Positions 1 through 64,000 of a stretch of 64,000 bases of DNA are shown here, in pieces. The stretch is from NCBI RefSeq assembly GCF_036699995.1, contig NZ_CP144906.1:5488292-5552291 (forward strand). The letters run 5' to 3'. Every line of letters starts with the position of its first letter. Within the stretch, counting starts at the first letter, position 1. The notes beneath the pieces were generated by a model. It worked only from the letters and a program-made list of their open reading frames with translations. It did no database searches and was not told the origin of the DNA. The position numbers and the translations under genes were made by a program. This DNA is from Clostridium beijerinckii. GTDB lineage: Bacteria > Bacillota > Clostridia > Clostridiales > Clostridiaceae.

Positions 1-2
1 GT

Positions 3-620
3 GACTATTTTGCAATAACAACCTTAGCCTTTTGCCAAATTATCCAAATAGTAATTATGAATATTGATACAGTTGGTGGCGCACGTGGGCTTACCGGTAT
101 CCCAACAAAAACAACTTTTACAGTTGCTTTCATATTCATGATAGCTAGTATAGTCATAATAAAAAATATAATTAACTCGTCCCAGGGTAGAGCAATGCTT
201 TCTATTCGTGAAAATGAAATAGCCGCTGAATCTATGGGAATTAATGCATTAAAATACAAAATGATGGCATTTGTTATAGCTGCCTTTTTTGCTGGGCTTG
301 CTGGTGGACTTTATGCTCACTATTCTGGATATATAAAACCAGATCTTTTCGATTTTAACAAATCAATTGACTATCTAACTTTTGTTGTATTTGGTGGTAT
401 GGGATCTTTGTCTGGGTCAATTATTTCAGCTATAATGCTGACTTTTTTACCAGAGCTTTTGAGAAGTATGGGCGATTTCAGAATGGTTATATATCCATTA
501 GCTTTAATACTACTTATGATATTCAGACCTGAAGGATTATTCGGAGATAAAGAAATTTCTCTTAAAATCTTTGGTAAATTAATACCAAGCAAAAAATCAG
601 ATGATAGAGAGGAGGCTTAA
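3..620 (+). CDS. livM: Branched-chain amino-acid ABC transporter permease LivM (5' truncated by window edge)
   Basis: Inner-membrane permease of a LivFGHM-type importer for branched-chain amino acids. The reading frame is open from base 3, so the true start lies before the window. The visible part contains the family signature around TLAFCQIIQIV and GGARGLTGIP, followed by several hydrophobic helices and the conserved GGMGSLSGSIISA loop that contacts the ATPases, then the usual FRPEGLFG near the C-terminus. The stop codon lies only a few bases before the SD of livG, so livM, livG and livF form one operon. The permease LivH and the binding protein are expected upstream, outside the window. Confidence 0.93.
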   Translation, partial: DYFAITTLAFCQIIQIVIMNIDTVGGARGLTGIPTKTTFTVAFIFMIASIVIIKNIINSSQGRAMLSIRENEIAAESMGINALKYKMMAFVIAAFFAGLAGGLYAHYSGYIKPDLFDFNKSIDYLTFVVFGGMGSLSGSIISAIMLTFLPELLRSMGDFRMVIYPLALILLMIFRPEGLFGDKEISLKIFGKLIPSKKSDDREEA

Positions 621-624
621 TTCA

Positions 625-1383
625 ATGCTAGAAGTTCAAAATTTATCAATTGTATTCGGTGGATTAAAGGCAGTGTCAGATTTTAATCTAACAATAAATG
701 AAAAAGAAATTGTCGGGCTTATTGGACCTAATGGCGCTGGTAAGACTACTGTATTTAACATGTTAACTGGTGTTTATACTCCAACTGAAGGTACTATATC
801 TTATCTTGGAGAAAAGATTCAAGGTCTTAAACCCTATAATATTACACAAAAGAAAATAGCCAGAACTTTTCAAAATATACGTCTATTTTCTCATCTTTCT
901 GTTCTTGATAATGTTAAAGTAAGTTTTAACTATAGAATAAATTATTCTATATTTGATTCCATCTTTAGAACTCCTAAATTTAGGAAAACAGAAGCTGAAA
1001 TTATAGATAAAAGTATTGAACTATTAAAAGTCTTTTCTCTCGATGGAAAAAAAGATGAGTTAGCTAGCAATCTCCCTTATGGCGAACAAAGAAAACTTGA
1101 GATAGTAAGAGCCTTAGCTGCAAAGCCATCTCTTCTATTATTAGATGAACCTGCTGCTGGTATGAATCCTCAGGAAACTGTAGAACTTACCAAGCTTATA
1201 GATTGGATTAAAGATAAGTTTAATATATCAATTCTTTTAATTGAGCACGATATGAAGCTTGTTATGGGAATCTGTGATAAAATAGCAGTTCTTGATTACG
1301 GAAAAAAAATTGCTGAAGGCACTCCAGAAGAAATAAAAAATAATCCTAAGGTAATTGAAGCTTATCTAGGAGAGGGGGCTTAA
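625..1383 (+). CDS. livG: Branched-chain amino-acid ABC transporter ATP-binding protein LivG
   Basis: Cytoplasmic ATPase of the Liv importer, 252 residues. Walker A is GPNGAGKTT, Walker B is LLLLDEPAAGMNP and the switch His follows in LLIEHDM; the signature segment is the degenerate LPYGEQRK seen in LivG proteins. I place the start at the ATG at 625 because a strong SD (GAGGAGG, 609-615) precedes it; an in-frame ATG at 601 overlaps livM and has no SD. It is followed by livF with a 2-base gap. Confidence 0.95.
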   Translation: MLEVQNLSIVFGGLKAVSDFNLTINEKEIVGLIGPNGAGKTTVFNMLTGVYTPTEGTISYLGEKIQGLKPYNITQKKIARTFQNIRLFSHLSVLDNVKVSFNYRINYSIFDSIFRTPKFRKTEAEIIDKSIELLKVFSLDGKKDELASNLPYGEQRKLEIVRALAAKPSLLLLDEPAAGMNPQETVELTKLIDWIKDKFNISILLIEHDMKLVMGICDKIAVLDYGKKIAEGTPEEIKNNPKVIEAYLGEGA

Positions 1384-1385
1384 AA

Positions 1386-2090
1386 ATGCTAAAGGTAGAA
1401 AATATTAATCTATATTATGGTGTAATTCATGCACTAAGGGACATTTCCCTTGAAGTAAAACAGGGTGAAATAGTGACATTAATAGGTGCTAATGGTGCTG
1501 GTAAAACTTCTACTCTTAGAGCTATATCAGGCCTTGAACCAATAAAATCTGGTACGGTCACTTTTAAGAGCTCTGAATTAAACAAGGTTGCAGCTAATAA
1601 AATAGTTTCTCTAGGTCTTTCCCATGTACCAGAAGGAAGAAGAGTTTTTCCTCAGCTATCGGTCTTAGAAAATCTAGAACTAGGTGCTTATTTAAGAAAC
1701 GATAAAGCAGAAATTAAAAAAGACATGGAAATGGTATTTGCTAAATTTCCAAGACTTAAAGAAAGAATAAAGCAACAAGCTGGTACTCTTTCTGGTGGTG
1801 AACAGCAAATGCTTGCAATCGGAAGGGCTCTTATGAACAGACCTGAAATGCTTATATTAGATGAGCCTTCAATGGGGCTTGCGCCTCTTGTTGTTAAAGA
1901 TATTTTTGATACAATTGTTGAAATTAATAAATCAGGAACAACTATACTTTTAGTTGAGCAAAATGCGAATATGGCCCTTGCCATTGCACATAGAGCTTAT
2001 GTTCTTGAAACTGGTAATATAGTAAAATCCGGTGATGCACAAGTTCTTCTTAATGATGAAAGTATTAAGAGTGCATATCTTGGTGAATAA
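1386..2090 (+). CDS. livF: Branched-chain amino-acid ABC transporter ATP-binding protein LivF
   Basis: Second cytoplasmic ATPase of the Liv importer, 234 residues, the usual LivF length. Walker A GANGAGKTS, signature LSGGEQQ, Walker B MLILDEPSMGLAP and switch His region LLVEQNAN are all intact. An SD-like GAGAGGGGG in the end of livG serves this start, which suggests translational coupling. The gene is the last of the operon, and a clear intrinsic terminator follows within 25 bases. Confidence 0.95.
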   Translation: MLKVENINLYYGVIHALRDISLEVKQGEIVTLIGANGAGKTSTLRAISGLEPIKSGTVTFKSSELNKVAANKIVSLGLSHVPEGRRVFPQLSVLENLELGAYLRNDKAEIKKDMEMVFAKFPRLKERIKQQAGTLSGGEQQMLAIGRALMNRPEMLILDEPSMGLAPLVVKDIFDTIVEINKSGTTILLVEQNANMALAIAHRAYVLETGNIVKSGDAQVLLNDESIKSAYLGE

Positions 2091-2111
2091 ATAGTTAAAT
2101 TAAGTTACTAT

Positions 2112-2145
2112 AAAAAAAGACTGATACCCAAATCAGTCTTTTTTT
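2112..2145 (+). terminator. Intrinsic terminator after livF
   Basis: The stem AAAGACTGAT / ATCAGTCTTT has a 4-base loop (ACCC), is flanked by A- and T-runs and is followed by seven T. It can work in both directions, so it may also end the decayed minus-strand gene beyond it. Confidence 0.9.
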
Positions 2146-2154
2146 AATAGTGAC

Positions 2155-2445
2155 TTAATCTAATCTCTTTTTCTTATAGGCATAAACAAAAATTCCAGCA
2201 CCAATTATAATCCACAATAGAATTACTAATATATTATAAGCAAAATTTATATTTAAATGTTCATTAGTAAAAATTCTGCCTAGCAATATTTGCATGTTAT
2301 AGTTAGGTAAAAAATTAGCTGCCATTCCGGCTATATTATTCATTTTTGCTAAAGTGCCCGCTAAAAATATAACCATGAAAAACGGCATTCCTATGGTTCC
2401 TGCACTAGCCTGATTTTCTGCTAAAATTCCTATTACCGCTCCAAG
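2155..2445 (-). pseudogene. C-terminal remnant of an ABC-2 type permease
   Basis: This stretch reads as the last two membrane segments of an ABC-2 family exporter permease and ends in a positively charged tail (YAYKKKRLD). The frame opens at about 2445 inside a membrane helix without a start codon or SD, so the N-terminal part is missing. Just upstream on the same strand lies the N-terminal end of an ABC ATPase (2469-2648). The simplest reading is an internal deletion that removed most of the ATPase and most of the permease of an exporter pair. It is unlikely to be functional. Confidence 0.6.
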
Positions 2446-2468
2446 TTCTTATAATCACTATGTTTTAT

Positions 2469-2648
2469 TTAGTCTATATATATTTCACCACTACCGATTA
2501 CTTCTTTATCTAATATAAGATCTATTAATGTATTACTAAACTCTCTATCTGCTTCAATACTTACCAAACTTCCCTTTTCAACCATAAGATTTATATCGTT
2601 TATGAAACTATTAGTTTGCTTTTTATATAAATTTTTTATTTTCAACAT
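2469..2648 (-). pseudogene. N-terminal remnant of an ABC transporter ATPase
   Basis: An ATG at 2648 with a good SD (GAGGAGA) opens a 59-codon frame starting MLKIKNLYKK. It resembles the first strands of an ABC exporter ATPase (a basic K-NLYKK start, then GSLVSIEA where Walker A begins, then GSGEIYID). The Walker A sequence itself is gone and the frame stops where the rest of the domain should follow. Together with 2155-2445 it looks like a deleted ABC exporter operon that kept its translation start. Confidence 0.5.
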
Positions 2649-2876
2649 TATAAATTATTCTCCTCGACTTATACATTCATTTAATTAATATACATTATAG
2701 GTAAATTATTACACCAGTTTGTAATGATAGCAATAGTAGGCTTCAACATTCCATAAATACCATAATGTAAAATTCAATTGAATTTCATATTATATTAAAT
2801 TTTATAAACGACGAATAGATAATTTTATTAATGATAAACTAAATTTGTATAAATGAAATAAAAGGAGGTTAAGTTT

Positions 2877-3026
2877 ATGAGTTACGAAGAAAAAGAATCT
2901 CTAAAGAATGAGGCAAAAAAAATGATGATTGATGGAGAACATTGGAGTACAATTAGAGAAAAAACTCATCTAAGACTAAAAGATTTACGAAGAATTCAAA
3001 GAGATGAAATAAATCCTAAGTTCTAA
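2877..3026 (+). CDS. Small HTH-like protein, 49 residues
   Basis: The frame starts MSYEEKESLKNEAKK and is preceded by a near-perfect SD (AAAGGAGG, 2861-2868). The protein is highly charged. Residues about 17-45 (DGEHWSTIREKTHLRLKDL, then RRIQRD) fit a helix-turn-helix of the resolvase or sigma-like type: a helix, a short turn, and a basic recognition helix. It stands alone between the decayed ABC genes and hppA. A large hairpin follows it. I do not recognise a named family; a small DNA-binding regulator is an inference. Confidence 0.6.
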   Translation: MSYEEKESLKNEAKKMMIDGEHWSTIREKTHLRLKDLRRIQRDEINPKF

Positions 3027-3101
3027 ACTTGAAATTAATTACATCTAACAATTATAGATACTGCTATAAATTAAAATACTATGATTTTATTACTAATTAC
3101 T

Positions 3102-3165
3102 AAGCAAAGTAATATATATTTAGAGGTTTCTCCAAACTTTCTATAAGTATATATTTACTTTGCTT
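3102..3165. terminator. Long hairpin, probable terminator of the 49-residue gene
   Basis: The arm AAGCAAAGTAATATATATTTA (3102-3122 region) pairs almost fully with the arm ending in TACTTTGCTT at 3165. The loop is about 20 bases and a T-rich run follows. The stem is longer than most terminators here but the layout fits one. Confidence 0.55.
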
Positions 3166-3215
3166 ATTTTATTTTGCTTAAGCATAATATATATTATAGA
3201 AAAAGTTGAAAATTT

Positions 3216-3245
3216 TTGAATTTTCTGAATATTTTGTTGTATAAT
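3216..3245 (+). promoter_or_regulatory. Probable sigma-A promoter of hppA
   Basis: TTGAAT at 3216-3221 and TATAAT at 3240-3245 with an 18-base spacer, about 45 bases before the hppA start. Confidence 0.55.
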
Positions 3246-3291
3246 ATATATGTATAACAAATTTATATAAAAAATAAAGGGGATGTTTTAA

Positions 3292-5427
3292 ATGGTACCA
3301 TATTTTATGCTTATTTATAGTGTTATAATTATTTCACTTATAGCAATCATTTATTTGGTCAGGTATACATTTTCTCAAGACAAAGGCACTAGCCAAATGC
3401 AAGAAATATCAACTTACATTAAGGAAGGTGCTATGGCATTCATTAAAAGACAATATAAAACCATCTTTGTTTTATCCATTGTTGCTTTATTTTTAATCAT
3501 ACTTTCTAACTATTTCGGCAATGCATCAAAAGGTCCAAGCTCTGCCATATCTATATCTTTACATACAGGTATAGCTTTTATAACAGGCGCATTCTGCTCA
3601 GCTTTATCTGGCTATATTGGTATGTATATGGCTGTTAATTCTAATGTAAGAGCTGCTGCTGGCGCAAAAAAGGGGTTAAACAATGCTCTTCAAATAGCTC
3701 TTAAAGGTGGTGCTGTTACTGGACTAGCGGTTACTTCCCTATCTCTTTTAGGTGTAGCGTCTCTATTTCTTATCTATGGAGGTATTTCTGGAAACGATAC
3801 TTTAATTAAAGAAGCCCCCTCTCTTATAGTTGGATTTGGGTTTGGTGCTTCCTTCGTCGCGTTATTTGCTCAACTTGGTGGAGGTATATATACAAAGGCT
3901 GCCGATGTTGGTGCTGATCTCGTCGGAAAGGTTGAAGCTGGTATCCCTGAAGATGATCCTAGAAATCCTGCTGTTATTGCTGATCTTGTTGGTGATAATG
4001 TAGGTGATTGTGCTGGTAGAGGTGCGGACTTATTCGAATCTACAGCCGCTGAGAATATAGGTGCTATGATTCTAGGCGTTGGGCTTTACCCTATATTTGG
4101 ATGGAAAGGAATACTATTTCCGCTTGTTGCTCGTGCCCTTGGTATCATCGCTTCAATAATAGGTATTTTTGCTGTTAAAGTTAAAAATGATAATGATGAT
4201 CCTATGAAAGCTTTAAAAGGTGGATTTGTTATCACTTCAATAATTAATTTAGTAATATTATTTTTCGTAGTTAAAGATATGTTAAGTGGTTCACTTACAA
4301 CTGGTGGACAAGTAAACTATATATATCTATATGGATGTGCAGTTGCTGGAATACTTCTTAGCTATGTATTTGTAGTTTTAACTGATTATTATACTTCAAT
4401 AACCCATAAACCTGTTAAAGAGATAGCTAATGCTTCTAAAACTGGAGCTGGAACTAATATAATAACTGGATTATCAGTTGGCATGGAATCAACTGCACTT
4501 CCTGTTGTTTGCATATCTATTTGTATATTTATATCTTATAGATTAAGCGAAATGGCATTACCTAATGTTGCAAATGCAGGTTTGTATGGTACAGCAATTG
4601 CAACCATGGGAATGCTTTCAACCTGCACATATATTCTTGCCATGGATACCTTTGGTCCAATTACTGATAATGCCGGTGGAATTACAGAAATGTCTGGAGC
4701 TCCCGAAGAAATTAGAAATGTAACTGATAGATTAGACGCATGCGGCAATACTACAAAAGCATTAACCAAGGGTTATGCCGTTGGTTCAGCTGCACTTGCT
4801 ACTTTTCTATTATTTTCTGCATATCTAGATGAAGTAAAAAAACTTCTTGGAAAACCTTTAGATTCATGGTTTTCGGTTGATATAGGTAAGCCTGAAGTAT
4901 TTATAGGTGGTTTTATAGGTGCTATGATAGTATTTCTATTTAGCTCTACAGCTATCCGTGCTGTTGGCAAGGCTGCTCAATATGTAATACTTGAAGTTAG
5001 ACAACAATTTAAAGAAATACCAGGAATAATGGAAGGAAAATCAAAACCTGATTATGCTCGTTGTGTTGATATAGTTACAAAAGGTGCTCTAAAAGAAATG
5101 GTTCTTCCTGGAATCATAGTGATTTCTGCTCCTATAATCGTTGGAATCCTTCTAGGGAAAGAAGCTGCAGCTGGATTTTTAATGATAACCACCATTTCTG
5201 GTGTTATAATGGCTCTCTTCTTAAATAATGGCGGTGGCGCATGGGACAATGCAAAGAAGCTTATAGAATTAGGAGAGCACGGTGGTAAAAATTCCGAAGC
5301 ACATAGAGCTAGTGTCGTTGGAGATACAGTTGGCGATCCATTTAAAGATACCGCCGGCCCATCACTCCATGTACTTATAAAACTCGTAAGTACTTTAACT
5401 TTAGTATTTGTCGCATTATTCGCATAA
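3292..5427 (+). CDS. hppA: Membrane-bound proton-pumping pyrophosphatase, K+-independent type
   Basis: Integral membrane enzyme that hydrolyses pyrophosphate and pumps ions across the membrane, 711 residues with about 16 hydrophobic segments. The PPi/Mg binding segment (DVGADLVGKVEAGIPEDDP, then AVIADLVGDNVGD) and the C-terminal acidic segment (GDTVGDPFKDTAGPS) are intact. In the position that sets potassium dependence the sequence is CGNTTKALTKGY: Lys and Thr at the two diagnostic sites, which is the K+-independent signature known for this family (K+-dependent members have Ala and Gly). It is a single-gene unit with its own promoter and terminator, and recovers energy from pyrophosphate made in biosynthesis. 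Confidence 0.95.
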   Translation: MVPYFMLIYSVIIISLIAIIYLVRYTFSQDKGTSQMQEISTYIKEGAMAFIKRQYKTIFVLSIVALFLIILSNYFGNASKGPSSAISISLHTGIAFITGAFCSALSGYIGMYMAVNSNVRAAAGAKKGLNNALQIALKGGAVTGLAVTSLSLLGVASLFLIYGGISGNDTLIKEAPSLIVGFGFGASFVALFAQLGGGIYTKAADVGADLVGKVEAGIPEDDPRNPAVIADLVGDNVGDCAGRGADLFESTAAENIGAMILGVGLYPIFGWKGILFPLVARALGIIASIIGIFAVKVKNDNDDPMKALKGGFVITSIINLVILFFVVKDMLSGSLTTGGQVNYIYLYGCAVAGILLSYVFVVLTDYYTSITHKPVKEIANASKTGAGTNIITGLSVGMESTALPVVCISICIFISYRLSEMALPNVANAGLYGTAIATMGMLSTCTYILAMDTFGPITDNAGGITEMSGAPEEIRNVTDRLDACGNTTKALTKGYAVGSAALATFLLFSAYLDEVKKLLGKPLDSWFSVDIGKPEVFIGGFIGAMIVFLFSSTAIRAVGKAAQYVILEVRQQFKEIPGIMEGKSKPDYARCVDIVTKGALKEMVLPGIIVISAPIIVGILLGKEAAAGFLMITTISGVIMALFLNNGGGAWDNAKKLIELGEHGGKNSEAHRASVVGDTVGDPFKDTAGPSLHVLIKLVSTLTLVFVALFA

Positions 5428-5450
5428 ATTAATATTATTTATTTATAAAG

Positions 5451-5492
5451 AGGATCTGTAGTATATAATTTAACGCTGCATATCCTTTTTTT
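5451..5492 (+). terminator. Terminator after hppA
   Basis: AGGATCTGTAG pairs with CTGCATATCCT (one mismatch, one G-U) and is followed by eight T. Confidence 0.7.
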
Positions 5493-5667
5493 ATAAGTTC
5501 CTCTAATTTTTTTACTAATCTATAATGCTTTTATTTTGTCACTTATACTAAATTATATTTAATACCTTATATACTTTTATTGAGATATAATTAATTATAT
5601 AATTGTTCTATATACAACTTATGTATACAGTTACTAATCACTTATTTAAAAAGGGGGCTAAAATTTA

Positions 5668-6087
5668 ATGGATGAAAAATATGTAGTTATTATCCAGTGC
5701 GACATTGCTCATAACCGTTGTAGTGGATTTGCCTGTACAAATGCCTTTTACAACAGAGATGACGTTTTTAAAAATTACAACGAATCAACCAGATATATTT
5801 CCTTCACCTGTGGAGGATGCTGTGGAAAAAGTATTGCTACTAAATTAGAACATCTCTCGAAAAAACTTAAGTTAAAAAATAACATAAATAAAGAAGATGT
5901 TGTGATACATCTATCATCTTGCATGACAAATGATAATTATCATTATGATAGATGTCCTCATCTAGATTATATTAAATCTATTGTATCCAAAAAAGGATAT
6001 AATAAAGTTATAGAAGGTTCTTATATAAGTAAGAATGCTGAGAAAAAAAGAGCCAATGGCAGTTATAACTGCTATGACTCAATATAA
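5668..6087 (+). CDS. CGGC domain protein
   Basis: A 139-residue cytoplasmic protein with a strong SD (AAAGGGGG). It is cysteine-rich: IIQCDIAHNRCSG near the N-terminus, the family motif FTCGGCCGKS around residues 48-57, and HLSSCM and DRCPHL later. This matches the small CGGC family, whose members are thought to bind metal through these cysteines; the function is not established. It is monocistronic and convergent with the DUF4474 gene. Confidence 0.8.
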   Translation: MDEKYVVIIQCDIAHNRCSGFACTNAFYNRDDVFKNYNESTRYISFTCGGCCGKSIATKLEHLSKKLKLKNNINKEDVVIHLSSCMTNDNYHYDRCPHLDYIKSIVSKKGYNKVIEGSYISKNAEKKRANGSYNCYDSI

Positions 6088-6128
6088 ATGTAAAGGCAGG
6101 ATATATATTCTGCCTTCCTAATATTACG

Positions 6129-7019
6129 TTACTCAGTTTCAGTATTTTTCATGCTTCTCAAATATTTTCTCAATACTGCTTTATCTACTATTTCTGAATA
6201 GATTTCTGGTGCCTGTTTCTGAATTGCATTTATTTTATCTGTTAAATTATTATATATTCTAGTAATATCATTATATTTATCGCATAACAGTTTATTTTTC
6301 ATTTGTATGATCTTATCAGTCTGCTCTGTCCTAGTAATAGGTTGAGGAGTATGCGGTTTATCAAATGTTAAACCTACAGTATTTCCATTTACAATAAACT
6401 CTTTATTTTCTTCATATCCTATCTTTTTTATTGCTTGTACAAAGGAACTGCACATTTCTTCATCCTTTAAAGTAATATTCAAATACATGACTAGTTCAGA
6501 AGGCTCTGAATATTCACCAAGTTTAAAGCCTGCTAACCACCAATGCTTGTCATCTAACGCGAAAAGTGTTTTTCCATTCTTTTTTAGCAAAAGAGAGATT
6601 GTTAATCTATCTTCATCGCTAGCGCAATTATAAAACATATACTTATATACTTCTGGTAAGTTTAATATAGGCTTTTCAGCTGTATAAATACCGACTTCAC
6701 ATCCAGTATTCAAATCGTATTGACCTTTCCATAATTCAATTAACCATATTCTATTATTATATTCAAAGTAGATTGGTTCACAATCTACTATCATTCCAAA
6801 AGGTGCTGATGCTTCATCATACAATCTACTATATCCCATATTTCTTTGCCATGCATTCATATTACTATAAAATATATCTTGTACTGGATCATAATCATAA
6901 CCAGCAATCTCTATTCCTTTATCTATTGGCTTTTCAGATTTAATAATTCCCAATAAACTTTTATTCATATTTTTCAGTATACGGATTCCAGTAAGCATTG
7001 TTATAAAAGATCCAAACAT
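6129..7019 (-). CDS. DUF4474 domain protein
   Basis: About 296 residues. A short hydrophobic N-terminus (FGSFITMLTGIRIL) is followed by a large conserved domain (residues about 40-230) with GYDYDPVQDIFYSNMNAWQ, MIVDCEPIYFEY and IELWKGQYDLNTGCEVG, which I recognise as the clostridial DUF4474 family. The C-terminal 60 residues are predicted helical. The start is the ATG at 7019 with SD GAGGTG; a GTG three codons earlier overlaps the SD. The N-terminal segment may be a membrane anchor. Function unknown. Confidence 0.75.
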   Translation of the reverse strand: MFGSFITMLTGIRILKNMNKSLLGIIKSEKPIDKGIEIAGYDYDPVQDIFYSNMNAWQRNMGYSRLYDEASAPFGMIVDCEPIYFEYNNRIWLIELWKGQYDLNTGCEVGIYTAEKPILNLPEVYKYMFYNCASDEDRLTISLLLKKNGKTLFALDDKHWWLAGFKLGEYSEPSELVMYLNITLKDEEMCSSFVQAIKKIGYEENKEFIVNGNTVGLTFDKPHTPQPITRTEQTDKIIQMKNKLLCDKYNDITRIYNNLTDKINAIQKQAPEIYSEIVDKAVLRKYLRSMKNTETE

Positions 7020-7156
7020 AAGCCTCACCTCAAATAAATTGCTTTACTTATATAGTATTCCCTCTATAATCATTATGTTAAAAGACACTCATGAATTTTA
7101 TTTAATGTATATTATTATTTATTCTATTTAATTGCGATATCGCCATAACCTAAACA

Positions 7157-7207
7157 TTGACAATTACAAAAAATTGTACTATGATAAATTATACCAAACG
7201 GGTATAC
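7157..7207 (+). promoter_or_regulatory. rrf2 promoter with operator at the start site
   Basis: TTGACA (7157-7162), 17-base spacer, TATGAT (7180-7185). The dyad TATACC-AAACG-GGTATA lies at 7190-7206, over the expected transcription start, so a protein bound here would block initiation. The same dyad occurs before cooS and the fusion gene, pointing to autoregulation by the Rrf2 protein. Confidence 0.75.
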
Positions 7208-7224
7208 TTTAAGGAGTAAATTTT

Positions 7225-7638
7225 ATGAATATTAATCAAGAATCTGATTACGCATTTAGAATAATACTTATGCTATCCAAAGAAGGTTTAGATAACAAAC
7301 TTGATGCAAAATCTCTATCTGAAAAAGGAAATATTCCTCTTAGATTTTTATTAAAACTAACTAGAAAGTTAACTCAATCAGGAATATTAAAGTCTTATAG
7401 AGGTGTTAATGGTGGTTATGCTATAACTCGGGAGCCTAAAGATATAACCTTAAAAGATGTGGTTGAAGCTATACAAGGTCCAATTATTGTGACCAGATGT
7501 GTTTACGATGGCAAGGCTTGTAGTGCAAATAAAGCTGGTCACTGTTCTATACACAAGGCTTTATACAATATTCAAAATACAATGATAAATGAACTAGAAA
7601 AGGTTAACTTTGATAAACTAAAGAATGATCCATGGTAA
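7225..7638 (+). CDS. Rrf2 family Fe-S type transcriptional regulator
   Basis: 137-residue winged-helix regulator. The N-terminal half is the classic Rrf2 HTH (SDYAFRIILML, then IPLRFLLKLTRKL, then the wing YRGVNGGYAI). Three cysteines, Cys92, Cys99 and Cys107, follow in the dimerisation region, in the place where IscR and NsrR bind a [2Fe-2S] or [4Fe-4S] cluster. SD AAGGAG precedes the ATG at 7225. It sits directly before cooS on the same strand, and its own promoter carries the operator shared with cooS and with the dehydrogenase fusion operon. I infer that it represses all three and senses NO, O2 or cluster state. It is not safely assignable to IscR or NsrR. Confidence 0.88.
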   Translation: MNINQESDYAFRIILMLSKEGLDNKLDAKSLSEKGNIPLRFLLKLTRKLTQSGILKSYRGVNGGYAITREPKDITLKDVVEAIQGPIIVTRCVYDGKACSANKAGHCSIHKALYNIQNTMINELEKVNFDKLKNDPW

Positions 7639-7653
7639 CTTTATACATGTAAA

Positions 7654-7680
7654 TATAAGAGGCGAAAGCCTTTTATATTT
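7654..7680 (+). terminator. Short terminator or attenuator after rrf2
   Basis: TATAAGAGGC-GAAA-GCCTTTTATA, a GAAA tetraloop hairpin followed by a T-rich run. It separates rrf2 from the cooS promoter. Confidence 0.7.
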
Positions 7681-7681
7681 T

Positions 7682-7710
7682 CTTAAAACTATACCTCTTT
7701 AGTATACTTT
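7682..7710 (+). promoter_or_regulatory. cooS operator in a weak promoter
   Basis: The dyad CTATACC-TCTTT-AGTATAC lies at 7689-7707. A possible -35 (CTTAAA, 7682-7687) and -10 (TACTTT, 7705-7710) with a 17-base spacer flank it in the same geometry as at the fusion gene promoter, where the operator also fills the spacer. The promoter elements are weak matches; the operator match is strong. Confidence 0.6.
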
Positions 7711-7750
7711 TGGTTGAATATTAAATATAAAATTAAAGGAGATGATCAAT

Positions 7751-9625
7751 ATGTCAATGTGCACATCAGCAGATTGCAAATTATGTGAATTTTTATCATC
7801 AAAAGAAGATCTAGAAACATCATTCAACAGAGTTGAAACACAAAAAGCAAAATGTAAATTCGGAAAAGAAGGAGTCTGTTGCAAACTCTGCTCGAATGGT
7901 CCATGTAAGATAACACCTAAATCACCTAAAGGTGTATGTGGTGCGGATGCTGATACTATCGTATCAAGAAACTTTTTAAGAGCGATAGCAGCAGGTTCCG
8001 CATGTTACCTTCACGTAGTGGAAACTACAGCAAGAAACCTTAAAGATATTGGTGAAGGAAAAGGTAGTTTAAAAATAAAAAGCCCTGAAACATTGGATAA
8101 GCTTGCTAAAATATTTGATATTGTTGAATCAGATATAAATGCCAAAGCAATTAAAGTAGCTGATGAAGTTCTTAGGGATTTATATAAACCAAGATTTGAG
8201 AAAATGGAATTGGTAGAGAAATTAGCTTATGCTCCAAGATATCATAAGTGGAAGGAATTAAATATTTTACCTGGCGGTGCAAAATCTGAAGTTTTTGATG
8301 CTCTAGTAAAAACTTCAACAAATCTAAATAGTGATCCTGTAGATATGCTGCTTAATTCACTTCAACTTGGAATTGCTACTGGAATATATGGTCTAGTGTT
8401 AACTAACCTTTTAAATGATGTTATGCTAGGTGCTCCAAAAATCAGACAAGCTAAAGTTGGCTTTAGAGTAATAGATGAGGATTATATCAACATAATGATT
8501 ACAGGTCATCAGCATTCTGATATTGCACATCTTCAAGATAAATTAATTGATGAGAATGTCGCAAAAAGAGCAATGGAATTAGGTGCAAAGGGCTTTAGAT
8601 TAGTTGGCTGTACATGCGTAGGCCAAGATCTACAGTTAAGAGGAGAGCATTATACTGAAGTTTTTTCAGGCCATGCTGGAAATAATTATACAAGTGAAGC
8701 CGTACTCGCAACTGGTGCTATAGATTTAATTGTCTCAGAATTTAACTGTACAATACCAGGACTTGAACCTGTAGCTGAGAAATTTAATGTAAAAACTATC
8801 TGTATAGATGATGTTGCTAAGAAGAAAAATGCTGAATATATAAATTTTGATATGAGAAACGCTGAAGAAATTAGTGAAAAGATCATTTGCGAAGCATTAG
8901 AAAGCTATAAGAACAGAAGAAATAACGTCACAATAGACATTCCTAAGGATCATGGACATGATGATGTTGTAACTGGTGTTAGTGAAGGATCTTTAAAAGA
9001 GTTCCTAGGTGGAAATTGGAACGGTCTTATTGACTTAATAGCAAAAGGAAAAATCAAAGGTATAGCTGGTGTTGTAGGCTGTTCCAACTTAACAGCTAAA
9101 GGACATGATGTATTTACTGTTGAGCTAACTAAAGAATTAATAAAGAGAGATATTTTAGTTCTTTCAGCCGGATGTTCTTCTGGAGGCCTTGAAAATGTTG
9201 GTCTTATGTCTCCTGGAGCAGCTGATCTTGCAGGTGATAATCTAAGAGATGTGTGCAAATCCCTAGGCATTCCACCAGTATTAAACTTTGGTCCATGTCT
9301 AGCTATTGGAAGATTAGAAATGGTAGCAACTGAACTTGCTGAAAACTTGGGTATAGATATACCTCAACTTCCACTTGTATTATCAGCACCACAATGGCTT
9401 GAAGAGCAAGCATTAGCCGATGCTGCATTTGGACTATCATTAGGTCTGCCACTACATGTTGCAATATCTCCTTTTATAGATGGAAGTGAAGTTGTCACTA
9501 AAGTTTTAAAAGAAGATTTAGTTAATATAACAGGCGGTAAGCTTATTGTTCAAGAAGATGTAATTAAAGCTGCTGATGAGTTAGAGGAGATTATCGAAAA
9601 TAGAAGAATAGGATTAAACATATAA
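7751..9625 (+). CDS. cooS: Divergent Ni-Fe-S carbon monoxide dehydrogenase catalytic subunit (CooS-like)
   Basis: 624 residues, normal CooS length. Cys35, Cys43, Cys44, Cys47, Cys52 and Cys63 match the D- and B-cluster ligands. Candidate C-cluster ligands are present in order: TGHQHSD, VGCTCVGQD, NCTIPG, VVGCSNL, SAGCSSGGL and FGPCLAIG. The surroundings are unlike well-studied enzymes: the His ladder near residue 90 reads GSACYLHVVETTA, and the segment that holds the catalytic Lys reads PQWLEEQAL, with no Lys at the aligned place. There is an extra N-terminal CX4CX2C. No cooF, cooC, acs or hydrogenase genes are nearby. I chose ATG 7751 because the SD AAGGAG is too close to ATG 7742. Cytoplasmic. 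CO oxidation is possible but unproven. Confidence 0.85.
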   Translation: MSMCTSADCKLCEFLSSKEDLETSFNRVETQKAKCKFGKEGVCCKLCSNGPCKITPKSPKGVCGADADTIVSRNFLRAIAAGSACYLHVVETTARNLKDIGEGKGSLKIKSPETLDKLAKIFDIVESDINAKAIKVADEVLRDLYKPRFEKMELVEKLAYAPRYHKWKELNILPGGAKSEVFDALVKTSTNLNSDPVDMLLNSLQLGIATGIYGLVLTNLLNDVMLGAPKIRQAKVGFRVIDEDYINIMITGHQHSDIAHLQDKLIDENVAKRAMELGAKGFRLVGCTCVGQDLQLRGEHYTEVFSGHAGNNYTSEAVLATGAIDLIVSEFNCTIPGLEPVAEKFNVKTICIDDVAKKKNAEYINFDMRNAEEISEKIICEALESYKNRRNNVTIDIPKDHGHDDVVTGVSEGSLKEFLGGNWNGLIDLIAKGKIKGIAGVVGCSNLTAKGHDVFTVELTKELIKRDILVLSAGCSSGGLENVGLMSPGAADLAGDNLRDVCKSLGIPPVLNFGPCLAIGRLEMVATELAENLGIDIPQLPLVLSAPQWLEEQALADAAFGLSLGLPLHVAISPFIDGSEVVTKVLKEDLVNITGGKLIVQEDVIKAADELEEIIENRRIGLNI

Positions 9626-9672
9626 GAACCCATTAAATATAGGGAATAAGAAACTATATTTTTAATATCTAT

Positions 9673-9710
9673 AATGAATCTGGATAATAACACATTCAGA
9701 TTCATTTTTT
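9673..9710 (+). terminator. Terminator after cooS
   Basis: AATGAATCTG pairs with CAGATTCATT across a loop of about 15 bases, followed by a T-run. Confidence 0.85.
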
Positions 9711-9824
9711 CATTGAAATACATATTATGAATTAACTTCTTTATCCTATATAATTGATTTTTTAATAATATGTCGCAACATTATGAACCTTCAAGCTAAT
9801 CTTAAGTACTATTATCTTTATTAT

Positions 9825-9869
9825 AATTTTAATCAACTCGTTATTATAATTTACGAGTTGATTAAAATT
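9825..9869 (-). terminator. Terminator of the fusion/flavodiiron operon
   Basis: A perfect stem AATTTTAATCAACTCGT / ACGAGTTGATTAAAATT with an 11-base loop, just after the flavodiiron stop codon on the minus strand. Confidence 0.8.
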
Positions 9870-9884
9870 CATATCTTTTCTGTA

Positions 9885-11084
9885 TTATTTCATTGATTCA
9901 ATAATGCTATCAGCAATAGATTCCATTAAATCCTCATCGCTTTCTTTCATGCTAGAATTAATTGAAATTTCATTATCCAAAATAGTCATATCTTTCATTT
10001 CTTCTAATAATTCACGCATTAATTTACCTGATTGAGGCGCCCATGATCCATTTTCAATAATAGCAAAAGTACGTTTTTGAAGGTTTAATGCCTTCATATC
10101 CATTATATAGTCAAGCATTGGTGGATAAATCTTTAAATTATAAGTAACTGATGCTAACACAACGTGACTATATTTAAATGTTTCAGAAATCAGATATGAA
10201 ACATGAGTTTTGGAAACATCATACATAACTACATTGGTAATACCCTTCTTAACCAATCTTGTTGCTAACTCATTTGCTGCTGCTTCTGTATTACCATACA
10301 TTGTTCCATAAACAATCATCACGCCCTTTTCCTCAGGTGTGTAGCTACTCCATTTATCGTACTTATCAAGTAAATATCCAAAATCATTACGCCATACTGG
10401 TCCATGTAACGGACAGATAATCTTAATATCTATAGTGCCTGCCTTTTTTAAAAGAGCCTGAACATGAGGCCCATATTTACCTACAATATTTGTGTAATAC
10501 CTTCTAGCATCATCAATCCAATCACGATCAAAATTTACTTCATCGTTAAATAGCTTTCCATCTAATGCACCAAATGAACCAAAAGCATCAGCTGAGAATA
10601 ATACTCCATTTGTAGTATCATATGTTACCATAGCCTCTGGCCAATGTACCATAGGGGCAGAAACAAATACAACATTATGCTTTCCAAATGACATAGTATC
10701 TCCCTCTTTGACTTGCTCTACCTTATCTTCTATTTGGAACCCGAACTGATGCATAAATAAAAATGCCTTCTCAGTACATATTATCTTTACATTAGGATAG
10801 CGGATAACAATTTCTTCAATACACGCTGCATGATCAGGTTCCATATGGTTAATGACCATGTAATCTAAGTCTCTATCTCCTAAAACTCCCTTAATATTCT
10901 CAAGAAATTGTCTGCAAATTGACCAATCTACAGTATCAAATAGCACTGTCTTTTCATCTAAAAGTAAATAAGAATTATAAGAAACACCTCTTGGAATAGG
11001 ATGAACATTTTCAAAAAGAGCTAGACGACGATCATTTCCTCCTATCCAATAAAGATCTTCTGTTACCTCTCTAACACAATACAT
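9885..11084 (-). CDS. Flavodiiron protein (O2/NO reductase)
   Basis: 399 residues: a metallo-beta-lactamase-like diiron domain (1-250) and a flavodoxin domain (250-399). All diiron ligands are present: His80, Glu82, Asp84, His85 in HMEPDH, then His147, Asp166 and His227. The FMN loop is YGTMYGNTE. The enzyme reduces O2 to water or NO to N2O in the cytoplasm and normally takes electrons from rubredoxin. The start is ATG 11084 with SD AGGAGGA; an earlier in-frame start at 11105 lies upstream of the SD. It is 42 bases after the rubredoxin-containing fusion gene on the same strand and without a terminator between, so the two should be co-transcribed under the TATACC-N6-GTATAC operators. Confidence 0.95.
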   Translation of the reverse strand: MYCVREVTEDLYWIGGNDRRLALFENVHPIPRGVSYNSYLLLDEKTVLFDTVDWSICRQFLENIKGVLGDRDLDYMVINHMEPDHAACIEEIVIRYPNVKIICTEKAFLFMHQFGFQIEDKVEQVKEGDTMSFGKHNVVFVSAPMVHWPEAMVTYDTTNGVLFSADAFGSFGALDGKLFNDEVNFDRDWIDDARRYYTNIVGKYGPHVQALLKKAGTIDIKIICPLHGPVWRNDFGYLLDKYDKWSSYTPEEKGVMIVYGTMYGNTEAAANELATRLVKKGITNVVMYDVSKTHVSYLISETFKYSHVVLASVTYNLKIYPPMLDYIMDMKALNLQKRTFAIIENGSWAPQSGKLMRELLEEMKDMTILDNEISINSSMKESDEDLMESIADSIIESMK

Positions 11085-11126
11085 AGCTAATCCTCCTTTA
11101 AACAAAAAATTTATTTATTACCTGCT

Positions 11127-13031
11127 TTAAACTTCTATAAACATATCTTTTTCTTCACCACAAGCTGGGCAAGTCCACTCTTCAGGTAAATTTTCAAAAA
11201 GTGTTCCTGGGTTTACTTCGCCTTCTAAATCACCTACTCCTGGATCATATTCATAACCGCATCCATTACATACATAATGTTTCCAAGTTGGAGTGACTTT
11301 CTTTGGAATAGCTCTCTTCATCTTTTTCATTGGTGGAGCCTCTTTCTTCGGTTCACCATTGTCTAAAGCCTCAATAAGTAGAGGTAGTATTTCCATCAAA
11401 TCACCAACTATACCGTAATCTGCGTTTTTGAAAATCTTTGCATTAGGGTTTATATTAATTGCAACAATTGTAGAAGCATCCTTTATACCTTTTAAATGTT
11501 GACCTGCACCTGAAATACCACATGCAATATAAAGGTTTCCTTTAAATTTTTGCCCTGACATACCAACGTAACGATCAATTGGAACATATTTTAAAGTTTC
11601 AGCTACTGGTCTAGAAGAACCTATTGCTGCACCAGCCTGAACTGCAAGCTTTTCTATAAGATGCATATTTTCCTTTTCTCCTATACCTTGGCCCACACTA
11701 ACTACTCTCTCCGCCTTGCTTATTGGAGTATCTATAGGAATTCCTACAGAAAAATCATATCCATCCTTCTTAAGAGCTTCTACAAGAGAATTTACTTTCT
11801 CTTCAGGTGTACCATCTTTATAAATTACCTTCTTACGATATCCTGTTGCAGGTTCCCTCGAAGTTTTTGCTACACTCTCTGTTTTTGGCATTTTTCCTAT
11901 AATATTAGCGGCTATAACAACACGCTGGATTTCATTAGTTCCTTCATATATAGTGCAGATTTTAGCATCTCTATAGGCACGCTCAACTTCCATACCTTTA
12001 AGGTATCCGCTTCCCCCAAAGATTTGAAGAGCATCGTTGACAATCTCAAGACAAACATCAGAAGCATATTGTTTAGCCATTGCTGCTTCCATGCTGTAGT
12101 GCTCATGATTTCCTTTAAGCTCTGCTGCACTGTAAATAAGGAATCTTGCTGCTCTAAGTTTTGTGGCCATATCTGCTAATTTAAAAGCGATTATTTGTTG
12201 CTGGCAAATAGGTTTACCAAATTGAACTCTTTCTTTTGAATACTCTAAGGCATTCTCATAAGCACCTTGTGCTATTCCTAGAGCTTGGGCAGCAATACCG
12301 ATACGTCCACCATCTAATGTAGACATAGCAATTTTGAAACCATCGCCTTCTTTACCTAATAAATTTTCCTTAGGAACTTTTACATCATTAAAAATAAGCT
12401 CTGCAGTAGCTGATGAACGAATTCCCATCTTATCATAATGCTTACCAAAACTAAAACCTTCTGATCCCTTTTCAACGATAAATGCACTAATGCCTCGTGT
12501 ACCAATATTTGGGGTAGTCACTGCAAAAACAATATAAATATCTGCTTCGCCACCATTAGTGATAAATATTTTCTCACCATTTAAGATATAATAATCTCCT
12601 TCTAGTACAGCAGTTGTTTCTGTTCCTCCTGCATCACTACCTGCATTTTCCTCAGTCAAACCAAATGCTCCAAGCTTTTCACCCTTTGCTAATGGTACTA
12701 AATATTTTTGTTTTTGCTCCTCATTTCCAAAAGCTGCAATTGGATATGTTCCTAATGATGTATGTGCAGATAAGATTACTCCAGTCCCGCCATCAACTCT
12801 TGATAATTCCTCGACAGCTATCGCATAGCTAATCACATCTAAGCCAGCTCCTCCATACTCCTTTGAATACGGAATACCCATCACTCCCATATCAGCTAGC
12901 TTTTGAACTACTTCCGAAGGGAATTTATTTTCTTGATCCAACATAAATGCAATAGGTTTAACTTCCTCTTCAGCAAATTCTCTTATTTTTGTTCTCAAAT
13001 TTTCATGTTGTTCTGTAGTTTTGAAAAACAT
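11127..13031 (-). CDS. Acyl-CoA dehydrogenase - EtfA FAD domain - rubredoxin fusion
   Basis: 634 residues in three parts. Residues 1 to about 380 are a complete acyl-CoA dehydrogenase, with the substrate/FAD loops ([14 protein letters not shown]) and the catalytic Glu in [10 protein letters not shown]. Residues about 430-556 are the C-terminal FAD-binding domain of the ETF alpha subunit ([38 protein letters not shown]). Residues 580-634 are a rubredoxin with the iron-binding pairs Cys588/Cys591 and Cys621/Cys624. No ETF beta partner or ETF alpha N-terminal domain is visible. The layout suggests internal electron flow from acyl-CoA FAD to ETF FAD to rubredoxin iron, and then to the flavodiiron protein of the next gene. 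SD AAAGGGAGG precedes the start. Confidence 0.95.
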
Positions 13032-13117
13032 AAATACACCTCCCTTTAATTATACGGTTTCACTAATGTAATTCTATGAAATCTGTAAAACCATATTCCC
13101 AATCATATTCCTTAAAT

Positions 13118-13169
13118 GTATACCTAAACCGTATACATTTATTGTATACCTCTAAGGTATACTTTTCAA
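13118..13169 (-). promoter_or_regulatory. Fusion operon promoter with two Rrf2-type operators
   Basis: On the minus strand TTGAAA (13164-13169) and TACAAT (13141-13146) are 17 bases apart. Operator GTATACC-TTAGA-GGTATAC (13144-13162, a perfect dyad) fills the spacer, and a second copy (13118-13136) covers the expected start site. Centres are 26 bases apart, so two dimers could bind nearly in phase on the DNA. Confidence 0.8.
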
Positions 13170-13478
13170 CTGTTATTTTATCTATTTTATTCCATAATAG
13201 ACAATTAAAGCTTAAAACTCCTCTTCTTTTAAAGATAATATAACTTTTCCTTCCATTATCTTATAAAAGCAATTATTTTTACTTGTAAAGTTTTTCTTTA
13301 TTTGTATTCCCCCTTATTTAATTTAAGATATATTTAAAGTTTCTATATTTATATCAACACTTATAATTATGCTATTTACAATACTATTATTAACATTAAT
13401 ATAAACTATAATAAAAAAAGCAGATACGAATTACGTAACTACTATTTTTTATTGATTTAATTTATTTTTCTTTTATGT
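13170..13478. other. Intergenic region, no gene seen
   Basis: AT-rich spacer between the fusion operon promoter and rlmH. No convincing frame, RNA gene or strong hairpin was found. Confidence 0.6.
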
Positions 13479-13958
13479 CTACTTATGATATGGTTCACCT
13501 TTAATTATTCTAAATCCTCTATAAATTTGCTCTAATAGCATTACTCTAAAAAGCTGGTGTGGAAATGTCATCTTTGAAAAGCATAATTTATAATTAGCTC
13601 TTGCTAAAACACTTTTTGAGATTCCTAGGCTTCCTCCTATTACAAATGCTATATTTGGATTTCCTGTTACCCCCAAGTTATCTATATATCCTGCAAACTC
13701 TTCTGATGTTAGTTGCTTTCCACCTAAATCCATTGCTATAACGAACATATTGTCTTTAATTTTATTTAGTATTCCTTGCCCCTCTTTCTCTTTAATTACC
13801 TCTTCTTCCTTTTCTGAAGCATTATCTGGTGTTTTTTCATCCACCAATTCAACTATATCTAATTTGCAATACCTTCCTAATCTTTTTGAATATTCTTCTA
13901 TAGCATCCCTTAAATACTTTTCCTTTATTTTACCAACTGTTATTATCGTTATGTTCAT
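13479..13958 (-). CDS. rlmH: 23S rRNA (pseudouridine1915-N3)-methyltransferase RlmH
   Basis: 159 residues, the standard length of this SPOUT enzyme, which methylates pseudouridine 1915 in helix 69 of 23S rRNA on assembled ribosomes. The knot segment is visible (FVIGGSLGISKSVLARA, then LCFSKMTFPHQLFRVMLLEQIYR), and the protein ends in the expected GEPYHK. Single gene, separated from the upstream exporter by a terminator. Confidence 0.97.
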   Translation of the reverse strand: MNITIITVGKIKEKYLRDAIEEYSKRLGRYCKLDIVELVDEKTPDNASEKEEEVIKEKEGQGILNKIKDNMFVIAMDLGGKQLTSEEFAGYIDNLGVTGNPNIAFVIGGSLGISKSVLARANYKLCFSKMTFPHQLFRVMLLEQIYRGFRIIKGEPYHK

Positions 13959-14010
13959 TGTTATCTCCTTTAATTATTTTATGAATACCTATATTATAAC
14001 TAAAAATAAA

Positions 14011-14045
14011 AACTGTAGCTAAATTCTTTACTCAGCTACAGTTTT
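14011..14045 (-). terminator. Terminator between the DHA2 exporter and rlmH
   Basis: AAACTGTAGCT / AGCTACAGTTT with a loop of about 12 bases and flanking A- and T-rich runs. Confidence 0.75.
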
Positions 14046-14116
14046 TATTTTTCAATACTATTTATATTTTATACTAAGTTTTAAACTAATAACAATTAGA
14101 ATATCATTATATTCCT

Positions 14117-15544
14117 TTATAGAGCTTCAACTTTAGCTCTAGATTTCGTCTTATATAATCTGTATGCTGTTAATACCGCTCCTAATGCACATATTATAGC
14201 TGCAGCAACATATACATATTGCATCCCATATACAAAAATATCATCTCTTCCCTCTATATATCCTGTAACATGATATCCTATTTGACTACTCATCCTATTG
14301 TATAAAAGAGTTGTTGATAATGATATTCCAAAAACCATTCCCAAATTTCTAACCAATGCATTTATGCTTCCAGCAATTCCTAAATTTTTTGTATCTACTG
14401 TAGACATAACTAATGAATTATTTGGTGACTGAAACATTCCATTTCCTAGTGTCATTATTGCTATAAAGGCAATTAATGCACCTATGTGAGAATACTCATT
14501 TAAAGTTGATATCAAAAATAAACCTAGACTAGTTCCAATAAGTCCTAAGAATGTTAAAACTTCAGATCCTATTCTATCTGATATATACCCACTCATTGGA
14601 GCAACAACTGATAAAATTATTGGTGATACCATCATTAATACACCAGTAACTGAAGGAGCTAGTTTCATCACGTATTGTAGGTAAAATGGCAATATAATAT
14701 TTGAACAACTTATTGCCACAAATGAGATGAATGCACAAAAAATACTGAGCGAAAATAATGAATTACTAAATATCTCTAGTTTCAATAATGGTTCATCAAT
14801 TCTTTTTTCAACAATTATAAATGAAATAAATAATATAATAGAGACAACAAATGATATAATGATTCCTATATTGTCATATCCAATTTCCTTACCAAAAGTT
14901 AAAGCACTGAATAAAAGTACCATAGTTGACCCAAATAAAATTGCACCTTTTATATCTAATTTTTCATTTGAATTATTAGAACTTTTAGGAAGTGTCTTCA
15001 TTGCCAAAGCCAATGCTAAAATTCCTATAGGCACATTTATTAAAAAAATATACTGCCAACTTAAAATCGATACAATTATTCCTCCCACTGGTGGACCTAT
15101 CATTGAACCTAATGCTACAAAAGTTCCATTTAACCCTAATGCTCTTCCTCTTTCATTTCTTGGAAAAACCTGAGTTATAATTCCTTGACTTGTAGACATG
15201 GTTCCTGCAGCGCCAATTGCTTGCAATATTCTCGAGAAGACTAACATTACTAATGAATTAGATAATCCACATAAAAGTGAACCAATCGTGAAAATAATTA
15301 TACCCAATTTAAAAACTGAAGTTTTACCCTTAATATCGGCTAATCTTCCAAATATAAGAATAGTTCCTACAATAACTATTAAATAACTCGTTACTACCCA
15401 TTCTATAGATGCCATGCTTACTGCAAGCCTCTGCGACATTACAGGAAGTGCTACATTCACTATACTGCTATCAAGTGTGGACATAAATGTCAGTAGTACA
15501 GTAGTAAATAATATTAACCATCTTTTTTTATCCGTACTTTCCAT
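14117..15544 (-). CDS. MFS drug exporter, DHA2 (14-TM, EmrB/QacA) family
   Basis: 475-residue membrane protein with about 14 hydrophobic segments. Motif D1 is seen as LDSSIVNVALPVM in the first helix, motif A as GRLADIKGKTSVF, and motif C as GPPVGGIIVSILSW. These mark the drug:H+ antiporter-2 family, which exports lipophilic or cationic compounds. The substrate cannot be read from sequence. No TetR or MarR regulator gene is adjacent. Confidence 0.85.
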   Translation of the reverse strand: MESTDKKRWLILFTTVLLTFMSTLDSSIVNVALPVMSQRLAVSMASIEWVVTSYLIVIVGTILIFGRLADIKGKTSVFKLGIIIFTIGSLLCGLSNSLVMLVFSRILQAIGAAGTMSTSQGIITQVFPRNERGRALGLNGTFVALGSMIGPPVGGIIVSILSWQYIFLINVPIGILALALAMKTLPKSSNNSNEKLDIKGAILFGSTMVLLFSALTFGKEIGYDNIGIIISFVVSIILFISFIIVEKRIDEPLLKLEIFSNSLFSLSIFCAFISFVAISCSNIILPFYLQYVMKLAPSVTGVLMMVSPIILSVVAPMSGYISDRIGSEVLTFLGLIGTSLGLFLISTLNEYSHIGALIAFIAIMTLGNGMFQSPNNSLVMSTVDTKNLGIAGSINALVRNLGMVFGISLSTTLLYNRMSSQIGYHVTGYIEGRDDIFVYGMQYVYVAAAIICALGAVLTAYRLYKTKSRAKVEAL

Positions 15545-16099
15545 ATGTTTTATCCTTTCTGTTTATACATGTTTTATCTAGCTGTAAAAATAGAGTTTAT
15601 ATACAATATCGAAACATTCATAAACCTAATCACACCTTATATGGTTGCAAATGCAACTATATAAAATTATAATATATTTTTATTATTTACACAAATGGTA
15701 TGATAATTCTCTAAATATAAAAATATAATCCACATTTTAAAGTTCAAAAAAAAAATTATCCACATTTTATTCTAATTCTATGGATAAAGTTCTTTATATT
15801 ATTTGTACAGTTTTAATATATATGTTCTAAAAAGTTTGCTTCATAAAAATTTATCTTAAAGAACTAACTAGTCCAAGTTAGATAATTTTATAGCAAATTA
15901 ATTAGATTAACTTGATACTTGTATAAATTAAATATCCTATAATTATTAGATCATGCTTTTAATAAACTGTTATAGGAAAAACTACGTGCAAATAATGTTT
16001 TCAAATCATAGATTAAAAATTCATTAATAATGAAAACTTACTATTAGCTTCTTTTAACATTAACAAAAGCATGATATTAATTATATTTTATACTATTAT
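15545..16099. other. Intergenic region with three DnaA-box-like sites and an inverted repeat
   Basis: No frame is supported. It holds TTATCCACA (15756-15764) with two one-mismatch copies, TAATCCACA (15726-15734) and, on the other strand, TTATCCATA (15779-15787). Further right an 11-bp inverted repeat, ATCATGCTTTT (15950-15960) and AAAAGCATGAT (16065-16075), encloses about 100 bases that include smaller stems (GTTTTC/GAAAAC). The latter lies in the 3' region of the chemoreceptor gene. Confidence 0.5.
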
Positions 16100-18274
16100 T
16101 TACTTTAATTTAAATGATCCAACCATCTCATTTAAATTATCTGACGAATATTCCAGTACATCAGTTGCTTGCTTTAGTTGCCTTATTTCTAATAATATTT
16201 TCTTAACCATAGACAATGATTCTTCACTCTTATTTGAACTATTTTCGGTAGATTGTTCTATTTTATCTGCCATAGTGCTTACATTATTCATAACATCTCC
16301 AACACTTTGGCTCTGGGTCGAAGTTATTTGTGATATTGACTGCATCGCATTAGCTATTATATTTACATCATCATTAATATGATCAAATGATTGAATAGAT
16401 TCTTTTACACTCGCTGTAGATATATCTACCTTAGTATTTATCTCTTCTGCATATTCAAATGTTGCTTGTGTCTGTTTTTGGACTTGATTAATAACATTGC
16501 TTATTGACTTGGTAGCACTTTCTGTTTCTAGTGCTAATTTAGATATTTCTTCCGCTACTACAGAAAATCCTTTTCCACTCTCTCCTGCTCTTGCAGCCTC
16601 AATTGATGCATTAAGAGCTAGAAGTTGTGTCTGCTTACTTATATTTCTTATGACATTAATTACTTCGCTTATCTCCTGTGAATATCCCTGTAGAGTGCTT
16701 ACAGATTGTACTGTATTATCAATAGTCTTTTCTAAATCCTCCATATTACTCAATACTTCTTTTGATATGCTTTGCGCCGATGCTGCACTTTCATTAGTTC
16801 CTTCAACTATACCTGATACTTCTAATATAAGACTATCCATTTCTTGAATAGATGCTGTAATATCTGAAAATTTGTTTTTTGTATTTTGGAATACTAGATT
16901 TTGGTCTTTAGAATTTTCCAGTAAAGTTATCACTGTATTTTCAATGACTCCCATTCCATTTTTAACTTCGCTTGTTATATTAGAAACTATATTTACTGAT
17001 TTTTTTGTAGTTTTAGCTGATCTTTTCACTCTATCTAACATGCTCATCTGATTATTTATGAATTTATTGAACCATCGTGACAGCTCTCCGATTTCATCTG
17101 ATGACATTTTTTCAACTCTTTTTGTTAAATTTCCTTCACCTTCCGCAATATCTTGTAATATATTTATCGTTCTACTTAAAGGGGATGAAATCATTCTTTT
17201 AGATATTAATAACGAAAATAATGATAATATAATCCACATTGCTATAGATGTGAATATACTATTATTCGGTGATAATTTAATTGCTATAAAATTTACTGCA
17301 ATTAAAATTGCTGATATTATTGATATAGATATTGGCATCTTTAAATTAATACTTTGAAAATTATATATCTCAGCTATATCACCTTCACACATCATTCCCC
17401 ATACCTCATCACAGTTCGGGGGTTTTATTAATGTTCCCTTACCTCCAACCATTATATGTCTGTAATCTGGATATCCAGGCCAACAATCTAGGTTTTCACC
17501 ATTTCTAATTGTATTTTCAACTCCTCGATGTAATTTACTTGTAGCTGGATCATTAAAAATTATTTCAAATTCGGTATGCTCTTTAATTCTAACTGTACCC
17601 CAACTCTTTGTTTTAACTCCATCTTTAAGATTCTCACCTAAAGTAAATGTATTATCCTCAAATCTGCTTCTAGATATTGCTGTTCCGGGCTTAATATCTC
17701 TGCTAGTCTTCACCATAAATAAGTAATTATCTCCAGAATCCTTATATATATGAGTATCCTCATCTTGAATTACGTTGCTCATATCATCATTTAGTGTTCT
17801 GCAGCATAATATTCTAATTTGATTACTGTGATTTTTGCATGTACTGGAAAACATTAATGTAACATCATCAGCAAATTTCTTATTACTTATATCAGTATGT
17901 AGGGTTCTTTTATCAATATATGGTCCATACATTAAAGGCCTACCTTCTAATCCTGCTTTTAGATTAGGTAAATCACTCATATCTAATCCAATATGCTCTT
18001 TGCACGAAGAAACTGATACTATTCCTTTCTCATCTAAAACAAATATTTCACAAAAGTCCTCATGCTTTTTTACGGTTTCAATTAAATAATTACATACTAT
18101 ATTATCATTGTCTTCTAATGCCACAAGTGAATTCTTAATATTTTCTAATTGTGCCCACTTGTCATTAAACCAGTTATCTAATGCCTTTTTTCTTCCATTT
18201 GATATTCCTTCAAATACTTTTTCTGAATGTTCCTTTAGATTTCTATTCAACAGATATTTAAGCTTTAAACTCAT
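16100..18274 (-). CDS. Methyl-accepting chemotaxis protein with an N-terminal sensor lacking a leading TM segment
   Basis: 724 residues. The C-terminal signalling domain is typical, with the hairpin tip around LALNASIEAARAGESGKGFSVVAEEI, and a HAMP-like segment follows the membrane part. Two hydrophobic helices lie close together (about 313-335 and 343-365). The first 310 residues form a soluble sensor of PAS/Cache-like character (IFVLDEKGIVSVSSCKEHIG, GPYIDKRTLHT) but no membrane segment precedes it. The sensor should therefore lie in the cytoplasm, unlike common receptors that hold the sensor outside between TM1 and TM2. The start is secure: SD GGGGGA 5 bases before the ATG. The ligand is unknown. 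Confidence 0.88.
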   Translation of the reverse strand: MSLKLKYLLNRNLKEHSEKVFEGISNGRKKALDNWFNDKWAQLENIKNSLVALEDNDNIVCNYLIETVKKHEDFCEIFVLDEKGIVSVSSCKEHIGLDMSDLPNLKAGLEGRPLMYGPYIDKRTLHTDISNKKFADDVTLMFSSTCKNHSNQIRILCCRTLNDDMSNVIQDEDTHIYKDSGDNYLFMVKTSRDIKPGTAISRSRFEDNTFTLGENLKDGVKTKSWGTVRIKEHTEFEIIFNDPATSKLHRGVENTIRNGENLDCWPGYPDYRHIMVGGKGTLIKPPNCDEVWGMMCEGDIAEIYNFQSINLKMPISISIISAILIAVNFIAIKLSPNNSIFTSIAMWIILSLFSLLISKRMISSPLSRTINILQDIAEGEGNLTKRVEKMSSDEIGELSRWFNKFINNQMSMLDRVKRSAKTTKKSVNIVSNITSEVKNGMGVIENTVITLLENSKDQNLVFQNTKNKFSDITASIQEMDSLILEVSGIVEGTNESAASAQSISKEVLSNMEDLEKTIDNTVQSVSTLQGYSQEISEVINVIRNISKQTQLLALNASIEAARAGESGKGFSVVAEEISKLALETESATKSISNVINQVQKQTQATFEYAEEINTKVDISTASVKESIQSFDHINDDVNIIANAMQSISQITSTQSQSVGDVMNNVSTMADKIEQSTENSSNKSEESLSMVKKILLEIRQLKQATDVLEYSSDNLNEMVGSFKLK

Positions 18275-18447
18275 AGCAATCCCCCCATATATTATTCGGT
18301 ACTGTCAAAGTTTTTTATCTAACTAAGGCAGCAACCCTTTAATTTTTCTTATTTTTTATATAAATAACTTGCCACCCCCAAAAAGTTAAGATATTTTATA
18401 CTTGCAAAACAAAAACACTGAACTAAAAAAGGAGGCAAGCTATTACC

Positions 18448-19881
18448 ATGATTAATAAGTTTCTTCTTGAAACTGTAATTTATCTTATTGAAATTATAAA
18501 GTATCTCATGACTTTGCTGGTTGGCAAAAACTTGCTTAAAAGCATTTCGGACGAACCTGTTAAGAAAGAATACCGAAAGCTTCAAGTAGATGATCAACCA
18601 ATCTTTGATGTTCCCGAAAAACTTAACTATAAGCTTCTAATAGCTGAATATGAGTTTAAGCACGGCAAAGAATTTGCTCCTGTGAAACCTCGCAAAAACA
18701 AAGCGTTAGCTCCTAAGGATGTTATCTGTCCTAAGTGTGGTGCTCCACATACCTATCTTTACGATAATAACGGAGGCCGAGGACAATATCTTTGCAAAGT
18801 CTGTGATACCACATTCAATCCTAAAAATTACTATCAGAAATCCATAGTGTTAAGATGTCCTCACTGCAGTAAAACACTTGAAAGAATCAAGGCGCGTAAG
18901 GATTTCTACGTTTATAAGTGTAAGAATGATAATTGCTCTTTTTACCAAAATAATCTTAAATCAATGACAAAATCTGAAAAACAAGATTTTAAGAAGAATC
19001 CTGGTAAGTTCAAAGTTAGATACATATTTAGAGATTTCACTTTTGACTTTAAGCCACTTTCTAAAGAAAGTCCGGTAAAATCAAAGGTTTCTCTTCCAAA
19101 CATTATGATTTCTTCTTACACCTTAGGACTCATTCTAACTTACTACGTTAACTACGGTTTATCTTCCAGAAAGACAGCTGCATTGCTTAAAGATATTCAT
19201 GATATTAAAATATCTCATCAAGCAATTTTAAACTATGTTAATGCCGTTTCAATTGTAGTTAAGCCATTTATAGATAACTACGATTATAAACTTTCTGACT
19301 CTTTCTGCGGCGATGAAACCTACATAAAAGTTAACGGTAAGTGGAACTATATTTTCTTCTTTTTTGATGCTGTTAAAAAGATTATTCTATCTTACAGAGT
19401 ATCACCACATAGAGATACCGAAACGGCTGTAAAAGCCATCGATGATGTTCTAAGTAAGTTAAAAGAAATACCTGAAGATCTTAATCTTATAACTGATGGT
19501 AACCCTATATATCTTCTTGCACAGCACTTCTTTGCAAGCCATAGTATAAAATTCGATGTTACTCAAGTTATAGGCTTAACCAATAAAGATGAAGTTTCAA
19601 AAGAATATAGGCCATTGAAGCAAATTATTGAACGTCTTAACCGAACCTTTAAAGGCAATTATAGAGCTACTACTGGCTTCGGAAGTCCTAACGGGTCGGT
19701 TGCATTTGTAACTATGTTTGTGGCATACTTTAACTTTCTAAGACCACATTCTGCCCTTGAAGGCAAAACTCCTGTAATCCTTGAAGAGTTAGAGTCAATG
19801 TCCAACATGCCTACTAGATGGTGCAAATTTATTGAACTATCTCAAGACTTTGTTCTAAATAACTGTACAATAACTGCCTAA
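18448..19881 (+). CDS. DDE transposase with N-terminal zinc ribbons (IS6/IS240-like catalytic domain)
   Basis: 477 residues. Residues about 92-130 hold a zinc ribbon (CPKCGAPHTY, then YLCKVC) and residues about 140-170 a second one (CPHCSKTL, then YKCKNDNC). An HTH-like segment follows (LSSRKTAALLKDIHDIKISH), then the RNase H-like catalytic domain with Asp in GDETYIKV, Asp in ITDGNPIY and Glu in QIIERLNRTFKGN. The RPHSALEGKTP end is usual for IS6-type enzymes. SD AAAGGAGG precedes the ATG. No frameshift or stop is present, so the element may be active. Plain IS6 enzymes are about 230 residues, so the long N-terminus is distinctive. Confidence 0.85.
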   Translation: MINKFLLETVIYLIEIIKYLMTLLVGKNLLKSISDEPVKKEYRKLQVDDQPIFDVPEKLNYKLLIAEYEFKHGKEFAPVKPRKNKALAPKDVICPKCGAPHTYLYDNNGGRGQYLCKVCDTTFNPKNYYQKSIVLRCPHCSKTLERIKARKDFYVYKCKNDNCSFYQNNLKSMTKSEKQDFKKNPGKFKVRYIFRDFTFDFKPLSKESPVKSKVSLPNIMISSYTLGLILTYYVNYGLSSRKTAALLKDIHDIKISHQAILNYVNAVSIVVKPFIDNYDYKLSDSFCGDETYIKVNGKWNYIFFFFDAVKKIILSYRVSPHRDTETAVKAIDDVLSKLKEIPEDLNLITDGNPIYLLAQHFFASHSIKFDVTQVIGLTNKDEVSKEYRPLKQIIERLNRTFKGNYRATTGFGSPNGSVAFVTMFVAYFNFLRPHSALEGKTPVILEELESMSNMPTRWCKFIELSQDFVLNNCTITA

Positions 19882-19907
19882 TGATCTAAAGCAGTTGGTG
19901 AAACGCA

Positions 19908-20033
19908 CCCTTGACACGCCCACAAAGATAAATGGTAAAATATCTCAATAGGCGGGTCTATTAGTCATGTTCAAAATTATCATTCACCCGTCCTTAACTG
20001 CCTAAGACCATTTATCTTTAGGTGTGTCAAGGG
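19908..20033. repeat. 126-bp imperfect inverted repeat beside the transposase
   Basis: The left arm (19908-19936, starting CCCTTGACACGCC) and the right arm (20007-20033, ending GGTGTGTCAAGGG) pair over about 26 positions with few mismatches. An inner pair (GGCGGGT near 19951 and ACCCGTCC near 19987) can form a second stem. There is no T-run after it, so it is not a typical terminator. It may be a transposon end structure or a small nonautonomous element. Confidence 0.7.
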
Positions 20034-20135
20034 CAACTAGCAAACATAATTTAACATTAAATGGTAGTTGGATTGATTTTTCATATATTTTTTACACTAC
20101 CTATTATTCTTATATTTACTTTTAATAAAAAAATA

Positions 20136-20177
20136 AAGCACTAAATACAGATCTTTAAAATCTATACTTGTGCTTTC
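20136..20177. other. Weak hairpin in the IS-SEC-C gap
   Basis: AAAGCAC / GTGCTTT closes an inner AGAT/ATCT stem. The rest of 20034-20279 shows no gene. Confidence 0.4.
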
Positions 20178-20279
20178 ATAGCATTACTATTTATTTACTA
20201 CAATTCCTTGTATAACATAATTATACCAACTATATTGCTTTTTGTGAATTGTTATTTTTCACGAAACCATTAATAAAGA

Positions 20280-20308
20280 AAAAAACCCTATCTAAACTAG
20301 GGTTTTTT
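20280..20308 (-). terminator. Terminator after the SEC-C gene
   Basis: AAAACCCTA / TAGGGTTTT with a 7-base loop (TCTAAAC) and flanking A- and T-runs. Confidence 0.85.
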
Positions 20309-20364
20309 AGTGTATCGAATAAGAAACTCCAATATAACATGAAGATCATTTATATGTAATTATA

Positions 20365-20868
20365 TTATTTATCTTTTCCACAACACTTTTTGTATTTTTT
20401 TCCACTTCCACATGGGCACATATCATTTCTTCCAACTTTATCTAGATTTCTTACAATCTTAGATTCCTTGTATTGCTTTTGTATTTCATTTCTTTTTTCC
20501 ACTGAGAATATTCCATCCCATTGTGGTAATGTGTATAAATATTCTGCTTTTGCATCTAGCATATTCAAATATAAAGTTTCTAGATTTATATCAAGTACTA
20601 TTTCTGTATCAGCATCTATAGCCTCAAGATCATATTGAGTTTTTAAACTATCATTAATACCATCCATAAATCCCATAGCAAATTCTACTGTGGAATCATA
20701 ATCTTTAGCTAATTCATTTATTGTAGTCTTTTTAACACTTTTATGATTAGCTAATAAATCTTTATATATTGATTTTTCTAATTTACTATATTCTTCCCAG
20801 AAAGCATTTTCTCCCTTAGTTTTTACATAGTCAACAACCATGTCAGTCCAATTTGTATATAAACTCAT
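20365..20868 (-). CDS. SEC-C motif protein
   Basis: 167 residues. The C-terminal 22 residues are a SEC-C zinc motif ([18 protein letters not shown]), as found at the end of SecA, where it binds zinc and helps partner binding. The first 140 residues are acidic and helical and resemble no family I can name. It is not a SecA fragment. Single gene with terminator; role unknown. Confidence 0.8.
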
Positions 20869-20938
20869 TTTTAAGTCCTCCCTTAAATCTTCATTGATTA
20901 TATATAATATATTTCTATAAATTATAAGCTCAAATAAA

Positions 20939-21730
20939 CTATATCTCTATATAACTGCTAGGATTATGTCTGTTTGCCATAGTTAATATTATGTCCTCTT
21001 TTAGCTTAATTCCATTTTCATTTAGCACGTTTAAAACAGTTTGATATGCTAAATCTGGTTGATTATTAGTATTACTCAAATGCCCTAAAATAATCTTTTT
21101 CTTAGTTGAACATTTATATAGTTCAACTATGGCACTCCCACAATCATCATTAGATAAATGTCCTATTTCGCTCAATATCCTACGTTTCAAAGGATATGGA
21201 TATGGTCCAAACTTAAGCATATTTACATCGTGGTTACTTTCAAGAAGAATAACTTCTGAATCTTTTATATTATCATAAATTTCTCTTGTAAAAGTTCCAA
21301 AATCAGTTGCTACACTTATGCTTTTTTCTCCTGAGCTAACTGTATATCCCATTGGCGCGGCTGCATCATGCGGAATATTAAATGCTTTAATGCTCATATC
21401 TTCTATTTCAGTAAATGATCTTTTATCAATTACTTTTATGTTATGCTCTTTTATATTTCCAATTAAGCTTTCCATAGCAGACCAAGTATCAGCATTTGCA
21501 TATATAGGAATGTCATACTTTCTAGACAGTACTCCAACCCCTTTGATATGATCACTATGCTCATGAGTTATAAAAATTCCGTTCAAGTCTTTTGGATTTT
21601 CATTAATTTCTTGCAACGCTAAATCAATTTTTTTACCTGGGAGTCCTGCATCAATTAATATCTTAGCTTTATTTGAAGCAATAAACATACTATTACCGCT
21701 ACTGCCACTATATAAAGAACAAAATATCAT
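20939..21730 (-). CDS. walJ: WalJ/YycJ-type metallo-beta-lactamase-fold hydrolase
   Basis: 263 residues. The start [13 protein letters not shown] is diagnostic of the YycJ/WalJ group, and the metal motif HEHSDH lies near residue 55. Further metal ligands fit PHDAAAP, DFGTF and ILGHLS. WalJ homologues are linked to cell-wall and DNA-damage phenotypes and may be 5'-3' exonucleases. In Bacillales the gene lies next to walRK, which is absent here; instead it follows murA by 26 bases, so the two are probably one operon. Confidence 0.88.
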
Positions 21731-21756
21731 TCCAATCTCCTCCCCTTTAATTTATA

Positions 21757-23022
21757 CTATTCATCAACTTCTATTCTCTTAATATCTGCCCCTAAAGCTC
21801 TAAACTTATTTTCTATATGAGGATATCCTCTATCAATATGCTCTATACTAGTTATTTCAGTTGTTCCCTCTGCAACTAATCCCGCGATAACCATGGCAGC
21901 ACCTGCTCTTAAATCTGTTGCCTTTACCACTGCGCCTGTCAATTTTTGCGCTCCATCTATAATCGCAACTCTGCCTTCAACTTTAATATTGGCTCCCATC
22001 TTTTTCAATTCATCTATGTGTTTATGCCTATTCTCCCAAATAGATTCAGTAATTAAGCTTCTTCCCGGTACAATACTTAGCAATGTTGACATTGGTTGCT
22101 GAATATCCGTTGGAAATCCTGGATATGGTGTGGTTTTTATATTCACACCCTTAAGTGGTGAGTTCACGGTAACTCTAATACAATCATCACCTTCTTCAAT
22201 CACTGCCCCCATCTCTGTAAGCTTAGCTGTAATTGATTCTAAATGCTTTGGTATAACATTTCTTATATAAACATCTCCACCTGTAGCAACAGCTGCTATC
22301 ATGAATGTACCAGCTTCAATTTGATCTGGTATTACGCTATAAGAGCAGCCTTTTAGGCTTTCTACTCCTTTAATTCTTATTACATCTGTTCCTGCACCTC
22401 TTATGTCAGCTCCCATTGAATTTAAGAAATTCGCAACATCAACAACATGAGGTTCCTTTGCTACATTCTCTAGCACTGTTACCCCCTCTGCTAATGTTGC
22501 CGCAATCATAACATTTATTGTTGCTCCTACTGAAACTACATCAAAAAATATATTAGCGCCTACTAGCTTATCAGCTTTAACATTAACTGCTCCGTGCTCT
22601 ATAAACACATCAGCTCCTAAAGCTTCAAATCCTTTTATATGTTGGTCAATTGGTCTTACCCCTATTGAACATCCTCCTGGAAGAACTACTCTTGCTTTCT
22701 TAAATCGTGCTAATAAAGCTCCAATAAAATAATATGAAGCTCTCATTCTTCTAACATCATCCGTGCACGCATCAAAATTATTTACATTAGTGCTATCTAT
22801 TTCTAAAGTATTGTTATCTATCTTAATAATATCGCAACCTAAGCTTCTAAGTATTCTTTCCAAGCAGTGTACATCTTCAATATCTGGTATGTTATCAATT
22901 ATGCATTTTCCATCACTTGCCATTATAGCTGCTGGTAATATTGCTACTGCTGCATTCTTGGCCCCATTGATATCAACAGTACCTTCTAGCAAGTTTCCGC
23001 CGTTTATAACTAATCTCTCCAT
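21757..23022 (-). CDS. murA: UDP-N-acetylglucosamine 1-carboxyvinyltransferase
   Basis: Transfers enolpyruvate from PEP to UDP-GlcNAc, the first committed step of peptidoglycan synthesis, in the cytoplasm. 421 residues. The Lys-Asn pair of the active site is in INGAKNAA, and the catalytic Cys, the fosfomycin target, is in [12 protein letters not shown] use ATG 23022 (MERLVINGG), which has an SD-like AGGGTGA before it and matches the family start; a GTG three codons earlier overlaps that SD. Some Firmicutes hold two copies, and I cannot tell which paralogue this is. Confidence 0.95.
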
Positions 23023-23397
23023 TGAATTCACCCTATCTATTAAAATCTATATTATCATATATATTATTTTACATTATTAACCTATTTTATAATTAAAATC
23101 TACTTTAATTATTATATCATAAACTAAATTTATTTAAATACATTTTTTCAGTCCATCAACACTTTTTTAACTATATATGTGTTACAACACAATTTTTCTT
23201 TTGGTTTTGTTGTAATTATATCCCTTAAAACATATATTACTGGAATAAATATTTCTTTTATTGAAAAAATATCCTTAAAAACCTAATTGTTCTTATCATT
23301 ACTATTTAATTATTCTTCTATTCTTTTATTCTATTTATTGTGTTATAATTTACTAAGATTTTTATTAATACAATATATTGAGATTGTGAGGTTTATC
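23023..23397. other. Intergenic region between divergent murA and the 2H-like gene
   Basis: AT-rich. A small palindrome TGTGTTACAACACA lies near 23170 and a TATAAT at 23344-23349 may be the -10 of the downstream gene. No coding frame is supported. Confidence 0.45.
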
Positions 23398-23937
23398 ATG
23401 AAGTACTATATAGTTGCATTATTTGATGAGGAAACCTATCAAGTAATATCACCAATACAAAGGAATATGTCAAAAAAATTCAGAGCAAATAGAAACTCAC
23501 CTATGCCTTTTGTCTTATTAACATCTATTGAAAATCCAAATTTGGATAAATTATATCCAGTTGTTGATAAAATTATAGCACCTTATAAGAGTTTTAGAAT
23601 TGATGCAAGTGATTTAGTCTATTTGTTTGAGCCTACCAAAAGTATAAATTTAAAAATAGACGATAAAGGTTATATAAGGAGACTTTCTCGTAGTCTTTTT
23701 GATATATTAGAACTTAACGGATTTACTGTTAAGTCTTTTGGAGATAGTTTTGTTTCACTTGCAAATTTAGGTTATCTTCCTAAGGACTATAAAAAGCAAG
23801 ATGTAAAGCTAAATTTCCCTGAGATATATAATACTGATAACCTTGTTAAATTAAGAATTAAGAGTGTTGAAATATGGAAGCTTCCTACGGTAAAAAAGAA
23901 TACTCCCTTAAAATCTTATATTTTGAAAGACTTTTAG
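23398..23937 (+). CDS. 2H phosphoesterase (LigT-like) fold protein lacking the His motifs
   Basis: 179 residues from ATG 23398 (SD GAGGT). The layout fits the 2'-5' RNA ligase/2H phosphoesterase fold: a first strand MKYYIVALFDEE, a strand PMPFVLLTSIE where the first HxT motif should be, and DSFVSLANLGYLP where the second should be. Neither His is present, so the active site seems lost. Family assignment is inferred from pattern only. It is monocistronic with a terminator at 24000-24037. Confidence 0.5.
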   Translation: MKYYIVALFDEETYQVISPIQRNMSKKFRANRNSPMPFVLLTSIENPNLDKLYPVVDKIIAPYKSFRIDASDLVYLFEPTKSINLKIDDKGYIRRLSRSLFDILELNGFTVKSFGDSFVSLANLGYLPKDYKKQDVKLNFPEIYNTDNLVKLRIKSVEIWKLPTVKKNTPLKSYILKDF

Positions 23938-23999
23938 TTTAAGCGTTCTTACTATCATAATAAATCGCCTGTTAAACAATCCAATTAGTTTATGTTTTT

Positions 24000-24037
24000 A
24001 AGACTGCATTGAATTTTTATATTCAGTACAGTCTTTT
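24000..24037 (+). terminator. Terminator after the 2H-like gene
   Basis: AAGACTG-CA-TTGAAT pairs with ATTCAG-TA-CAGTCTT and a T-run follows. Confidence 0.85.
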
Positions 24038-24222
24038 TTAATATTTTTTAAAATCACTCTAAATCTATAGTTATATTTTCCTTGAAAGTAAAATTAATTT
24101 AAAAATAATCTCTTAATTTCGAATTTTCTAAAAATATTTTTTTGTAGTCGTTTTCCGAACTTTCATTTATTTTAAAGATTTTGTAAAATAATATTATTAT
24201 TAGAAATGTAGGAGGATTCACT

Positions 24223-24699
24223 ATGAATATTCAGCCACTATTTAAAGTACAAAAAAAATACAATGATAGTTTATCTATAAATGAAGAGCTAGACTCCCAC
24301 AAATTGCGAGTACGCAAAAACCTAGAATTTGAAATCTCTCTTGGTGCATTGGCTAGTGAAACTAATTGTTTTAGCTACTTACTAAAAAAATCTAGACCTG
24401 TTAACATCAGTGCTATATTCGATAAGTATATAACTTGTATTTCTCAAGTCTTAACACTGGGTATTGATCATAAATATACAGATTTAATTGCAGTATCTAT
24501 GACGCCTAATGACTATTGTTTAAGTGATCAGTTTCTAAACCTATATATTGACATAAATGATTTAATTGCTTTCCCATCTATAGATCACTACTTAACTTTA
24601 TTTGAAGACCTATTAAGTCTAGGATTGACATTAGGTTTTTCAGAATCTCAAATACAAAATCAATTTATTAAGGATTTAGACAACTTGGTTATACTTTAA
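24223..24699 (+). CDS. Degenerate dimeric dUTPase-like protein
   Basis: 158 residues, SD AGGAGGA. The order of segments matches the all-alpha dUTP diphosphatase family: LFKVQKKYND, then LEFEISLGALASETNCFSYL, then IFDKYITCISQVLTLGIDHKY. In active members the first helix reads like VELGELANE and the second like EEYVDGLHF. Here the metal-binding acids become Ser39 and Ala42, only Glu46 remaining, and the second motif has Lys68 and Thr71 instead of Glu and Asp. I infer a catalytically dead paralogue with a new role. The neighbours give no hint. Confidence 0.6.
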   Translation: MNIQPLFKVQKKYNDSLSINEELDSHKLRVRKNLEFEISLGALASETNCFSYLLKKSRPVNISAIFDKYITCISQVLTLGIDHKYTDLIAVSMTPNDYCLSDQFLNLYIDINDLIAFPSIDHYLTLFEDLLSLGLTLGFSESQIQNQFIKDLDNLVIL

Positions 24700-24788
24700 T
24701 TAATGTATTCATGCTAATTACATAACACCATTTTTATTTTTTATAATATTTAATATTCTTAGGGGAATAATAATTCTGAGGTGATGTT

Positions 24789-25220
24789 ATGTTTGGAATA
24801 ATATGTGCAATAATTTCTGGAATTGCTATGAGTATTCAAGGTGTATTTAATACCAGACTAGGTGAGAAAATAGGAGTATGGGAAACTACATTATTAGTTC
24901 AGATAATTGCCCTTATCTTAAGCCTTATCATTTTTTTATTTTTAGGTGATGGTAATTATTCTAATTTGAAGGATTCCAACAAGCTTTATTTATTAGGTGG
25001 CGCACTAGGGGTTGTTATAACCTTTACCGTAATAAAAAGTGTCAGCTCAATGGGACCTACTTTCGGTATTGGTATTATATTGATATCCCAATTACTTGCT
25101 GCCGCACTTATAGATGCCTTTGGGTTATTTGGCAGTGAACGGCTTAGATTTTCATTAAATCATTTTTTAGGTATTGCTATTATGATTGCTGGTATTGTAA
25201 TATTTAAGTGGAATCATTAG
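24789..25220 (+). CDS. YdcZ-type DMT family membrane protein
   Basis: 143 residues, five hydrophobic helices, the single-domain length of the YdcZ (former DUF606) group of drug/metabolite transporters. It starts MFGIICAIISGIAMSIQGVFNTRLG and has the family glycine-rich loop LGGALGVVIT. Such half-size proteins act as dimers. It lies 17 bases before the metallo-hydrolase gene, so they are probably co-transcribed. Substrate unknown. Confidence 0.8.
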   Translation: MFGIICAIISGIAMSIQGVFNTRLGEKIGVWETTLLVQIIALILSLIIFLFLGDGNYSNLKDSNKLYLLGGALGVVITFTVIKSVSSMGPTFGIGIILISQLLAAALIDAFGLFGSERLRFSLNHFLGIAIMIAGIVIFKWNH

Positions 25221-25237
25221 GAGAGGACGGATAAGAC

Positions 25238-26053
25238 TTGAATCTTTTTTCTAACATTAATTTTTTATTCCATTTAACAATTAACAATATAAAAGAATAT
25301 GTAAAAAAAAGCGCTGAGATAAAATCTGATAAAATTATAGAAAATTCAATTAATTGGTTTGGTCATGCTACCACAATTATTAATCTATCAAATAAAATTA
25401 TTATAACTGACCCTGTATTTTCCAATTCCTTGGGATATTTTAAGAGACTTGCAAAAAAACCAGTATACATAAATGATTTAAAAGTAGACTATATCCTACT
25501 ATCTCATGGACATATGGATCATTTAAATTTTTCATCTCTAAAAAAATTAAATAAAGATGCTGTCTTTATTGTTCCAAAAGGATATACCCGTATTGCTAGA
25601 CTGCTTGGTTTTAAAAATGTATTTTTATTACATCCTGGAGATGTATATGAAGATGACTTTATAAAAATTACTGCTTACGAAGCTAATCATGATGGGAGAC
25701 GCTTCTATTTTGGACATGATGATGAAAGTATTTCATATTTAATTGAAAGAGAAAATAAAAGCGTGTTCTTCGCAGGAGATACAGCGCTCACTGATAATTT
25801 TAAGAATATATCCTGTGATGTTGCATTAATGCCTGTAGGGTGTTATAAACCTGATAGATTTTCGTATATGCATTGTACGCCAGAACAGAGTTATGAAATG
25901 TTTAAAATGATGTCTTGCCCTACAATGATACCAATTCATTATAAAACTTTTAAAATTTCATTAGAGAATTTTCAGGAAACTGAAGAATCATTATTAAATT
26001 TAAATGATAAAGCTATAAAAATTATAGACATAGGGGAGACCTACAGTTTTTAA
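25238..26053 (+). CDS. UlaG-like metallo-beta-lactamase-fold hydrolase
   Basis: 271 residues. NWFGHATTIIN opens the fold and the metal motif SHGHMDHLN sits near residue 90; further ligands fit FFAGDTALTD and PIHYKTFK. This is the family of UlaG and N-acyl-phosphatidylethanolamine phospholipase D-like hydrolases. The start is a TTG at 25238 with SD AGGAGAGG; the nearest in-frame ATG lies within the fold. The first 40 residues are basic and helical. Substrate unknown. Confidence 0.78.
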   Translation: MNLFSNINFLFHLTINNIKEYVKKSAEIKSDKIIENSINWFGHATTIINLSNKIIITDPVFSNSLGYFKRLAKKPVYINDLKVDYILLSHGHMDHLNFSSLKKLNKDAVFIVPKGYTRIARLLGFKNVFLLHPGDVYEDDFIKITAYEANHDGRRFYFGHDDESISYLIERENKSVFFAGDTALTDNFKNISCDVALMPVGCYKPDRFSYMHCTPEQSYEMFKMMSCPTMIPIHYKTFKISLENFQETEESLLNLNDKAIKIIDIGETYSF

Positions 26054-26124
26054 ATAGTAGATTGATTATTATTTTTATTCAAGTTTCATACTTGTATTTA
26101 TTTTTAATAATCAATCTACTATTT
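26052..26124 (+). terminator. Long terminator hairpin after the metallo-hydrolase
   Basis: A 20-bp perfect outer stem (starts AAATAGTAGATTG) encloses an inner CAAGT/ACTTG hairpin. A T-rich run follows. Confidence 0.75.
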
Positions 26125-26257
26125 AATTTTTTGTACAATTTCTTCATCTATTGAATCAATATTGTATAACAAAAATTTTTTTAATCATTCATTTTTTATT
26201 AACAATAAAATTCTTTTTCATATAATATATTGAAGTAATAATATTTTGGAGAAATAT

Positions 26258-27457
26258 ATGTTTTCATCTAAAAGTAAGCTAGACCATAATCTAAAAGATT
26301 ATATATCAAAAAATGCTTATAAAAGTTATAGAATACTTATACAATATAAAGATTTTCAATCCTCAATAGTAAAAAAAATTAGTTCATATAAAGGTACTGT
26401 ACATCACATTATTGAATCCTCTAATATTATAAGTGCCGAACTAAATTCAAGAGGCATAGATAGAATTTCTGAATATCCTGAAATAAAAAAAATTTACTTG
26501 GATGAATACCTGTTTTTGTGCGGAATGAGCGTGACTACTGCAAATAAAATCCACTTTTCGGAAAAGTATAGTTTATCTGGTGCAGGAGTAGGAATAGGAC
26601 TTGTAGATAGTGGAATATTTCCTCATCAAGACCTAACTTCCCCTAGCACTAAAATAGAGTTATTTGAAGATTTAATTAATAACTTTCGCTATCCTTATGA
26701 TGATAATGGACACGGTACCTCCATGGCCGGAATTTTGTGTAGCAGTGGTATCTCATCAAATAATATGTATAAAGGAATTTGTAATAAAAGTAAGCTATTC
26801 TGTTACAAGGCATTTGATAAACTCGGTAAAGGATTTGCTTCGGATATATTATATTCTATAGAAAGTTTATCTAATATATCTAAAGAAAATAACATAAAGG
26901 TATTATGTTTGCCTTTTGAACTTTTAACCCATAATACATTCATTATCTCTTGCTTTGATCTGACATTTAAGTATGCTATATCGAAAGGATTAATTCCGAT
27001 AGTTCCTAGCGGAAGTAACCTGAGTGAAAAAACTTCTATTATGGGAATTGCTACGCTCCCAAGCTGTATCACTATAGGTGGTCTAAATACAACTACCTCC
27101 ATAATGAAGCCTTATACTTATTCTTCCGCAGGACCATATGGGAAATTATTAAAACCTGATTTATCTGCTGCATGCGTTAATATTATATCTTTGAATTCTG
27201 ATAATAACTATATTTCAGAAAAAAACGGAATTAAGGTTTACCCAAATAAACTTGAAGTACCATATAAAACTTTTACAGGCTCATCTATTGCTACAGCCTA
27301 TATTAGCGGATTATGTGCGTTATTATGTGAGAAAAATCCATCAATAACTTTCAAAGATATGATTTCCTTATTAAAGGTTGCATGTGATCCTATTGATGAG
27401 ATATCCAATCAAATTCAAGGTGAAGGTATTGTAAATATAAATAAACTCATCATATGA
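26258..27457 (+). CDS. Subtilisin-like serine peptidase (S8 family), no signal peptide
   Basis: 399 residues. The catalytic triad is visible: Asp in VGIGLVDSGIFP, His in DDNGHGTSMAG and Ser in FTGSSIATAYISG (GSS rather than the common GTS). The first 85 residues resemble an I9-type inhibitory propeptide. There is no signal peptide or membrane segment, so it should be intracellular, or released by lysis of the mother cell. ATG 26258 is preceded by SD GGAG; a TTG at 26246 is less likely. Monocistronic. Confidence 0.88.
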   Translation: MFSSKSKLDHNLKDYISKNAYKSYRILIQYKDFQSSIVKKISSYKGTVHHIIESSNIISAELNSRGIDRISEYPEIKKIYLDEYLFLCGMSVTTANKIHFSEKYSLSGAGVGIGLVDSGIFPHQDLTSPSTKIELFEDLINNFRYPYDDNGHGTSMAGILCSSGISSNNMYKGICNKSKLFCYKAFDKLGKGFASDILYSIESLSNISKENNIKVLCLPFELLTHNTFIISCFDLTFKYAISKGLIPIVPSGSNLSEKTSIMGIATLPSCITIGGLNTTTSIMKPYTYSSAGPYGKLLKPDLSAACVNIISLNSDNNYISEKNGIKVYPNKLEVPYKTFTGSSIATAYISGLCALLCEKNPSITFKDMISLLKVACDPIDEISNQIQGEGIVNINKLII

Positions 27458-27488
27458 TTATTTATTTTAATGAATATTATCCATATTT

Positions 27489-27550
27489 AGAAGCATGCAT
27501 TTGTTTTATTAGATTAGTTAATTTCTTATAAAGACAAATGCGTGCTCTTT
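27489..27550 (+). terminator. Terminator after the S8 peptidase
   Basis: AGCATGCATTTGT pairs with ACAAATGCGTGCT (one G-U) with a loop of about 30 bases. The remaining 27551-27763 shows nothing besides the promoter region of the next gene. Confidence 0.65.
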
Positions 27551-27763
27551 ATCTTCTCTCAAATCTTATATAAAAGTAATTAATCCCAAGTATTAGTTGA
27601 TTAATATTTCGCTTTATTAAGGCTATAATATGCTATAATTATTTACATACATTAGGTTATCATATAACTTACATTATAAACGATTATGTTAATCTAATAT
27701 TATTAAATAAAGTTTTGTTTTTATAATATATATTAAAACTCTGAAAGGTAGGTAGTAAACGGA

Positions 27764-28762
27764 ATGAGCACATTTATGTTAAAGAATAGATCTCTAGGGT
27801 TCACTCCTGTTAACAATGTATTTATAGAAAAATACATGCCGCAGGCTAGAGGCGAATTTGTAAAAGTTTATTTATTGATGCTAAAGTATACTATTTCTGG
27901 TGAATTAGGCGTTAGCTCATCAATACTAGCTTCCTCGCTTAATTTGTTAGAATCAGACATTATGAATGCATTTAATTATTGGAATGATCAAGGAGTTATA
28001 AAGCTAACTCAGATAGATAAGATGGGCAACTTTAATGTAGAATTCATAGATTTAGTTGAAGAACCATCCAAACCTACTAAACAAGTTGACTTATTAGAAG
28101 CCTTGGATAGTACAAATACTAAAGATATGCTAAAGGATATTGAAACTCTTCTAGCTAGACCTCTATCGCCAAACGAAATGTCACTTTACTTAAATTGGCA
28201 AAAGGAATTCGGTTTTTCATCTGAATTAATTCTGATTTTAATGGAATACTGTATATCAAAGGGAAAAAGTGATTCTAGATATATAGAAAAGGTTGCTATA
28301 GCTTGGCATGATCAAAAAATAGCCACTATCGAGCAAGCTCAAAACTTAATAAAAAAAGCAGAGGATAAGTGGATTAATATAAGAAAAATTCTTACTTATT
28401 TAGGTATAAATAATACGGACATAATGAAGCCTCAACAGGATTTAATAGAAAAATGGCTTCTTATTTATAAGTATTCAAATGAAATTATATTTAAAGCTTG
28501 TGATGTATGCTTTGAAAGATTGAATAGAGCAGATTTCAAGTATATCGACGGAATCTTAAGTAATTGGAATAAAAATAATATTAGAACTTTAGAAGATATA
28601 GCTCTTAAAGATAATAAAAATTCAAAAAATAATAAGTATCAAAAAACTTATAATACTAATAATAATGATAAATCATCTCTCAAATTTAATAACTTTGAGG
28701 CTCGAGAGTATGACTATGATTCATTAGAAAAAAAACTTTTAGGATGGGATAGCGATGATTAA
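27764..28762 (+). CDS. DnaD-domain replication initiation protein
   Basis: 332 residues. The N-terminal winged-helix-like domain (residues 1-100) is followed by two DnaB_2/DnaD-type helical repeats (about 110-185 and 190-270, with LSPNEMSLYLNWQKEFGFS and QQDLIEKWLLIYKYSNEII). The tail is Asn/Lys-rich. In low-GC Firmicutes such proteins help load the replicative helicase. The gene overlaps the DnaI-like loader gene by 8 bases, which suggests translational coupling and a shared job. Confidence 0.85.
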   Translation: MSTFMLKNRSLGFTPVNNVFIEKYMPQARGEFVKVYLLMLKYTISGELGVSSSILASSLNLLESDIMNAFNYWNDQGVIKLTQIDKMGNFNVEFIDLVEEPSKPTKQVDLLEALDSTNTKDMLKDIETLLARPLSPNEMSLYLNWQKEFGFSSELILILMEYCISKGKSDSRYIEKVAIAWHDQKIATIEQAQNLIKKAEDKWINIRKILTYLGINNTDIMKPQQDLIEKWLLIYKYSNEIIFKACDVCFERLNRADFKYIDGILSNWNKNNIRTLEDIALKDNKNSKNNKYQKTYNTNNNDKSSLKFNNFEAREYDYDSLEKKLLGWDSDD

Positions 28763-29735
28763 AGGTTATCAAACAGAAATTTTAAAAATATATGATAAAC
28801 TTAGAGAAGATGAAGCTAGAAATTTGAAGATTAGAAAAGAAGAAATATCAAAGAAATATCCTGAGATTATTGAATTGGATAATAAAATTCAACGATTATC
28901 TTTAAAAATGGCAGTATCAATTCTTAAATCTAAAGATAGTGAAAAGACAATAGATGATTATAAGGAGAATATAACAGATTTAAGAATAAAAAAATGCGAA
29001 ATGCTAGTTGAAAGAGGTTATGACCCTGAATATTTGAATTTGCGATATCAATGCAATAAATGTAAAGATACAGGCTTTATAGGCAATATAAAATGTACTT
29101 GCTATAAACAAAAGCTTATTAAGTTATACTATAAAAACTCAGAATTAGAAAATACGACATCCTATAATAACTTTGATAATTTTGATTTAAATTTGTTTTC
29201 AAGTCATAAACTTGGAGATGAAAAATATTCTCCTAGAAAAAACATGGAGAATAATTTAGAATATATATTAAAAGACTATCTTCCTAGTTTTTCAGAAATA
29301 TCAACAAACTTATTATTTTACGGAAATCCAGGTAGTGGTAAAACATATTTATCATATTGCATTGCTAAAGCCGTATTAGATATGGGATTCTTAGTAATTT
29401 ATAAAACCTCTGATGAGTTAATTAAGAATTTAAGAGAAATAAGATTCAATAATGACTCAGGCTTAGAATCATTATTACTAGAATGCGACTTACTAATTGT
29501 AGATGATTTAGGCGCAGAACACCTTAATGAATTTTCAGTAACTGAATTATTTAATATAATTAACAAGCGAATTCTTACTAATAAGAAAATGCTTATCTCA
29601 ACCAATTTAACTTTGCCAGGAATAACAAAGCAGTATAGTGAGAGAATCGCTTCTAGACTAATTGGAGAATTTAAACTCTGCAAATTTTATTCTGAAGATA
29701 TAAGGATTAAGAAAAATTTAGAAAAAAATAGATAA
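28755..29735 (+). CDS. DnaC/DnaI-like helicase loader ATPase
   Basis: 326 residues. A zinc-binding segment (YQCNKCKDTGFIG then KCTCYKQ, residues 96-117) precedes an AAA+ domain with Walker A GNPGSGKTYL, Walker B LLIVDDLGAE and a sensor 1 Asn in LISTNLTL, ending with the RIASRLIGEF arginine-finger region. It should load the DnaB helicase, encoded here at 39.6-41.0 kb. Cytoplasmic. It forms an operon with the DnaD-domain gene and ends at a terminator. Confidence 0.92.
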   Translation: MIKGYQTEILKIYDKLREDEARNLKIRKEEISKKYPEIIELDNKIQRLSLKMAVSILKSKDSEKTIDDYKENITDLRIKKCEMLVERGYDPEYLNLRYQCNKCKDTGFIGNIKCTCYKQKLIKLYYKNSELENTTSYNNFDNFDLNLFSSHKLGDEKYSPRKNMENNLEYILKDYLPSFSEISTNLLFYGNPGSGKTYLSYCIAKAVLDMGFLVIYKTSDELIKNLREIRFNNDSGLESLLLECDLLIVDDLGAEHLNEFSVTELFNIINKRILTNKKMLISTNLTLPGITKQYSERIASRLIGEFKLCKFYSEDIRIKKNLEKNR

Positions 29736-29758
29736 TTTTAATTTGATTCAAATAAACT

Positions 29759-29808
29759 AAACTCTAATATGATATTTATTATCTTAATGACTATCATATT
29801 AGAGTTTT
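29759..29808 (+). terminator. Terminator after the dnaI-like gene
   Basis: AACTCTAATATGATA / TATCATATTAGAGTT, a perfect 15-bp stem followed by T-rich sequence. Confidence 0.85.
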
Positions 29809-29910
29809 CATTTTTACTACAAATTAATATTATAAATTCGCCTTACTAACCTGTATTTATATGCTCTCAAAATTTATTCCCAGATCTGACTTTATTATAA
29901 TTTTTAAAAC

Positions 29911-29952
29911 AAAAAAAAGAACAAGCTCTAGTTTATAAGAACTTGTTCTTTA
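29911..29952 (-). terminator. Terminator of the tRNA operon
   Basis: On the minus strand AAAGAACAAG pairs with CTTGTTCTTT and is followed by eight T, directly after the last tRNA-Asp. Confidence 0.85.
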
Positions 29953-29953
29953 A

Positions 29954-30030
29954 TGGCGACTCAGAAGGGGCTCGAACCCTCGACCTCCGGCGTGACAGGC
30001 CGGCACTCTAACCAACTGAGCTACTGAGCC
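29954..30030 (-). tRNA. tRNA-Asp (GTC), copy nearest the terminator
   Basis: Acceptor GGCTCAG/CTGAGTC, anticodon loop CTGTCAC, encoded CCA, 77 bases. Confidence 0.97.
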
Positions 30031-30036
30031 ATCTTA

Positions 30037-30112
30037 TGGTGGGCACAACAGGGCTCGAACCTGTGACCCCCTGCTTGTAAGGCAGGTGCTCTCCCAGCTG
30101 AGCTATGCGCCC
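30037..30112 (-). tRNA. tRNA-Val (TAC)
   Basis: Acceptor GGGCGCA/TGTGCCC, anticodon loop CTTACAA in a CCTGC/GCAGG stem, encoded CCA. Confidence 0.97.
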
Positions 30113-30126
30113 ATAAGATAGATAAA

Positions 30127-30201
30127 TGGTGACTCCTAGGGGAATCGAACCCCTGTTACCACCGTGAAAGGGTGGTGTCTTAACCGCTTGACCAAGGAGC
30201 C
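30127..30201 (-). tRNA. tRNA-Glu (TTC)
   Basis: Acceptor GGCTCCT/AGGAGTC, anticodon loop CTTTCAC in a CCACC/GGTGG stem, encoded CCA. Confidence 0.97.
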
Positions 30202-30230
30202 ATATTAAGTTTTGTTATGTTTATTTAAAA

Positions 30231-30305
30231 TGGAGCTGGCAATAGGAATCGAACCTACAACCTGCTGATTACAAGTCAGCTGCTCTACCGTTGAGCCATG
30301 CCAGC
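30231..30305 (-). tRNA. tRNA-Thr (TGT)
   Basis: Acceptor GCTGGCA/TGCCAGC, anticodon loop CTTGTAA in a CTGA/TCAG stem, encoded CCA. Confidence 0.97.
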
Positions 30306-30315
30306 ATATTTTAAA

Positions 30316-30392
30316 TGGCGACTCAGAAGGGGCTCGAACCCTCGACCTCCGGCGTGACAGGCCGGCACTCTAACCAACTGAGCTACTGAGCC
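30316..30392 (-). tRNA. tRNA-Asp (GTC), second copy
   Basis: Same sequence as the copy at 29954, starting the second repeat unit. Confidence 0.97.
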
Positions 30393-30398
30393 ATCTTA

Positions 30399-30474
30399 TG
30401 GTGGGCACAACAGGGCTCGAACCTGTGACCCCCTGCTTGTAAGGCAGGTGCTCTCCCAGCTGAGCTATGCGCCC
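30399..30474 (-). tRNA. tRNA-Val (TAC), second copy
   Basis: Same sequence as the copy at 30037. Confidence 0.97.
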
Positions 30475-30490
30475 ATAAGATAGATATAAA

Positions 30491-30565
30491 TGGTGACTCC
30501 TAGGGGAATCGAACCCCTGTTACCACCGTGAAAGGGTGGTGTCTTAACCGCTTGACCAAGGAGCC
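30491..30565 (-). tRNA. tRNA-Glu (TTC), second copy
   Basis: Same sequence as the copy at 30127; the spacer to tRNA-Val is two bases longer than in that unit. Confidence 0.97.
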
Positions 30566-30594
30566 ATATTAAGTTTTATTATGTTTATTTAAAA

Positions 30595-30669
30595 TGGAGC
30601 TGGCAATAGGAATCGAACCTACAACCTGCTGATTACAAGTCAGCTGCTCTACCGTTGAGCCATGCCAGC
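30595..30669 (-). tRNA. tRNA-Thr (TGT), second copy
   Basis: Same sequence as the copy at 30231. Confidence 0.97.
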
Positions 30670-30679
30670 ATATTTTAAA

Positions 30680-30756
30680 TGGCGACTCAGAAGGGGCTCG
30701 AACCCTCGACCTCCGGCGTGACAGGCCGGCACTCTAACCAACTGAGCTACTGAGCC
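30680..30756 (-). tRNA. tRNA-Asp (GTC), third copy
   Basis: Same sequence as the other two tRNA-Asp copies. Confidence 0.97.
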
Positions 30757-30762
30757 ATCTTA

Positions 30763-30838
30763 TGGTGGGCACAACAGGGCTCGAACCTGTGACCCCCTGC
30801 TTGTAAGGCAGGTGCTCTCCCAGCTGAGCTATGCGCCC
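30763..30838 (-). tRNA. tRNA-Val (TAC), third copy
   Basis: Same sequence as the other two tRNA-Val copies. Confidence 0.97.
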
Positions 30839-30854
30839 ATAAGATAGATATAAA

Positions 30855-30929
30855 TGGTGACTCCTAGGGGAATCGAACCCCTGTTACCACCGTGAAAGGG
30901 TGGTGTCTTAACCGCTTGACCAAGGAGCC
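30855..30929 (-). tRNA. tRNA-Glu (TTC), third copy, first transcribed
   Basis: Same sequence as the other tRNA-Glu copies. It is the promoter-proximal gene; no tRNA-Thr precedes it. Confidence 0.97.
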
Positions 30930-31003
30930 ATGCTATATTGTCTTTCGCTTAAATGTCTTAACTAGATGTCCTTGAGTTATTCAAGCTGCTGACCACATAG
31001 ACT

Positions 31004-31032
31004 ATAATACATAAAATTAGATTCCCTGTCAA
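31004..31032 (-). promoter_or_regulatory. Strong promoter of the tRNA operon
   Basis: On the minus strand TTGACA (31027-31032), a 17-base spacer and TATTAT (31004-31009), about 75 bases before the first tRNA. Confidence 0.85.
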
Positions 31033-31091
31033 CACATTTTTTCATTTTTTTTATTTTTATATTATTTATTTTTAATAAATTGGCATTATAT

Positions 31092-31658
31092 CTACATTTC
31101 ATGGGTTCCTTCAATATGATCTCTAGCCTCCTTCAGACTAGATAAAAGACATTTTTTTAAATTAATTTGCTCTTCAATAATTTTTATTTCCCCACAACAT
31201 ATTTCTAAAAAATCTTCTTTCTCTATTTTATTAATATTTATACTATATCCATTTTTTTTAAAATTTTTTCCTGAAGCTTTAACTTCTAAAGGAAATTTAT
31301 TATTTATAAATAACAGCATTTCCTTTTCCCATACTTTACTCTTGTACATTTTATATTTATCTCTTAAAAGAATTAGATCTTTTACCTCTTCTTTAATTTC
31401 TAACTTCAAAGATTCATATAGTGCATTATAAAAAAGTACTGATATCCCTCTTTTTAATTTAATTTTTAAGAAACTTCTATTATTAATTAAAAATTTGTCT
31501 ATATCATTTTCACTTATACATTCCACATCATTAAAAGAAAAACTCTTTACCCCACTCATATTTGGATAATTGACCATTATATTATCAAAGTTCATTCTTA
31601 TCACTTTAAATACCCTTCCGAAATCTCCTGAATTCATATTAATTACCTTTACTTCCAT
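31092..31658 (-). CDS. Hypothetical protein, 188 residues
   Basis: I do not recognise the family. The N-terminal 95 residues look like a small mixed alpha/beta domain (MEVKVINMNSGDFGRVFKVIRMNF, then a hydrophobic strand ISVLFYNALYESL), the middle is a Lys-rich helix, and the C-terminal 40 residues (KIIEEQINLKKCLLSSLKEA) are amphipathic and coiled-coil-like. There is no signal peptide or membrane segment. It is monocistronic and divergent from the flavoprotein gene. Confidence 0.7.
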   Translation of the reverse strand: MEVKVINMNSGDFGRVFKVIRMNFDNIMVNYPNMSGVKSFSFNDVECISENDIDKFLINNRSFLKIKLKRGISVLFYNALYESLKLEIKEEVKDLILLRDKYKMYKSKVWEKEMLLFINNKFPLEVKASGKNFKKNGYSININKIEKEDFLEICCGEIKIIEEQINLKKCLLSSLKEARDHIEGTHEM

Positions 31659-31891
31659 TATAAAATCACCTCATTTTTAGTATTCCTTTCTTTTAACCTT
31701 AATATTACTATGATAAAATTTATTAAAAAGTATTATAAAGTATTGAATAATATGATTTGAATCCTTTTATTTTAGTAGTAATTAATAAATTAATGGTATA
31801 CTTAAAATATTCAGTTTATTTTAGCACTGGGTAAAATATGTGATTTAATTTTATATGGTCAATAAAACATACATAGGGAGTGATTGTTATA

Positions 31892-33136
31892 ATGATTTAT
31901 CACGATTTAATAATTGTCGGCGGTGGTGCCTCTGGCCTAATGGCTGCAATAATAGCCAAGGATTTTGGACTTGATGTGGCCATTATTGAGAGCAACGATA
32001 GAATTGGCAAAAAAATTCTTGTAACTGGCAATGGAAGATGTAATATTACTAATAAGAATATATCTCGCCCATTTGGGTGTTTCCATAGTGAAAATCAAGA
32101 TTTCTTTAAAGCGACGTTAGATAACTTTACTGTTAAAGATACTGAAAGCACATTTTTATCTCTAGGATTGCCATTAATTGAATTAGAAAACGGAAAGATG
32201 TATCCCAAATCTCTTCAGGCTTCTTCTGTAATAGATATATTCAGAATGGCAATAGAGGATAGACAAATACATCTATACACAAATTGTAAAATTAATTCTA
32301 TAAGTAAAAAAAATAACTTTATTTTAACAAGTAATAATGATGACTTTAAACATTTTTCTTGTAAAAAGGTTATTTTAAGCTGTGGTGGTAAATCCGCTGC
32401 CAAAACAGGTTCTGATGGATCTGGCTATAAACTATGCAAATCATTGGGTCATAGTATTATAGAGCCTATTCCTGGCATTGTTCAATTAAAATTAGATTAT
32501 CCTTATCTAAAAGCTCTGTCAGGAGTAAAATTTGATGGCTCTGCTTCTATTTTAGTTGATAATAAAGTTATTCGAACAGAGTTTGGCGAAATACTTTTTA
32601 CTGATTATGGAATTTCAGGTCCCCCTATAATGCAATTATCATCTTATGCTTCTAAAGCTCTTTATGAAAATCGAAATGTAACTATAAGAATAGATATGTT
32701 TCCACTAGAAAGTAACGATGATATTGAAAATTTCTTTACCACACATATTTCTATGTTTGGTCACAGAGAAATATCAACGGCCCTAATTGGGGTTATAAAT
32801 AAAAAATTAATTTCTACAATTTTAAAAGATGTTGGGATAAAAGATATACATTTACCGTGCAGTAGTATTGATTGGAGAACTACCAGCAAATTAATTGATA
32901 AGTTTAAGAGATGGGATTTTAAATGTATTGATACTAATGGCTTTAACAATTCACAAGTTACGGTTGGCGGTGTAAATACATCTGAAGTAAATAATATTTC
33001 TTTAGAATCTAAGTTAGTTAAAAATCTTTATTTCTGTGGAGAAATTTTAGATGTTCATGGCGACTGTGGAGGTTTTAATCTTCAATGGGCATGGAGTTCT
33101 GGATATTTAGCTGCTAAGTCTGCTGCCAATAGCTAA
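31892..33136 (+). CDS. HI0933/YhiN-type FAD-dependent oxidoreductase
   Basis: 414 residues. The N-terminal FAD motif is IVGGGASGLMAAI, with the family-specific KKILVTGNGRCNITN near residue 45 and the C-terminal FAD segment GEILDVHGDCGGFNLQWAWSSG. This family of BaiN-like flavoproteins is widespread and mostly uncharacterised. The start is ATG 31892 (SD GGGAG); the in-frame GTG four codons upstream overlaps the SD. Single gene; physiological substrate unknown. Confidence 0.9.
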   Translation: MIYHDLIIVGGGASGLMAAIIAKDFGLDVAIIESNDRIGKKILVTGNGRCNITNKNISRPFGCFHSENQDFFKATLDNFTVKDTESTFLSLGLPLIELENGKMYPKSLQASSVIDIFRMAIEDRQIHLYTNCKINSISKKNNFILTSNNDDFKHFSCKKVILSCGGKSAAKTGSDGSGYKLCKSLGHSIIEPIPGIVQLKLDYPYLKALSGVKFDGSASILVDNKVIRTEFGEILFTDYGISGPPIMQLSSYASKALYENRNVTIRIDMFPLESNDDIENFFTTHISMFGHREISTALIGVINKKLISTILKDVGIKDIHLPCSSIDWRTTSKLIDKFKRWDFKCIDTNGFNNSQVTVGGVNTSEVNNISLESKLVKNLYFCGEILDVHGDCGGFNLQWAWSSGYLAAKSAANS

Positions 33137-33171
33137 AAATTATTAACTTATCTATAAAAATAATACTAAAA

Positions 33172-33221
33172 TTAGCTGTCGTAATTATTAATGCTACCTA
33201 GATTCTTACAACAGCTAATCT
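33172..33221. terminator. Possible bidirectional terminator
   Basis: ATTAGCTGT-CGTAA pairs imperfectly with TTACA-ACAGCTAAT between two convergent genes. The loop is long and the T-run weak. Confidence 0.4.
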
Positions 33222-33237
33222 CCTATATTTACCTTTA

Positions 33238-33984
33238 TTATTTTTTCCAATCTGCTTCTAATAGCGTTAGTTCAGTTCCTTCACTATTTTTTATAGTATG
33301 ATATGATTTTAAATTATTTTCATCAATTACATTTATAGCAGCAGTTGATGAAATCTTATCCCCATATGTTGTTTCTTTCTCAAATACTACTTTAATTCTT
33401 TTAAGAGTATAATTATTAATAATATCGAGAGGAACAGCTTCCATTGCCCACTCAACATATTTGACATTATTAACATGGTTATTAGAATCAATATCACTGT
33501 ATCTTATACTAAATTGCTTATAGTATTGTTCATCATTTGTTCTTTCTATTTTATCCATGCTTATATCATAATCAACATCACCATCTACTCCATATATATG
33601 ATATTGTTCATCTTGTATTCGCATTGGCCTTCTTTTATCTATATTAATTAGGAAAAATAATGCTAGTGCTTCCCCTATAACATTATTATTCTCATCATTA
33701 ATTGTATATTTTCTTAATCCATAGAATTTCTTAAAGCCTATAGCTTCTGTTGTGACACTTATTATCTCACCAAACATTGGATATCTATACATTTTTATAT
33801 CGTATTTATAAAAAACCCAAGCGCAGTTATTTTTCGTACAGTAATCAATTCCTCCACCTAAGGCTTCTGATTGCTGAGTACCTACATCACATACAAAATC
33901 TATTATAGATGACAATTTACATCTTAAGTTAGAATTTACTTCATAGTAATGTATTTCATATTTTTTTGTAAACTTCTTACTCAT
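33238..33984 (-). CDS. Acyl-ACP thioesterase
   Basis: 248 residues with two hot-dog folds, as in the bacterial/plant acyl-[acyl carrier protein] thioesterase family. The first fold includes EALGGGIDYCTKNNCAWVFYKYDI and the second starts at IRYSDIDSNNHVNNVKYVEWAME, where Asp, Asn and His of the conserved SDIDxNxHVNN motif are catalytic. It releases fatty acids from ACP in the cytoplasm. No clear SD is seen; ATG 33984 is chosen over TTG 33993. Confidence 0.88.
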   Translation of the reverse strand: MSKKFTKKYEIHYYEVNSNLRCKLSSIIDFVCDVGTQQSEALGGGIDYCTKNNCAWVFYKYDIKMYRYPMFGEIISVTTEAIGFKKFYGLRKYTINDENNNVIGEALALFFLINIDKRRPMRIQDEQYHIYGVDGDVDYDISMDKIERTNDEQYYKQFSIRYSDIDSNNHVNNVKYVEWAMEAVPLDIINNYTLKRIKVVFEKETTYGDKISSTAAINVIDENNLKSYHTIKNSEGTELTLLEADWKK

Positions 33985-34243
33985 AATTAACAATTGTAAA
34001 ATGCAAAAATAAATCTCAAGCTAACTTTAAAACACCTTTATTTAACGAATAAATTATAGCTAAATAGTATCTATTTTGATTTACAACTCCTCCCCTCCTT
34101 TACTATATGTTATGTTTATTATTATAAAAAATTATCAATAATATTGTTAATGAATTATTTAATCTTATAATCTATTATAATCACAAAAATTGAATTACAC
34201 ATAAAAAAACATAAACGATATAAATATATTTCTTAATAAGTAA

Positions 34244-34273
34244 AAAAGGATTCCCTAAAAAGAAAATCCTTTT
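34244..34273 (-). terminator. Terminator of the purA-DUF1858 unit
   Basis: AAAAGGATT / AATCCTTTT with flanking A- and T-runs, directly after the DUF1858 stop on the minus strand. Confidence 0.8.
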
Positions 34274-34285
34274 AAAATAATTATC

Positions 34286-34468
34286 TTATCTATTTAATGC
34301 TTCTAATAAATCGTCTAGATTTAATCCATGTACTGTTGCAGCTTCTGCTATAGTTTCAGCTTGAGCTGATGGACATCCAACACATCCCATTCCAAAACTC
34401 ATTAAAACTTGAGCTTTAGATTGATCTGCACTAACTACTTCACCAATTGTCATATCTTTAGTTATCAT
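34286..34468 (-). CDS. DUF1858 domain protein
   Basis: 60 residues, the full length of the small DUF1858 family ([21 protein letters not shown]). The family Cys pair is present in [11 protein letters not shown]. Such proteins are common in anaerobes and are suspected to bind a hybrid or Fe-S cluster or to act with hybrid-cluster proteins, but a function is not established. It lies 98 bases after purA and ends at a terminator, and may share the purA transcript. Confidence 0.88.
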
Positions 34469-34566
34469 ACTTTCACCTTCTTTAATATAACTTTATGTAA
34501 TTATTGTCTACAATAAAATTATATTTTATACAAAACATAAAGTCAATACCAGAGCATAATACTAAA

Positions 34567-35853
<1,287 letters not shown>

Positions 35854-35952
35854 TTATATTGCCTCCCTTAATATATAAAGTTTAAATAAATAACTTTAAT
35901 TTTTATTATCAATTTGGAGTTTCATTAAATTTATTTTAACCTCTCCTTTTAA

Positions 35953-35981
35953 ATAGTAGCAAAGTACTTTTCTATGGTCAA
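35953..35981 (-). promoter_or_regulatory. Probable purA promoter
   Basis: Minus strand TTGACC (35976-35981), 17-base spacer, TACTAT (35953-35958). No purine riboswitch or PurR-box pair was recognised. Confidence 0.55.
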
Positions 35982-36103
35982 CCACATATCGAATATTTTT
36001 TTGCTTTTTTTATAAATAATTCGTATAATTGTTTTATATTGTTATGATAAAGATCATGTTTTTGTAAATTTGAATATATTTAGCATATTAAGGAGTGTTT
36101 TTA

Positions 36104-37279
36104 ATGAATATTTATGAAGAAGCCTTGAAATTTCATGAAGAAAAAAAAGGTAAATATGAAATCAAACCTACCTGTGAAGTTAAGACTGCTAAGGATCTAA
36201 GTCTTGCATATACACCTGGTGTTGCAGAACCTTGTCGTGAAATACATAAAGACCCAGCCAAAGCTTATATATATACTCGTAAATGGAATACAGTTGCTGT
36301 TATTTCTGATGGAACCGCGGTTTTAGGACTTGGAGACATTGGTCCACTTGCTTCTTTACCTGTCATGGAGGGTAAGAGTATTTTATTTAAGGAATTTGGT
36401 AATGTAGATGCATTCCCTATAGTTTTAGATACTAAAGATATAGATGAAATTGTTAATACAGTTGTAAATATCGCCCCAACTCTTGGAGGAATAAATCTAG
36501 AAGATATTTCAGCTCCTAGATGCTTCGAAGTTGAAAAAAGACTGAAAGAGAAATTAAGTATTCCAGTATTTCATGATGATCAACATGGAACAGCTATAGT
36601 TGTTTTATCAGGTCTGTTAAATGCTTTAAAAATAGTAAATAAAAAACTAGAAAGCCTAAAAATAATCATAAATGGTGCTGGATCTGCAGGAACTGCCATA
36701 TGTAAGTTACTACTTTCTTCTGGGGCTAAAAATATAGTAATGTGTGATATAGATGGCGTAATAAGTAGGGATAAGGATTTAAGTCATAATATTTACATGC
36801 AAGAACTGGCTAATATAACTAATCCAAATAATGAAACTGGTACACTTAAAGATGTTATAAAAGGTGCAGATGTGTTTATTGGTGTTTCTGCCCCAAATAT
36901 AGTTTCTAAAGATATGGTTAGAACTATGAACAAAGATGGAATAATATTTGCAATGGCTAATCCAACCCCTGAAATTTTTCCTGAAGATGCAAAAGAAGCT
37001 GGAATTGCAGTAATGGGAACTGGTCGTTCAGATTATCCTAACCAAATAAACAATGTATTAGCCTTTCCAGGAATATTTAGAGGTGCTTTAGATGTAAGAG
37101 CTACAGAAATTAATGAAGATATGAAAGTAGCTGCTGCTTATGCTATAGCAAATGCTATACCAGCTGATGAGCTGTCTCCTGATAATATAATACCAAAAGC
37201 ATTCGATCTAAAAGTCCAAGCTTTAGTTGCTGAAGCTGTTAAAGAGGCGGCAATTAGAAGCGGCGTTGCTAGTATTTAG
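36104..37279 (+). CDS. NAD(P)-dependent malic enzyme
   Basis: 391 residues, the short bacterial form without a phosphotransacetylase domain. Oxidative decarboxylation of malate to pyruvate in the cytoplasm. The motifs AYTPGVAEPCREI, the Tyr/Lys region with GLGDIGPLASLPVMEGKS, the metal site PVFHDDQHGTA and the Rossmann motif GAGSAGTAICKLL are present. ATG 36104 follows SD AAGGAG; a GTG at 36095 lies within that SD. Single gene with terminator. Confidence 0.95.
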   Translation: MNIYEEALKFHEEKKGKYEIKPTCEVKTAKDLSLAYTPGVAEPCREIHKDPAKAYIYTRKWNTVAVISDGTAVLGLGDIGPLASLPVMEGKSILFKEFGNVDAFPIVLDTKDIDEIVNTVVNIAPTLGGINLEDISAPRCFEVEKRLKEKLSIPVFHDDQHGTAIVVLSGLLNALKIVNKKLESLKIIINGAGSAGTAICKLLLSSGAKNIVMCDIDGVISRDKDLSHNIYMQELANITNPNNETGTLKDVIKGADVFIGVSAPNIVSKDMVRTMNKDGIIFAMANPTPEIFPEDAKEAGIAVMGTGRSDYPNQINNVLAFPGIFRGALDVRATEINEDMKVAAAYAIANAIPADELSPDNIIPKAFDLKVQALVAEAVKEAAIRSGVASI

Positions 37280-37317
37280 TATTCATGAATTCCAATTTTT
37301 GATTTCCTATTTCAAAT

Positions 37318-37356
37318 AAAACCTACAATTGAATGATAAACTCAATTGTAGGTTTT
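37318..37356 (+). terminator. Terminator after the malic enzyme gene
   Basis: A perfect 15-bp stem AAAACCTACAATTGA / TCAATTGTAGGTTTT with a 9-base loop. Confidence 0.9.
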
Positions 37357-37418
37357 ATTATTTGTATTATTTTTCTATTAAGATTCTACCAAATAATATA
37401 ATATTAAAAATAAATATT

Positions 37419-37506
37419 TTATCCACAACTTTACTTAAGCAATAATTATTCACAGAATAAATTTTATATAATTATCCACATTATAGTATTATAAATCTTA
37501 TCCACA
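37419..37506 (+). promoter_or_regulatory. DnaA-box cluster remote from oriC
   Basis: TTATCCACA occurs at 37419-37427, 37472-37480 and 37498-37506, and TTATTCACA at 37446-37454, all in the same orientation with starts 26-27 bases apart. The cluster lies in a 275-base gap without genes, upstream of 37632. Clusters like this bind DnaA in other Firmicutes and can titrate it or regulate nearby genes. Confidence 0.75.
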
Positions 37507-37631
37507 AGAAGCATCTTCAAGAATTATGTTGATAAATATATTATTCTCTTAAAACCAACTTAACTATAACCAATACTATAGGCAACCATAAACTATTTAA
37601 TTAATTATTAATTACATTGGGAGTGAATCAC

Positions 37632-38165
37632 ATGAATAAATTACTAATACCTATAAGTGATGATAACTTTAAAGCTAAAGTTAATATAAGATTTAATAAT
37701 ATACTTGATGGCTTATATTCTTTCAAAAATTTTACTCTTGCAGCTAGTGATATTTATGATGGTGAGAATAAACTAATCAAATTAATAGAATATATTTTTG
37801 AGATCAATGATTCTAATGCTTATATAGATTTTTATATAAACAAAATTTCACCTGAAGACAAAAATAAGTTTTTTGATCTTCTTTCAGATGAAGATAGAGA
37901 TATATTCACATCCCATTTAAATTTTGATGAACATACTGGTGTATTTTTTAGACTTGTTGATAAAGAACTTATACCATTCCTAGTTCGTTTAAATACAAGA
38001 GAAGTTTTCTTCGTCACTTTTTATTTTACTAATAAACCTATAACAATTTGGGGAAATTATAATTTAAAATTTCCTTGCTTTTTTAATACTCAAGAAGATT
38101 TTGAATTTTACTATAATATATCTAAATCATTTGGCCTCTTAATTAGTTCTGATTCGGAATATTAA
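37632..38165 (+). CDS. Hypothetical acidic protein, 177 residues
   Basis: Unrecognised. Starts MNKLLIPISDDNFKAKV after an SD-like GGGAGTG. Residues about 65-115 are acidic and rich in Asp/Phe (SPEDKNKFFDLLSDEDRD, then FTSHLNFDEHTG), and residues 125-150 form beta strands (VFFVTFYFTN). No membrane segment or signal peptide. The DnaA-box cluster sits in its upstream region, so it might be a DnaA-controlled gene, but no function can be named. Confidence 0.7.
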   Translation: MNKLLIPISDDNFKAKVNIRFNNILDGLYSFKNFTLAASDIYDGENKLIKLIEYIFEINDSNAYIDFYINKISPEDKNKFFDLLSDEDRDIFTSHLNFDEHTGVFFRLVDKELIPFLVRLNTREVFFVTFYFTNKPITIWGNYNLKFPCFFNTQEDFEFYYNISKSFGLLISSDSEY

Positions 38166-38178
38166 ATTTATAAAAAAC

Positions 38179-38212
38179 GGTATGTTAAATAATTATAATT
38201 ATTTAACATACC
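38179..38212. terminator. 34-bp perfect palindrome between convergent genes
   Basis: GGTATGTTAAATAATTA and its exact complement, joined without a loop, between the 177-residue gene and proC. It most likely acts as a terminator in both directions, although the T-runs are short. Confidence 0.6.
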
Positions 38213-38227
38213 TCCACTTTTCAATTA

Positions 38228-39028
38228 CTACATATTTTTAGATTTCTCTGCACACTTATCCATAGCCTGTATAACACTATTTCTAAAACCTAATTTTTCT
38301 AATTCAACTACTGCATCTATAGTAGTCCCAGCAGGTGAACAAACCATATCCTTTAGCTCTCCTGGATGTTTTCCTGTTTCTAAGACCATCTTTGATGATC
38401 CTAAGACACTCTGCGCTGCCATTTTATAAGCTTTAGCCCTAGGTATTCCTAATCTTACCGCTGAATCTGCCATAGCTTCAATAAACATGAAAACATATGC
38501 AGGTGATGATCCACATAATGCAATAAATGCGTGAAAATCTTTTTCTTCTAGTTGAACACATTCTCCGAAACTTTCAAATATCTTAAAGCAATAATCCAAC
38601 TCATCTTTAGTGACATTCTTATTAGGGCATACTGCTGACATTGCTTGCCCTACAAGTGCTGGCGTATTTGGCATTGTCCTAATTATTTTAGCACTAGTAT
38701 TAATCCATTCCTCCATATTGCTAATTGTAATTCCTGCAGCTATAGTAATAATCAATTTATCTGTTGTTAATTCCGATCTAATTTCACTTATCATTTCCTT
38801 AAACATAAAAGGTTTAATAGCTAAAATAATAACATCAGATTCTCTTGCAACAATTGCACTATCTAAAGTTGTTTTCACTTGGAAACTTTCTTCCAATCGC
38901 TTTGAAGAAGATTCAGTTTTAGTTGATACTATTATATCATCAGCCTTTATAAATCCAGATTTAATAAGACCTCCAACCATAGAACTTCCCATATTACCAC
39001 AACCGATGAAACCAATTTTTTTATTCAT
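38228..39028 (-). CDS. proC: Pyrroline-5-carboxylate reductase
   Basis: 266 residues, the last step of proline synthesis. The Rossmann motif IGFIGCGNMGSSMVGG opens the protein, IIRTMPNTPALVG and the family signature around PAGTTIDAVVELEKLGFR close it. Cytoplasmic; single gene. Confidence 0.96.
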   Translation of the reverse strand: MNKKIGFIGCGNMGSSMVGGLIKSGFIKADDIIVSTKTESSSKRLEESFQVKTTLDSAIVARESDVIILAIKPFMFKEMISEIRSELTTDKLIITIAAGITISNMEEWINTSAKIIRTMPNTPALVGQAMSAVCPNKNVTKDELDYCFKIFESFGECVQLEEKDFHAFIALCGSSPAYVFMFIEAMADSAVRLGIPRAKAYKMAAQSVLGSSKMVLETGKHPGELKDMVCSPAGTTIDAVVELEKLGFRNSVIQAMDKCAEKSKNM

Positions 39029-39173
39029 ATCATAGCCCCCATTAAAAAATTTTTGTTATTTATTCAAATTTTATCATTTTATATGAATATCTTAATTATA
39101 AACCACCACTATCATAGGATAGCTTGTATTAAAACTTCACAAACTATAATTAAATATGAAGGGAGGAATATAT

Positions 39174-39512
39174 ATGAAAGATAATTTTTTAGTATATAAT
39201 AATTGTTTAATAAGCCCAAAAGAATTCATTAATTCCGTGCTATCTCTTGAGCTCGAAGAACAACTTCCTACATGTGAACTTGAAGAATCTTCAGATTTTT
39301 ATTATATAAATGTAGATTCATTCTATGATAGTAAACATATATTAGAAATATCTTATAAAAATCATTTTTTAATATTAAAAATTATGTTTAATAATAATTC
39401 AAAAGAATTTTTATTTCAGCGAATTTTTTATTTATCAAAAGTTGATGTAAGTAATATTTTACTCCATGATAATAAAAGCAGTTTAAAATTAATAATTCCA
39501 AAAGCTGTTTAA
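39174..39512 (+). CDS. Small alpha-crystallin/Hsp20-like protein, divergent
   Basis: 112 residues from ATG 39174 (SD GGGAGGA). The last 70 residues follow the Hsp20 beta-sandwich pattern: DFYYINVDSF, then HFLILKIMF, then a FQRIFYLSKVDVSNI segment like the FxRxFxLPxxVD of Hsp20, then SSLKLIIPK at the end, where small heat-shock proteins have the G-x-L motif. The Gly is replaced by Ser. The match is by pattern only; spore-coat members of this family in Firmicutes are also divergent. Confidence 0.5.
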   Translation: MKDNFLVYNNCLISPKEFINSVLSLELEEQLPTCELEESSDFYYINVDSFYDSKHILEISYKNHFLILKIMFNNNSKEFLFQRIFYLSKVDVSNILLHDNKSSLKLIIPKAV

Positions 39513-39539
39513 TAATAATCATATTATTAACATCATTTA

Positions 39540-39585
39540 AAGATATAAGAAATTTTATATTTATATAAATTTCTTATATCTTTTT
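39540..39585. terminator. Terminator between the Hsp20-like gene and dnaB
   Basis: AAGATATAAGAAATTT pairs with AAATTTCTTATATCTT and is followed by T; the flanking A/T runs suit both directions. Confidence 0.75.
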
Positions 39586-39612
39586 TATTTAGTATTACTA
39601 ATTATTTAAATT

Positions 39613-40950
39613 TTATTCCTTATGAATTAAATCTAAATTACCGAATTTACTATACTGACCAAGCCAAGCGAGTTTAACAGTTCCAACCGGTCCATTTCTC
39701 TGCTTAGCCATTATACATTCACCGATATTTTTATCTTCAGTTTCCTTATTGTAATATTCATCTCTATATAAGAACATAACAATATCAGCATCTTGCTCTA
39801 TAGATCCTGATTCTCTTAAGTCAGATAACATCGGCCTATGATCTGCTCTTTGCTCCGGCGCACGTGACAGCTGAGACAAAGCTATTACTGGGCATTCCAT
39901 TTCTTTAGCTAATGCTTTAATCGATCTCGAAATCTCAGATACTTCTTGTTGTCTATTATCACTACCTGATCCTCCAGACATAAGCTGCAAATAGTCTATT
40001 ACAATTAGATCTATTCCATACTCCATTTTGAGTCTTCTACATTTTGATCTCATTTCCATAACTGTTACGCCAGCAGTATCATCTATATAAATTTTCGCCT
40101 TTGAAAGCGGACCTGCAGCCATAGCTATATTTTCCCAATCCTTATCTTCTAAAGTTCCAGTTCTAAGGCTTAACATATCTACGTTTGCTTCTGAACAAAG
40201 AAGTTTATATGCCAATTGCTCTTTAGACATTTCCAGAGAAAAGACTACAACACTTTTATTTTCTCTAAGAGCCGCATGTTCCACAATATTTAGTGCAAAT
40301 GTTGTTTTACCCATTGAAGGTCTAGCTGCTATTAATATCATATCTCCACTTTGAAATCCGGATGTTTTTGCATCTAGATCAGTAAAGCCAGATCCTACAC
40401 CAGTAATTGTTCCCTTATTGTTGAACAATTTCTCTATTTGTGCAAATCCTCTTTCTAATACATCACTTAAAGGTTCGAAATCCTTTGATGTTCTTTTTTC
40501 AGCTATATTAAATATTTTCTTTTCGGCACTATCCACGACATCTTCCACATTACTTTGATTATTATAACTTTCTTCTATTATTGCAGTTGATGACTTAATA
40601 AGTTTTCTCAACGTAGATTTATCAGAAACAATTTTTATATATGCGCTTAAGTTTGCAGTAGTTGGTACAGAAGAGCTTATTTCTGTTATATAGGTTACCC
40701 CTCCAGCTCTCTCAAGCATATCAGAACTCTTCAAATATTCTAATAGTGTTAATAAATCTACTGCTATATCATTTCTAAACATTTCTTGTATAGCCTTATA
40801 TATTACCTTATGACCATCTCTATAAAAATCCTCTTCTTCTAAACTCTCTAGAACTTTGGCAATAGCATTTTTATCTATGATCATAGATCCTATAACTGAT
40901 TGTTCCGCTTCTATGCTTTGAGGCAAACTCCTCATAACTGATGCATCCAA
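39613..40950 (-). CDS. dnaB: Replicative DNA helicase DnaB
   Basis: 445 residues. The N-terminal primase-interacting domain (LPQSIEAEQSVIGSMIID) is followed by the RecA-like motor with Walker A ARPSMGKTTFALN, Walker B DLIVIDYLQLM and the DLRESGSIEQDADIVMFLYR region. Hexameric 5'-3' helicase at the fork (called DnaC in Bacillus). No intein is present. It follows lonC by about 135 bases on the same strand, with a terminator between them. Confidence 0.97.
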   Translation of the reverse strand: MDASVMRSLPQSIEAEQSVIGSMIIDKNAIAKVLESLEEEDFYRDGHKVIYKAIQEMFRNDIAVDLLTLLEYLKSSDMLERAGGVTYITEISSSVPTTANLSAYIKIVSDKSTLRKLIKSSTAIIEESYNNQSNVEDVVDSAEKKIFNIAEKRTSKDFEPLSDVLERGFAQIEKLFNNKGTITGVGSGFTDLDAKTSGFQSGDMILIAARPSMGKTTFALNIVEHAALRENKSVVVFSLEMSKEQLAYKLLCSEANVDMLSLRTGTLEDKDWENIAMAAGPLSKAKIYIDDTAGVTVMEMRSKCRRLKMEYGIDLIVIDYLQLMSGGSGSDNRQQEVSEISRSIKALAKEMECPVIALSQLSRAPEQRADHRPMLSDLRESGSIEQDADIVMFLYRDEYYNKETEDKNIGECIMAKQRNGPVGTVKLAWLGQYSKFGNLDLIHKE

Positions 40951-41042
40951 GTTTTATTCCTCCTATCTAATTATCAATTGACAATTAATTTTCCCTTTAT
41001 CTTTTGTATATCATCATTCTAATTTTATCATTTCTTAGTTGC

Positions 41043-41073
41043 AAAAAAAAGTCTCCTTCATATTAAGGAGACC
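41043..41073 (-). terminator. Terminator after lonC
   Basis: On the minus strand AGGTCTCCTT / AAGGAGACTT with a 6-base loop and a run of T. Confidence 0.88.
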
Positions 41074-41085
41074 TATTTCATTAAA

Positions 41086-42981
41086 TTAAATAAAGGCAAT
41101 ATCCATAATCTCTTTTATAGATCCTACAGCTCTAATATCTATGTCATCAGTATTTAGAGGAATTTCGTTTTTATTATCACTTGGAATTAAAACAGTTTTT
41201 ATTCCCATTCTTCTAGCCCCATATATTTTTTCAAATATTCCTCCAACTGGTTTGACATTTCCTTTGAGTGATATCTCTCCTGTAATAGCCATATCTTGTC
41301 TTATGGGTTTGTTTAACAACGAACTTATTATGCAAATGGTAATAGCTGCACCTGCTGAAGGTCCATCTATTTTTCCTCCACCAACTATATTAACATGAAT
41401 ATCATAATCTTTAATGTCTTTATCGGTTAAGCTTCGAATTACTGAAGCAGCATTAAATACGGAATCCTTAGCCATACTTCCAGCTGTATCATTAAATCTT
41501 ACTATACCTGAACCCTTTTTCTTTGCAGCAAAAACGGTAGCTTCAATTTCAATTGTAGATCCTAAAAAACCACTAACACCTAATCCATATACATGGCCAA
41601 CTTCGCTTTTGTCTACATTGCTTAATCTTTCATATGGTGTATATCTTCCAACTGATATTACCTCATCTAAATCTGATAATTTTATTTCTAAGTTATCAAC
41701 AAATCTTTTAGATCGGTGTAACGCATATCCATATGTGTCTGTCAGAATATTTACAGCTTTTCTACCCTCAAATGTATAATTACTTATCTTTTTAGCAACC
41801 CCATCTTCTAATTTTACCTTTAATTTCTTAGCTGCATCTTCTACTATAAATACAACATCCTTTGAAGAAAGAGGTTCAAAATACACTTCTGTACATCTAG
41901 ACCTTAAGGCTGGGTTAATTTCACTTGGACTTTTAGTTGTAGCGCCAATTAAAACAAAGTCTGCTGGCGCTCCATTATCAAAAAGATATTTTATATATTT
42001 AGGAATTGTTTCATCATCTGGATCATAGTATGATGATGAAAATTCTACTCTTTTATCTTCTAAAACCTTCAACAGCTTATTTTGAAGCATAGAGTCCAAT
42101 TCTCCAATCTCATCTATAAATAGTATACCTCCATGCGCCTGTGTAACTAAACCTGGTTTAGGTTCTGGTATCCCAACCTCAGCCAGATCCCTTTTACTTC
42201 CTTGATATATTGGATCGTGTACCGATCCTAGCAATGGGTTTGTTATTTCTCTAGGATCCCATCTTAATGTAGTACCATCAACTTCAACGAATTTAGATTT
42301 GTCATCAAAAGGAGTAAATGAAAGTTTTTTAACCTCATCTAAAGCTAATCTCGCTGCTGTAGTTTTTCCAACTCCCGGAGGTCCATATAATATTATATGT
42401 TGTGGATATGGTGATGAAAGCTTTGATATTAATGATCTTATAGCTCTTTCTTGCCCAACTACTTGCTTAAAATCCGTTGGTCTTAAAAAGCTCATAATAT
42501 TTTTACTAGTAATTCTACTATCTAATTCTATTAAATTATTTAACTTGCTGATAGTCTTTTTATTTTCAGAACCCTTTTGCTTGTTTATAACTGAAAGTCT
42601 AACTTCATCTATATACTTTTCCTGCTTTTCCATAATAGATTGTTCAACTTGAGATTCAATTTTATTTTGAACATATCTTTTTGCTAGTTCATTTGAAATT
42701 AACCTAACTGTTCTATTTATGGCTTTTTGCAATTCTTCTTCCTTAGGTGTAACTTTTAAATCTTTTCCCTCTGCTAATATAGTATTTAGTGCGAAAACTT
42801 TATCGCAAAGATTTGATGATTGAATGAATTTATCTAGTTTAAACCTAACTGTTCTAGCCCTAAAAGCTCCTTTGTCGAGTACATTCTTAGTTATAGAAAA
42901 TAAAGCCTCGATTTGTGATTCTAATGATAAGGTTCCTGAAATAATATCCTGCAATAAGCTTGCGTCATCATATGAATTCAA
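41086..42981 (-). CDS. lonC: LonC-type ATP-dependent protease
   Basis: 631 residues. An N-terminal helical region (1-170), an AAA+ domain with Walker A GPPGVGKTTAARLAL and Walker B GGILFIDEIGEL, and a C-terminal Lon protease domain with the catalytic Ser in GPSAGAA and Lys in LKGNVKPVGG. There is no LonA-type N domain and no LonB membrane insert, so the gene belongs to the LonC class known from clostridia and some thermophiles. It follows rplI by 12 bases and probably shares its transcript. Confidence 0.9.
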   Translation of the reverse strand: MNSYDDASLLQDIISGTLSLESQIEALFSITKNVLDKGAFRARTVRFKLDKFIQSSNLCDKVFALNTILAEGKDLKVTPKEEELQKAINRTVRLISNELAKRYVQNKIESQVEQSIMEKQEKYIDEVRLSVINKQKGSENKKTISKLNNLIELDSRITSKNIMSFLRPTDFKQVVGQERAIRSLISKLSSPYPQHIILYGPPGVGKTTAARLALDEVKKLSFTPFDDKSKFVEVDGTTLRWDPREITNPLLGSVHDPIYQGSKRDLAEVGIPEPKPGLVTQAHGGILFIDEIGELDSMLQNKLLKVLEDKRVEFSSSYYDPDDETIPKYIKYLFDNGAPADFVLIGATTKSPSEINPALRSRCTEVYFEPLSSKDVVFIVEDAAKKLKVKLEDGVAKKISNYTFEGRKAVNILTDTYGYALHRSKRFVDNLEIKLSDLDEVISVGRYTPYERLSNVDKSEVGHVYGLGVSGFLGSTIEIEATVFAAKKKGSGIVRFNDTAGSMAKDSVFNAASVIRSLTDKDIKDYDIHVNIVGGGKIDGPSAGAAITICIISSLLNKPIRQDMAITGEISLKGNVKPVGGIFEKIYGARRMGIKTVLIPSDNKNEIPLNTDDIDIRAVGSIKEIMDIAFI

Positions 42982-42993
42982 AATTAATCCTCC

Positions 42994-43440
42994 TTATTCT
43001 TGTGGAACAATAATCACCTTCATTTTAGTGCTAACTTCTGGATATAGTTTAATATCAATTTCATATCCACCTGCTAATTTTATTGTATCCATAACAATTT
43101 TCTTTTTATCTATTTCAATCTTATACTGTTCTCTAATTAATTCTGCAACATCTTTACTAGTAATTGCACCAAATAACTTTCCATTTTCTCCTGTCTTAGC
43201 TTTAATTTTTATTTCTTTTCCTTTTAATTCTTCAGCTAATTTTTGTGCTGCTTCAAGTTCTGCTAACTTTTGTTTTCGCTCATTTTCTTTTTTATTATTC
43301 AAAATGTGCATATTTGCAGCACTAGCTTCTTGTGCTAATTTCCTTGGAAATAAAAAGTTTCTTGCATACCCATCTGAAGCCTCAATAATATCACCTTTTT
43401 TACCTATCTTTTTAACATCTTGTAATAAAATAACTTTCAT
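42994..43440 (-). CDS. rplI: 50S ribosomal protein L9
   Basis: 148 residues, full length. The N-terminal rRNA-binding motif [21 protein letters not shown] is the L9 signature, followed by the long linker helix and the C-terminal domain. It starts 3 bases after the gdpP stop, as in other Firmicutes. Confidence 0.98.
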
Positions 43441-43443
43441 AAC

Positions 43444-45384
43444 TTATTCACCTATCCTTAAGTATTTTTTCATTACTTCTTTTAATTCAACAATTACTTC
43501 CTCAATTGTCTTATTTGATATTTTTACACCAGCAATATTCATATGCCCTCCTCCGCCAAGTGCTTCTAGCACTACTTGAACATTAATATCGCCCACTGAC
43601 CTTCCACTTATATATATATCATTATTTACTTCGCCTAAAACAAAGCTTACAGATATTCCAGATATATTTAGCAATTCATCTGCTGCCTTTGCTATAATTA
43701 CTGTATCAATATTTTTAGGCGTTATAGCAATAGCTGTATTATCTTTTACTTCAGCAGATTTTATAGTCTCAGCAATAAGTAAATAATCTTCTAGGTCATC
43801 AGTAAACATCTTTTTAATTTCTATAGGATCTGCTCCCAAGGATTTTAAAAATGATGCAGCATCAAAAGTTCTGACACCAGTTTTAAAAGAAAATCCTTTT
43901 GTATCCATAAAAATACCTGCAAGCAAACCTTCTGCTTCTGTTCTTGTTAATTTAGGCTTATCAACCATATACTGAATAATTTCTGTGACCATCTCTGATG
44001 TAGATGAGGCATATACTTCTATATAATTAAGTATATCATGCTCTATCATATCAGGACTTCTTCTATGGTGATCTATTATTACTTTTCTTTGAGATTTATC
44101 TACTAGCGATAAATCAGCAACATAACTCTTATTATGGACATCCACAATGATCACTAGTGTTTGGGCATCTAAATCACTTTTTGCATCTTCTACTGATATA
44201 AATAAATCATCATATTTAGATTCCTTGCTTAATTTATTTAAGAAATATCCGATTGCAGTAATATCATTATTTAATATAATTTTACAGCCCATCCCCAATT
44301 GCTTAACCACGCTAGCCAATCCGACTGCAGATCCAAAGCAATCCATATCAGGATTCTTGTGCCCCATTATATAAACCTTGCTACTCTCTCGAATTAGTTC
44401 ACTCAAAGCTCTAGCTATAACTCTCGCTTTTACTTTAGTCCTTTTTTCTATTTCCTTTGAATTTCCACCAAAAAACTTTATATCATCATTAGTTTTAACA
44501 ACAACTTGATCTCCACCTCTGCCCAACGCTAACTCTTTAGCTATATTAGCATTGTTATGATTTTCAAGCGGAGACATTCCACCTTTGCCAACACCAATAG
44601 ATAAAGTAATTTCAATTGAATTTCCCTTATCTATTTTTGATATTACTTCCATTATATTAAACTTATGTTTTATTTCATCTTCAATGTACTTATCTTGAAT
44701 TGATAATACATATTTATTGGTATCATATCTTTTAATCATTGCTTTTAAGTTATTGGCATATGTGTTTATTGTTCTTTCTATTTCAGCTACTAAAAGCGGT
44801 CTATTATTATCATCGGTTTTATCTATTACTTCTGTAAAATTATCTACTTCTATTAACATTACACTCTCTTGAGTGGTTTCGTAATCTATGAGCTTTGTAA
44901 TGTCATTAAAAGATAATAAGTATAGATTTTTTTTATTTTTAGTTTCAATCAAAGTAGCGTATACATCATATAATTTATTTTGTATGCTTAATCTTTGATG
45001 CAAATTATTTTCATTCTTTAAAAAATCATCTAGATTTATCCCTCTAGCTATACTTAAAATATTCTTTTCAGTATTTTCTTCATCTGATTTTAAAGTGTTA
45101 AATAAATTATTATACCAAACTATTTCTCCATCTTCTTTTATCAATACTAATGGATATATTGACTTTAATGCATTCTCTGATATACCTTTATTTATACTTT
45201 TTATAAATTGGTTAAAATCATTTTCCTTTTCCAAATAATAATTTAATTGGTGGAAATTATCTATAAAATAGATTACTAGGATAATTATACCTATACCTGT
45301 ATAATTATATGCAAATAATAGTATTAAAATTGTAATTAGTAATCCAGGCTTAAGCAAACGTTTAAGCATAGTTATCCAATTCAT
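43444..45384 (-). CDS. gdpP: Cyclic-di-AMP phosphodiesterase GdpP
   Basis: 646 residues. Two N-terminal membrane helices (about 8-40), a degenerate PAS domain, a degenerate GGDEF domain (about 170-300, with ALGRGGDQVVVK and no GGDEF motif), and a DHH/DHHA1 phosphodiesterase domain with HKNPDMDCFGSA, IIVDVHNKS, IDHHRR and GGGGHMNIAG. It hydrolyses c-di-AMP and so affects wall and osmotic homeostasis. The order MazG-like, gdpP, rplI, lonC on the minus strand suggests one transcript. Confidence 0.95.
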   Translation of the reverse strand: MNWITMLKRLLKPGLLITILILLFAYNYTGIGIIILVIYFIDNFHQLNYYLEKENDFNQFIKSINKGISENALKSIYPLVLIKEDGEIVWYNNLFNTLKSDEENTEKNILSIARGINLDDFLKNENNLHQRLSIQNKLYDVYATLIETKNKKNLYLLSFNDITKLIDYETTQESVMLIEVDNFTEVIDKTDDNNRPLLVAEIERTINTYANNLKAMIKRYDTNKYVLSIQDKYIEDEIKHKFNIMEVISKIDKGNSIEITLSIGVGKGGMSPLENHNNANIAKELALGRGGDQVVVKTNDDIKFFGGNSKEIEKRTKVKARVIARALSELIRESSKVYIMGHKNPDMDCFGSAVGLASVVKQLGMGCKIILNNDITAIGYFLNKLSKESKYDDLFISVEDAKSDLDAQTLVIIVDVHNKSYVADLSLVDKSQRKVIIDHHRRSPDMIEHDILNYIEVYASSTSEMVTEIIQYMVDKPKLTRTEAEGLLAGIFMDTKGFSFKTGVRTFDAASFLKSLGADPIEIKKMFTDDLEDYLLIAETIKSAEVKDNTAIAITPKNIDTVIIAKAADELLNISGISVSFVLGEVNNDIYISGRSVGDINVQVVLEALGGGGHMNIAGVKISNKTIEEVIVELKEVMKKYLRIGE

Positions 45385-45404
45385 AAAAAGCCTCCTAAGA
45401 ATAT

Positions 45405-45725
45405 TTAATCTCTTCTGTTACTAATATAACGCTTCAACTTACTTAAGCTTTTGCCTTCTTTTTCAACTTGATCCTCTGCTCTTACCCCTAAATCTAATTT
45501 TGATTTTATATTATGGTCTATATCTACCAATGAATATCCTAACTTATCACCTAGAATATATAGTATAATTATAGCTCCTGAAATACAATCTAAAATAGAA
45601 TCACGGGCTACATTGTTACCTTTTGTCAATAGTCTGAAAAACTCTCCTATTATACAAAGAAGTTGTGCTTTTAAATCTTCTATAATTTTAATGTTAGTCA
45701 TTATATTAAAATTATCTTTTCTCAT
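45405..45725 (-). CDS. MazG-like protein
   Basis: 106 residues. The helical core LKAQLLCIIGEFFRLLTKGNN, then DCISGAIIILYILGDKLGYS, matches the small clostridial MazG-like family. The acidic metal-binding set of true NTP pyrophosphatases is not complete here (only scattered Glu/Asp), so catalytic activity is doubtful. The tail is basic. It lies 20 bases before gdpP. Confidence 0.75.
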   Translation of the reverse strand: MRKDNFNIMTNIKIIEDLKAQLLCIIGEFFRLLTKGNNVARDSILDCISGAIIILYILGDKLGYSLVDIDHNIKSKLDLGVRAEDQVEKEGKSLSKLKRYISNRRD

Positions 45726-45862
45726 AGTCTATCACCTCTCTCAAAACCCTTGTATTATTATTTTAATTTTTTTTTGTGAGTATTGCAAGAATTTATAGAC
45801 AATTTGCTATATTTTTCCACAAAGTTGAGAGATTGATTTAATAATAATATTTTTTTATATTA

Positions 45863-45888
45863 AAAACCCCCTGATTTCTCAGGGGGGA
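45863..45888 (-). terminator. Terminator of the rpsF-ssb-rpsR operon
   Basis: CCCCCTGA-TTTC-TCAGGGGG, a GC-rich stem with T-run on the minus strand. Confidence 0.93.
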
Positions 45889-45902
45889 TATTACTACTAC
45901 CA

Positions 45903-46166
45903 TTATTCTGTTGTAAATGGTAATAATGCTATGTTTCTTGCTCTCTTAATTGAAGATGTTAATTCTCTTTGGTGCTTAGCACAAGTTCCAGAAATTCTTC
46001 TTGGAAGAATCTTTCCTCTTTCTGTAACATATTTTCTAAGCTTATTTATATCTTTATAGTCGATAAATTCAGCTTTATCTACACAAAAAGCACAAACTTT
46101 TTTTCTAGATCTTCTCATTTTACCGCCAGGTCTTCTACCGTTGTTACCTTCTTCTCTGCTCATCAT
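45903..46166 (-). CDS. rpsR: 30S ribosomal protein S18
   Basis: 87 residues, with a basic Gly/Arg-rich N-terminal extension and the S18 core [29 protein letters not shown] and CAKH give a zinc-binding set, so this is the zinc (C+) form. SD AAGGAGGG precedes the start. Last gene of the rpsF-ssb-rpsR operon. Confidence 0.97.
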
Positions 46167-46187
46167 ATTCCCTCCTTACTTAAAATT

Positions 46188-46637
46188 TTAGAAAGGCATA
46201 TCTCCGTCATCTACCGGAGTTATATCCTCTTCAAATCCACCACTGAATGCATCATTCGCTGGTGCTGAATATTCATTGCTATTACCAAAACTATTTCCTG
46301 ATGAATTACTTCCTTTACTTCCTAGGAATTCAACTCCACCAAATTGATCTGCTACAACTTCGGTAACATATCTCTTAGTTCCGTCTTTCGCATCATAACT
46401 TCTGGTTTGGATTCTACCACTAATAGCCACTTGGCTACCTTTACTCATGTAATTAGCAGTACTTTCAGCTTGTTTGCCCCATACTACTACAGGAACAAAA
46501 TCTGCTTCTCTTTGGCCAGTTTTTGTATTATATTTATCAACTGCTAATGTTAAGGTTGTTACTGCTGCTCCACTTCCTGGAGTAAATCTTAGTTCTGGAT
46601 CTTTTGTTAATCTTCCGATTAGAACTACTTTATTCAT
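46188..46637 (-). CDS. ssb: Single-stranded DNA-binding protein
   Basis: 149 residues. OB fold (MNKVVLIGRLTKDPELRFTPGS, then WGKQAESTANYMSKGSQVAISGRIQTRSYD), a flexible Gly/Ser/Asn linker, and the acidic tail ending DDGDMPF that recruits replication and repair proteins. In the canonical place between rpsF and rpsR. Confidence 0.98.
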   Translation of the reverse strand: MNKVVLIGRLTKDPELRFTPGSGAAVTTLTLAVDKYNTKTGQREADFVPVVVWGKQAESTANYMSKGSQVAISGRIQTRSYDAKDGTKRYVTEVVADQFGGVEFLGSKGSNSSGNSFGNSNEYSAPANDAFSGGFEEDITPVDDGDMPF

Positions 46638-46650
46638 TTACAACGCCACC

Positions 46651-46938
46651 TTATACTTGTTCATTAACAATGATATGTCTTATAACACCATCAGTGATTC
46701 TGAATATTCTATCTAACTCTCTTGGTAATTCAGGGTTAGCAGTAAAGTTAACTAAAGTATAAAAACCTTCACTAACTTTTGAGATTTCATAAGCAAGCTT
46801 TCTCTTACCCCAGAAATCAACATTTTCTACTGTTCCTCCACCATTTTCTATAACACCCTTAAACTTTTCGATGTTAGCTTTTACAGTTTCTTCATCGAAT
46901 GATGGGTTTAATATAAATATAGTTTCGTACTTTCTCAT
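46651..46938 (-). CDS. rpsF: 30S ribosomal protein S6
   Basis: 95 residues from ATG 46938 (SD GAGGTG); the earlier GTG at 46947 lies in the SD. Core motifs MRKYETIFIL and GKRKLAYEI are present. First gene of the operon, preceded by an S6:S18-type leader (46945-46990). Confidence 0.97.
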   Translation of the reverse strand: MRKYETIFILNPSFDEETVKANIEKFKGVIENGGGTVENVDFWGKRKLAYEISKVSEGFYTLVNFTANPELPRELDRIFRITDGVIRHIIVNEQV

Positions 46939-46944
46939 TAATTT

Positions 46945-46990
46945 CACCTCCTCCCCTCGGACTAACGGCTATGCTTTGCATAGCAGGGAT
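46945..46990 (-). promoter_or_regulatory. S6:S18-binding mRNA leader of rpsF
   Basis: On the minus strand CCCT, then the hairpin GCTATGC-AAA-GCATAGC, then CGTTAGTCCGAGGGG directly before the SD. An outer stem CCCT/AGGG with an internal CCG is the shape known for the S6:S18 autoregulatory motif, which copies the S18 site of 16S rRNA. Binding of S6:S18 would hide the rpsF ribosome binding site. Confidence 0.65.
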
Positions 46991-47039
46991 TACAATTAAT
47001 GATTATACCATTAAAAAAAGAATGAATCAAGTTATTTTG

Positions 47040-47234
47040 CTAACTTTCTGCAGCAATTACTATTTTTTTTGCTTCCTTTTTAAATTTCACTCTGGGAATC
47101 ATTACGATTCTACCACAGCCAGTACATTTTATTTTTATATCTGCACCTACCCTTATTATTTCAAATTGATTTGAACCGCATGGATGTTGCTTCTTCATTT
47201 CAACCACATCTCCGAGATTAAAGTTTTCTACCAT
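47040..47234 (-). CDS. DUF951 domain protein
   Basis: 64 residues, the normal size of this small Firmicutes family. NLGDVVEMKKQHPCGSNQFEIIRVGADIKIKCTGCG-type residues include the family CGS and CTGCGR sites, suggesting a zinc-binding beta barrel. It overlaps the mscS stop by one base, so the two genes are translationally coupled, and both lie before the rpsF operon, as in other clostridia and bacilli. Confidence 0.9.
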   Translation of the reverse strand: MVENFNLGDVVEMKKQHPCGSNQFEIIRVGADIKIKCTGCGRIVMIPRVKFKKEAKKIVIAAES

Positions 47235-48157
47235 TACTCCCCATCCTTATCTATATTTTCATTGTCTAATTGTTTCTCATCTAAAGATACATTTATTCTA
47301 TTTTTATCTAAAGCTAACTTTATTGCCATTCTAAGCTCTCTTTCCATTTTCCATTGCATTAATGGTTTTGCATTACCTACTACTCTTATTGTAACTTTTG
47401 ATACTTCAAGAGCTATGACCCCAGTTATTTCTATGGATTCACCTATATACTCTTCATTTTTGCTCTTAAAATCGTCACAAGCAGCTCTTATAACGTTAAT
47501 CACTTTTTGAATATCTTCCAGTGGAGATATATCTATATCTACCATAAACCTAATATCATTCCTCGAATGATTTGTAACTCCGCCTATTGACCCATTTGGA
47601 ATTGAATGTATATCCCCTGTAAAATCTTTAATAACGGTGGCTCTAATTCCTATACTTTTGACAATTCCGTTAAAACTTCCTATTGTTACATGATCTCCTA
47701 CTCCAAATTGATTTTCAAATAAAATAAAAAATCCATTAATTAAATCTTTTATTAGACTTTGCGCACCAAGACCAACTGCAATTCCACCTATACTCGCAAA
47801 CGTAAATGACATACCACCAAATACAATTGATATTATTATTGTTATCCCCATAAAATATACTGAATATTTTAAAACACTTTTCAATACTTCCCCCAAAGTT
47901 TTTGCCCTTTGAGAATCCAAAGAAATCACTGCATTGCTTTCAATCTGCTTATCAACAAACTTTTTTATTAAATGCTTACCTATTTTTATAGAAAAATACA
48001 TTATAATAATTACAACTGCTATTTTAAGTGCTTTATTTATTATTAGCTCGATTGATTTAACACTTATGATATCTACTAGCGTACTATTAATATTAGATTT
48101 CAATTCTTTTAAAAATTGGAAATCTTCCTCTAACTCTATTAAGTAATTACCATACAA
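47234..48157 (-). CDS. MscS family mechanosensitive channel
   Basis: 307 residues. Three hydrophobic segments, then the pore helix region (GMSFTFASIGGIAVGLGAQSLIKDLINGFFI) and the beta domain (GDHVTIGSFNGIVKSIGIRATVIKD, IPNGSI) of small-conductance channels, which open under membrane tension during osmotic downshock. The N-terminus starts with a short charged helix. Coupled with the DUF951 gene. Confidence 0.92.
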   Translation of the reverse strand: MYGNYLIELEEDFQFLKELKSNINSTLVDIISVKSIELIINKALKIAVVIIIMYFSIKIGKHLIKKFVDKQIESNAVISLDSQRAKTLGEVLKSVLKYSVYFMGITIIISIVFGGMSFTFASIGGIAVGLGAQSLIKDLINGFFILFENQFGVGDHVTIGSFNGIVKSIGIRATVIKDFTGDIHSIPNGSIGGVTNHSRNDIRFMVDIDISPLEDIQKVINVIRAACDDFKSKNEEYIGESIEITGVIALEVSKVTIRVVGNAKPLMQWKMERELRMAIKLALDKNRINVSLDEKQLDNENIDKDGE

Positions 48158-48172
48158 ACATAATCCCCCTTC

Positions 48173-48415
48173 CTATTTATCAATTAGTATATATCCTTCA
48201 TCATTTCTATAGTATATATTTTTATATTCCATCAAATCATTATTTATTATGTTATCTATATCTGCCTTTTTATCTATTCTCACGCATATCCCACAACTCA
48301 TAGTTATAGATGTAGGAGTTGGCATTATTCTAAACTCTAGATCTAATTCTTTTAATTTTTTTTCTGCTGACATTGCATCATATGTATTTTTGAATACTAT
48401 TATATAATAATCCAT
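48173..48415 (-). CDS. DUF3343 domain protein
   Basis: 80 residues. MDYYIIVFKNTYDAMSAEKKLK and the conserved PTPTSITMSCGICVRI are typical of DUF3343, a small family often encoded near cysteine desulfurase and YedF-like genes in anaerobes with sulfur or selenium metabolism. Such a desulfurase-like gene is present here 0.8 kb away on the other strand. It lies 15 bases before mscS on the same strand. Function unproven. Confidence 0.85.
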   Translation of the reverse strand: MDYYIIVFKNTYDAMSAEKKLKELDLEFRIMPTPTSITMSCGICVRIDKKADIDNIINNDLMEYKNIYYRNDEGYILIDK

Positions 48416-48583
48416 ATTTACACCACCTATATAATCTTTATTATAACTTATATTAATATTATATATATTTTTTTAAATTTATAAAGGTTAAGAACACATT
48501 CATATAAAAACTTCATAAATTTAGTGAAAAATATATCTTTTTATTTTATAATTATATAGAAATGCAATTAGAAGGAGAATATA

Positions 48584-49231
48584 ATGTTTTCAGTAATTAA
48601 CATATTAAAAGCTATATTAATTGGTTTTTTTACAGGTTTTGTTGCCTCTATACCTTTGGGGCCCTCAGGCCTTGAATCTGTTAGTCGTTCAATATCAAAA
48701 GGTTTTAAAGAGGGATTTAAAGTATCACTTGGTGCTGTATCCGCAGATATAACATATATAGTAATTATAAACCTAGGTCTTTTTACAATACTTACTAGAA
48801 ATCCTAAGTTTCACAGTCTATTTTGGATAGTATCTGGTATTGTTTTAATTATATCTAATAAAATATCATTTACAGCTAAAAAACCAGACTTTAACTTAGA
48901 AAAATCAATTTATAGACGTTCATCAAATGGTTTTTTAACTGGTTTTTTGATAACGTTTCTCAATCCAACAACTCCATCATTATGGATTGCATTAAGTGGA
49001 ACCATATTCAATGTTTGGAGACATCATGGAAGGATATATTTTATATTCTCAATCTCATCAATGATAATTGGAAGTATAACTTGGTTCTGCTTTCTTAATA
49101 TTTTAGTAAGTAAAGGTTTTAAAAAATTTAAACCTGATTTGGCCAATAATACAACAAAAATATTGGACTACTTCCTATTTGCTTTGGGTATAATATTTAT
49201 TATTTGGGGCTCTTACAAATTATTTTTTTAG
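48584..49231 (+). CDS. LysE family transporter
   Basis: 215-residue membrane protein with about six hydrophobic segments. The start GFVASIPLGPSGLESVSRSISKGFKEGFKVSLGA is the LysE/RhtB signature. Members export amino acids or small metabolites; the substrate is unknown. It is 15 bases before the desulfurase-like gene and probably co-transcribed, so a cysteine- or sulfur-related substrate is possible but speculative. Confidence 0.82.
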   Translation: MFSVINILKAILIGFFTGFVASIPLGPSGLESVSRSISKGFKEGFKVSLGAVSADITYIVIINLGLFTILTRNPKFHSLFWIVSGIVLIISNKISFTAKKPDFNLEKSIYRRSSNGFLTGFLITFLNPTTPSLWIALSGTIFNVWRHHGRIYFIFSISSMIIGSITWFCFLNILVSKGFKKFKPDLANNTTKILDYFLFALGIIFIIWGSYKLFF

Positions 49232-49246
49232 AGGTGAATACTTGAT

Positions 49247-50398
49247 ATGGAAGTTTACTTAGATAATTCATCAACAACTTTTCCTAAACCAAAGCAAGTT
49301 ATTAATGCTATGTGTGACTATATGCTAAATGTAGGTGGCAATGCAGGCCGTGGAAATTACAGTAATTCTCTTCAAAGTAATAGATATCTTTATGATGCAA
49401 GAGAATTAATTTGTAACTTTTTTGGTTATGATTCCCCTAGTAATGTTATTTTTACAAACAACGTTACTACATCTTTAAACATATTAATCAAAGGCATTTT
49501 AAGGCCTGGTGATCATGTAATAACATCTTCAATGGAACATAATTCTGTTATTAGACCATTATTCTTTTGTAAGGAGAACCTTCAAATTGAATTAGATATA
49601 GTAGCTGCAAATTCTGAAGGTTTTATCAATGCCGATGATTTAAAAAAGAAAATTACTAATAAAACAAAGCTAGTTGTAATGACTCAAGCATCTAACGTCA
49701 CAGGCTCAGTACAAGACCTATATAACATCGGTAAAATATGTAATGAAAACAACATTTTTTTCATTGTTGATTCTTCTCAGGGTGCCGGTGTTTTAGATAT
49801 TAATATGAAAAATATAAAAGCTAATGCGATAGCTTTTACGGGACATAAAAGTTTATTGGGTCCGCAAGGAATTGGTGGATTTATATTGGACCCTAAATTT
49901 AATGACTCTTGTTCAAGTCTAATACACGGCGGTACTGGAAGTCTTTCTTATTCTTTATCACAACCAGACTTTCTACCTGATAAGTTTGAATGCGGAACTC
50001 ATAATCTTCCAGGGATAGTTGGATTATCAGAATCTATTAAATATATAAACTCAGTAGGTTTAAATTCAATTTATGAACACAATAACTACTTAATAAAACA
50101 TATGCTAGAAGGTTTGCTAAACATCAAAGGAATAACTGTTTATGGTGATTTATCTGGCAAAAGGCTAAGTTCATGTATTTCTATAAATCTTAATTCCCTC
50201 GATCCTTCTGAATTGGGATATTATTTAGAATGTGAAGGAATAAAGACTAGATCTGGTTTGCATTGTTCTCCATTAGCACACAAGACCATAGGTAGTTATC
50301 CATCTGGAACTGTCAGACTAAGCATTAGTTATTTTACAACTAAGGAAGAAGTTAATTATGCGCTTACGGTTCTAAATAAAATTTCAAAAAATCTATAA
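49247..50398 (+). CDS. Cysteine desulfurase-like class V aminotransferase
   Basis: 383 residues, PLP enzyme of the NifS/SufS fold. It opens YLDNSSTTFPKPK, the PLP Lys is in FTGHKSLLGPQG, and the mobile-loop Cys is in RSGLHCSPLAHK. This form belongs to the group often found with DUF3343 and YedF in clostridia, which may serve sulfur or selenium transfer rather than main Fe-S assembly; no iscU or sufBCD is adjacent. SD GAGGTG precedes the ATG. A stem-loop that reaches into the next gene's SD may be its terminator. Confidence 0.88.
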   Translation: MEVYLDNSSTTFPKPKQVINAMCDYMLNVGGNAGRGNYSNSLQSNRYLYDARELICNFFGYDSPSNVIFTNNVTTSLNILIKGILRPGDHVITSSMEHNSVIRPLFFCKENLQIELDIVAANSEGFINADDLKKKITNKTKLVVMTQASNVTGSVQDLYNIGKICNENNIFFIVDSSQGAGVLDINMKNIKANAIAFTGHKSLLGPQGIGGFILDPKFNDSCSSLIHGGTGSLSYSLSQPDFLPDKFECGTHNLPGIVGLSESIKYINSVGLNSIYEHNNYLIKHMLEGLLNIKGITVYGDLSGKRLSSCISINLNSLDPSELGYYLECEGIKTRSGLHCSPLAHKTIGSYPSGTVRLSISYFTTKEEVNYALTVLNKISKNL

Positions 50399-50517
50399 CA
50401 ACAAATATTTCAAGTGCTCTTAGCACTGGCCTTAATACATACCTTTTATATTATTTTCTTGTTAGATGTGATTATTAATTTAATTTGTATTCTATTTATT
50501 ATTTTTAGACGATGAAT

Positions 50518-50561
50518 AAAACCTCTTTTTATTGGAAATAAATCTAATAAAAGGAGGTTTT
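50518..50561 (+). promoter_or_regulatory. Stem-loop that sequesters the yyaC ribosome binding site
   Basis: AAAACCTCTTTTTATT (50518-50533) pairs along all 16 positions (one G-U) with AATAAAAGGAGGTTTT (50546-50561), which contains the SD AAGGAGG of yyaC. The loop is 12 bases. The stem followed by TTTTCTT can also end transcription from the upstream gene. Confidence 0.75.
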
Positions 50562-50564
50562 CTT

Positions 50565-51152
50565 ATGTGTCAAAATTTTTCTGTAAACTCATCTTCACTG
50601 GCTTCTTGTACTAAAATCAAAGATTATTTATTGACTGAATTACAACCAATACTTTATGAAGATAGGCCAATTATATTTATTTGTATTGGAAGTGATAGAT
50701 CTACTGGAGATTCATTAGGCCCATTAGTAGGACATAAATTAAAACATTTTTCTAAGAATAATATACATATATTTGGAACACTCGAAAATCCAATACATGC
50801 AAAAAATATAGTAAGTAAATTAAATGAGATAAATTTTAATTTTATAAATCCATATATTATAGCAATCGATTCTTGTTTAGGATCTATAAATAATATAGGT
50901 AAAGTTTTCATACAGAAAAAGCCTCTACTTCCTGGTTTGGCTTTAAATAAGAACCTTCCTGCCGTTGGTGATATGAGCATAACTGGTATTGTAAATGTAT
51001 CCGGAGGATTTGATTTTTTAGTTTTACAAAATACTAGATTATATACTGTTATGAATCTCGCAGATTCAATTTCTAGAGGTATCTATTATTTTATTTTAAA
51101 GAGCTTAGATAGGCCTAACACTACTAGCACTTCTGTAAATATTCAATTTTAG
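50565..51152 (+). CDS. yyaC: Spore protease YyaC
   Basis: 195 residues of the DUF1256 family. IFICIGSDRSTGDSLGPLVGHKL and AIDSCLGSINNIGKVFI and the GLALNKNLPAVGDMSITGIVN segment match YyaC, a hydrogenase-maturation-peptidase-like protein conserved in spore formers and made during sporulation. ATG 50565 follows SD AAGGAGG inside a stable stem-loop. Gene position near parB is like that of yyaC in Bacillus. Confidence 0.9.
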   Translation: MCQNFSVNSSSLASCTKIKDYLLTELQPILYEDRPIIFICIGSDRSTGDSLGPLVGHKLKHFSKNNIHIFGTLENPIHAKNIVSKLNEINFNFINPYIIAIDSCLGSINNIGKVFIQKKPLLPGLALNKNLPAVGDMSITGIVNVSGGFDFLVLQNTRLYTVMNLADSISRGIYYFILKSLDRPNTTSTSVNIQF

Positions 51153-51264
51153 TAACTTTTAATTCTTAATTGCTTTAACAAAACAATTCTCATTTCTATG
51201 ATTATTAATTTATTTTAAACTTATATAGTTGCCATCAGTGTAATACTATTTTGTATTATTTTTC

Positions 51265-51298
51265 AATAAAGATTGTTTCACGTGAAACAATCTTTATT
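51265..51298. promoter_or_regulatory. parS site inside a 34-bp palindrome
   Basis: TGTTTCACGTGAAACA at 51274-51289 is a perfect parS. The dyad extends without mismatch to 34 bp (51265-51298) and is followed by T-rich sequence, 110 bases after yyaC. It may serve both as a ParB loading site and as a terminator. Confidence 0.88.
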
Positions 51299-51519
51299 TT
51301 CTTTGCTAATTTTCTTTTAATAAAAACTTTCTAGCCATGCGTGGTATATTATAATTTAATAGTTTTCTGGTTTTTAACATAACTATAATTATTTACTTAT
51401 AAACAAAATAATTAATCTATGTAAGTTCTAATAAATTTTATACATTTTAACGCATAGCCTGCCTATTGTTTGTGTGAGAACCTTATTTATTGTTCCAATG
51501 AAATTTTATATAGAAGCTC

Positions 51520-52438
51520 GAATACTAATCTAACTTTTAAAGAATGTATTGTTTATCACTGATGATTTTACCCCTTCCTATAACCCCTCAATTAGATTTA
51601 GGCCAGGACTATATTGAGATAAAAACATTAATTCAAGTCTATTTTTCAGTTTCTCCAAAAGCAGTTGTATCAATTTAGCATGATGAACTTTAGCATTATC
51701 AAGAATAATAACTATCTTACCTTTTTTTTGGATATTGCGTAAGCACCTTCTTAAAAAACTCAAGGAATGCTACAGCATCATATTTTTCATGTTCTTCACA
51801 ATATACATGGCCACTTTCATAATCTAGTATTCCTATTAATTTTACGCCTACCACATTTCAATAATTAGGTATACTTCCTTATTTCCCTTTTATAAACCAA
51901 GTCTTTTGAATAGCCTGATAATCTCTTATCATTGATTAGTCTTGAAATAAGGTAATATCAATTAAGTCATCAAGGTGTGTTTTTTTAGATATTCAAAATC
52001 CTTCTTGAAAATTTCTTGTTTCTCTTTATCAGACTTTTTAAAACATATGTTGGTTTTGTACAACTCAAATTTAATCTGTGAAGTATAACTGCCATACTGC
52101 TATGTTTTATAGTAATTCTAAAATTAACCCTGACCCGTTGACATATTAATTTTATAGTCAAGTTTTTTATTGATTCAACCCCCACTTCGTCAATCGTATT
52201 ATTTGTTATCACATAAATAAGTTCTTGTTATTGCTCAGGATTTAATTTTCTAGGGGCACCAGGTGGCTTTTTTAAGCAAGGCCCTTTAATCCATTGACTT
52301 TATATTTTTTAATATAGTCACCAACAGTATGCTCTTCTAATCCTTCCATTTCTACAATCATCTTATTAAAAAAACTTAGACGTGTTTTTAAACTACAGGA
52401 TCCCGCTTATACATTCGTACACTTTTAGATTCTGTCAT
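51520..52438 (-). pseudogene. IS630 family transposase pseudogene
   Basis: From an ATG near 52438 the pieces of one transposase are found in different frames: HTVGDYIKKYKVNGLKGL, then PPGAPRKLNPEQ followed by a stop, ELIYVITNN, and MAVILHRLNLSCTKPTY (HTH part). The catalytic part near 51578-51763 reads IVIILDNAKVHHAKLIQLLLE and YSPGLNLIEGL, after which TGG has become TAG (L-W-E to stop). At least two frameshifts and two stops show that it is dead. Confidence 0.88.
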
Positions 52439-53588
52439 TGCCGTTAAGTTCTAATACTATACTGCACTCTTATTATCTTCTATGGTAATTCTATTTAGAT
52501 TTATTTTATATAGCCTTATCAAATAATATAAATATGAGTTAAGAAGAAATGAATTTTACTAATTAGAACTTATATATAGTAATTATATTTGCCTTACAGT
52601 TTCACTTTTTCATTATGTAGTCCTATTATAAATTATTTACATATTTAAATTTTTTACTCTATGTATAATATCCACACTTATTATATTTCATCTAGCGATT
52701 CTAAACTATATCCAAATACATATCATAATACTATCATACATTTCAAAATATTTTAGATTACATTCAATTGATGAATTTTAATTATGTAAAATATGTTTAA
52801 TCAGCATATACCTAAAATAACTCTTCTGTAGTATTATAATTAAATTGACCTTTTTTCTTAAAAAAGTATTCATTCAAGCTCATAAAAATAAAACATTATT
52901 TAAATTATAATTCCAAATCGTTTTGATCTACGTTAAAACTGCTTACTAATTCATCGTTACATTTATTAGTCCTATATTCAAAAGATGAATATGAATGAGC
53001 AAAATAAACTTTTTTCATCAGTTTTAGTCTCAATCGTTGGCAAACTAGCAAATCTAAAACTATTACCACTTGTTAATTGTAAAGACTTTACTAAGCTGAA
53101 TTCCATAAATGTACTAAATACTTTTAATCTCATCAATAACTTCAAGATATGAACCTTGGTATAAATTTTATACATAATGGCATCTCTATTCTTCCTCAAG
53201 AATTGCTAGAAGTATATATTTCATTATTGATTTCACTACATTTAATTTAAAAGGTATACTTGCAATCATATTATATAATCTAGAAACGCTTTGACTTCTA
53301 TAATTTCAAGTTTTTTCACATAATAATCTAAATATTTTCATATATAATTCTTTATCTTCTTATATATAATTTTTCTTTAAAATATTGCCATGAAAACTAT
53401 ATGATATTTTCCATTCCGTTTACTATACTATAAATTATCAATATCCATAACATATATGCCTCTTGTAGCTCATAGTTCAAGTCAGCGAACATATTATAAT
53501 TTTGCAACAGTGATTTATTTCTTCACTTATAGTCAAAAGCTTTCTGCAACCATAAGTAAAACTTGTGGCATTTTTAAATACAAAAATA
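52439..53588. other. AT-rich intergenic region, no intact gene
   Basis: About 1.1 kb without a credible start or SD-supported frame. A 73-codon frame on the minus strand (52978-53199) has no clear homology, and its neighbouring frame gives GSYLEVIDEIKSI followed by a stop, so it looks like a fragment of a decayed gene, perhaps another transposase. No RNA gene was recognised. Confidence 0.55.
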
Positions 53589-53611
53589 GAGCACCAAATT
53601 TATTGGTGCTC
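53589..53611 (-). terminator. Terminator of the soj-spo0J-DUF4446 operon
   Basis: GAGCACCAA / TTGGTGCTC with a 5-base loop and a T-rich run on the minus strand. Confidence 0.85.
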
Positions 53612-53630
53612 ACTTAACTAAACAATTTAA

Positions 53631-54140
53631 CTAATTTTTATTTTCTTTATTAGCTGCTTCATTTAAAACGTATAATTCTTCCTCCGAAAGATCATATCTT
53701 GATATTCCCTTATCAATTGGTTTTGCATAAGTTGTACTTTCTTGCCTTCCATATATACCAGTTAAAATAACTCCGTCATTTCTATCATCTAGCATAGCTA
53801 TCGAAAAGCTCAAGTCACTACCAACGTTCTCGAATGCCTTATATCTCATAATTGCTACTTTTTGAACACAATCCTTCATCTTAACTTCTAATCTCTTACA
53901 TTCTTCTAGAGCCTTATCAGATCTTTCTTTAGCATCTTCAATACTATCTAATCTTTCCAGTAGCATTTCTTCTAAATTATTATTACTAGTACCTTTCATT
54001 AATTTTCTGTATCTGCTTTCTACTTTTCCAACTGCTTTAAATAATACCACTACTATTATAAATAATAATATAATTATTATTGCCATTCCAATTAATAAAT
54101 ATGGCATTATATCATTCATTGCACTAATTAGCATATCCAA
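53631..54140 (-). CDS. DUF4446 family membrane protein
   Basis: 169 residues. One membrane helix (about 13-36), a coiled coil (about 40-85, RYRKLMKGTS to ECKRLEVKM) and a C-terminal domain with KVAIMRYKAFENVGSDLSFSIAMLDDRNDGVILTGIYGRQESTTYAKPI, the signature of DUF4446. The family is regularly encoded next to parAB in clostridia. The likely start is the TTG at 54140, 11 bases after AAAGGA. A parS lies just upstream. Confidence 0.85.
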   Translation of the reverse strand: MDMLISAMNDIMPYLLIGMAIIIILLFIIVVVLFKAVGKVESRYRKLMKGTSNNNLEEMLLERLDSIEDAKERSDKALEECKRLEVKMKDCVQKVAIMRYKAFENVGSDLSFSIAMLDDRNDGVILTGIYGRQESTTYAKPIDKGISRYDLSEEELYVLNEAANKENKN

Positions 54141-54163
54141 TTTTATGTCATTCCTTTCATAAT

Positions 54164-54179
54164 TGTTTCACGTGAAACA
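54164..54179. promoter_or_regulatory. parS site at the end of spo0J
   Basis: TGTTTCACGTGAAACA, an exact match to the Firmicutes parS consensus, directly abutting the stop codon of spo0J. Confidence 0.95.
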
Positions 54180-55040
54180 TTACATATTAATAATGTCTAG
54201 TATTCTTTGAAGATCTTCCTCTGAATAATATTCAATCTCTATTTTACCCTTGTTTTTCTTGTTTAAAATATTTACCTTTGTTCCAAAATAGTTCTGAAGC
54301 TGATTCTTAATTTCTTTATAATAAGGATTTACTTCTCCTATATTTTCATTATTTTTTTCCTTTTCAATATCATCATTAATTCTTTTTATTAATCTTTCTA
54401 ATTCTCTCACGGATAATTTTTCATCAATTACCTGCTGAGCTATTTCATACTGTTTCTGCTTATCATTTATTGAAAGAAGTACTCTTCCATGTCCTTCCGT
54501 TATGATACTCTCAATTATATATTGTTGAACACGTTCATCCAGATTCATCAATCTCATTGTATTAGCAATAGCAACCCTTGATTTTCCTATTCTCTTACTT
54601 AATTCTTCTTGTGTGATTTTAAAATCATTTAACAATTTTCTATATGCTAAAGCCTCTTCTATTGGATTTAAATCTTGGCGTTGAATATTCTCTATCAATG
54701 ATATTTCTAATATATCTTTATCACTTAATTCCATTATTATTGCTGGTACTTCTTTTAAGCCAACCATTTTAGCTGCTCTCCATCTACGCTCTCCAGCAAC
54801 TATAATGTATTTATCATTTTTTAGCTCTCGTAAAATTAAAGGTTGAATAACACCATGAGCTTTGATTGACTCTGCTAATTCAGCTATCTTTTCTGAGTCA
54901 AACAATTTTCTTGGTTGGTCTTCATCACTTTTAATTTTATTTATAGGAATGAGAAAACTATTGTTTTCTTGCGCAGCATTATCTGATTCCTCCGGTATAA
55001 GTGCGCCTAATCCTTTTCCTAAAGTGAATTTCTTTGCCAT
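54180..55040 (-). CDS. spo0J: Chromosome partitioning protein ParB (Spo0J)
   Basis: 286 residues. CTP-binding ParB/Srx domain with the motifs EDQPRKLFD, GVIQPLILR and VAGERRWRAAK, the central HTH (ITQEELSKRIGKSRVAIANTMRL) that reads parS, and a C-terminal dimerisation domain. It loads at parS as a sliding clamp and recruits SMC. It starts 8 bases after the soj stop. Confidence 0.97.
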   Translation of the reverse strand: MAKKFTLGKGLGALIPEESDNAAQENNSFLIPINKIKSDEDQPRKLFDSEKIAELAESIKAHGVIQPLILRELKNDKYIIVAGERRWRAAKMVGLKEVPAIIMELSDKDILEISLIENIQRQDLNPIEEALAYRKLLNDFKITQEELSKRIGKSRVAIANTMRLMNLDERVQQYIIESIITEGHGRVLLSINDKQKQYEIAQQVIDEKLSVRELERLIKRINDDIEKEKNNENIGEVNPYYKEIKNQLQNYFGTKVNILNKKNKGKIEIEYYSEEDLQRILDIINM

Positions 55041-55048
55041 TCTATCAC

Positions 55049-55810
55049 CTACTGTCTCTCTAAAAACTCTTTAGTTAATTTTACATACGCTTCAGCGCCT
55101 TTACATTTTTCATCATACAACATTATCGGAAGTCCAAAGCTTGGCGCCTCTGCAAGCCTTACATTTCTAGATATTGTAGCTTCATATACCTTATTTTTAA
55201 AATACTTTTTTACTTCTTTCAAAACTTCATTACTAAGATTTGTCCTATAATCGAACATTGTCATTACTACGCCTTCGATTTCTAGCTTTTTATTAAGAGA
55301 TTTTTTTACTAATTGTATGGTGTTGATTAACTGACTAACTCCCTCCAATGCATAGAATTCGCATTGTATTGGTATTAGCACCGAATCTGAACATGTTAAT
55401 GCATTTATTGTTAATACCCCTAAAGACGGTGGACAATCTATAAACACATAGTCATATTCTGATTCAACTTCTTTTAATTTATTCTTCATTATATTTTCTC
55501 TATCACTTCTATTTATAAGTTCCACTTCTGCGCCAGCGAGTTCCATCGTTGACGGTGATATGTACAAATTCTGGACTAAATCACTTCGTACTATAGATTC
55601 TTTCATAGTAGTATCAGAAATTAATACATCATAAATGGATAAGTCTAAATTACTTTTATCCAGTCCTAATCCACTTGTAGTATTTCCTTGAGGATCTATG
55701 TCTATAGTTAATACTCTATAACCTTCCATTGCTAAGTACGCACATAAGTTTATATTAGTAGTTGTTTTTCCAACGCCACCTTTTTGATTAAAAATGCAAA
55801 TTACCTTCAT
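55049..55810 (-). CDS. soj: Chromosome partitioning ATPase ParA (Soj)
   Basis: 253 residues. Deviant Walker A KGGVGKTTTNIN, the second Lys-containing loop region IDIDPQGNTTSGLG and Walker B FIDCPPSLGVL. It works with ParB in origin segregation, and in Bacillus it regulates DnaA and sporulation. First gene of soj-spo0J-DUF4446. Confidence 0.97.
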   Translation of the reverse strand: MKVICIFNQKGGVGKTTTNINLCAYLAMEGYRVLTIDIDPQGNTTSGLGLDKSNLDLSIYDVLISDTTMKESIVRSDLVQNLYISPSTMELAGAEVELINRSDRENIMKNKLKEVESEYDYVFIDCPPSLGVLTINALTCSDSVLIPIQCEFYALEGVSQLINTIQLVKKSLNKKLEIEGVVMTMFDYRTNLSNEVLKEVKKYFKNKVYEATISRNVRLAEAPSFGLPIMLYDEKCKGAEAYVKLTKEFLERQ

Positions 55811-56168
55811 AAGTACAGCCCTAAAAGAGCGTCCCCCCTTTCCATATTAATATTATATATACTTTTTTATTATAATAAAAGAATTATGTTCTAAAAAACA
55901 ATAACTCTTAATAAAATATATTCTATTATAAAATATTCTTCATTAATTCTTAATTTTCTGTGTATAAATATGATTGACAATTCTATATTTCTATATTTAT
56001 AAATATAAGATTAATACATATTTGAAATAATAAATTTACATTTAAAATTTCAGTAATGTAAAACCAAAACCTAAGTTAAGACCAAAATTTTAAAATTCAA
56101 CTACAACATGTATATATAATTAAAGTTAAGGTAATACTTGGTAAAACCTTAACTTCCAATTATTCCTC
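55811..56168. other. soj-noc intergenic region with a noc terminator
   Basis: AT-rich. AAGTTAAGG (56123-56131) pairs with CCTTAACTT (56147-56155), probably the terminator of noc on the minus strand. The rest should hold the soj promoter; no clear one was picked out and no gene is seen. Confidence 0.6.
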
Positions 56169-56951
56169 TTATTTTTTTGTTTTTGGTATCTTTACTACTA
56201 CTTCTATAAATTCATCATCATCTTTATATGCATATTCAGCTGGAATATCAAATTTCTGCAAAACTTGTTTTATTGTATTAACATAAAGTTTAGCCGGCAA
56301 TACGCCTCTTATATTTCTTTTATTCTTATTTTTTAATTCTTCTCCAGCTAATTTAAGCAATTCTTTATTAATTAATTCTTCTGTTTTCTTAACATTTAAT
56401 CCGTCTTTTATTACTTTTTGAACAATTCTTAACTGCATTTCTTCAGTTGGAATTGTTAACAATGCTCTTGCATGTCTTTCAGTTAATTTATTCTTTAAAC
56501 ATAATTCTCTAACTTCACTACTTAACTTTAGCAATCTTAATTTATTAGCGATTGTTGATTGTTTCTTTCCCATCTTCTTTGCTAATTCATCTTGTGTAAA
56601 ATTATGATCACTTATTAAATTATAATACGCCTCTGCTTCTTCTATGTAATTTAAATCTTCTCTTTGAAGATTCTCAAGTAGAGCTATCTGAGCAGATTCA
56701 GAGTCAGTTATATCTATAATATTGCAAGGAACCGTCTCTAACTCAGCTAACTTAGCTGCTCTAAGTCTTCTCTCTCCTGCTACCAATTCAAAGACCTCTC
56801 CACGCCTTCTTACAGTAATTGGTTGAATTATTCCATGTTCTCTAATTGATTGTGATAATTCTTCTATAGCTTCTTCATTAAAATATTTACGCGGTTGATA
56901 AATATTTGGAATGACTTTATTTATGTTAATACTTACTATTTCATTATTCAT
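56169..56951 (-). CDS. noc: Nucleoid occlusion protein Noc (ParB paralogue)
   Basis: 260 residues. ParB-type domains in order: IYQPRKYFNEE, GIIQPITVRRRG, VAGERRLRAAKL, then the HTH FTQDELAKKMGKKQSTIANKLRLLKL and a recognition region LTERHARALLTIP typical of Noc. It sits downstream of rsmG in the position of noc in other Firmicutes. No N-terminal amphipathic membrane helix like that of Bacillus Noc is evident (the start is MNNEIVSINI), so membrane targeting is uncertain. Confidence 0.88.
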   Translation of the reverse strand: MNNEIVSININKVIPNIYQPRKYFNEEAIEELSQSIREHGIIQPITVRRRGEVFELVAGERRLRAAKLAELETVPCNIIDITDSESAQIALLENLQREDLNYIEEAEAYYNLISDHNFTQDELAKKMGKKQSTIANKLRLLKLSSEVRELCLKNKLTERHARALLTIPTEEMQLRIVQKVIKDGLNVKKTEELINKELLKLAGEELKNKNKRNIRGVLPAKLYVNTIKQVLQKFDIPAEYAYKDDDEFIEVVVKIPKTKK

Positions 56952-57088
56952 GTTCCCAACCCATCCCTTATTAAAATACTACATACATATTTTACCTTGT
57001 TATCCTTATTTGCCTATTTAACTCCTACCTTAATATTTTATCATATACCTGCTTACATAATCAAATTTCAATTATTTATGTAATATCT

Positions 57089-57808
57089 TTATTTAATTGG
57101 ATTTTTACTTATTAACCCTGCTCTTCTTGGATATCCCTTAGGAGATCTATCTATCTTTTTCACGACAACTAAATTATGTTTTAATTCTGTATCTTCAATG
57201 TTAATTTCACAAACTTCCAATATTTTTCCACCTAAAATCTTTATTGCATTTGCGCTCTCTATAATTTCTTGATCAACTGACGGACCTTTTAGCGCAATAA
57301 AACTTCCTCCAACTTTTACATATGGTAAGCATAATTCAGATAATACACTCATATTTGCAACAGCTCTAGATGTTGCAATATCAAAATTCTCTCTTAGCTT
57401 AACATCCTTTGCTCCATCTTCAGCCCTGGAATGTATAGTTGTTACATTAGATACTCCAATTCTATTAATAACTGTGTTTAAAAAACTCACTCTTTTGTTC
57501 AATGAATCTAATAATGTAACATTCAAATCAGCTCTCATTATTGCAATAGGCAAACCTGGAAAACCAGCTCCTGTACCAACATCTATTAAGCTTCTAGCAA
57601 TTTTGAATTCATCTCTTTTAAATGCTTTTATTGAATCAATAAAATGCTTTTTGATTATTTCTTCATCATCAATTATAGCTGTTAAATTAATCTTTTCATT
57701 CCATTCTTGAAGAAGTTTCATATAATCAATAAATTTTTCATACTGCTCTTTCGATAGTTGTAAACCAACATCTTCTGCTGATTTAGACATTAAATCATAA
57801 AACTTCAT
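57089..57808 (-). CDS. rsmG: 16S rRNA (guanine527-N7)-methyltransferase RsmG
   Basis: 239 residues. SAM-binding motif [15 protein letters not shown] and the family start [13 protein letters not shown] are present; [23 protein letters not shown] follows. Methylates G527 of 16S rRNA. It lies 21 bases after mnmG in the mnmE-mnmG-rsmG unit. Confidence 0.96.
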
Positions 57809-57829
57809 AATTCCTCCAATAATAATTAA

Positions 57830-59710
57830 TTATTTATTATAATAATGTTCAAGATAAATAAGTAATACCGAAATATCTGCTGGAGACACTCCTGAAATAC
57901 GTGTTGCCTGACCTATGCTTATTGGCCTAATATCACTTAACTTTTGTATTGCTTCAGTTCTTAATCCCTTAATATCACTATAATTAATATCCTTAGGTAA
58001 TAACTTCTTCTCAAATTTCTTAAATTGAGCAACTTGTTCAAGCTGACTTTGGATATATCCTTCATATTTTGTTAATATATTAATTTGCTCTCCAACGTCA
58101 TGAGGTAATTCTGGTCTTTCTGAATCTATTTGTTTTAAATCAAAGTAATCTAATTCAGGCCTTTGTAGCAGTTCATAAAAAGTAATTGGCTTTCTTAATT
58201 CAGCTGAATTTAATGATATTAAAAATTCATTTATTTCTTTTTTATTAGTTACCTTTAAATTCTTTAATCGTTCTAATTCATTTTCAATATTTTGTTTCCT
58301 CTTTATAAATTTATCATATCTTTCCTCTGTAACTAATCCAACTCTATATCCTAAATCCGTTAATCTAAAATCCGCATTATCTTGCCTCAATAATAATCTA
58401 TATTCTGCCCTTGAAGTCATCATCCTATAAGGTTCATTAGTCCCTTTTGTAACTAAATCATCTATTAGAACTCCTATATAAGCATCAGATCTAGTTAATA
58501 TTAGTGGTTCTTTTTCTTTAATTTTTAATGCTGCATTTATACCTGCAATTAACCCCTGTGCTCCGGCCTCCTCATATCCTGAACTTCCATTAAGCTGACC
58601 TGCACCATATAATCCTTCAATATCTTTAAATTCTAATGTTGGTTTTAATTGAGTAGGATCAATTGAATCATACTCAATTGCATATGCAGTTCTCATCATT
58701 TCAACATTTTCAAGTCCTGGTAATGTTTTAAGCATTTTAATTTGTACTTCTTCTGGTAATGATGATGAAAATCCACCTACATACATTTCCAGTGTGTCAA
58801 GTCCTTCAGGTTCAATAAATATTTGATGTTGTGGTTTATCTGGAAATCTCATTATTTTATCTTCTATGGATGGACAATATCTAGGACCAACACCTTTTAT
58901 GCTTCCATTATAAATTGGAGATCTGCCTATATTATCTCTAATTATTTTACGTGTTTCATCATTTGTATAAGTTAAGTAACAAGATACTTGTTCCCTTTCA
59001 ATATTTTCACTCATAAATGAAAAAGGTATTATATTATCATCGCCATTTTGTTCTATCATCTTAGAAAAATCCACAGATCTTCTATTTATCCTAGCTGGAG
59101 TTCCAGTTTTGAATCTCCTCAAAGAAACTCCTAAATCTAATAATGATTGTGATAGGTCATTAGCTGGAAATAAACCATTAGGACCGCCACTATATGATAC
59201 TTCACCAATTATAATTTTTCCTTTTAAATATGTACCAGTTGCAAGAATTACTGCCTTACATTTAAAAATAGCTCCATTTTTAGTAACTACACCTGTCACC
59301 TTTCCATTCTCAACATTAAGCTCTGTTACCTCAATTTGCCTTATCTTAAGATTTTCCTGTTCCTCTAGAATTCTCTTCATTCTAAATTGATAACTTTTTT
59401 TATCTGCTTGAGCTCTCAATGAGTGAACGGCTGGTCCTTTTGAAGTATTCAACATTCTTGACTGAATAAATGTATTATCAATATTTATCCCCATTTCTCC
59501 ACCAAGTGCATCAATTTCCCTAACTAAATGACCTTTTGCAGTACCACCGATATTAGGATTACAAGGCATCAATGCTATTGAATCTAAATTTATTGTACAT
59601 ACTAATGTATTAAGGCCTAATCTTGCTGATGCCAATGCAGCTTCACATCCCGCATGACCTGCACCCACAACAACTATATCGAATTGACCACCATCATAAT
59701 TTACTGCCAT
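57830..59710 (-). CDS. mnmG: tRNA uridine-5-carboxymethylaminomethyl modification enzyme MnmG
   Basis: 626 residues. FAD motif [15 protein letters not shown], the family segments [23 protein letters not shown] and [12 protein letters not shown], and the C-terminal MnmE-binding helical domain. With MnmE it modifies U34 of tRNAs that read split codon boxes. It starts 9 bases after mnmE. Confidence 0.97.
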
Positions 59711-59719
59711 TACTTTTAC

Positions 59720-61108
59720 CTACTTTCCTACACAAAATTCACTAAAAATTTTGTTTAATAAATCTTCTTCCAATTCATCTCCAGTTATTTCTCCTAAAGC
59801 TTTCATAGCCGCTGTTATATAAATCGATATTAAATCAAGATATTCATTAGCATTAATTTTATCTAAAGCCATTTTACAATTTTCTAATGATTTATATAAT
59901 GCTTGCTTATGTCGTGCATTAGAAATTATTAAGCTTTCAGAGCTTATCTCTCCATTAAAGAATAACTTTTTAACTTCATCTTTTAAAATATCTATTCCTT
60001 GGCCAGTTTTAGCTGATATATTTATTATATTACTTAAACTCTTAAGTATTTCTTCTTGAATCTTTATATCTTTCAAATCCATCTTATTTAATAATACTAT
60101 ATATTTTCTATTCTTTATTTTATTAATTATTCTACTGTCTTCTTCATCCATATATCTAGATGCATCAAGCATTAGTATTATTAGATCTGCTTCTTCAATT
60201 TTCTCTTTTGATTTTTCCACACCTATTTTTTCTACTACATCCTCTGTATCTCTTATTCCTGCTGTATCGGTTATTTTAACCGGTATTCCATCAAGGTTTA
60301 TATACTCCTCAATTATATCCCTAGTTGTCCCTGGAACATCTGTTACTATAGCTCTATTTTCTCTTAATAATGCATTAAGTAATGAAGATTTTCCTACATT
60401 TGGCTTTCCTACAATAACTATGTTGAGTCCATCTCTCACAATTTTCCCAGCATCCGCATTAGACAATAAGGTTTCAATTTTTGAATTTGCCTTATGGATC
60501 CCATCTTTAACCTGTAAAATTAAGTTGTCATCAATTATATCCTCATCATCTTCTGTAAAATCAACTGCATATTCAATTAGCGCTAAAACGTTTAGCAAAT
60601 ACCCTCTTAATTCGTTTATTTCCTTGGACAAAGCTCCTTTGCTTTGAATCATAGCTGCTTTCATCGATAACTCTGTTTTAGCAGTTATTATATCCATAAC
60701 TGCTTCAGCCTGACTCAAATCTATTCTTCCATTTAAAAATGCTCTTTTAGTAAATTCTCCAGGTTCTGCAAGTCTTGCACCAGCTTTAATAACCTGATCT
60801 AATACACTATTAGTAGATATAACTCCTCCGTGACAATTTATTTCTACCACGTTTTCACCCGTATAGCTTCTTGGAGCTTTCATATAACTTAAAATAACTT
60901 CATCAATTATCTCTTCTTTGTTCTCTAAATCCACAATATTACCATACTTCATAGTGTATGTTTTCATGCTTTCAATATCGTATTTATTTCTAGGGGTAAA
61001 TATCTTACTAGCAATCTTTAAAGCATTCTCCCCTGAAATTCTTATTATTGAAACTCCGCCTTCTCCAATTGGTGTAGCGATCGCACAAATAGTATCAAAT
61101 TCTTTCAT
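59720..61108 (-). CDS. mnmE: tRNA modification GTPase MnmE
   Basis: 462 residues. N-terminal folate-binding domain ([21 protein letters not shown]), a G domain with G1 [12 protein letters not shown]3 DTAGIRDT and G4 LNKMD, and the C-terminal CVGK whose Cys is essential. Partner of MnmG. SD GAGGAGG precedes the ATG at 61108. Confidence 0.97.
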
Positions 61109-61250
61109 TTAATTTCCTCCTCTTTTTAAAGAAGAATATTTTCTAAACTAAAACTCCTTTTTAACTATTATCAATTTTACATAACAAAATTTAAATAGTC
61201 AAAGTTATATTAGTTAAAACTTCTCTTTTTAGTCATAAATTTTATTTATA

Positions 61251-61288
61251 AACTTAAAAAGAAAGCCATAATGGCTTTCTTTTTAAGT
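61251..61288 (-). terminator. Terminator after jag
   Basis: A perfect stem of about 17 bp around AGAAAGCC-ATAAT-GGCTTTCT with A- and T-runs on both sides; it reaches the jag stop codon. Confidence 0.9.
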
Positions 61289-61915
61289 TTAATCTTTCTT
61301 TAATTCAACGACTACCCTTCTAAACGGCTCCTCGCCTTCACTATATGTATTAACAAAGGCATCTTCCTGAAGTGCAGAATGAATGATTCTTCTCTCGTAT
61401 GGATTCATTGGCTCTAGTTTAAATAATTTTCTTGTTTTCTTAACTCTATTAGCTGTTTTAATTGCAACACCTTTAAGAGTTTCCTCTCTTTTGCTTCTAT
61501 AATCTTCGGTATCTAGTATAACCTTTTTATGAGGAAGTTCATGTACCTTATTAACTACAAGTGAAACTAAATATTGAATAGAATCTAATGTCTCTCCCCT
61601 ATAACCAATTATCACTCCCATTTTTTCTCCGGATAAATTAATTATAATGCTATCATTCTCTTCTTTAATATCAATCGTTGCTTCAACTTCCATTCCCTTG
61701 AGTATATGAACTATAAAGTTTCGTGCTTCTTCAATATAATTATATTTTTTAGAAACTCTAATTCTTGCTGGTTTAACTCCTATAACATTAAATAAACCCT
61801 TTGAGCCATGATCCAAAATTTCAATATCAACCATATCCTTATTTGCATCAAGTTCACTTAAAGCTTTATTTAAGGCTTCTTCAACAGTCTTTCCTTCCAC
61901 TTCTACTGATTTCAT
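61289..61915 (-). CDS. jag: Jag/SpoIIIJ-associated RNA-binding protein (KhpB)
   Basis: 208 residues. N-terminal Jag domain (VEVEGKTVEEALNKAL), a KH domain with GVIIGYRGETLDSIQYLV and an R3H domain (MNPYERRIIHSAL). RNA-binding protein often co-transcribed with yidC; its partner KhpA affects cell elongation in some Firmicutes. Confidence 0.94.
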   Translation of the reverse strand: MKSVEVEGKTVEEALNKALSELDANKDMVDIEILDHGSKGLFNVIGVKPARIRVSKKYNYIEEARNFIVHILKGMEVEATIDIKEENDSIIINLSGEKMGVIIGYRGETLDSIQYLVSLVVNKVHELPHKKVILDTEDYRSKREETLKGVAIKTANRVKKTRKLFKLEPMNPYERRIIHSALQEDAFVNTYSEGEEPFRRVVVELKKD

Positions 61916-61960
61916 CTGTTAATTCACCACCTCTAATATCAAAGCAAAATCACTTTTTAA

Positions 61961-62725
61961 TTATTTCTTTTTTCTTTTTTTACTAGCTGAATTTTTAGGT
62001 TCTTCCACTGCCATAACAAACTTATCTGATTCTGCTACAGCATCTTTTTGAGTCTTATCATCCATCTCTCTCATTGCTGGTCTATAGTTTAAGAAATATG
62101 TTTGTATTGTTTGAATTAAATTACCAATTATCCAGTAAAGTACAAGTATTGATTTAAAATTCAATGACATAACACCCATCATTCCAGCCATAACTAAATT
62201 CATACTTCCCATATTCATTCCACCTGGTTGTGATGGTGTTGATTTAGACATTAAATAAGATGGTATATATGTTGATAATGCAGCTAATACTGGTAATATA
62301 TAATATTTATCTGGCGCAAATAAATCGTGAATCCATAGGAATGAAGCACCTTCTATCCCTTGTATCCCCATGAATACCCAATAAAGAGCCATTAGTATAG
62401 GTAGTGGTAATAATGATGGAAGGCATCCACCAGCTACACTAACATTATTCTCCTTGTATAACCTCATAGTTTCAGTATTCAATTTTTGAGGATCGTCTTT
62501 GTACTTAGCCTGAAGCTTTTTCACTTCTGGTTGAATTTTCTGCATTCCTTGTGATGATTTTGCTGCCTTAATGTTAAATGGTAATATTAAAATTCTTATA
62601 ATCAATGTAAAAATAAATATTGCCAAAACATAAGATAGCCCAACATCTGATATTCCCATACTAACTATAAAGTCATGCAGGGAATCAAATATCCCTTTCA
62701 TAAAGTTAACTATTGCTTGAAACAT
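61961..62725 (-). CDS. yidC: Membrane protein insertase YidC (SpoIIIJ)
   Basis: 254 residues, about five membrane segments. The conserved groove Arg is in FTLIIRILILPFNIKAAKSS, and the cytoplasmic hairpin MQKIQPEVKKLQAKYKDDPQKLNTE follows. The C-terminal tail is basic (SASKKRKKK). There is no lipoprotein signal (no lipobox Cys), unlike Bacillus SpoIIIJ. Inserts membrane proteins with or without SecYEG. Confidence 0.95.
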   Translation of the reverse strand: MFQAIVNFMKGIFDSLHDFIVSMGISDVGLSYVLAIFIFTLIIRILILPFNIKAAKSSQGMQKIQPEVKKLQAKYKDDPQKLNTETMRLYKENNVSVAGGCLPSLLPLPILMALYWVFMGIQGIEGASFLWIHDLFAPDKYYILPVLAALSTYIPSYLMSKSTPSQPGGMNMGSMNLVMAGMMGVMSLNFKSILVLYWIIGNLIQTIQTYFLNYRPAMREMDDKTQKDAVAESDKFVMAVEEPKNSASKKRKKK

Positions 62726-62748
62726 TAAAATATATACCTCCTAATATC

Positions 62749-62958
62749 TCACCTAACCGGATCATATCCCCCCTTACAAAAAGGATTACATCTTAATATT
62801 CTGTAAACTGCTAATGCACTACCTTTAAAAGCTCCATATTTATTTATGGCATCTATTGCATATTGTGAACAAGTAGGCACAAATCTACAGCATGAAGATC
62901 TTCCAGGTGAAATATATTTTCTATAAAATTTAATTAGGCGTATTAGTAATTTCTTCAT
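62749..62958 (-). CDS. yidD: Membrane protein insertion efficiency factor YidD
   Basis: 69 residues. [32 protein letters not shown] and [13 protein letters not shown] are diagnostic, with the conserved cysteines. It overlaps the end of rnpA by 29 bases, as is usual in this gene cluster. Confidence 0.97.
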
Positions 62959-63307
62959 TATTATATAAGCCTGCCTTTTTAATTAAACTTTTCATAGCTC
63001 TTTCTACCTCAAAGTAGCTTTTACTTTGAATAGGATTTCTTGCTATGAAAACAAAATCATATCCCTTTACTATATAATTATAATTTAATCTAAAGCTTTC
63101 AGTTATTAATCTTTTACATCGACTTCTAACAACACTATTCCCAACTTTTTTACTTACAGAAATACCTACCTTGCTATAGGCTAAAAGATCTTTATCTTTA
63201 TTCCTTCTATTTTTTAATATGTACATAACTAGAAGCTCATTTGCAAATGATTTACCTCTTTTATATACAATTGTAAATTCAAAATTTTTCTTTAATCTAT
63301 AAATCAT
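62930..63307 (-). CDS. rnpA: Ribonuclease P protein component
   Basis: 125 residues. The RNR motif region is seen as [28 protein letters not shown], basic and conserved. It is the protein subunit of RNase P. SD AAAGGAG precedes the start. Lies between rpmH and yidD. Confidence 0.96.
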
Positions 63308-63366
63308 AGATATTTTTATACTCCTTTTTTCCCTGCATTTGCAGAAAAAAGGCCACTAATGGGCCC

Positions 63367-63501
63367 TTAAGCTGTTAATTTTTTTCTTCCTTTTTGTCTT
63401 CTGCTCTTAAGAATGTTTCTTCCTGATTGAGTGCTCATTCTTTTTCTAAAACCATGTTCTTTTTTTCTTTGTCTCTTTTTAGGTTGGTAAGTCATAAACA
63501 T
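63367..63501 (-). CDS. rpmH: 50S ribosomal protein L34
   Basis: 44 residues, starting [20 protein letters not shown] and ending GRKKLTA, the full L34. The start ATG at 63501 follows an SD-like AAGGGGGTG. Too short for common gene finders but certain from sequence and position next to the origin. Confidence 0.97.
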
Positions 63502-63613
63502 TACATATGCACCCCCTTAAATTTATTATTTATAGTAAAAACTATACTTCGCTATTTAAATTTTACTTTATTATTATATAGATATACTATTTTTCTGTCA
63601 AGGTGGTAATAAT

Positions 63614-63946
63614 TGTTGATAAATATATTTATATATATTTTTTTGTGGATAACTTATTGAATATGAGTATTTACTTATGTTATCATAAATATTATGTTGT
63701 GAATAACTTATTAATATAAAAACTTATCCACATGTGTGGATAAAATTGTGCATAACTTGTTTGTTTTTATTGTTAGTACATGCTTTATAGTTGATTTTAT
63801 TTAGGTCTTAGCATGTTTATAACACTTAATAACAATCTGTTATTAAATTTATAGAAATTTAATCTATACACATAGTTATTAACATGTTGATATATTTATA
63901 TACATACTTGGCTATAATATATGAATGTTAATATCCTTGTTGATAA
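63614..63946. other. Chromosomal replication origin region (oriC) upstream of dnaA
   Basis: Exact DnaA boxes at 63644-63652 (minus), 63724-63732 (plus) and 63735-63743 (minus), and one-mismatch copies at 63614-63622, 63698-63706, 63747-63755 and 63938-63946. The boxes 63724-63743 form an inverted pair two bases apart. The tract is very AT-rich and lies between divergent rpmH and the expected dnaA. Confidence 0.88.
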
Positions 63947-64000
63947 ACTGTACATAACTATTATAAAAATTTTTTTATTACAATTATTGGAGGAATAAGA
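63913..64000 (+). promoter_or_regulatory. Expected dnaA leader with promoter -10 and SD
   Basis: TATAAT at 63913-63918 is a candidate -10. The window ends with TTGGAGGAATAAGA, a strong SD whose start codon should be just past base 64000. dnaA itself is not visible, so the identity is inferred from gene order. Confidence 0.65.

Follow-up and report, generated by a model that had tools for sequence, protein, structure and literature searches.

Two gene neighbourhoods related to the locus analysed here are already in print, Rrf2-CODH (2015 and 2019) and Rrf2-BOOR (preprint, July 2026). Geelhoed 2015 (PMC4703632) and Inoue 2019 (PMC6344411) described clade C Ni-CODH with a COG1959 NsrR/IscR-like regulator, at loci that sometimes add CooF, FNOR or rubrerythrin. 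In their available text the association is one of neighbourhood only, with no operator and no BOOR link, and the role of clade C CODH was unsettled in surveys of both 2019 and 2026. In the preprint (PMC13404960), as far as its text was available, the NsrR-like Rrf2 regulator C0FN14 adjoins BOOR in Lachnospiraceae and Oscillospiraceae; an Rrf2 protein with three cysteines and Asp8 stands next to an ACD-ETF-rubredoxin/FDP pair, and oxidation of the cluster is proposed to cause release and induction. The terms operator, promoter, binding site and CODH are absent from its main text. The BOOR of F. nucleatum consists of a fusion of Bcd, the EtfA C-terminal domain and rubredoxin in an operon that also encodes a class A flavodiiron protein; the available text of the review describing it (PMC12288474) has 0 occurrences of Rrf2. 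In C. acetobutylicum, an oxidant-sensing repressor of a different family, PerR, is reported to control the flavodiiron O2 reductase genes fprA1 and fprA2 (PMC3828012).

In the 64,000-nt stretch of Clostridium beijerinckii DNA analysed here (the window), an rrf2 gene adjoins cooS, and an acd-fprA operon lies nearby (Table 1). The locus resembles the CODH loci of Inoue and Geelhoed in its group C-1 residues and in the Rrf2-type gene adjoining cooS, but CooF or FNOR neighbours of cooS were not found in the window. It also resembles the C0FN14-BOOR and F. nucleatum systems, the latter by genes alone. Unlike in the C0FN14-BOOR description, a candidate operator is defined here, unlinked genes appear to be controlled in trans, and a CODH would be on the same switch. 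A literature search found no publication on the operator, on the joining of CODH and BOOR targets, or on a PerR-like box possibly taking the operator's place. The sequence-only reading knew of no description of the combination; in the literature search this held for the operator and the joining of both targets, but not for the two neighbourhoods. We consider an O2-redox regulon of BOOR and CODH, governed by Rrf2 through a shared dyad, the best overall explanation, with a probability of roughly 0.8.

Table 1. Features of the rrf2-cooS-acd-fprA locus in window coordinates; mismatches are counted against the dyad GTATACC-N5-GGTATAC.
Feature	Position	Strand	Description
TATACC-N6-GTATAC, exact places	7190-7207, 7690-7707, 13119-13136, 13145-13162		13145-13162 has a minus-strand match at 13144-13161 too
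rrf2 promoter	7157..7185	+	-35 TTGACA 7157-7162, 17-bp spacer, -10 TATGAT 7180-7185
rrf2 operator (candidate)	7189..7207	+	TTATACCAAACGGGTATAC; 1 mismatch; between -10 box and ribosome-binding site
rrf2	7225..7638	+	137-aa Rrf2 regulator; Asp8, Cys92/Cys99/Cys107 (C-x6-C-x7-C)
Likely rrf2 terminator	7655..7676	+	GC hairpin, GAAA loop, then T-rich run; fold of 7655-7690, -10.9 kcal/mol
cooS operator (candidate)	7689..7707	+	CTATACCTCTTTAGTATAC; 2 mismatches; right half overlaps likely -10 TATACT (7703-7708)
cooS	7751..9625	+	Ni-CODH; start probably 7751 rather than 7742
fprA	9885..11084	-	Flavodiiron protein, second operon gene; PF19583 + PF00258; start probably ATG at 11084
acd	11127..13031	-	Acyl-CoA dehydrogenase + ETF-alpha FAD domain + rubredoxin fusion; PF02771/02770/00441 + PF00766 + PF00301
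Downstream acd-fprA operator (candidate)	13118..13136	-	1 mismatch; 26 bp from upstream operator
Intermediate dyad	13131..13149	-	2 mismatches; arises from 13-bp half-site phase; lacks inner CC/GG
Upstream acd-fprA operator (candidate)	13144..13162	-	Exact; within 17-bp spacer, overlaps first -10 bases
acd promoter	-35 TTGAAA 13169-13164, -10 TACAAT 13146-13141	-	17-bp spacer

The regulator matched the Rrf2 domain over its full length (PF02082, 112.5 bits against a cut-off of 30; TIGR00738, 101.6 against 73.3). Asp8 was kept in all 77 homologues and the exact cysteine spacing in 75 of them, in agreement with the three cysteines suited to an Fe-S cluster noted earlier. The protein carries the ligand set of NsrR, and these four residues would hold a [4Fe-4S] cluster. 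It shares the domain with NsrR, IscR, RirA and CymR, and Asp8 and three Cys with ScNsrR, but its cysteine spacing (x6/x7) and operator, often paired at 26 bp, set it apart, and its equivalog scores all lie under the curated cut-offs: the SUF regulator TIGR02944 as the best (77.3 against 110.65), IscR (65 against 207.55), CymR (58.4 against 195) and NsrR (37.2 against 182). A TTGACA box was seen by eye at a comparable distance upstream of many rrf2 orthologues. The likely terminator 3' of rrf2 suggests that cooS probably has a separate promoter, and GGCGAAAGCC occurs upstream of cooS in 11 of 15 loci of the genus. A plasmid search using the rrf2 region gave no match.

What had been called a CODH-like gene matched TIGR01702 at 838 bits, and its residues refine the call to clade C, structural group C-1, as assigned by the residue signature in Table 2 of PMC6344411: a type II D-cluster, a complete C-cluster, the N-terminal Cys motif, and Tyr and Gln in the places where clades E and F are described there as carrying a His/Lys acid-base pair. 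The architecture of Acd is like that of the BCR subunit of BOOR, with acyl-CoA dehydrogenase, EtfA C-terminal domain and rubredoxin fused and the flavodiiron protein gene adjacent on the same strand; fprA orthologues begin with MYCVR. By analogy, the Acd-FprA pair probably removes oxygen using butyryl-CoA.

TATACC-N6-GTATAC had five exact matches at four places in the window, and no further exact copy was found anywhere in it. All four places lie at promoters as judged by position and fall within 6 kb, against an expectation of 0.01, the mean of 100 dinucleotide shuffles (maximum 1). These counts bear out the sequence-only reading, which had claimed four promoter copies with the same internal spacing and no additional full copy in intergenic DNA. 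Genome-wide (5.55 Mb) the exact pattern had six matches, five of them at the rrf2/cooS/acd locus, and the reversed control pattern likewise had six. The bare pattern is thus not rare in the genome, and the part not due to chance is the clustering. At up to two mismatches the dyad occurred at 13 places in the genome and its reversed control at 21, so that isolated weak matches carry little meaning.

Upstream of acd, GTATAC is repeated four times with a 13-bp period. Of the 46 acd promoters having a site, 29 carried two dyads at a distance of exactly 26 bp, and sites with up to three mismatches were spaced by 13, 26 or 39 bp only. We rejected the array as four independent sites, because the inner CC/GG is missing from the middle dyad and paired operators at 26 bp are simpler. 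This intermediate dyad, which was absent from the earlier list of sites, is probably not a separate binding site.

We compared the presence of the dyad with that of rrf2, the sole regulator candidate covered, in the genus (rrf2 homologue at E <= 1e-20) and in 206 Clostridiaceae genomes (E <= 1e-25); the limits of 3 mismatches at acd and 4 at cooS were chosen after the distributions were seen. Within the genus, the acd site was found in 15 of 15 genomes with rrf2 and in 0 of 11 without it. In the family, 46 of 61 acd loci with rrf2 had the site, against 0 of 22 without it (Fisher 1.4e-10, kinship ignored); the other 15 had 4 to 6 mismatches at best. The cooS site was found at 45 of 46 loci in genomes with rrf2 (37 at up to three mismatches), against 0 of 6 in genomes without it. 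Where cooS lay apart from rrf2 or on another contig in genomes with rrf2, 11 of 11 loci had the site. A site with up to three mismatches lay within 160 bp of rrf2 itself at 46 of 77 loci (77 examined out of 89 homologue matches), and 31 had none. At least one target was present in 79 of 84 genomes with rrf2, among which 60 had acd, 25 acd and cooS, and 35 acd with no cooS match. The rrf2 label changed 3 times (genus) or 10 times (family) on acd gene trees, and independent pairs on supported branches numbered two, none contrary, too few for significance. At class level, where sites alone were counted, the 19 acd loci from beyond the family included 3 with a site, all in one genus, and two more distant Rrf2-BOOR loci outside the family had a different dyad.

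These comparisons support that the dyad joins rrf2, cooS and acd-fprA into one regulon and tracks rrf2 in trans, as judged from genome sequences. The operator proposed earlier for the three units was thus found before their orthologues as well, unlinked genes included, but the description of the regulon as local did not hold, since 11 unlinked cooS loci carry the site.

The acd promoters of genomes without rrf2 fitted a PerR-like box better than dyad-bearing ones did (p = 1e-5); a smaller comparison of 26 promoters gave p = 0.0035 after shuffle correction, single promoters being mostly non-significant. The 15 acd promoters with rrf2 and no dyad were intermediate (median shuffle fraction 0.63). 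The box searched for is what we take to be the PerR consensus, and it is weak in AT-rich DNA. The preference suggests that Rrf2 operator and PerR-like box may replace each other at acd, and it would fit an O2-type signal.

Further targets were sought among the remaining matches. The sixth exact match in the genome (G000:C1:4114995) lies in the leader of cbiM, a Ni/Co transporter gene (PF01891), after the -10 box, a placement resembling that of the rrf2 site. As a fourth target cbiM would suit a Ni enzyme, but we rejected it as improbable, since an RNA hairpin fits better: the core ACGAGGG is asymmetric, the two arms change in step as those of an RNA stem do, and a conserved terminator lies downstream. 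Rfam at gathering thresholds gave no match. With 2 mismatches the element persists in G046, in which the rrf2 search found none, and it decays to 4 mismatches in G007 and G028, which have rrf2. A CGGC gene at 5668, with a 3-mismatch dyad at 5610, was also rejected; its orthologues lacked a dyad at up to three mismatches at 4 of 4 loci (L020, L021, L022, L027). Seven other 2-mismatch places in the same genome lay in ORFs (three) or between them (four, L015 included). In the genus scan, for which 30 stretches were read, the matches beyond the three targets were ORF matches, the cbiM leader and an intergenic place in G020 (L097) that was not conserved; G028 held 11 copies of one sequence, the one read being an ISL3 transposase ORF. 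The family scan used a 13-base exact pattern, and the off-target places L370 to L375, L378 to L380 and 12 more were read. Ten of these 12 lay in ORFs and two between ORFs in single genomes; the remaining off-target matches were at a CoA-transferase operon (G074, G080), possibly an acyl-CoA supplier with an upstream operator in these two genomes, and at a beta-propeller lipoprotein (G090, G092). The motif scan of related genomes suggested by the sequence-only reading thus placed most stringent matches outside rrf2/cooS/acd in coding sequence.

Over-reading of an AT-rich palindrome could be suspected from the equally common reversed control, but the clustering in the window, the fixed 13/26-bp phase and the 46 of 61 against 0 of 22 contrast leave chance hardly credible. 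It is also very improbable that the sites belong to another regulator travelling with rrf2, with rrf2 merely a target. The evidence for the link is co-occurrence, and supported branches show few independent changes, but rrf2 adjoins cooS at many loci and, in nine genomes belonging to another genus, acd-fprA; the position of a site over the start of rrf2 itself is what autoregulation typically shows. In our prediction the dyad is almost certainly the operator to which the Rrf2 protein from this locus binds.

The nature of the signal is a less settled matter. Rrf2 might be a clostridial NsrR that senses NO, with BOOR and CODH answering nitrosative stress. The ligand set, as described for ScNsrR (PMC5411485), keeps NO in play, and NO reduction is within reach of flavodiiron proteins as a class (PMC12288474), but we consider NO sensing unlikely: in the available texts the F. 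nucleatum BOOR reduces O2 and has no NO reductase activity (PMC12288474), C. difficile FdpA is O2-selective (PMC7482061), the NsrR model score is far under its cut-off, and acd promoters without rrf2 tend to the PerR-like box. The BOOR-type architecture thus favours O2 over NO by analogy, so that of the O2/NO reductase and electron donor proposed earlier, the NO part is the less likely one. Sensing of CO or of nickel/Fe-S supply, with CODH as the primary target and BOOR recruited later, seems less likely still. Of 52 cooS loci, 35 have an Rrf2-like gene directly 5' (only 30% identical in one of them), as does a locus in a deltaproteobacterial MAG (L055); nearly all cooS loci in genomes with rrf2 have the site, an exact match lies in the leader of a Ni/Co transporter gene, and deletion of the clade C CODH in Thermoanaerobacter kivui is reported to abolish growth on CO (PMC13056359), which counts against a stress role for clade C CODH as a whole. 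The transporter element, however, persists without detected rrf2 and has an asymmetric centre and stem-like arms, 35 genomes with rrf2 have acd and no cooS match, and CooS lacks the His/Lys pair of clades E and F. We slightly favour O2 or redox change as the main signal; whether the O2 response includes the clade C CODH we regard as an even call.

In the O2-redox regulon, Rrf2 bound to the dyad very likely acts as a repressor, given the position of the sites within the -35/-10 spacer, over the -10 box or just 3' of it. Two dimers would probably sit 26 bp apart at acd. O2, another oxidant or possibly NO would damage the Fe-S cluster, as the ligands suggest, and Rrf2 would leave the DNA. BOOR would then be made and pass butyryl-CoA electrons by way of FAD and rubredoxin on to its flavodiiron protein, which would reduce O2 to water; the clade C CODH would be co-induced within the same oxygen/redox response. 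The candidate operator at rrf2 itself is proposed to provide autoregulation, which would reset the switch. As a more tentative idea, the clade C CODHs of this regulon may be oxygen/redox emergency enzymes and not enzymes of CO growth, induced by one Fe-S Rrf2 together with the butyryl-CoA-burning O2 reductase and perhaps acting on O2-caused damage or electron overflow; this regulation would be in evolutionary competition with PerR, as clostridia without rrf2 tend to the PerR-like box.

The regulator gene and the operator co-occur across a family, and the dyad gives the Rrf2-BOOR proposal made in the 2026 preprint a concrete candidate operator. With a candidate operator that a clade C CODH shares with a probable O2 reductase, the role of this CODH becomes testable in a non-pathogenic, industrial Clostridium, and the same operator is an entry point to oxygen tolerance in butyrate producers.

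A pattern search of the window recovered TATACC-N6-GTATAC at all four places named in the sequence-only reading, with 0.01 copies expected by chance per shuffled window. The rrf2 product was 97% identical to its counterpart in Clostridium beijerinckii HUN142, which suggests a source within the C. beijerinckii group. Because a protein bound at the dyads (GTATACC-N5-GGTATAC) would block RNA polymerase, we infer from their positions in the promoters that it would act as a repressor. An inverted pair, which may form a leader hairpin, links the downstream acd operator with the acd ribosome-binding region; AAACCGTAT was seen again, by eye, before acd in several genus relatives. A transposase ORF lies near the locus.

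Features of the rrf2, cooS and acd-fprA locus (window coordinates, except for the window itself, given on the contig)
Feature	Position	Description
Window	5,488,292-5,552,291	5.55-Mb chromosome
rrf2	7225-7638 (+)	137 aa; PF02082
cooS	7751-9625 (+)	Ni-CODH; TIGR01702; start probably at 7751
acd-fprA	11127-13031 (-), 9885-11084 (-)	strand opposite to rrf2 and cooS; acyl-CoA dehydrogenase, ETF-alpha FAD domain and rubredoxin fusion, then flavodiiron protein (fprA start probably at 11084)
rrf2 promoter	7189-7207 (dyad)	TTGACA-N17-TATGAT, then dyad, then ribosome-binding site
GC hairpin with T-rich tail	7655-7676	likely terminator of rrf2
cooS operator	7689-7707	dyad; overlaps likely -10
acd upstream operator	13144-13162	perfect dyad; fills spacer from TTGAAA to TACAAT
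acd downstream operator		second dyad, 26 bp downstream of 13144-13162
Inverted pair before acd	13051-13060 / 13126-13135	TATACGGTTT / AAACCGTATA
Transposase ORF	18448-19881	IS-type; 477 aa; PF13610

Conservation was used as the main evidence because, in the whole genome, the bare pattern TATACC-N6-GTATAC and its reversed control were equally frequent (6 each); with up to two mismatches, the dyad was found at 13 places versus 21 for the reversed control. In a first look at 48 loci with an rrf2 relative, cooS or acd-fprA was close by in 14. A dyad within three mismatches stood directly before rrf2 in 11 of these 14 and before cooS or acd in 13; C. bowmanii is represented here, as is a deltaproteobacterial MAG (L055). 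The single locus whose cooS had no site, that of C. tagluense (L054), had one at rrf2.

The motif was also found before orthologous genes, as expected from the sequence-only reading. Among 68 genomes of the genus (rrf2 E <= 1e-20, cooS E <= 1e-150), an rrf2 homologue was found in 17 and cooS in 15, all of them among the 17; acd was present in 26. Within 400 bp upstream of acd and three mismatches, the dyad was found in 15/15 genomes with rrf2 versus 0/11 without, where the best match had four mismatches. Upstream of cooS, 14 of 15 sites were within three mismatches and the remaining one had four.

The family scan of 206 genomes (rrf2 E <= 1e-25, cooS and acd E <= 1e-250) gave rrf2 in 84, cooS in 50 and acd in 82. 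Of 83 acd loci, the dyad within three mismatches preceded 46/61 from genomes with rrf2 versus 0/22 from genomes without; of 52 cooS loci, it was found within 250 bp and four mismatches in 45/46 (37 within three) versus 0/6, these mismatch cut-offs being picked after the distributions had been seen. At the only cooS locus without a site (G087), the operator stands in front of the neighbouring rrf2. At 11 of the 46 cooS loci, the fetched stretch contained no rrf2; judged by its coordinates, the gene lies at a great distance or on a different contig. All 11 carried a site. In nine genomes of one other genus, g5 (G072, 73, 74, 75, 76, 77, 79, 80, 83), rrf2 and acd were within about 5 kb. One genome (G022, locus L171) has cooS without rrf2 in front, yet two dyads remain 93 bp apart; a distant rrf2 (50%) lies elsewhere in the genome, and the rrf2 in front of cooS was apparently lost. 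Of the 84 genomes with rrf2, 79 had one or both of the targets and 25 had both.

The association is not complete, the dyad within three mismatches being absent from 15/61 acd loci of genomes with rrf2 and from 31/77 rrf2 loci. The Fisher values (1.4e-10 and below 1e-14) disregard the kinship shown by acd gene trees, on which the rrf2 label requires 3 changes (27 rows) or 10 changes (83 rows, first 195 residues); the larger tree gave only two independent pairs on supported branches and none contrary.

In the consensus over the 46 acd promoters with a site, GTATAC stands on both sides of an inner C and G that are weaker. Site pairs (within three mismatches) in one acd promoter were spaced only by 13, 26 or 39 bp; the 26-bp pair, found in 29 of the 46, is read as the placement of two dimers.

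Genomes without rrf2 may use another control of acd. PerR-like boxes follow the consensus TTATAATNATTATAA, against which acd promoters were scored as a shuffle fraction. The box fitted promoters of genomes without rrf2 better (median 0.23, n=22) than dyad-bearing ones (0.83, n=46; Mann-Whitney p = 1e-5), and the 15 promoters of genomes with rrf2 but without the dyad had a median of 0.63. A swap between the Rrf2 dyad and a PerR-like box is suggestive only. In C. acetobutylicum, fprA1 and fprA2 are described as repressed by PerR (excerpts of PMC3828012).

Asp8 of Rrf2 was found in 77/77 and C-x6-C-x7-C in 75/77 of the homologues examined (of 89 matches); two proteins (G062, G064) have cysteines at 92, 99, 102 and 106. 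In ScNsrR, the [4Fe-4S] cluster is held by three cysteines and Asp8 from the other subunit, according to the relevant part of PMC5411485. Against curated models, Rrf2 was not NsrR, IscR, RirA or CymR.

By sequence, acd-fprA matches the butyryl-CoA oxygen oxidoreductase (BOOR) of F. nucleatum, which was shown to reduce O2 with butyryl-CoA, not NO (PMC12288474, in part). The residues of CooS fit structural group C-1 as given in sections of PMC6344411: C-x4-C-x2-C at residues 7-15 (numbering from 7742), a type II D-cluster and a full C-cluster, with Tyr and Gln replacing His and Lys. Passages of PMC13056359 report that C. autoethanogenum grew better after deletion of clade C CODH and that T. kivui no longer grew on CO after such a deletion; they give clade C a role that is perhaps regulatory or redox.

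Further candidate sites and a candidate RNA element were observed. In two genomes of genus g5, the dyad preceded a CoA-transferase subunit A/B operon adjoining acd-fprA or rrf2 (L317:3920-3938, L371:1500-1518), annotated as 3-oxoacid CoA-transferase subunits A and B with scores above cut-off in G074 and as PF01144 in G080; this would fit an O2 reductase fed by acyl-CoA. In two near-identical genomes (G090, G092) with rrf2 and no acd site, a dyad with one mismatch, its half-sites kept and its centre differing, lies between the promoter of a gene for a beta-propeller lipoprotein and its start (L373:1501-1519, L374:1501-1519), a possible target in that genus. TTATACCCTAAGGGTATAA, between L-lactate permease and FAD-linked oxidase genes (PF02652, PF02913; L015:1501-1519, C1:3203393 in the window's own genome), may be a weak further target. 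In the leader of the Ni/Co transporter gene cbiM (L001:1252-1519, minus strand; own genome C1:4114746-4115013), a 5' hairpin with a conserved ACGAGGG core and covarying arms precedes a terminator, AACCACGAAGGTTGATTAC...GTGGTTTT; the leader was found in 7 genomes, had no Rfam match at gathering thresholds, and is a candidate attenuator or riboswitch.

Outside the family, a more distant Rrf2 gene precedes the BOOR operon in two genomes, where another dyad, TGGA-N9-TCCA, stands upstream of either rrf2 or acd (L382:2521-2537, L389:4945-4961). It occurred in 4/19 loci, in two of them at these promoters, and may serve a second subgroup of Rrf2 proteins as operator. At three loci of one genus outside the family (L393, L394, L395), GTATACCG-N2-TTGGTGTAT with two mismatches stood before acd at about -91.

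The regulon's two halves are already known as gene neighbourhoods: Rrf2-type regulators adjoin clade C CODH (PMC6344411) and cooS in acetogenic clostridia (PMC4703632), and an NsrR-like Rrf2 adjoins BOOR in a preprint proposing the same logic (PMC13404960), each source in the part available. The words operator, promoter, binding site and CODH were absent from the main text of that preprint; the operator, joint control of both targets and the PerR swap were not found in the literature searched, mostly without subscription papers and regulon databases. Judged from comparative sequence evidence, rrf2, cooS and acd-fprA form a predicted conserved small regulon. New in it would be the operator shared by its members, the way this operator depends on rrf2, and the link of a probable O2 reductase to a clade C CODH.
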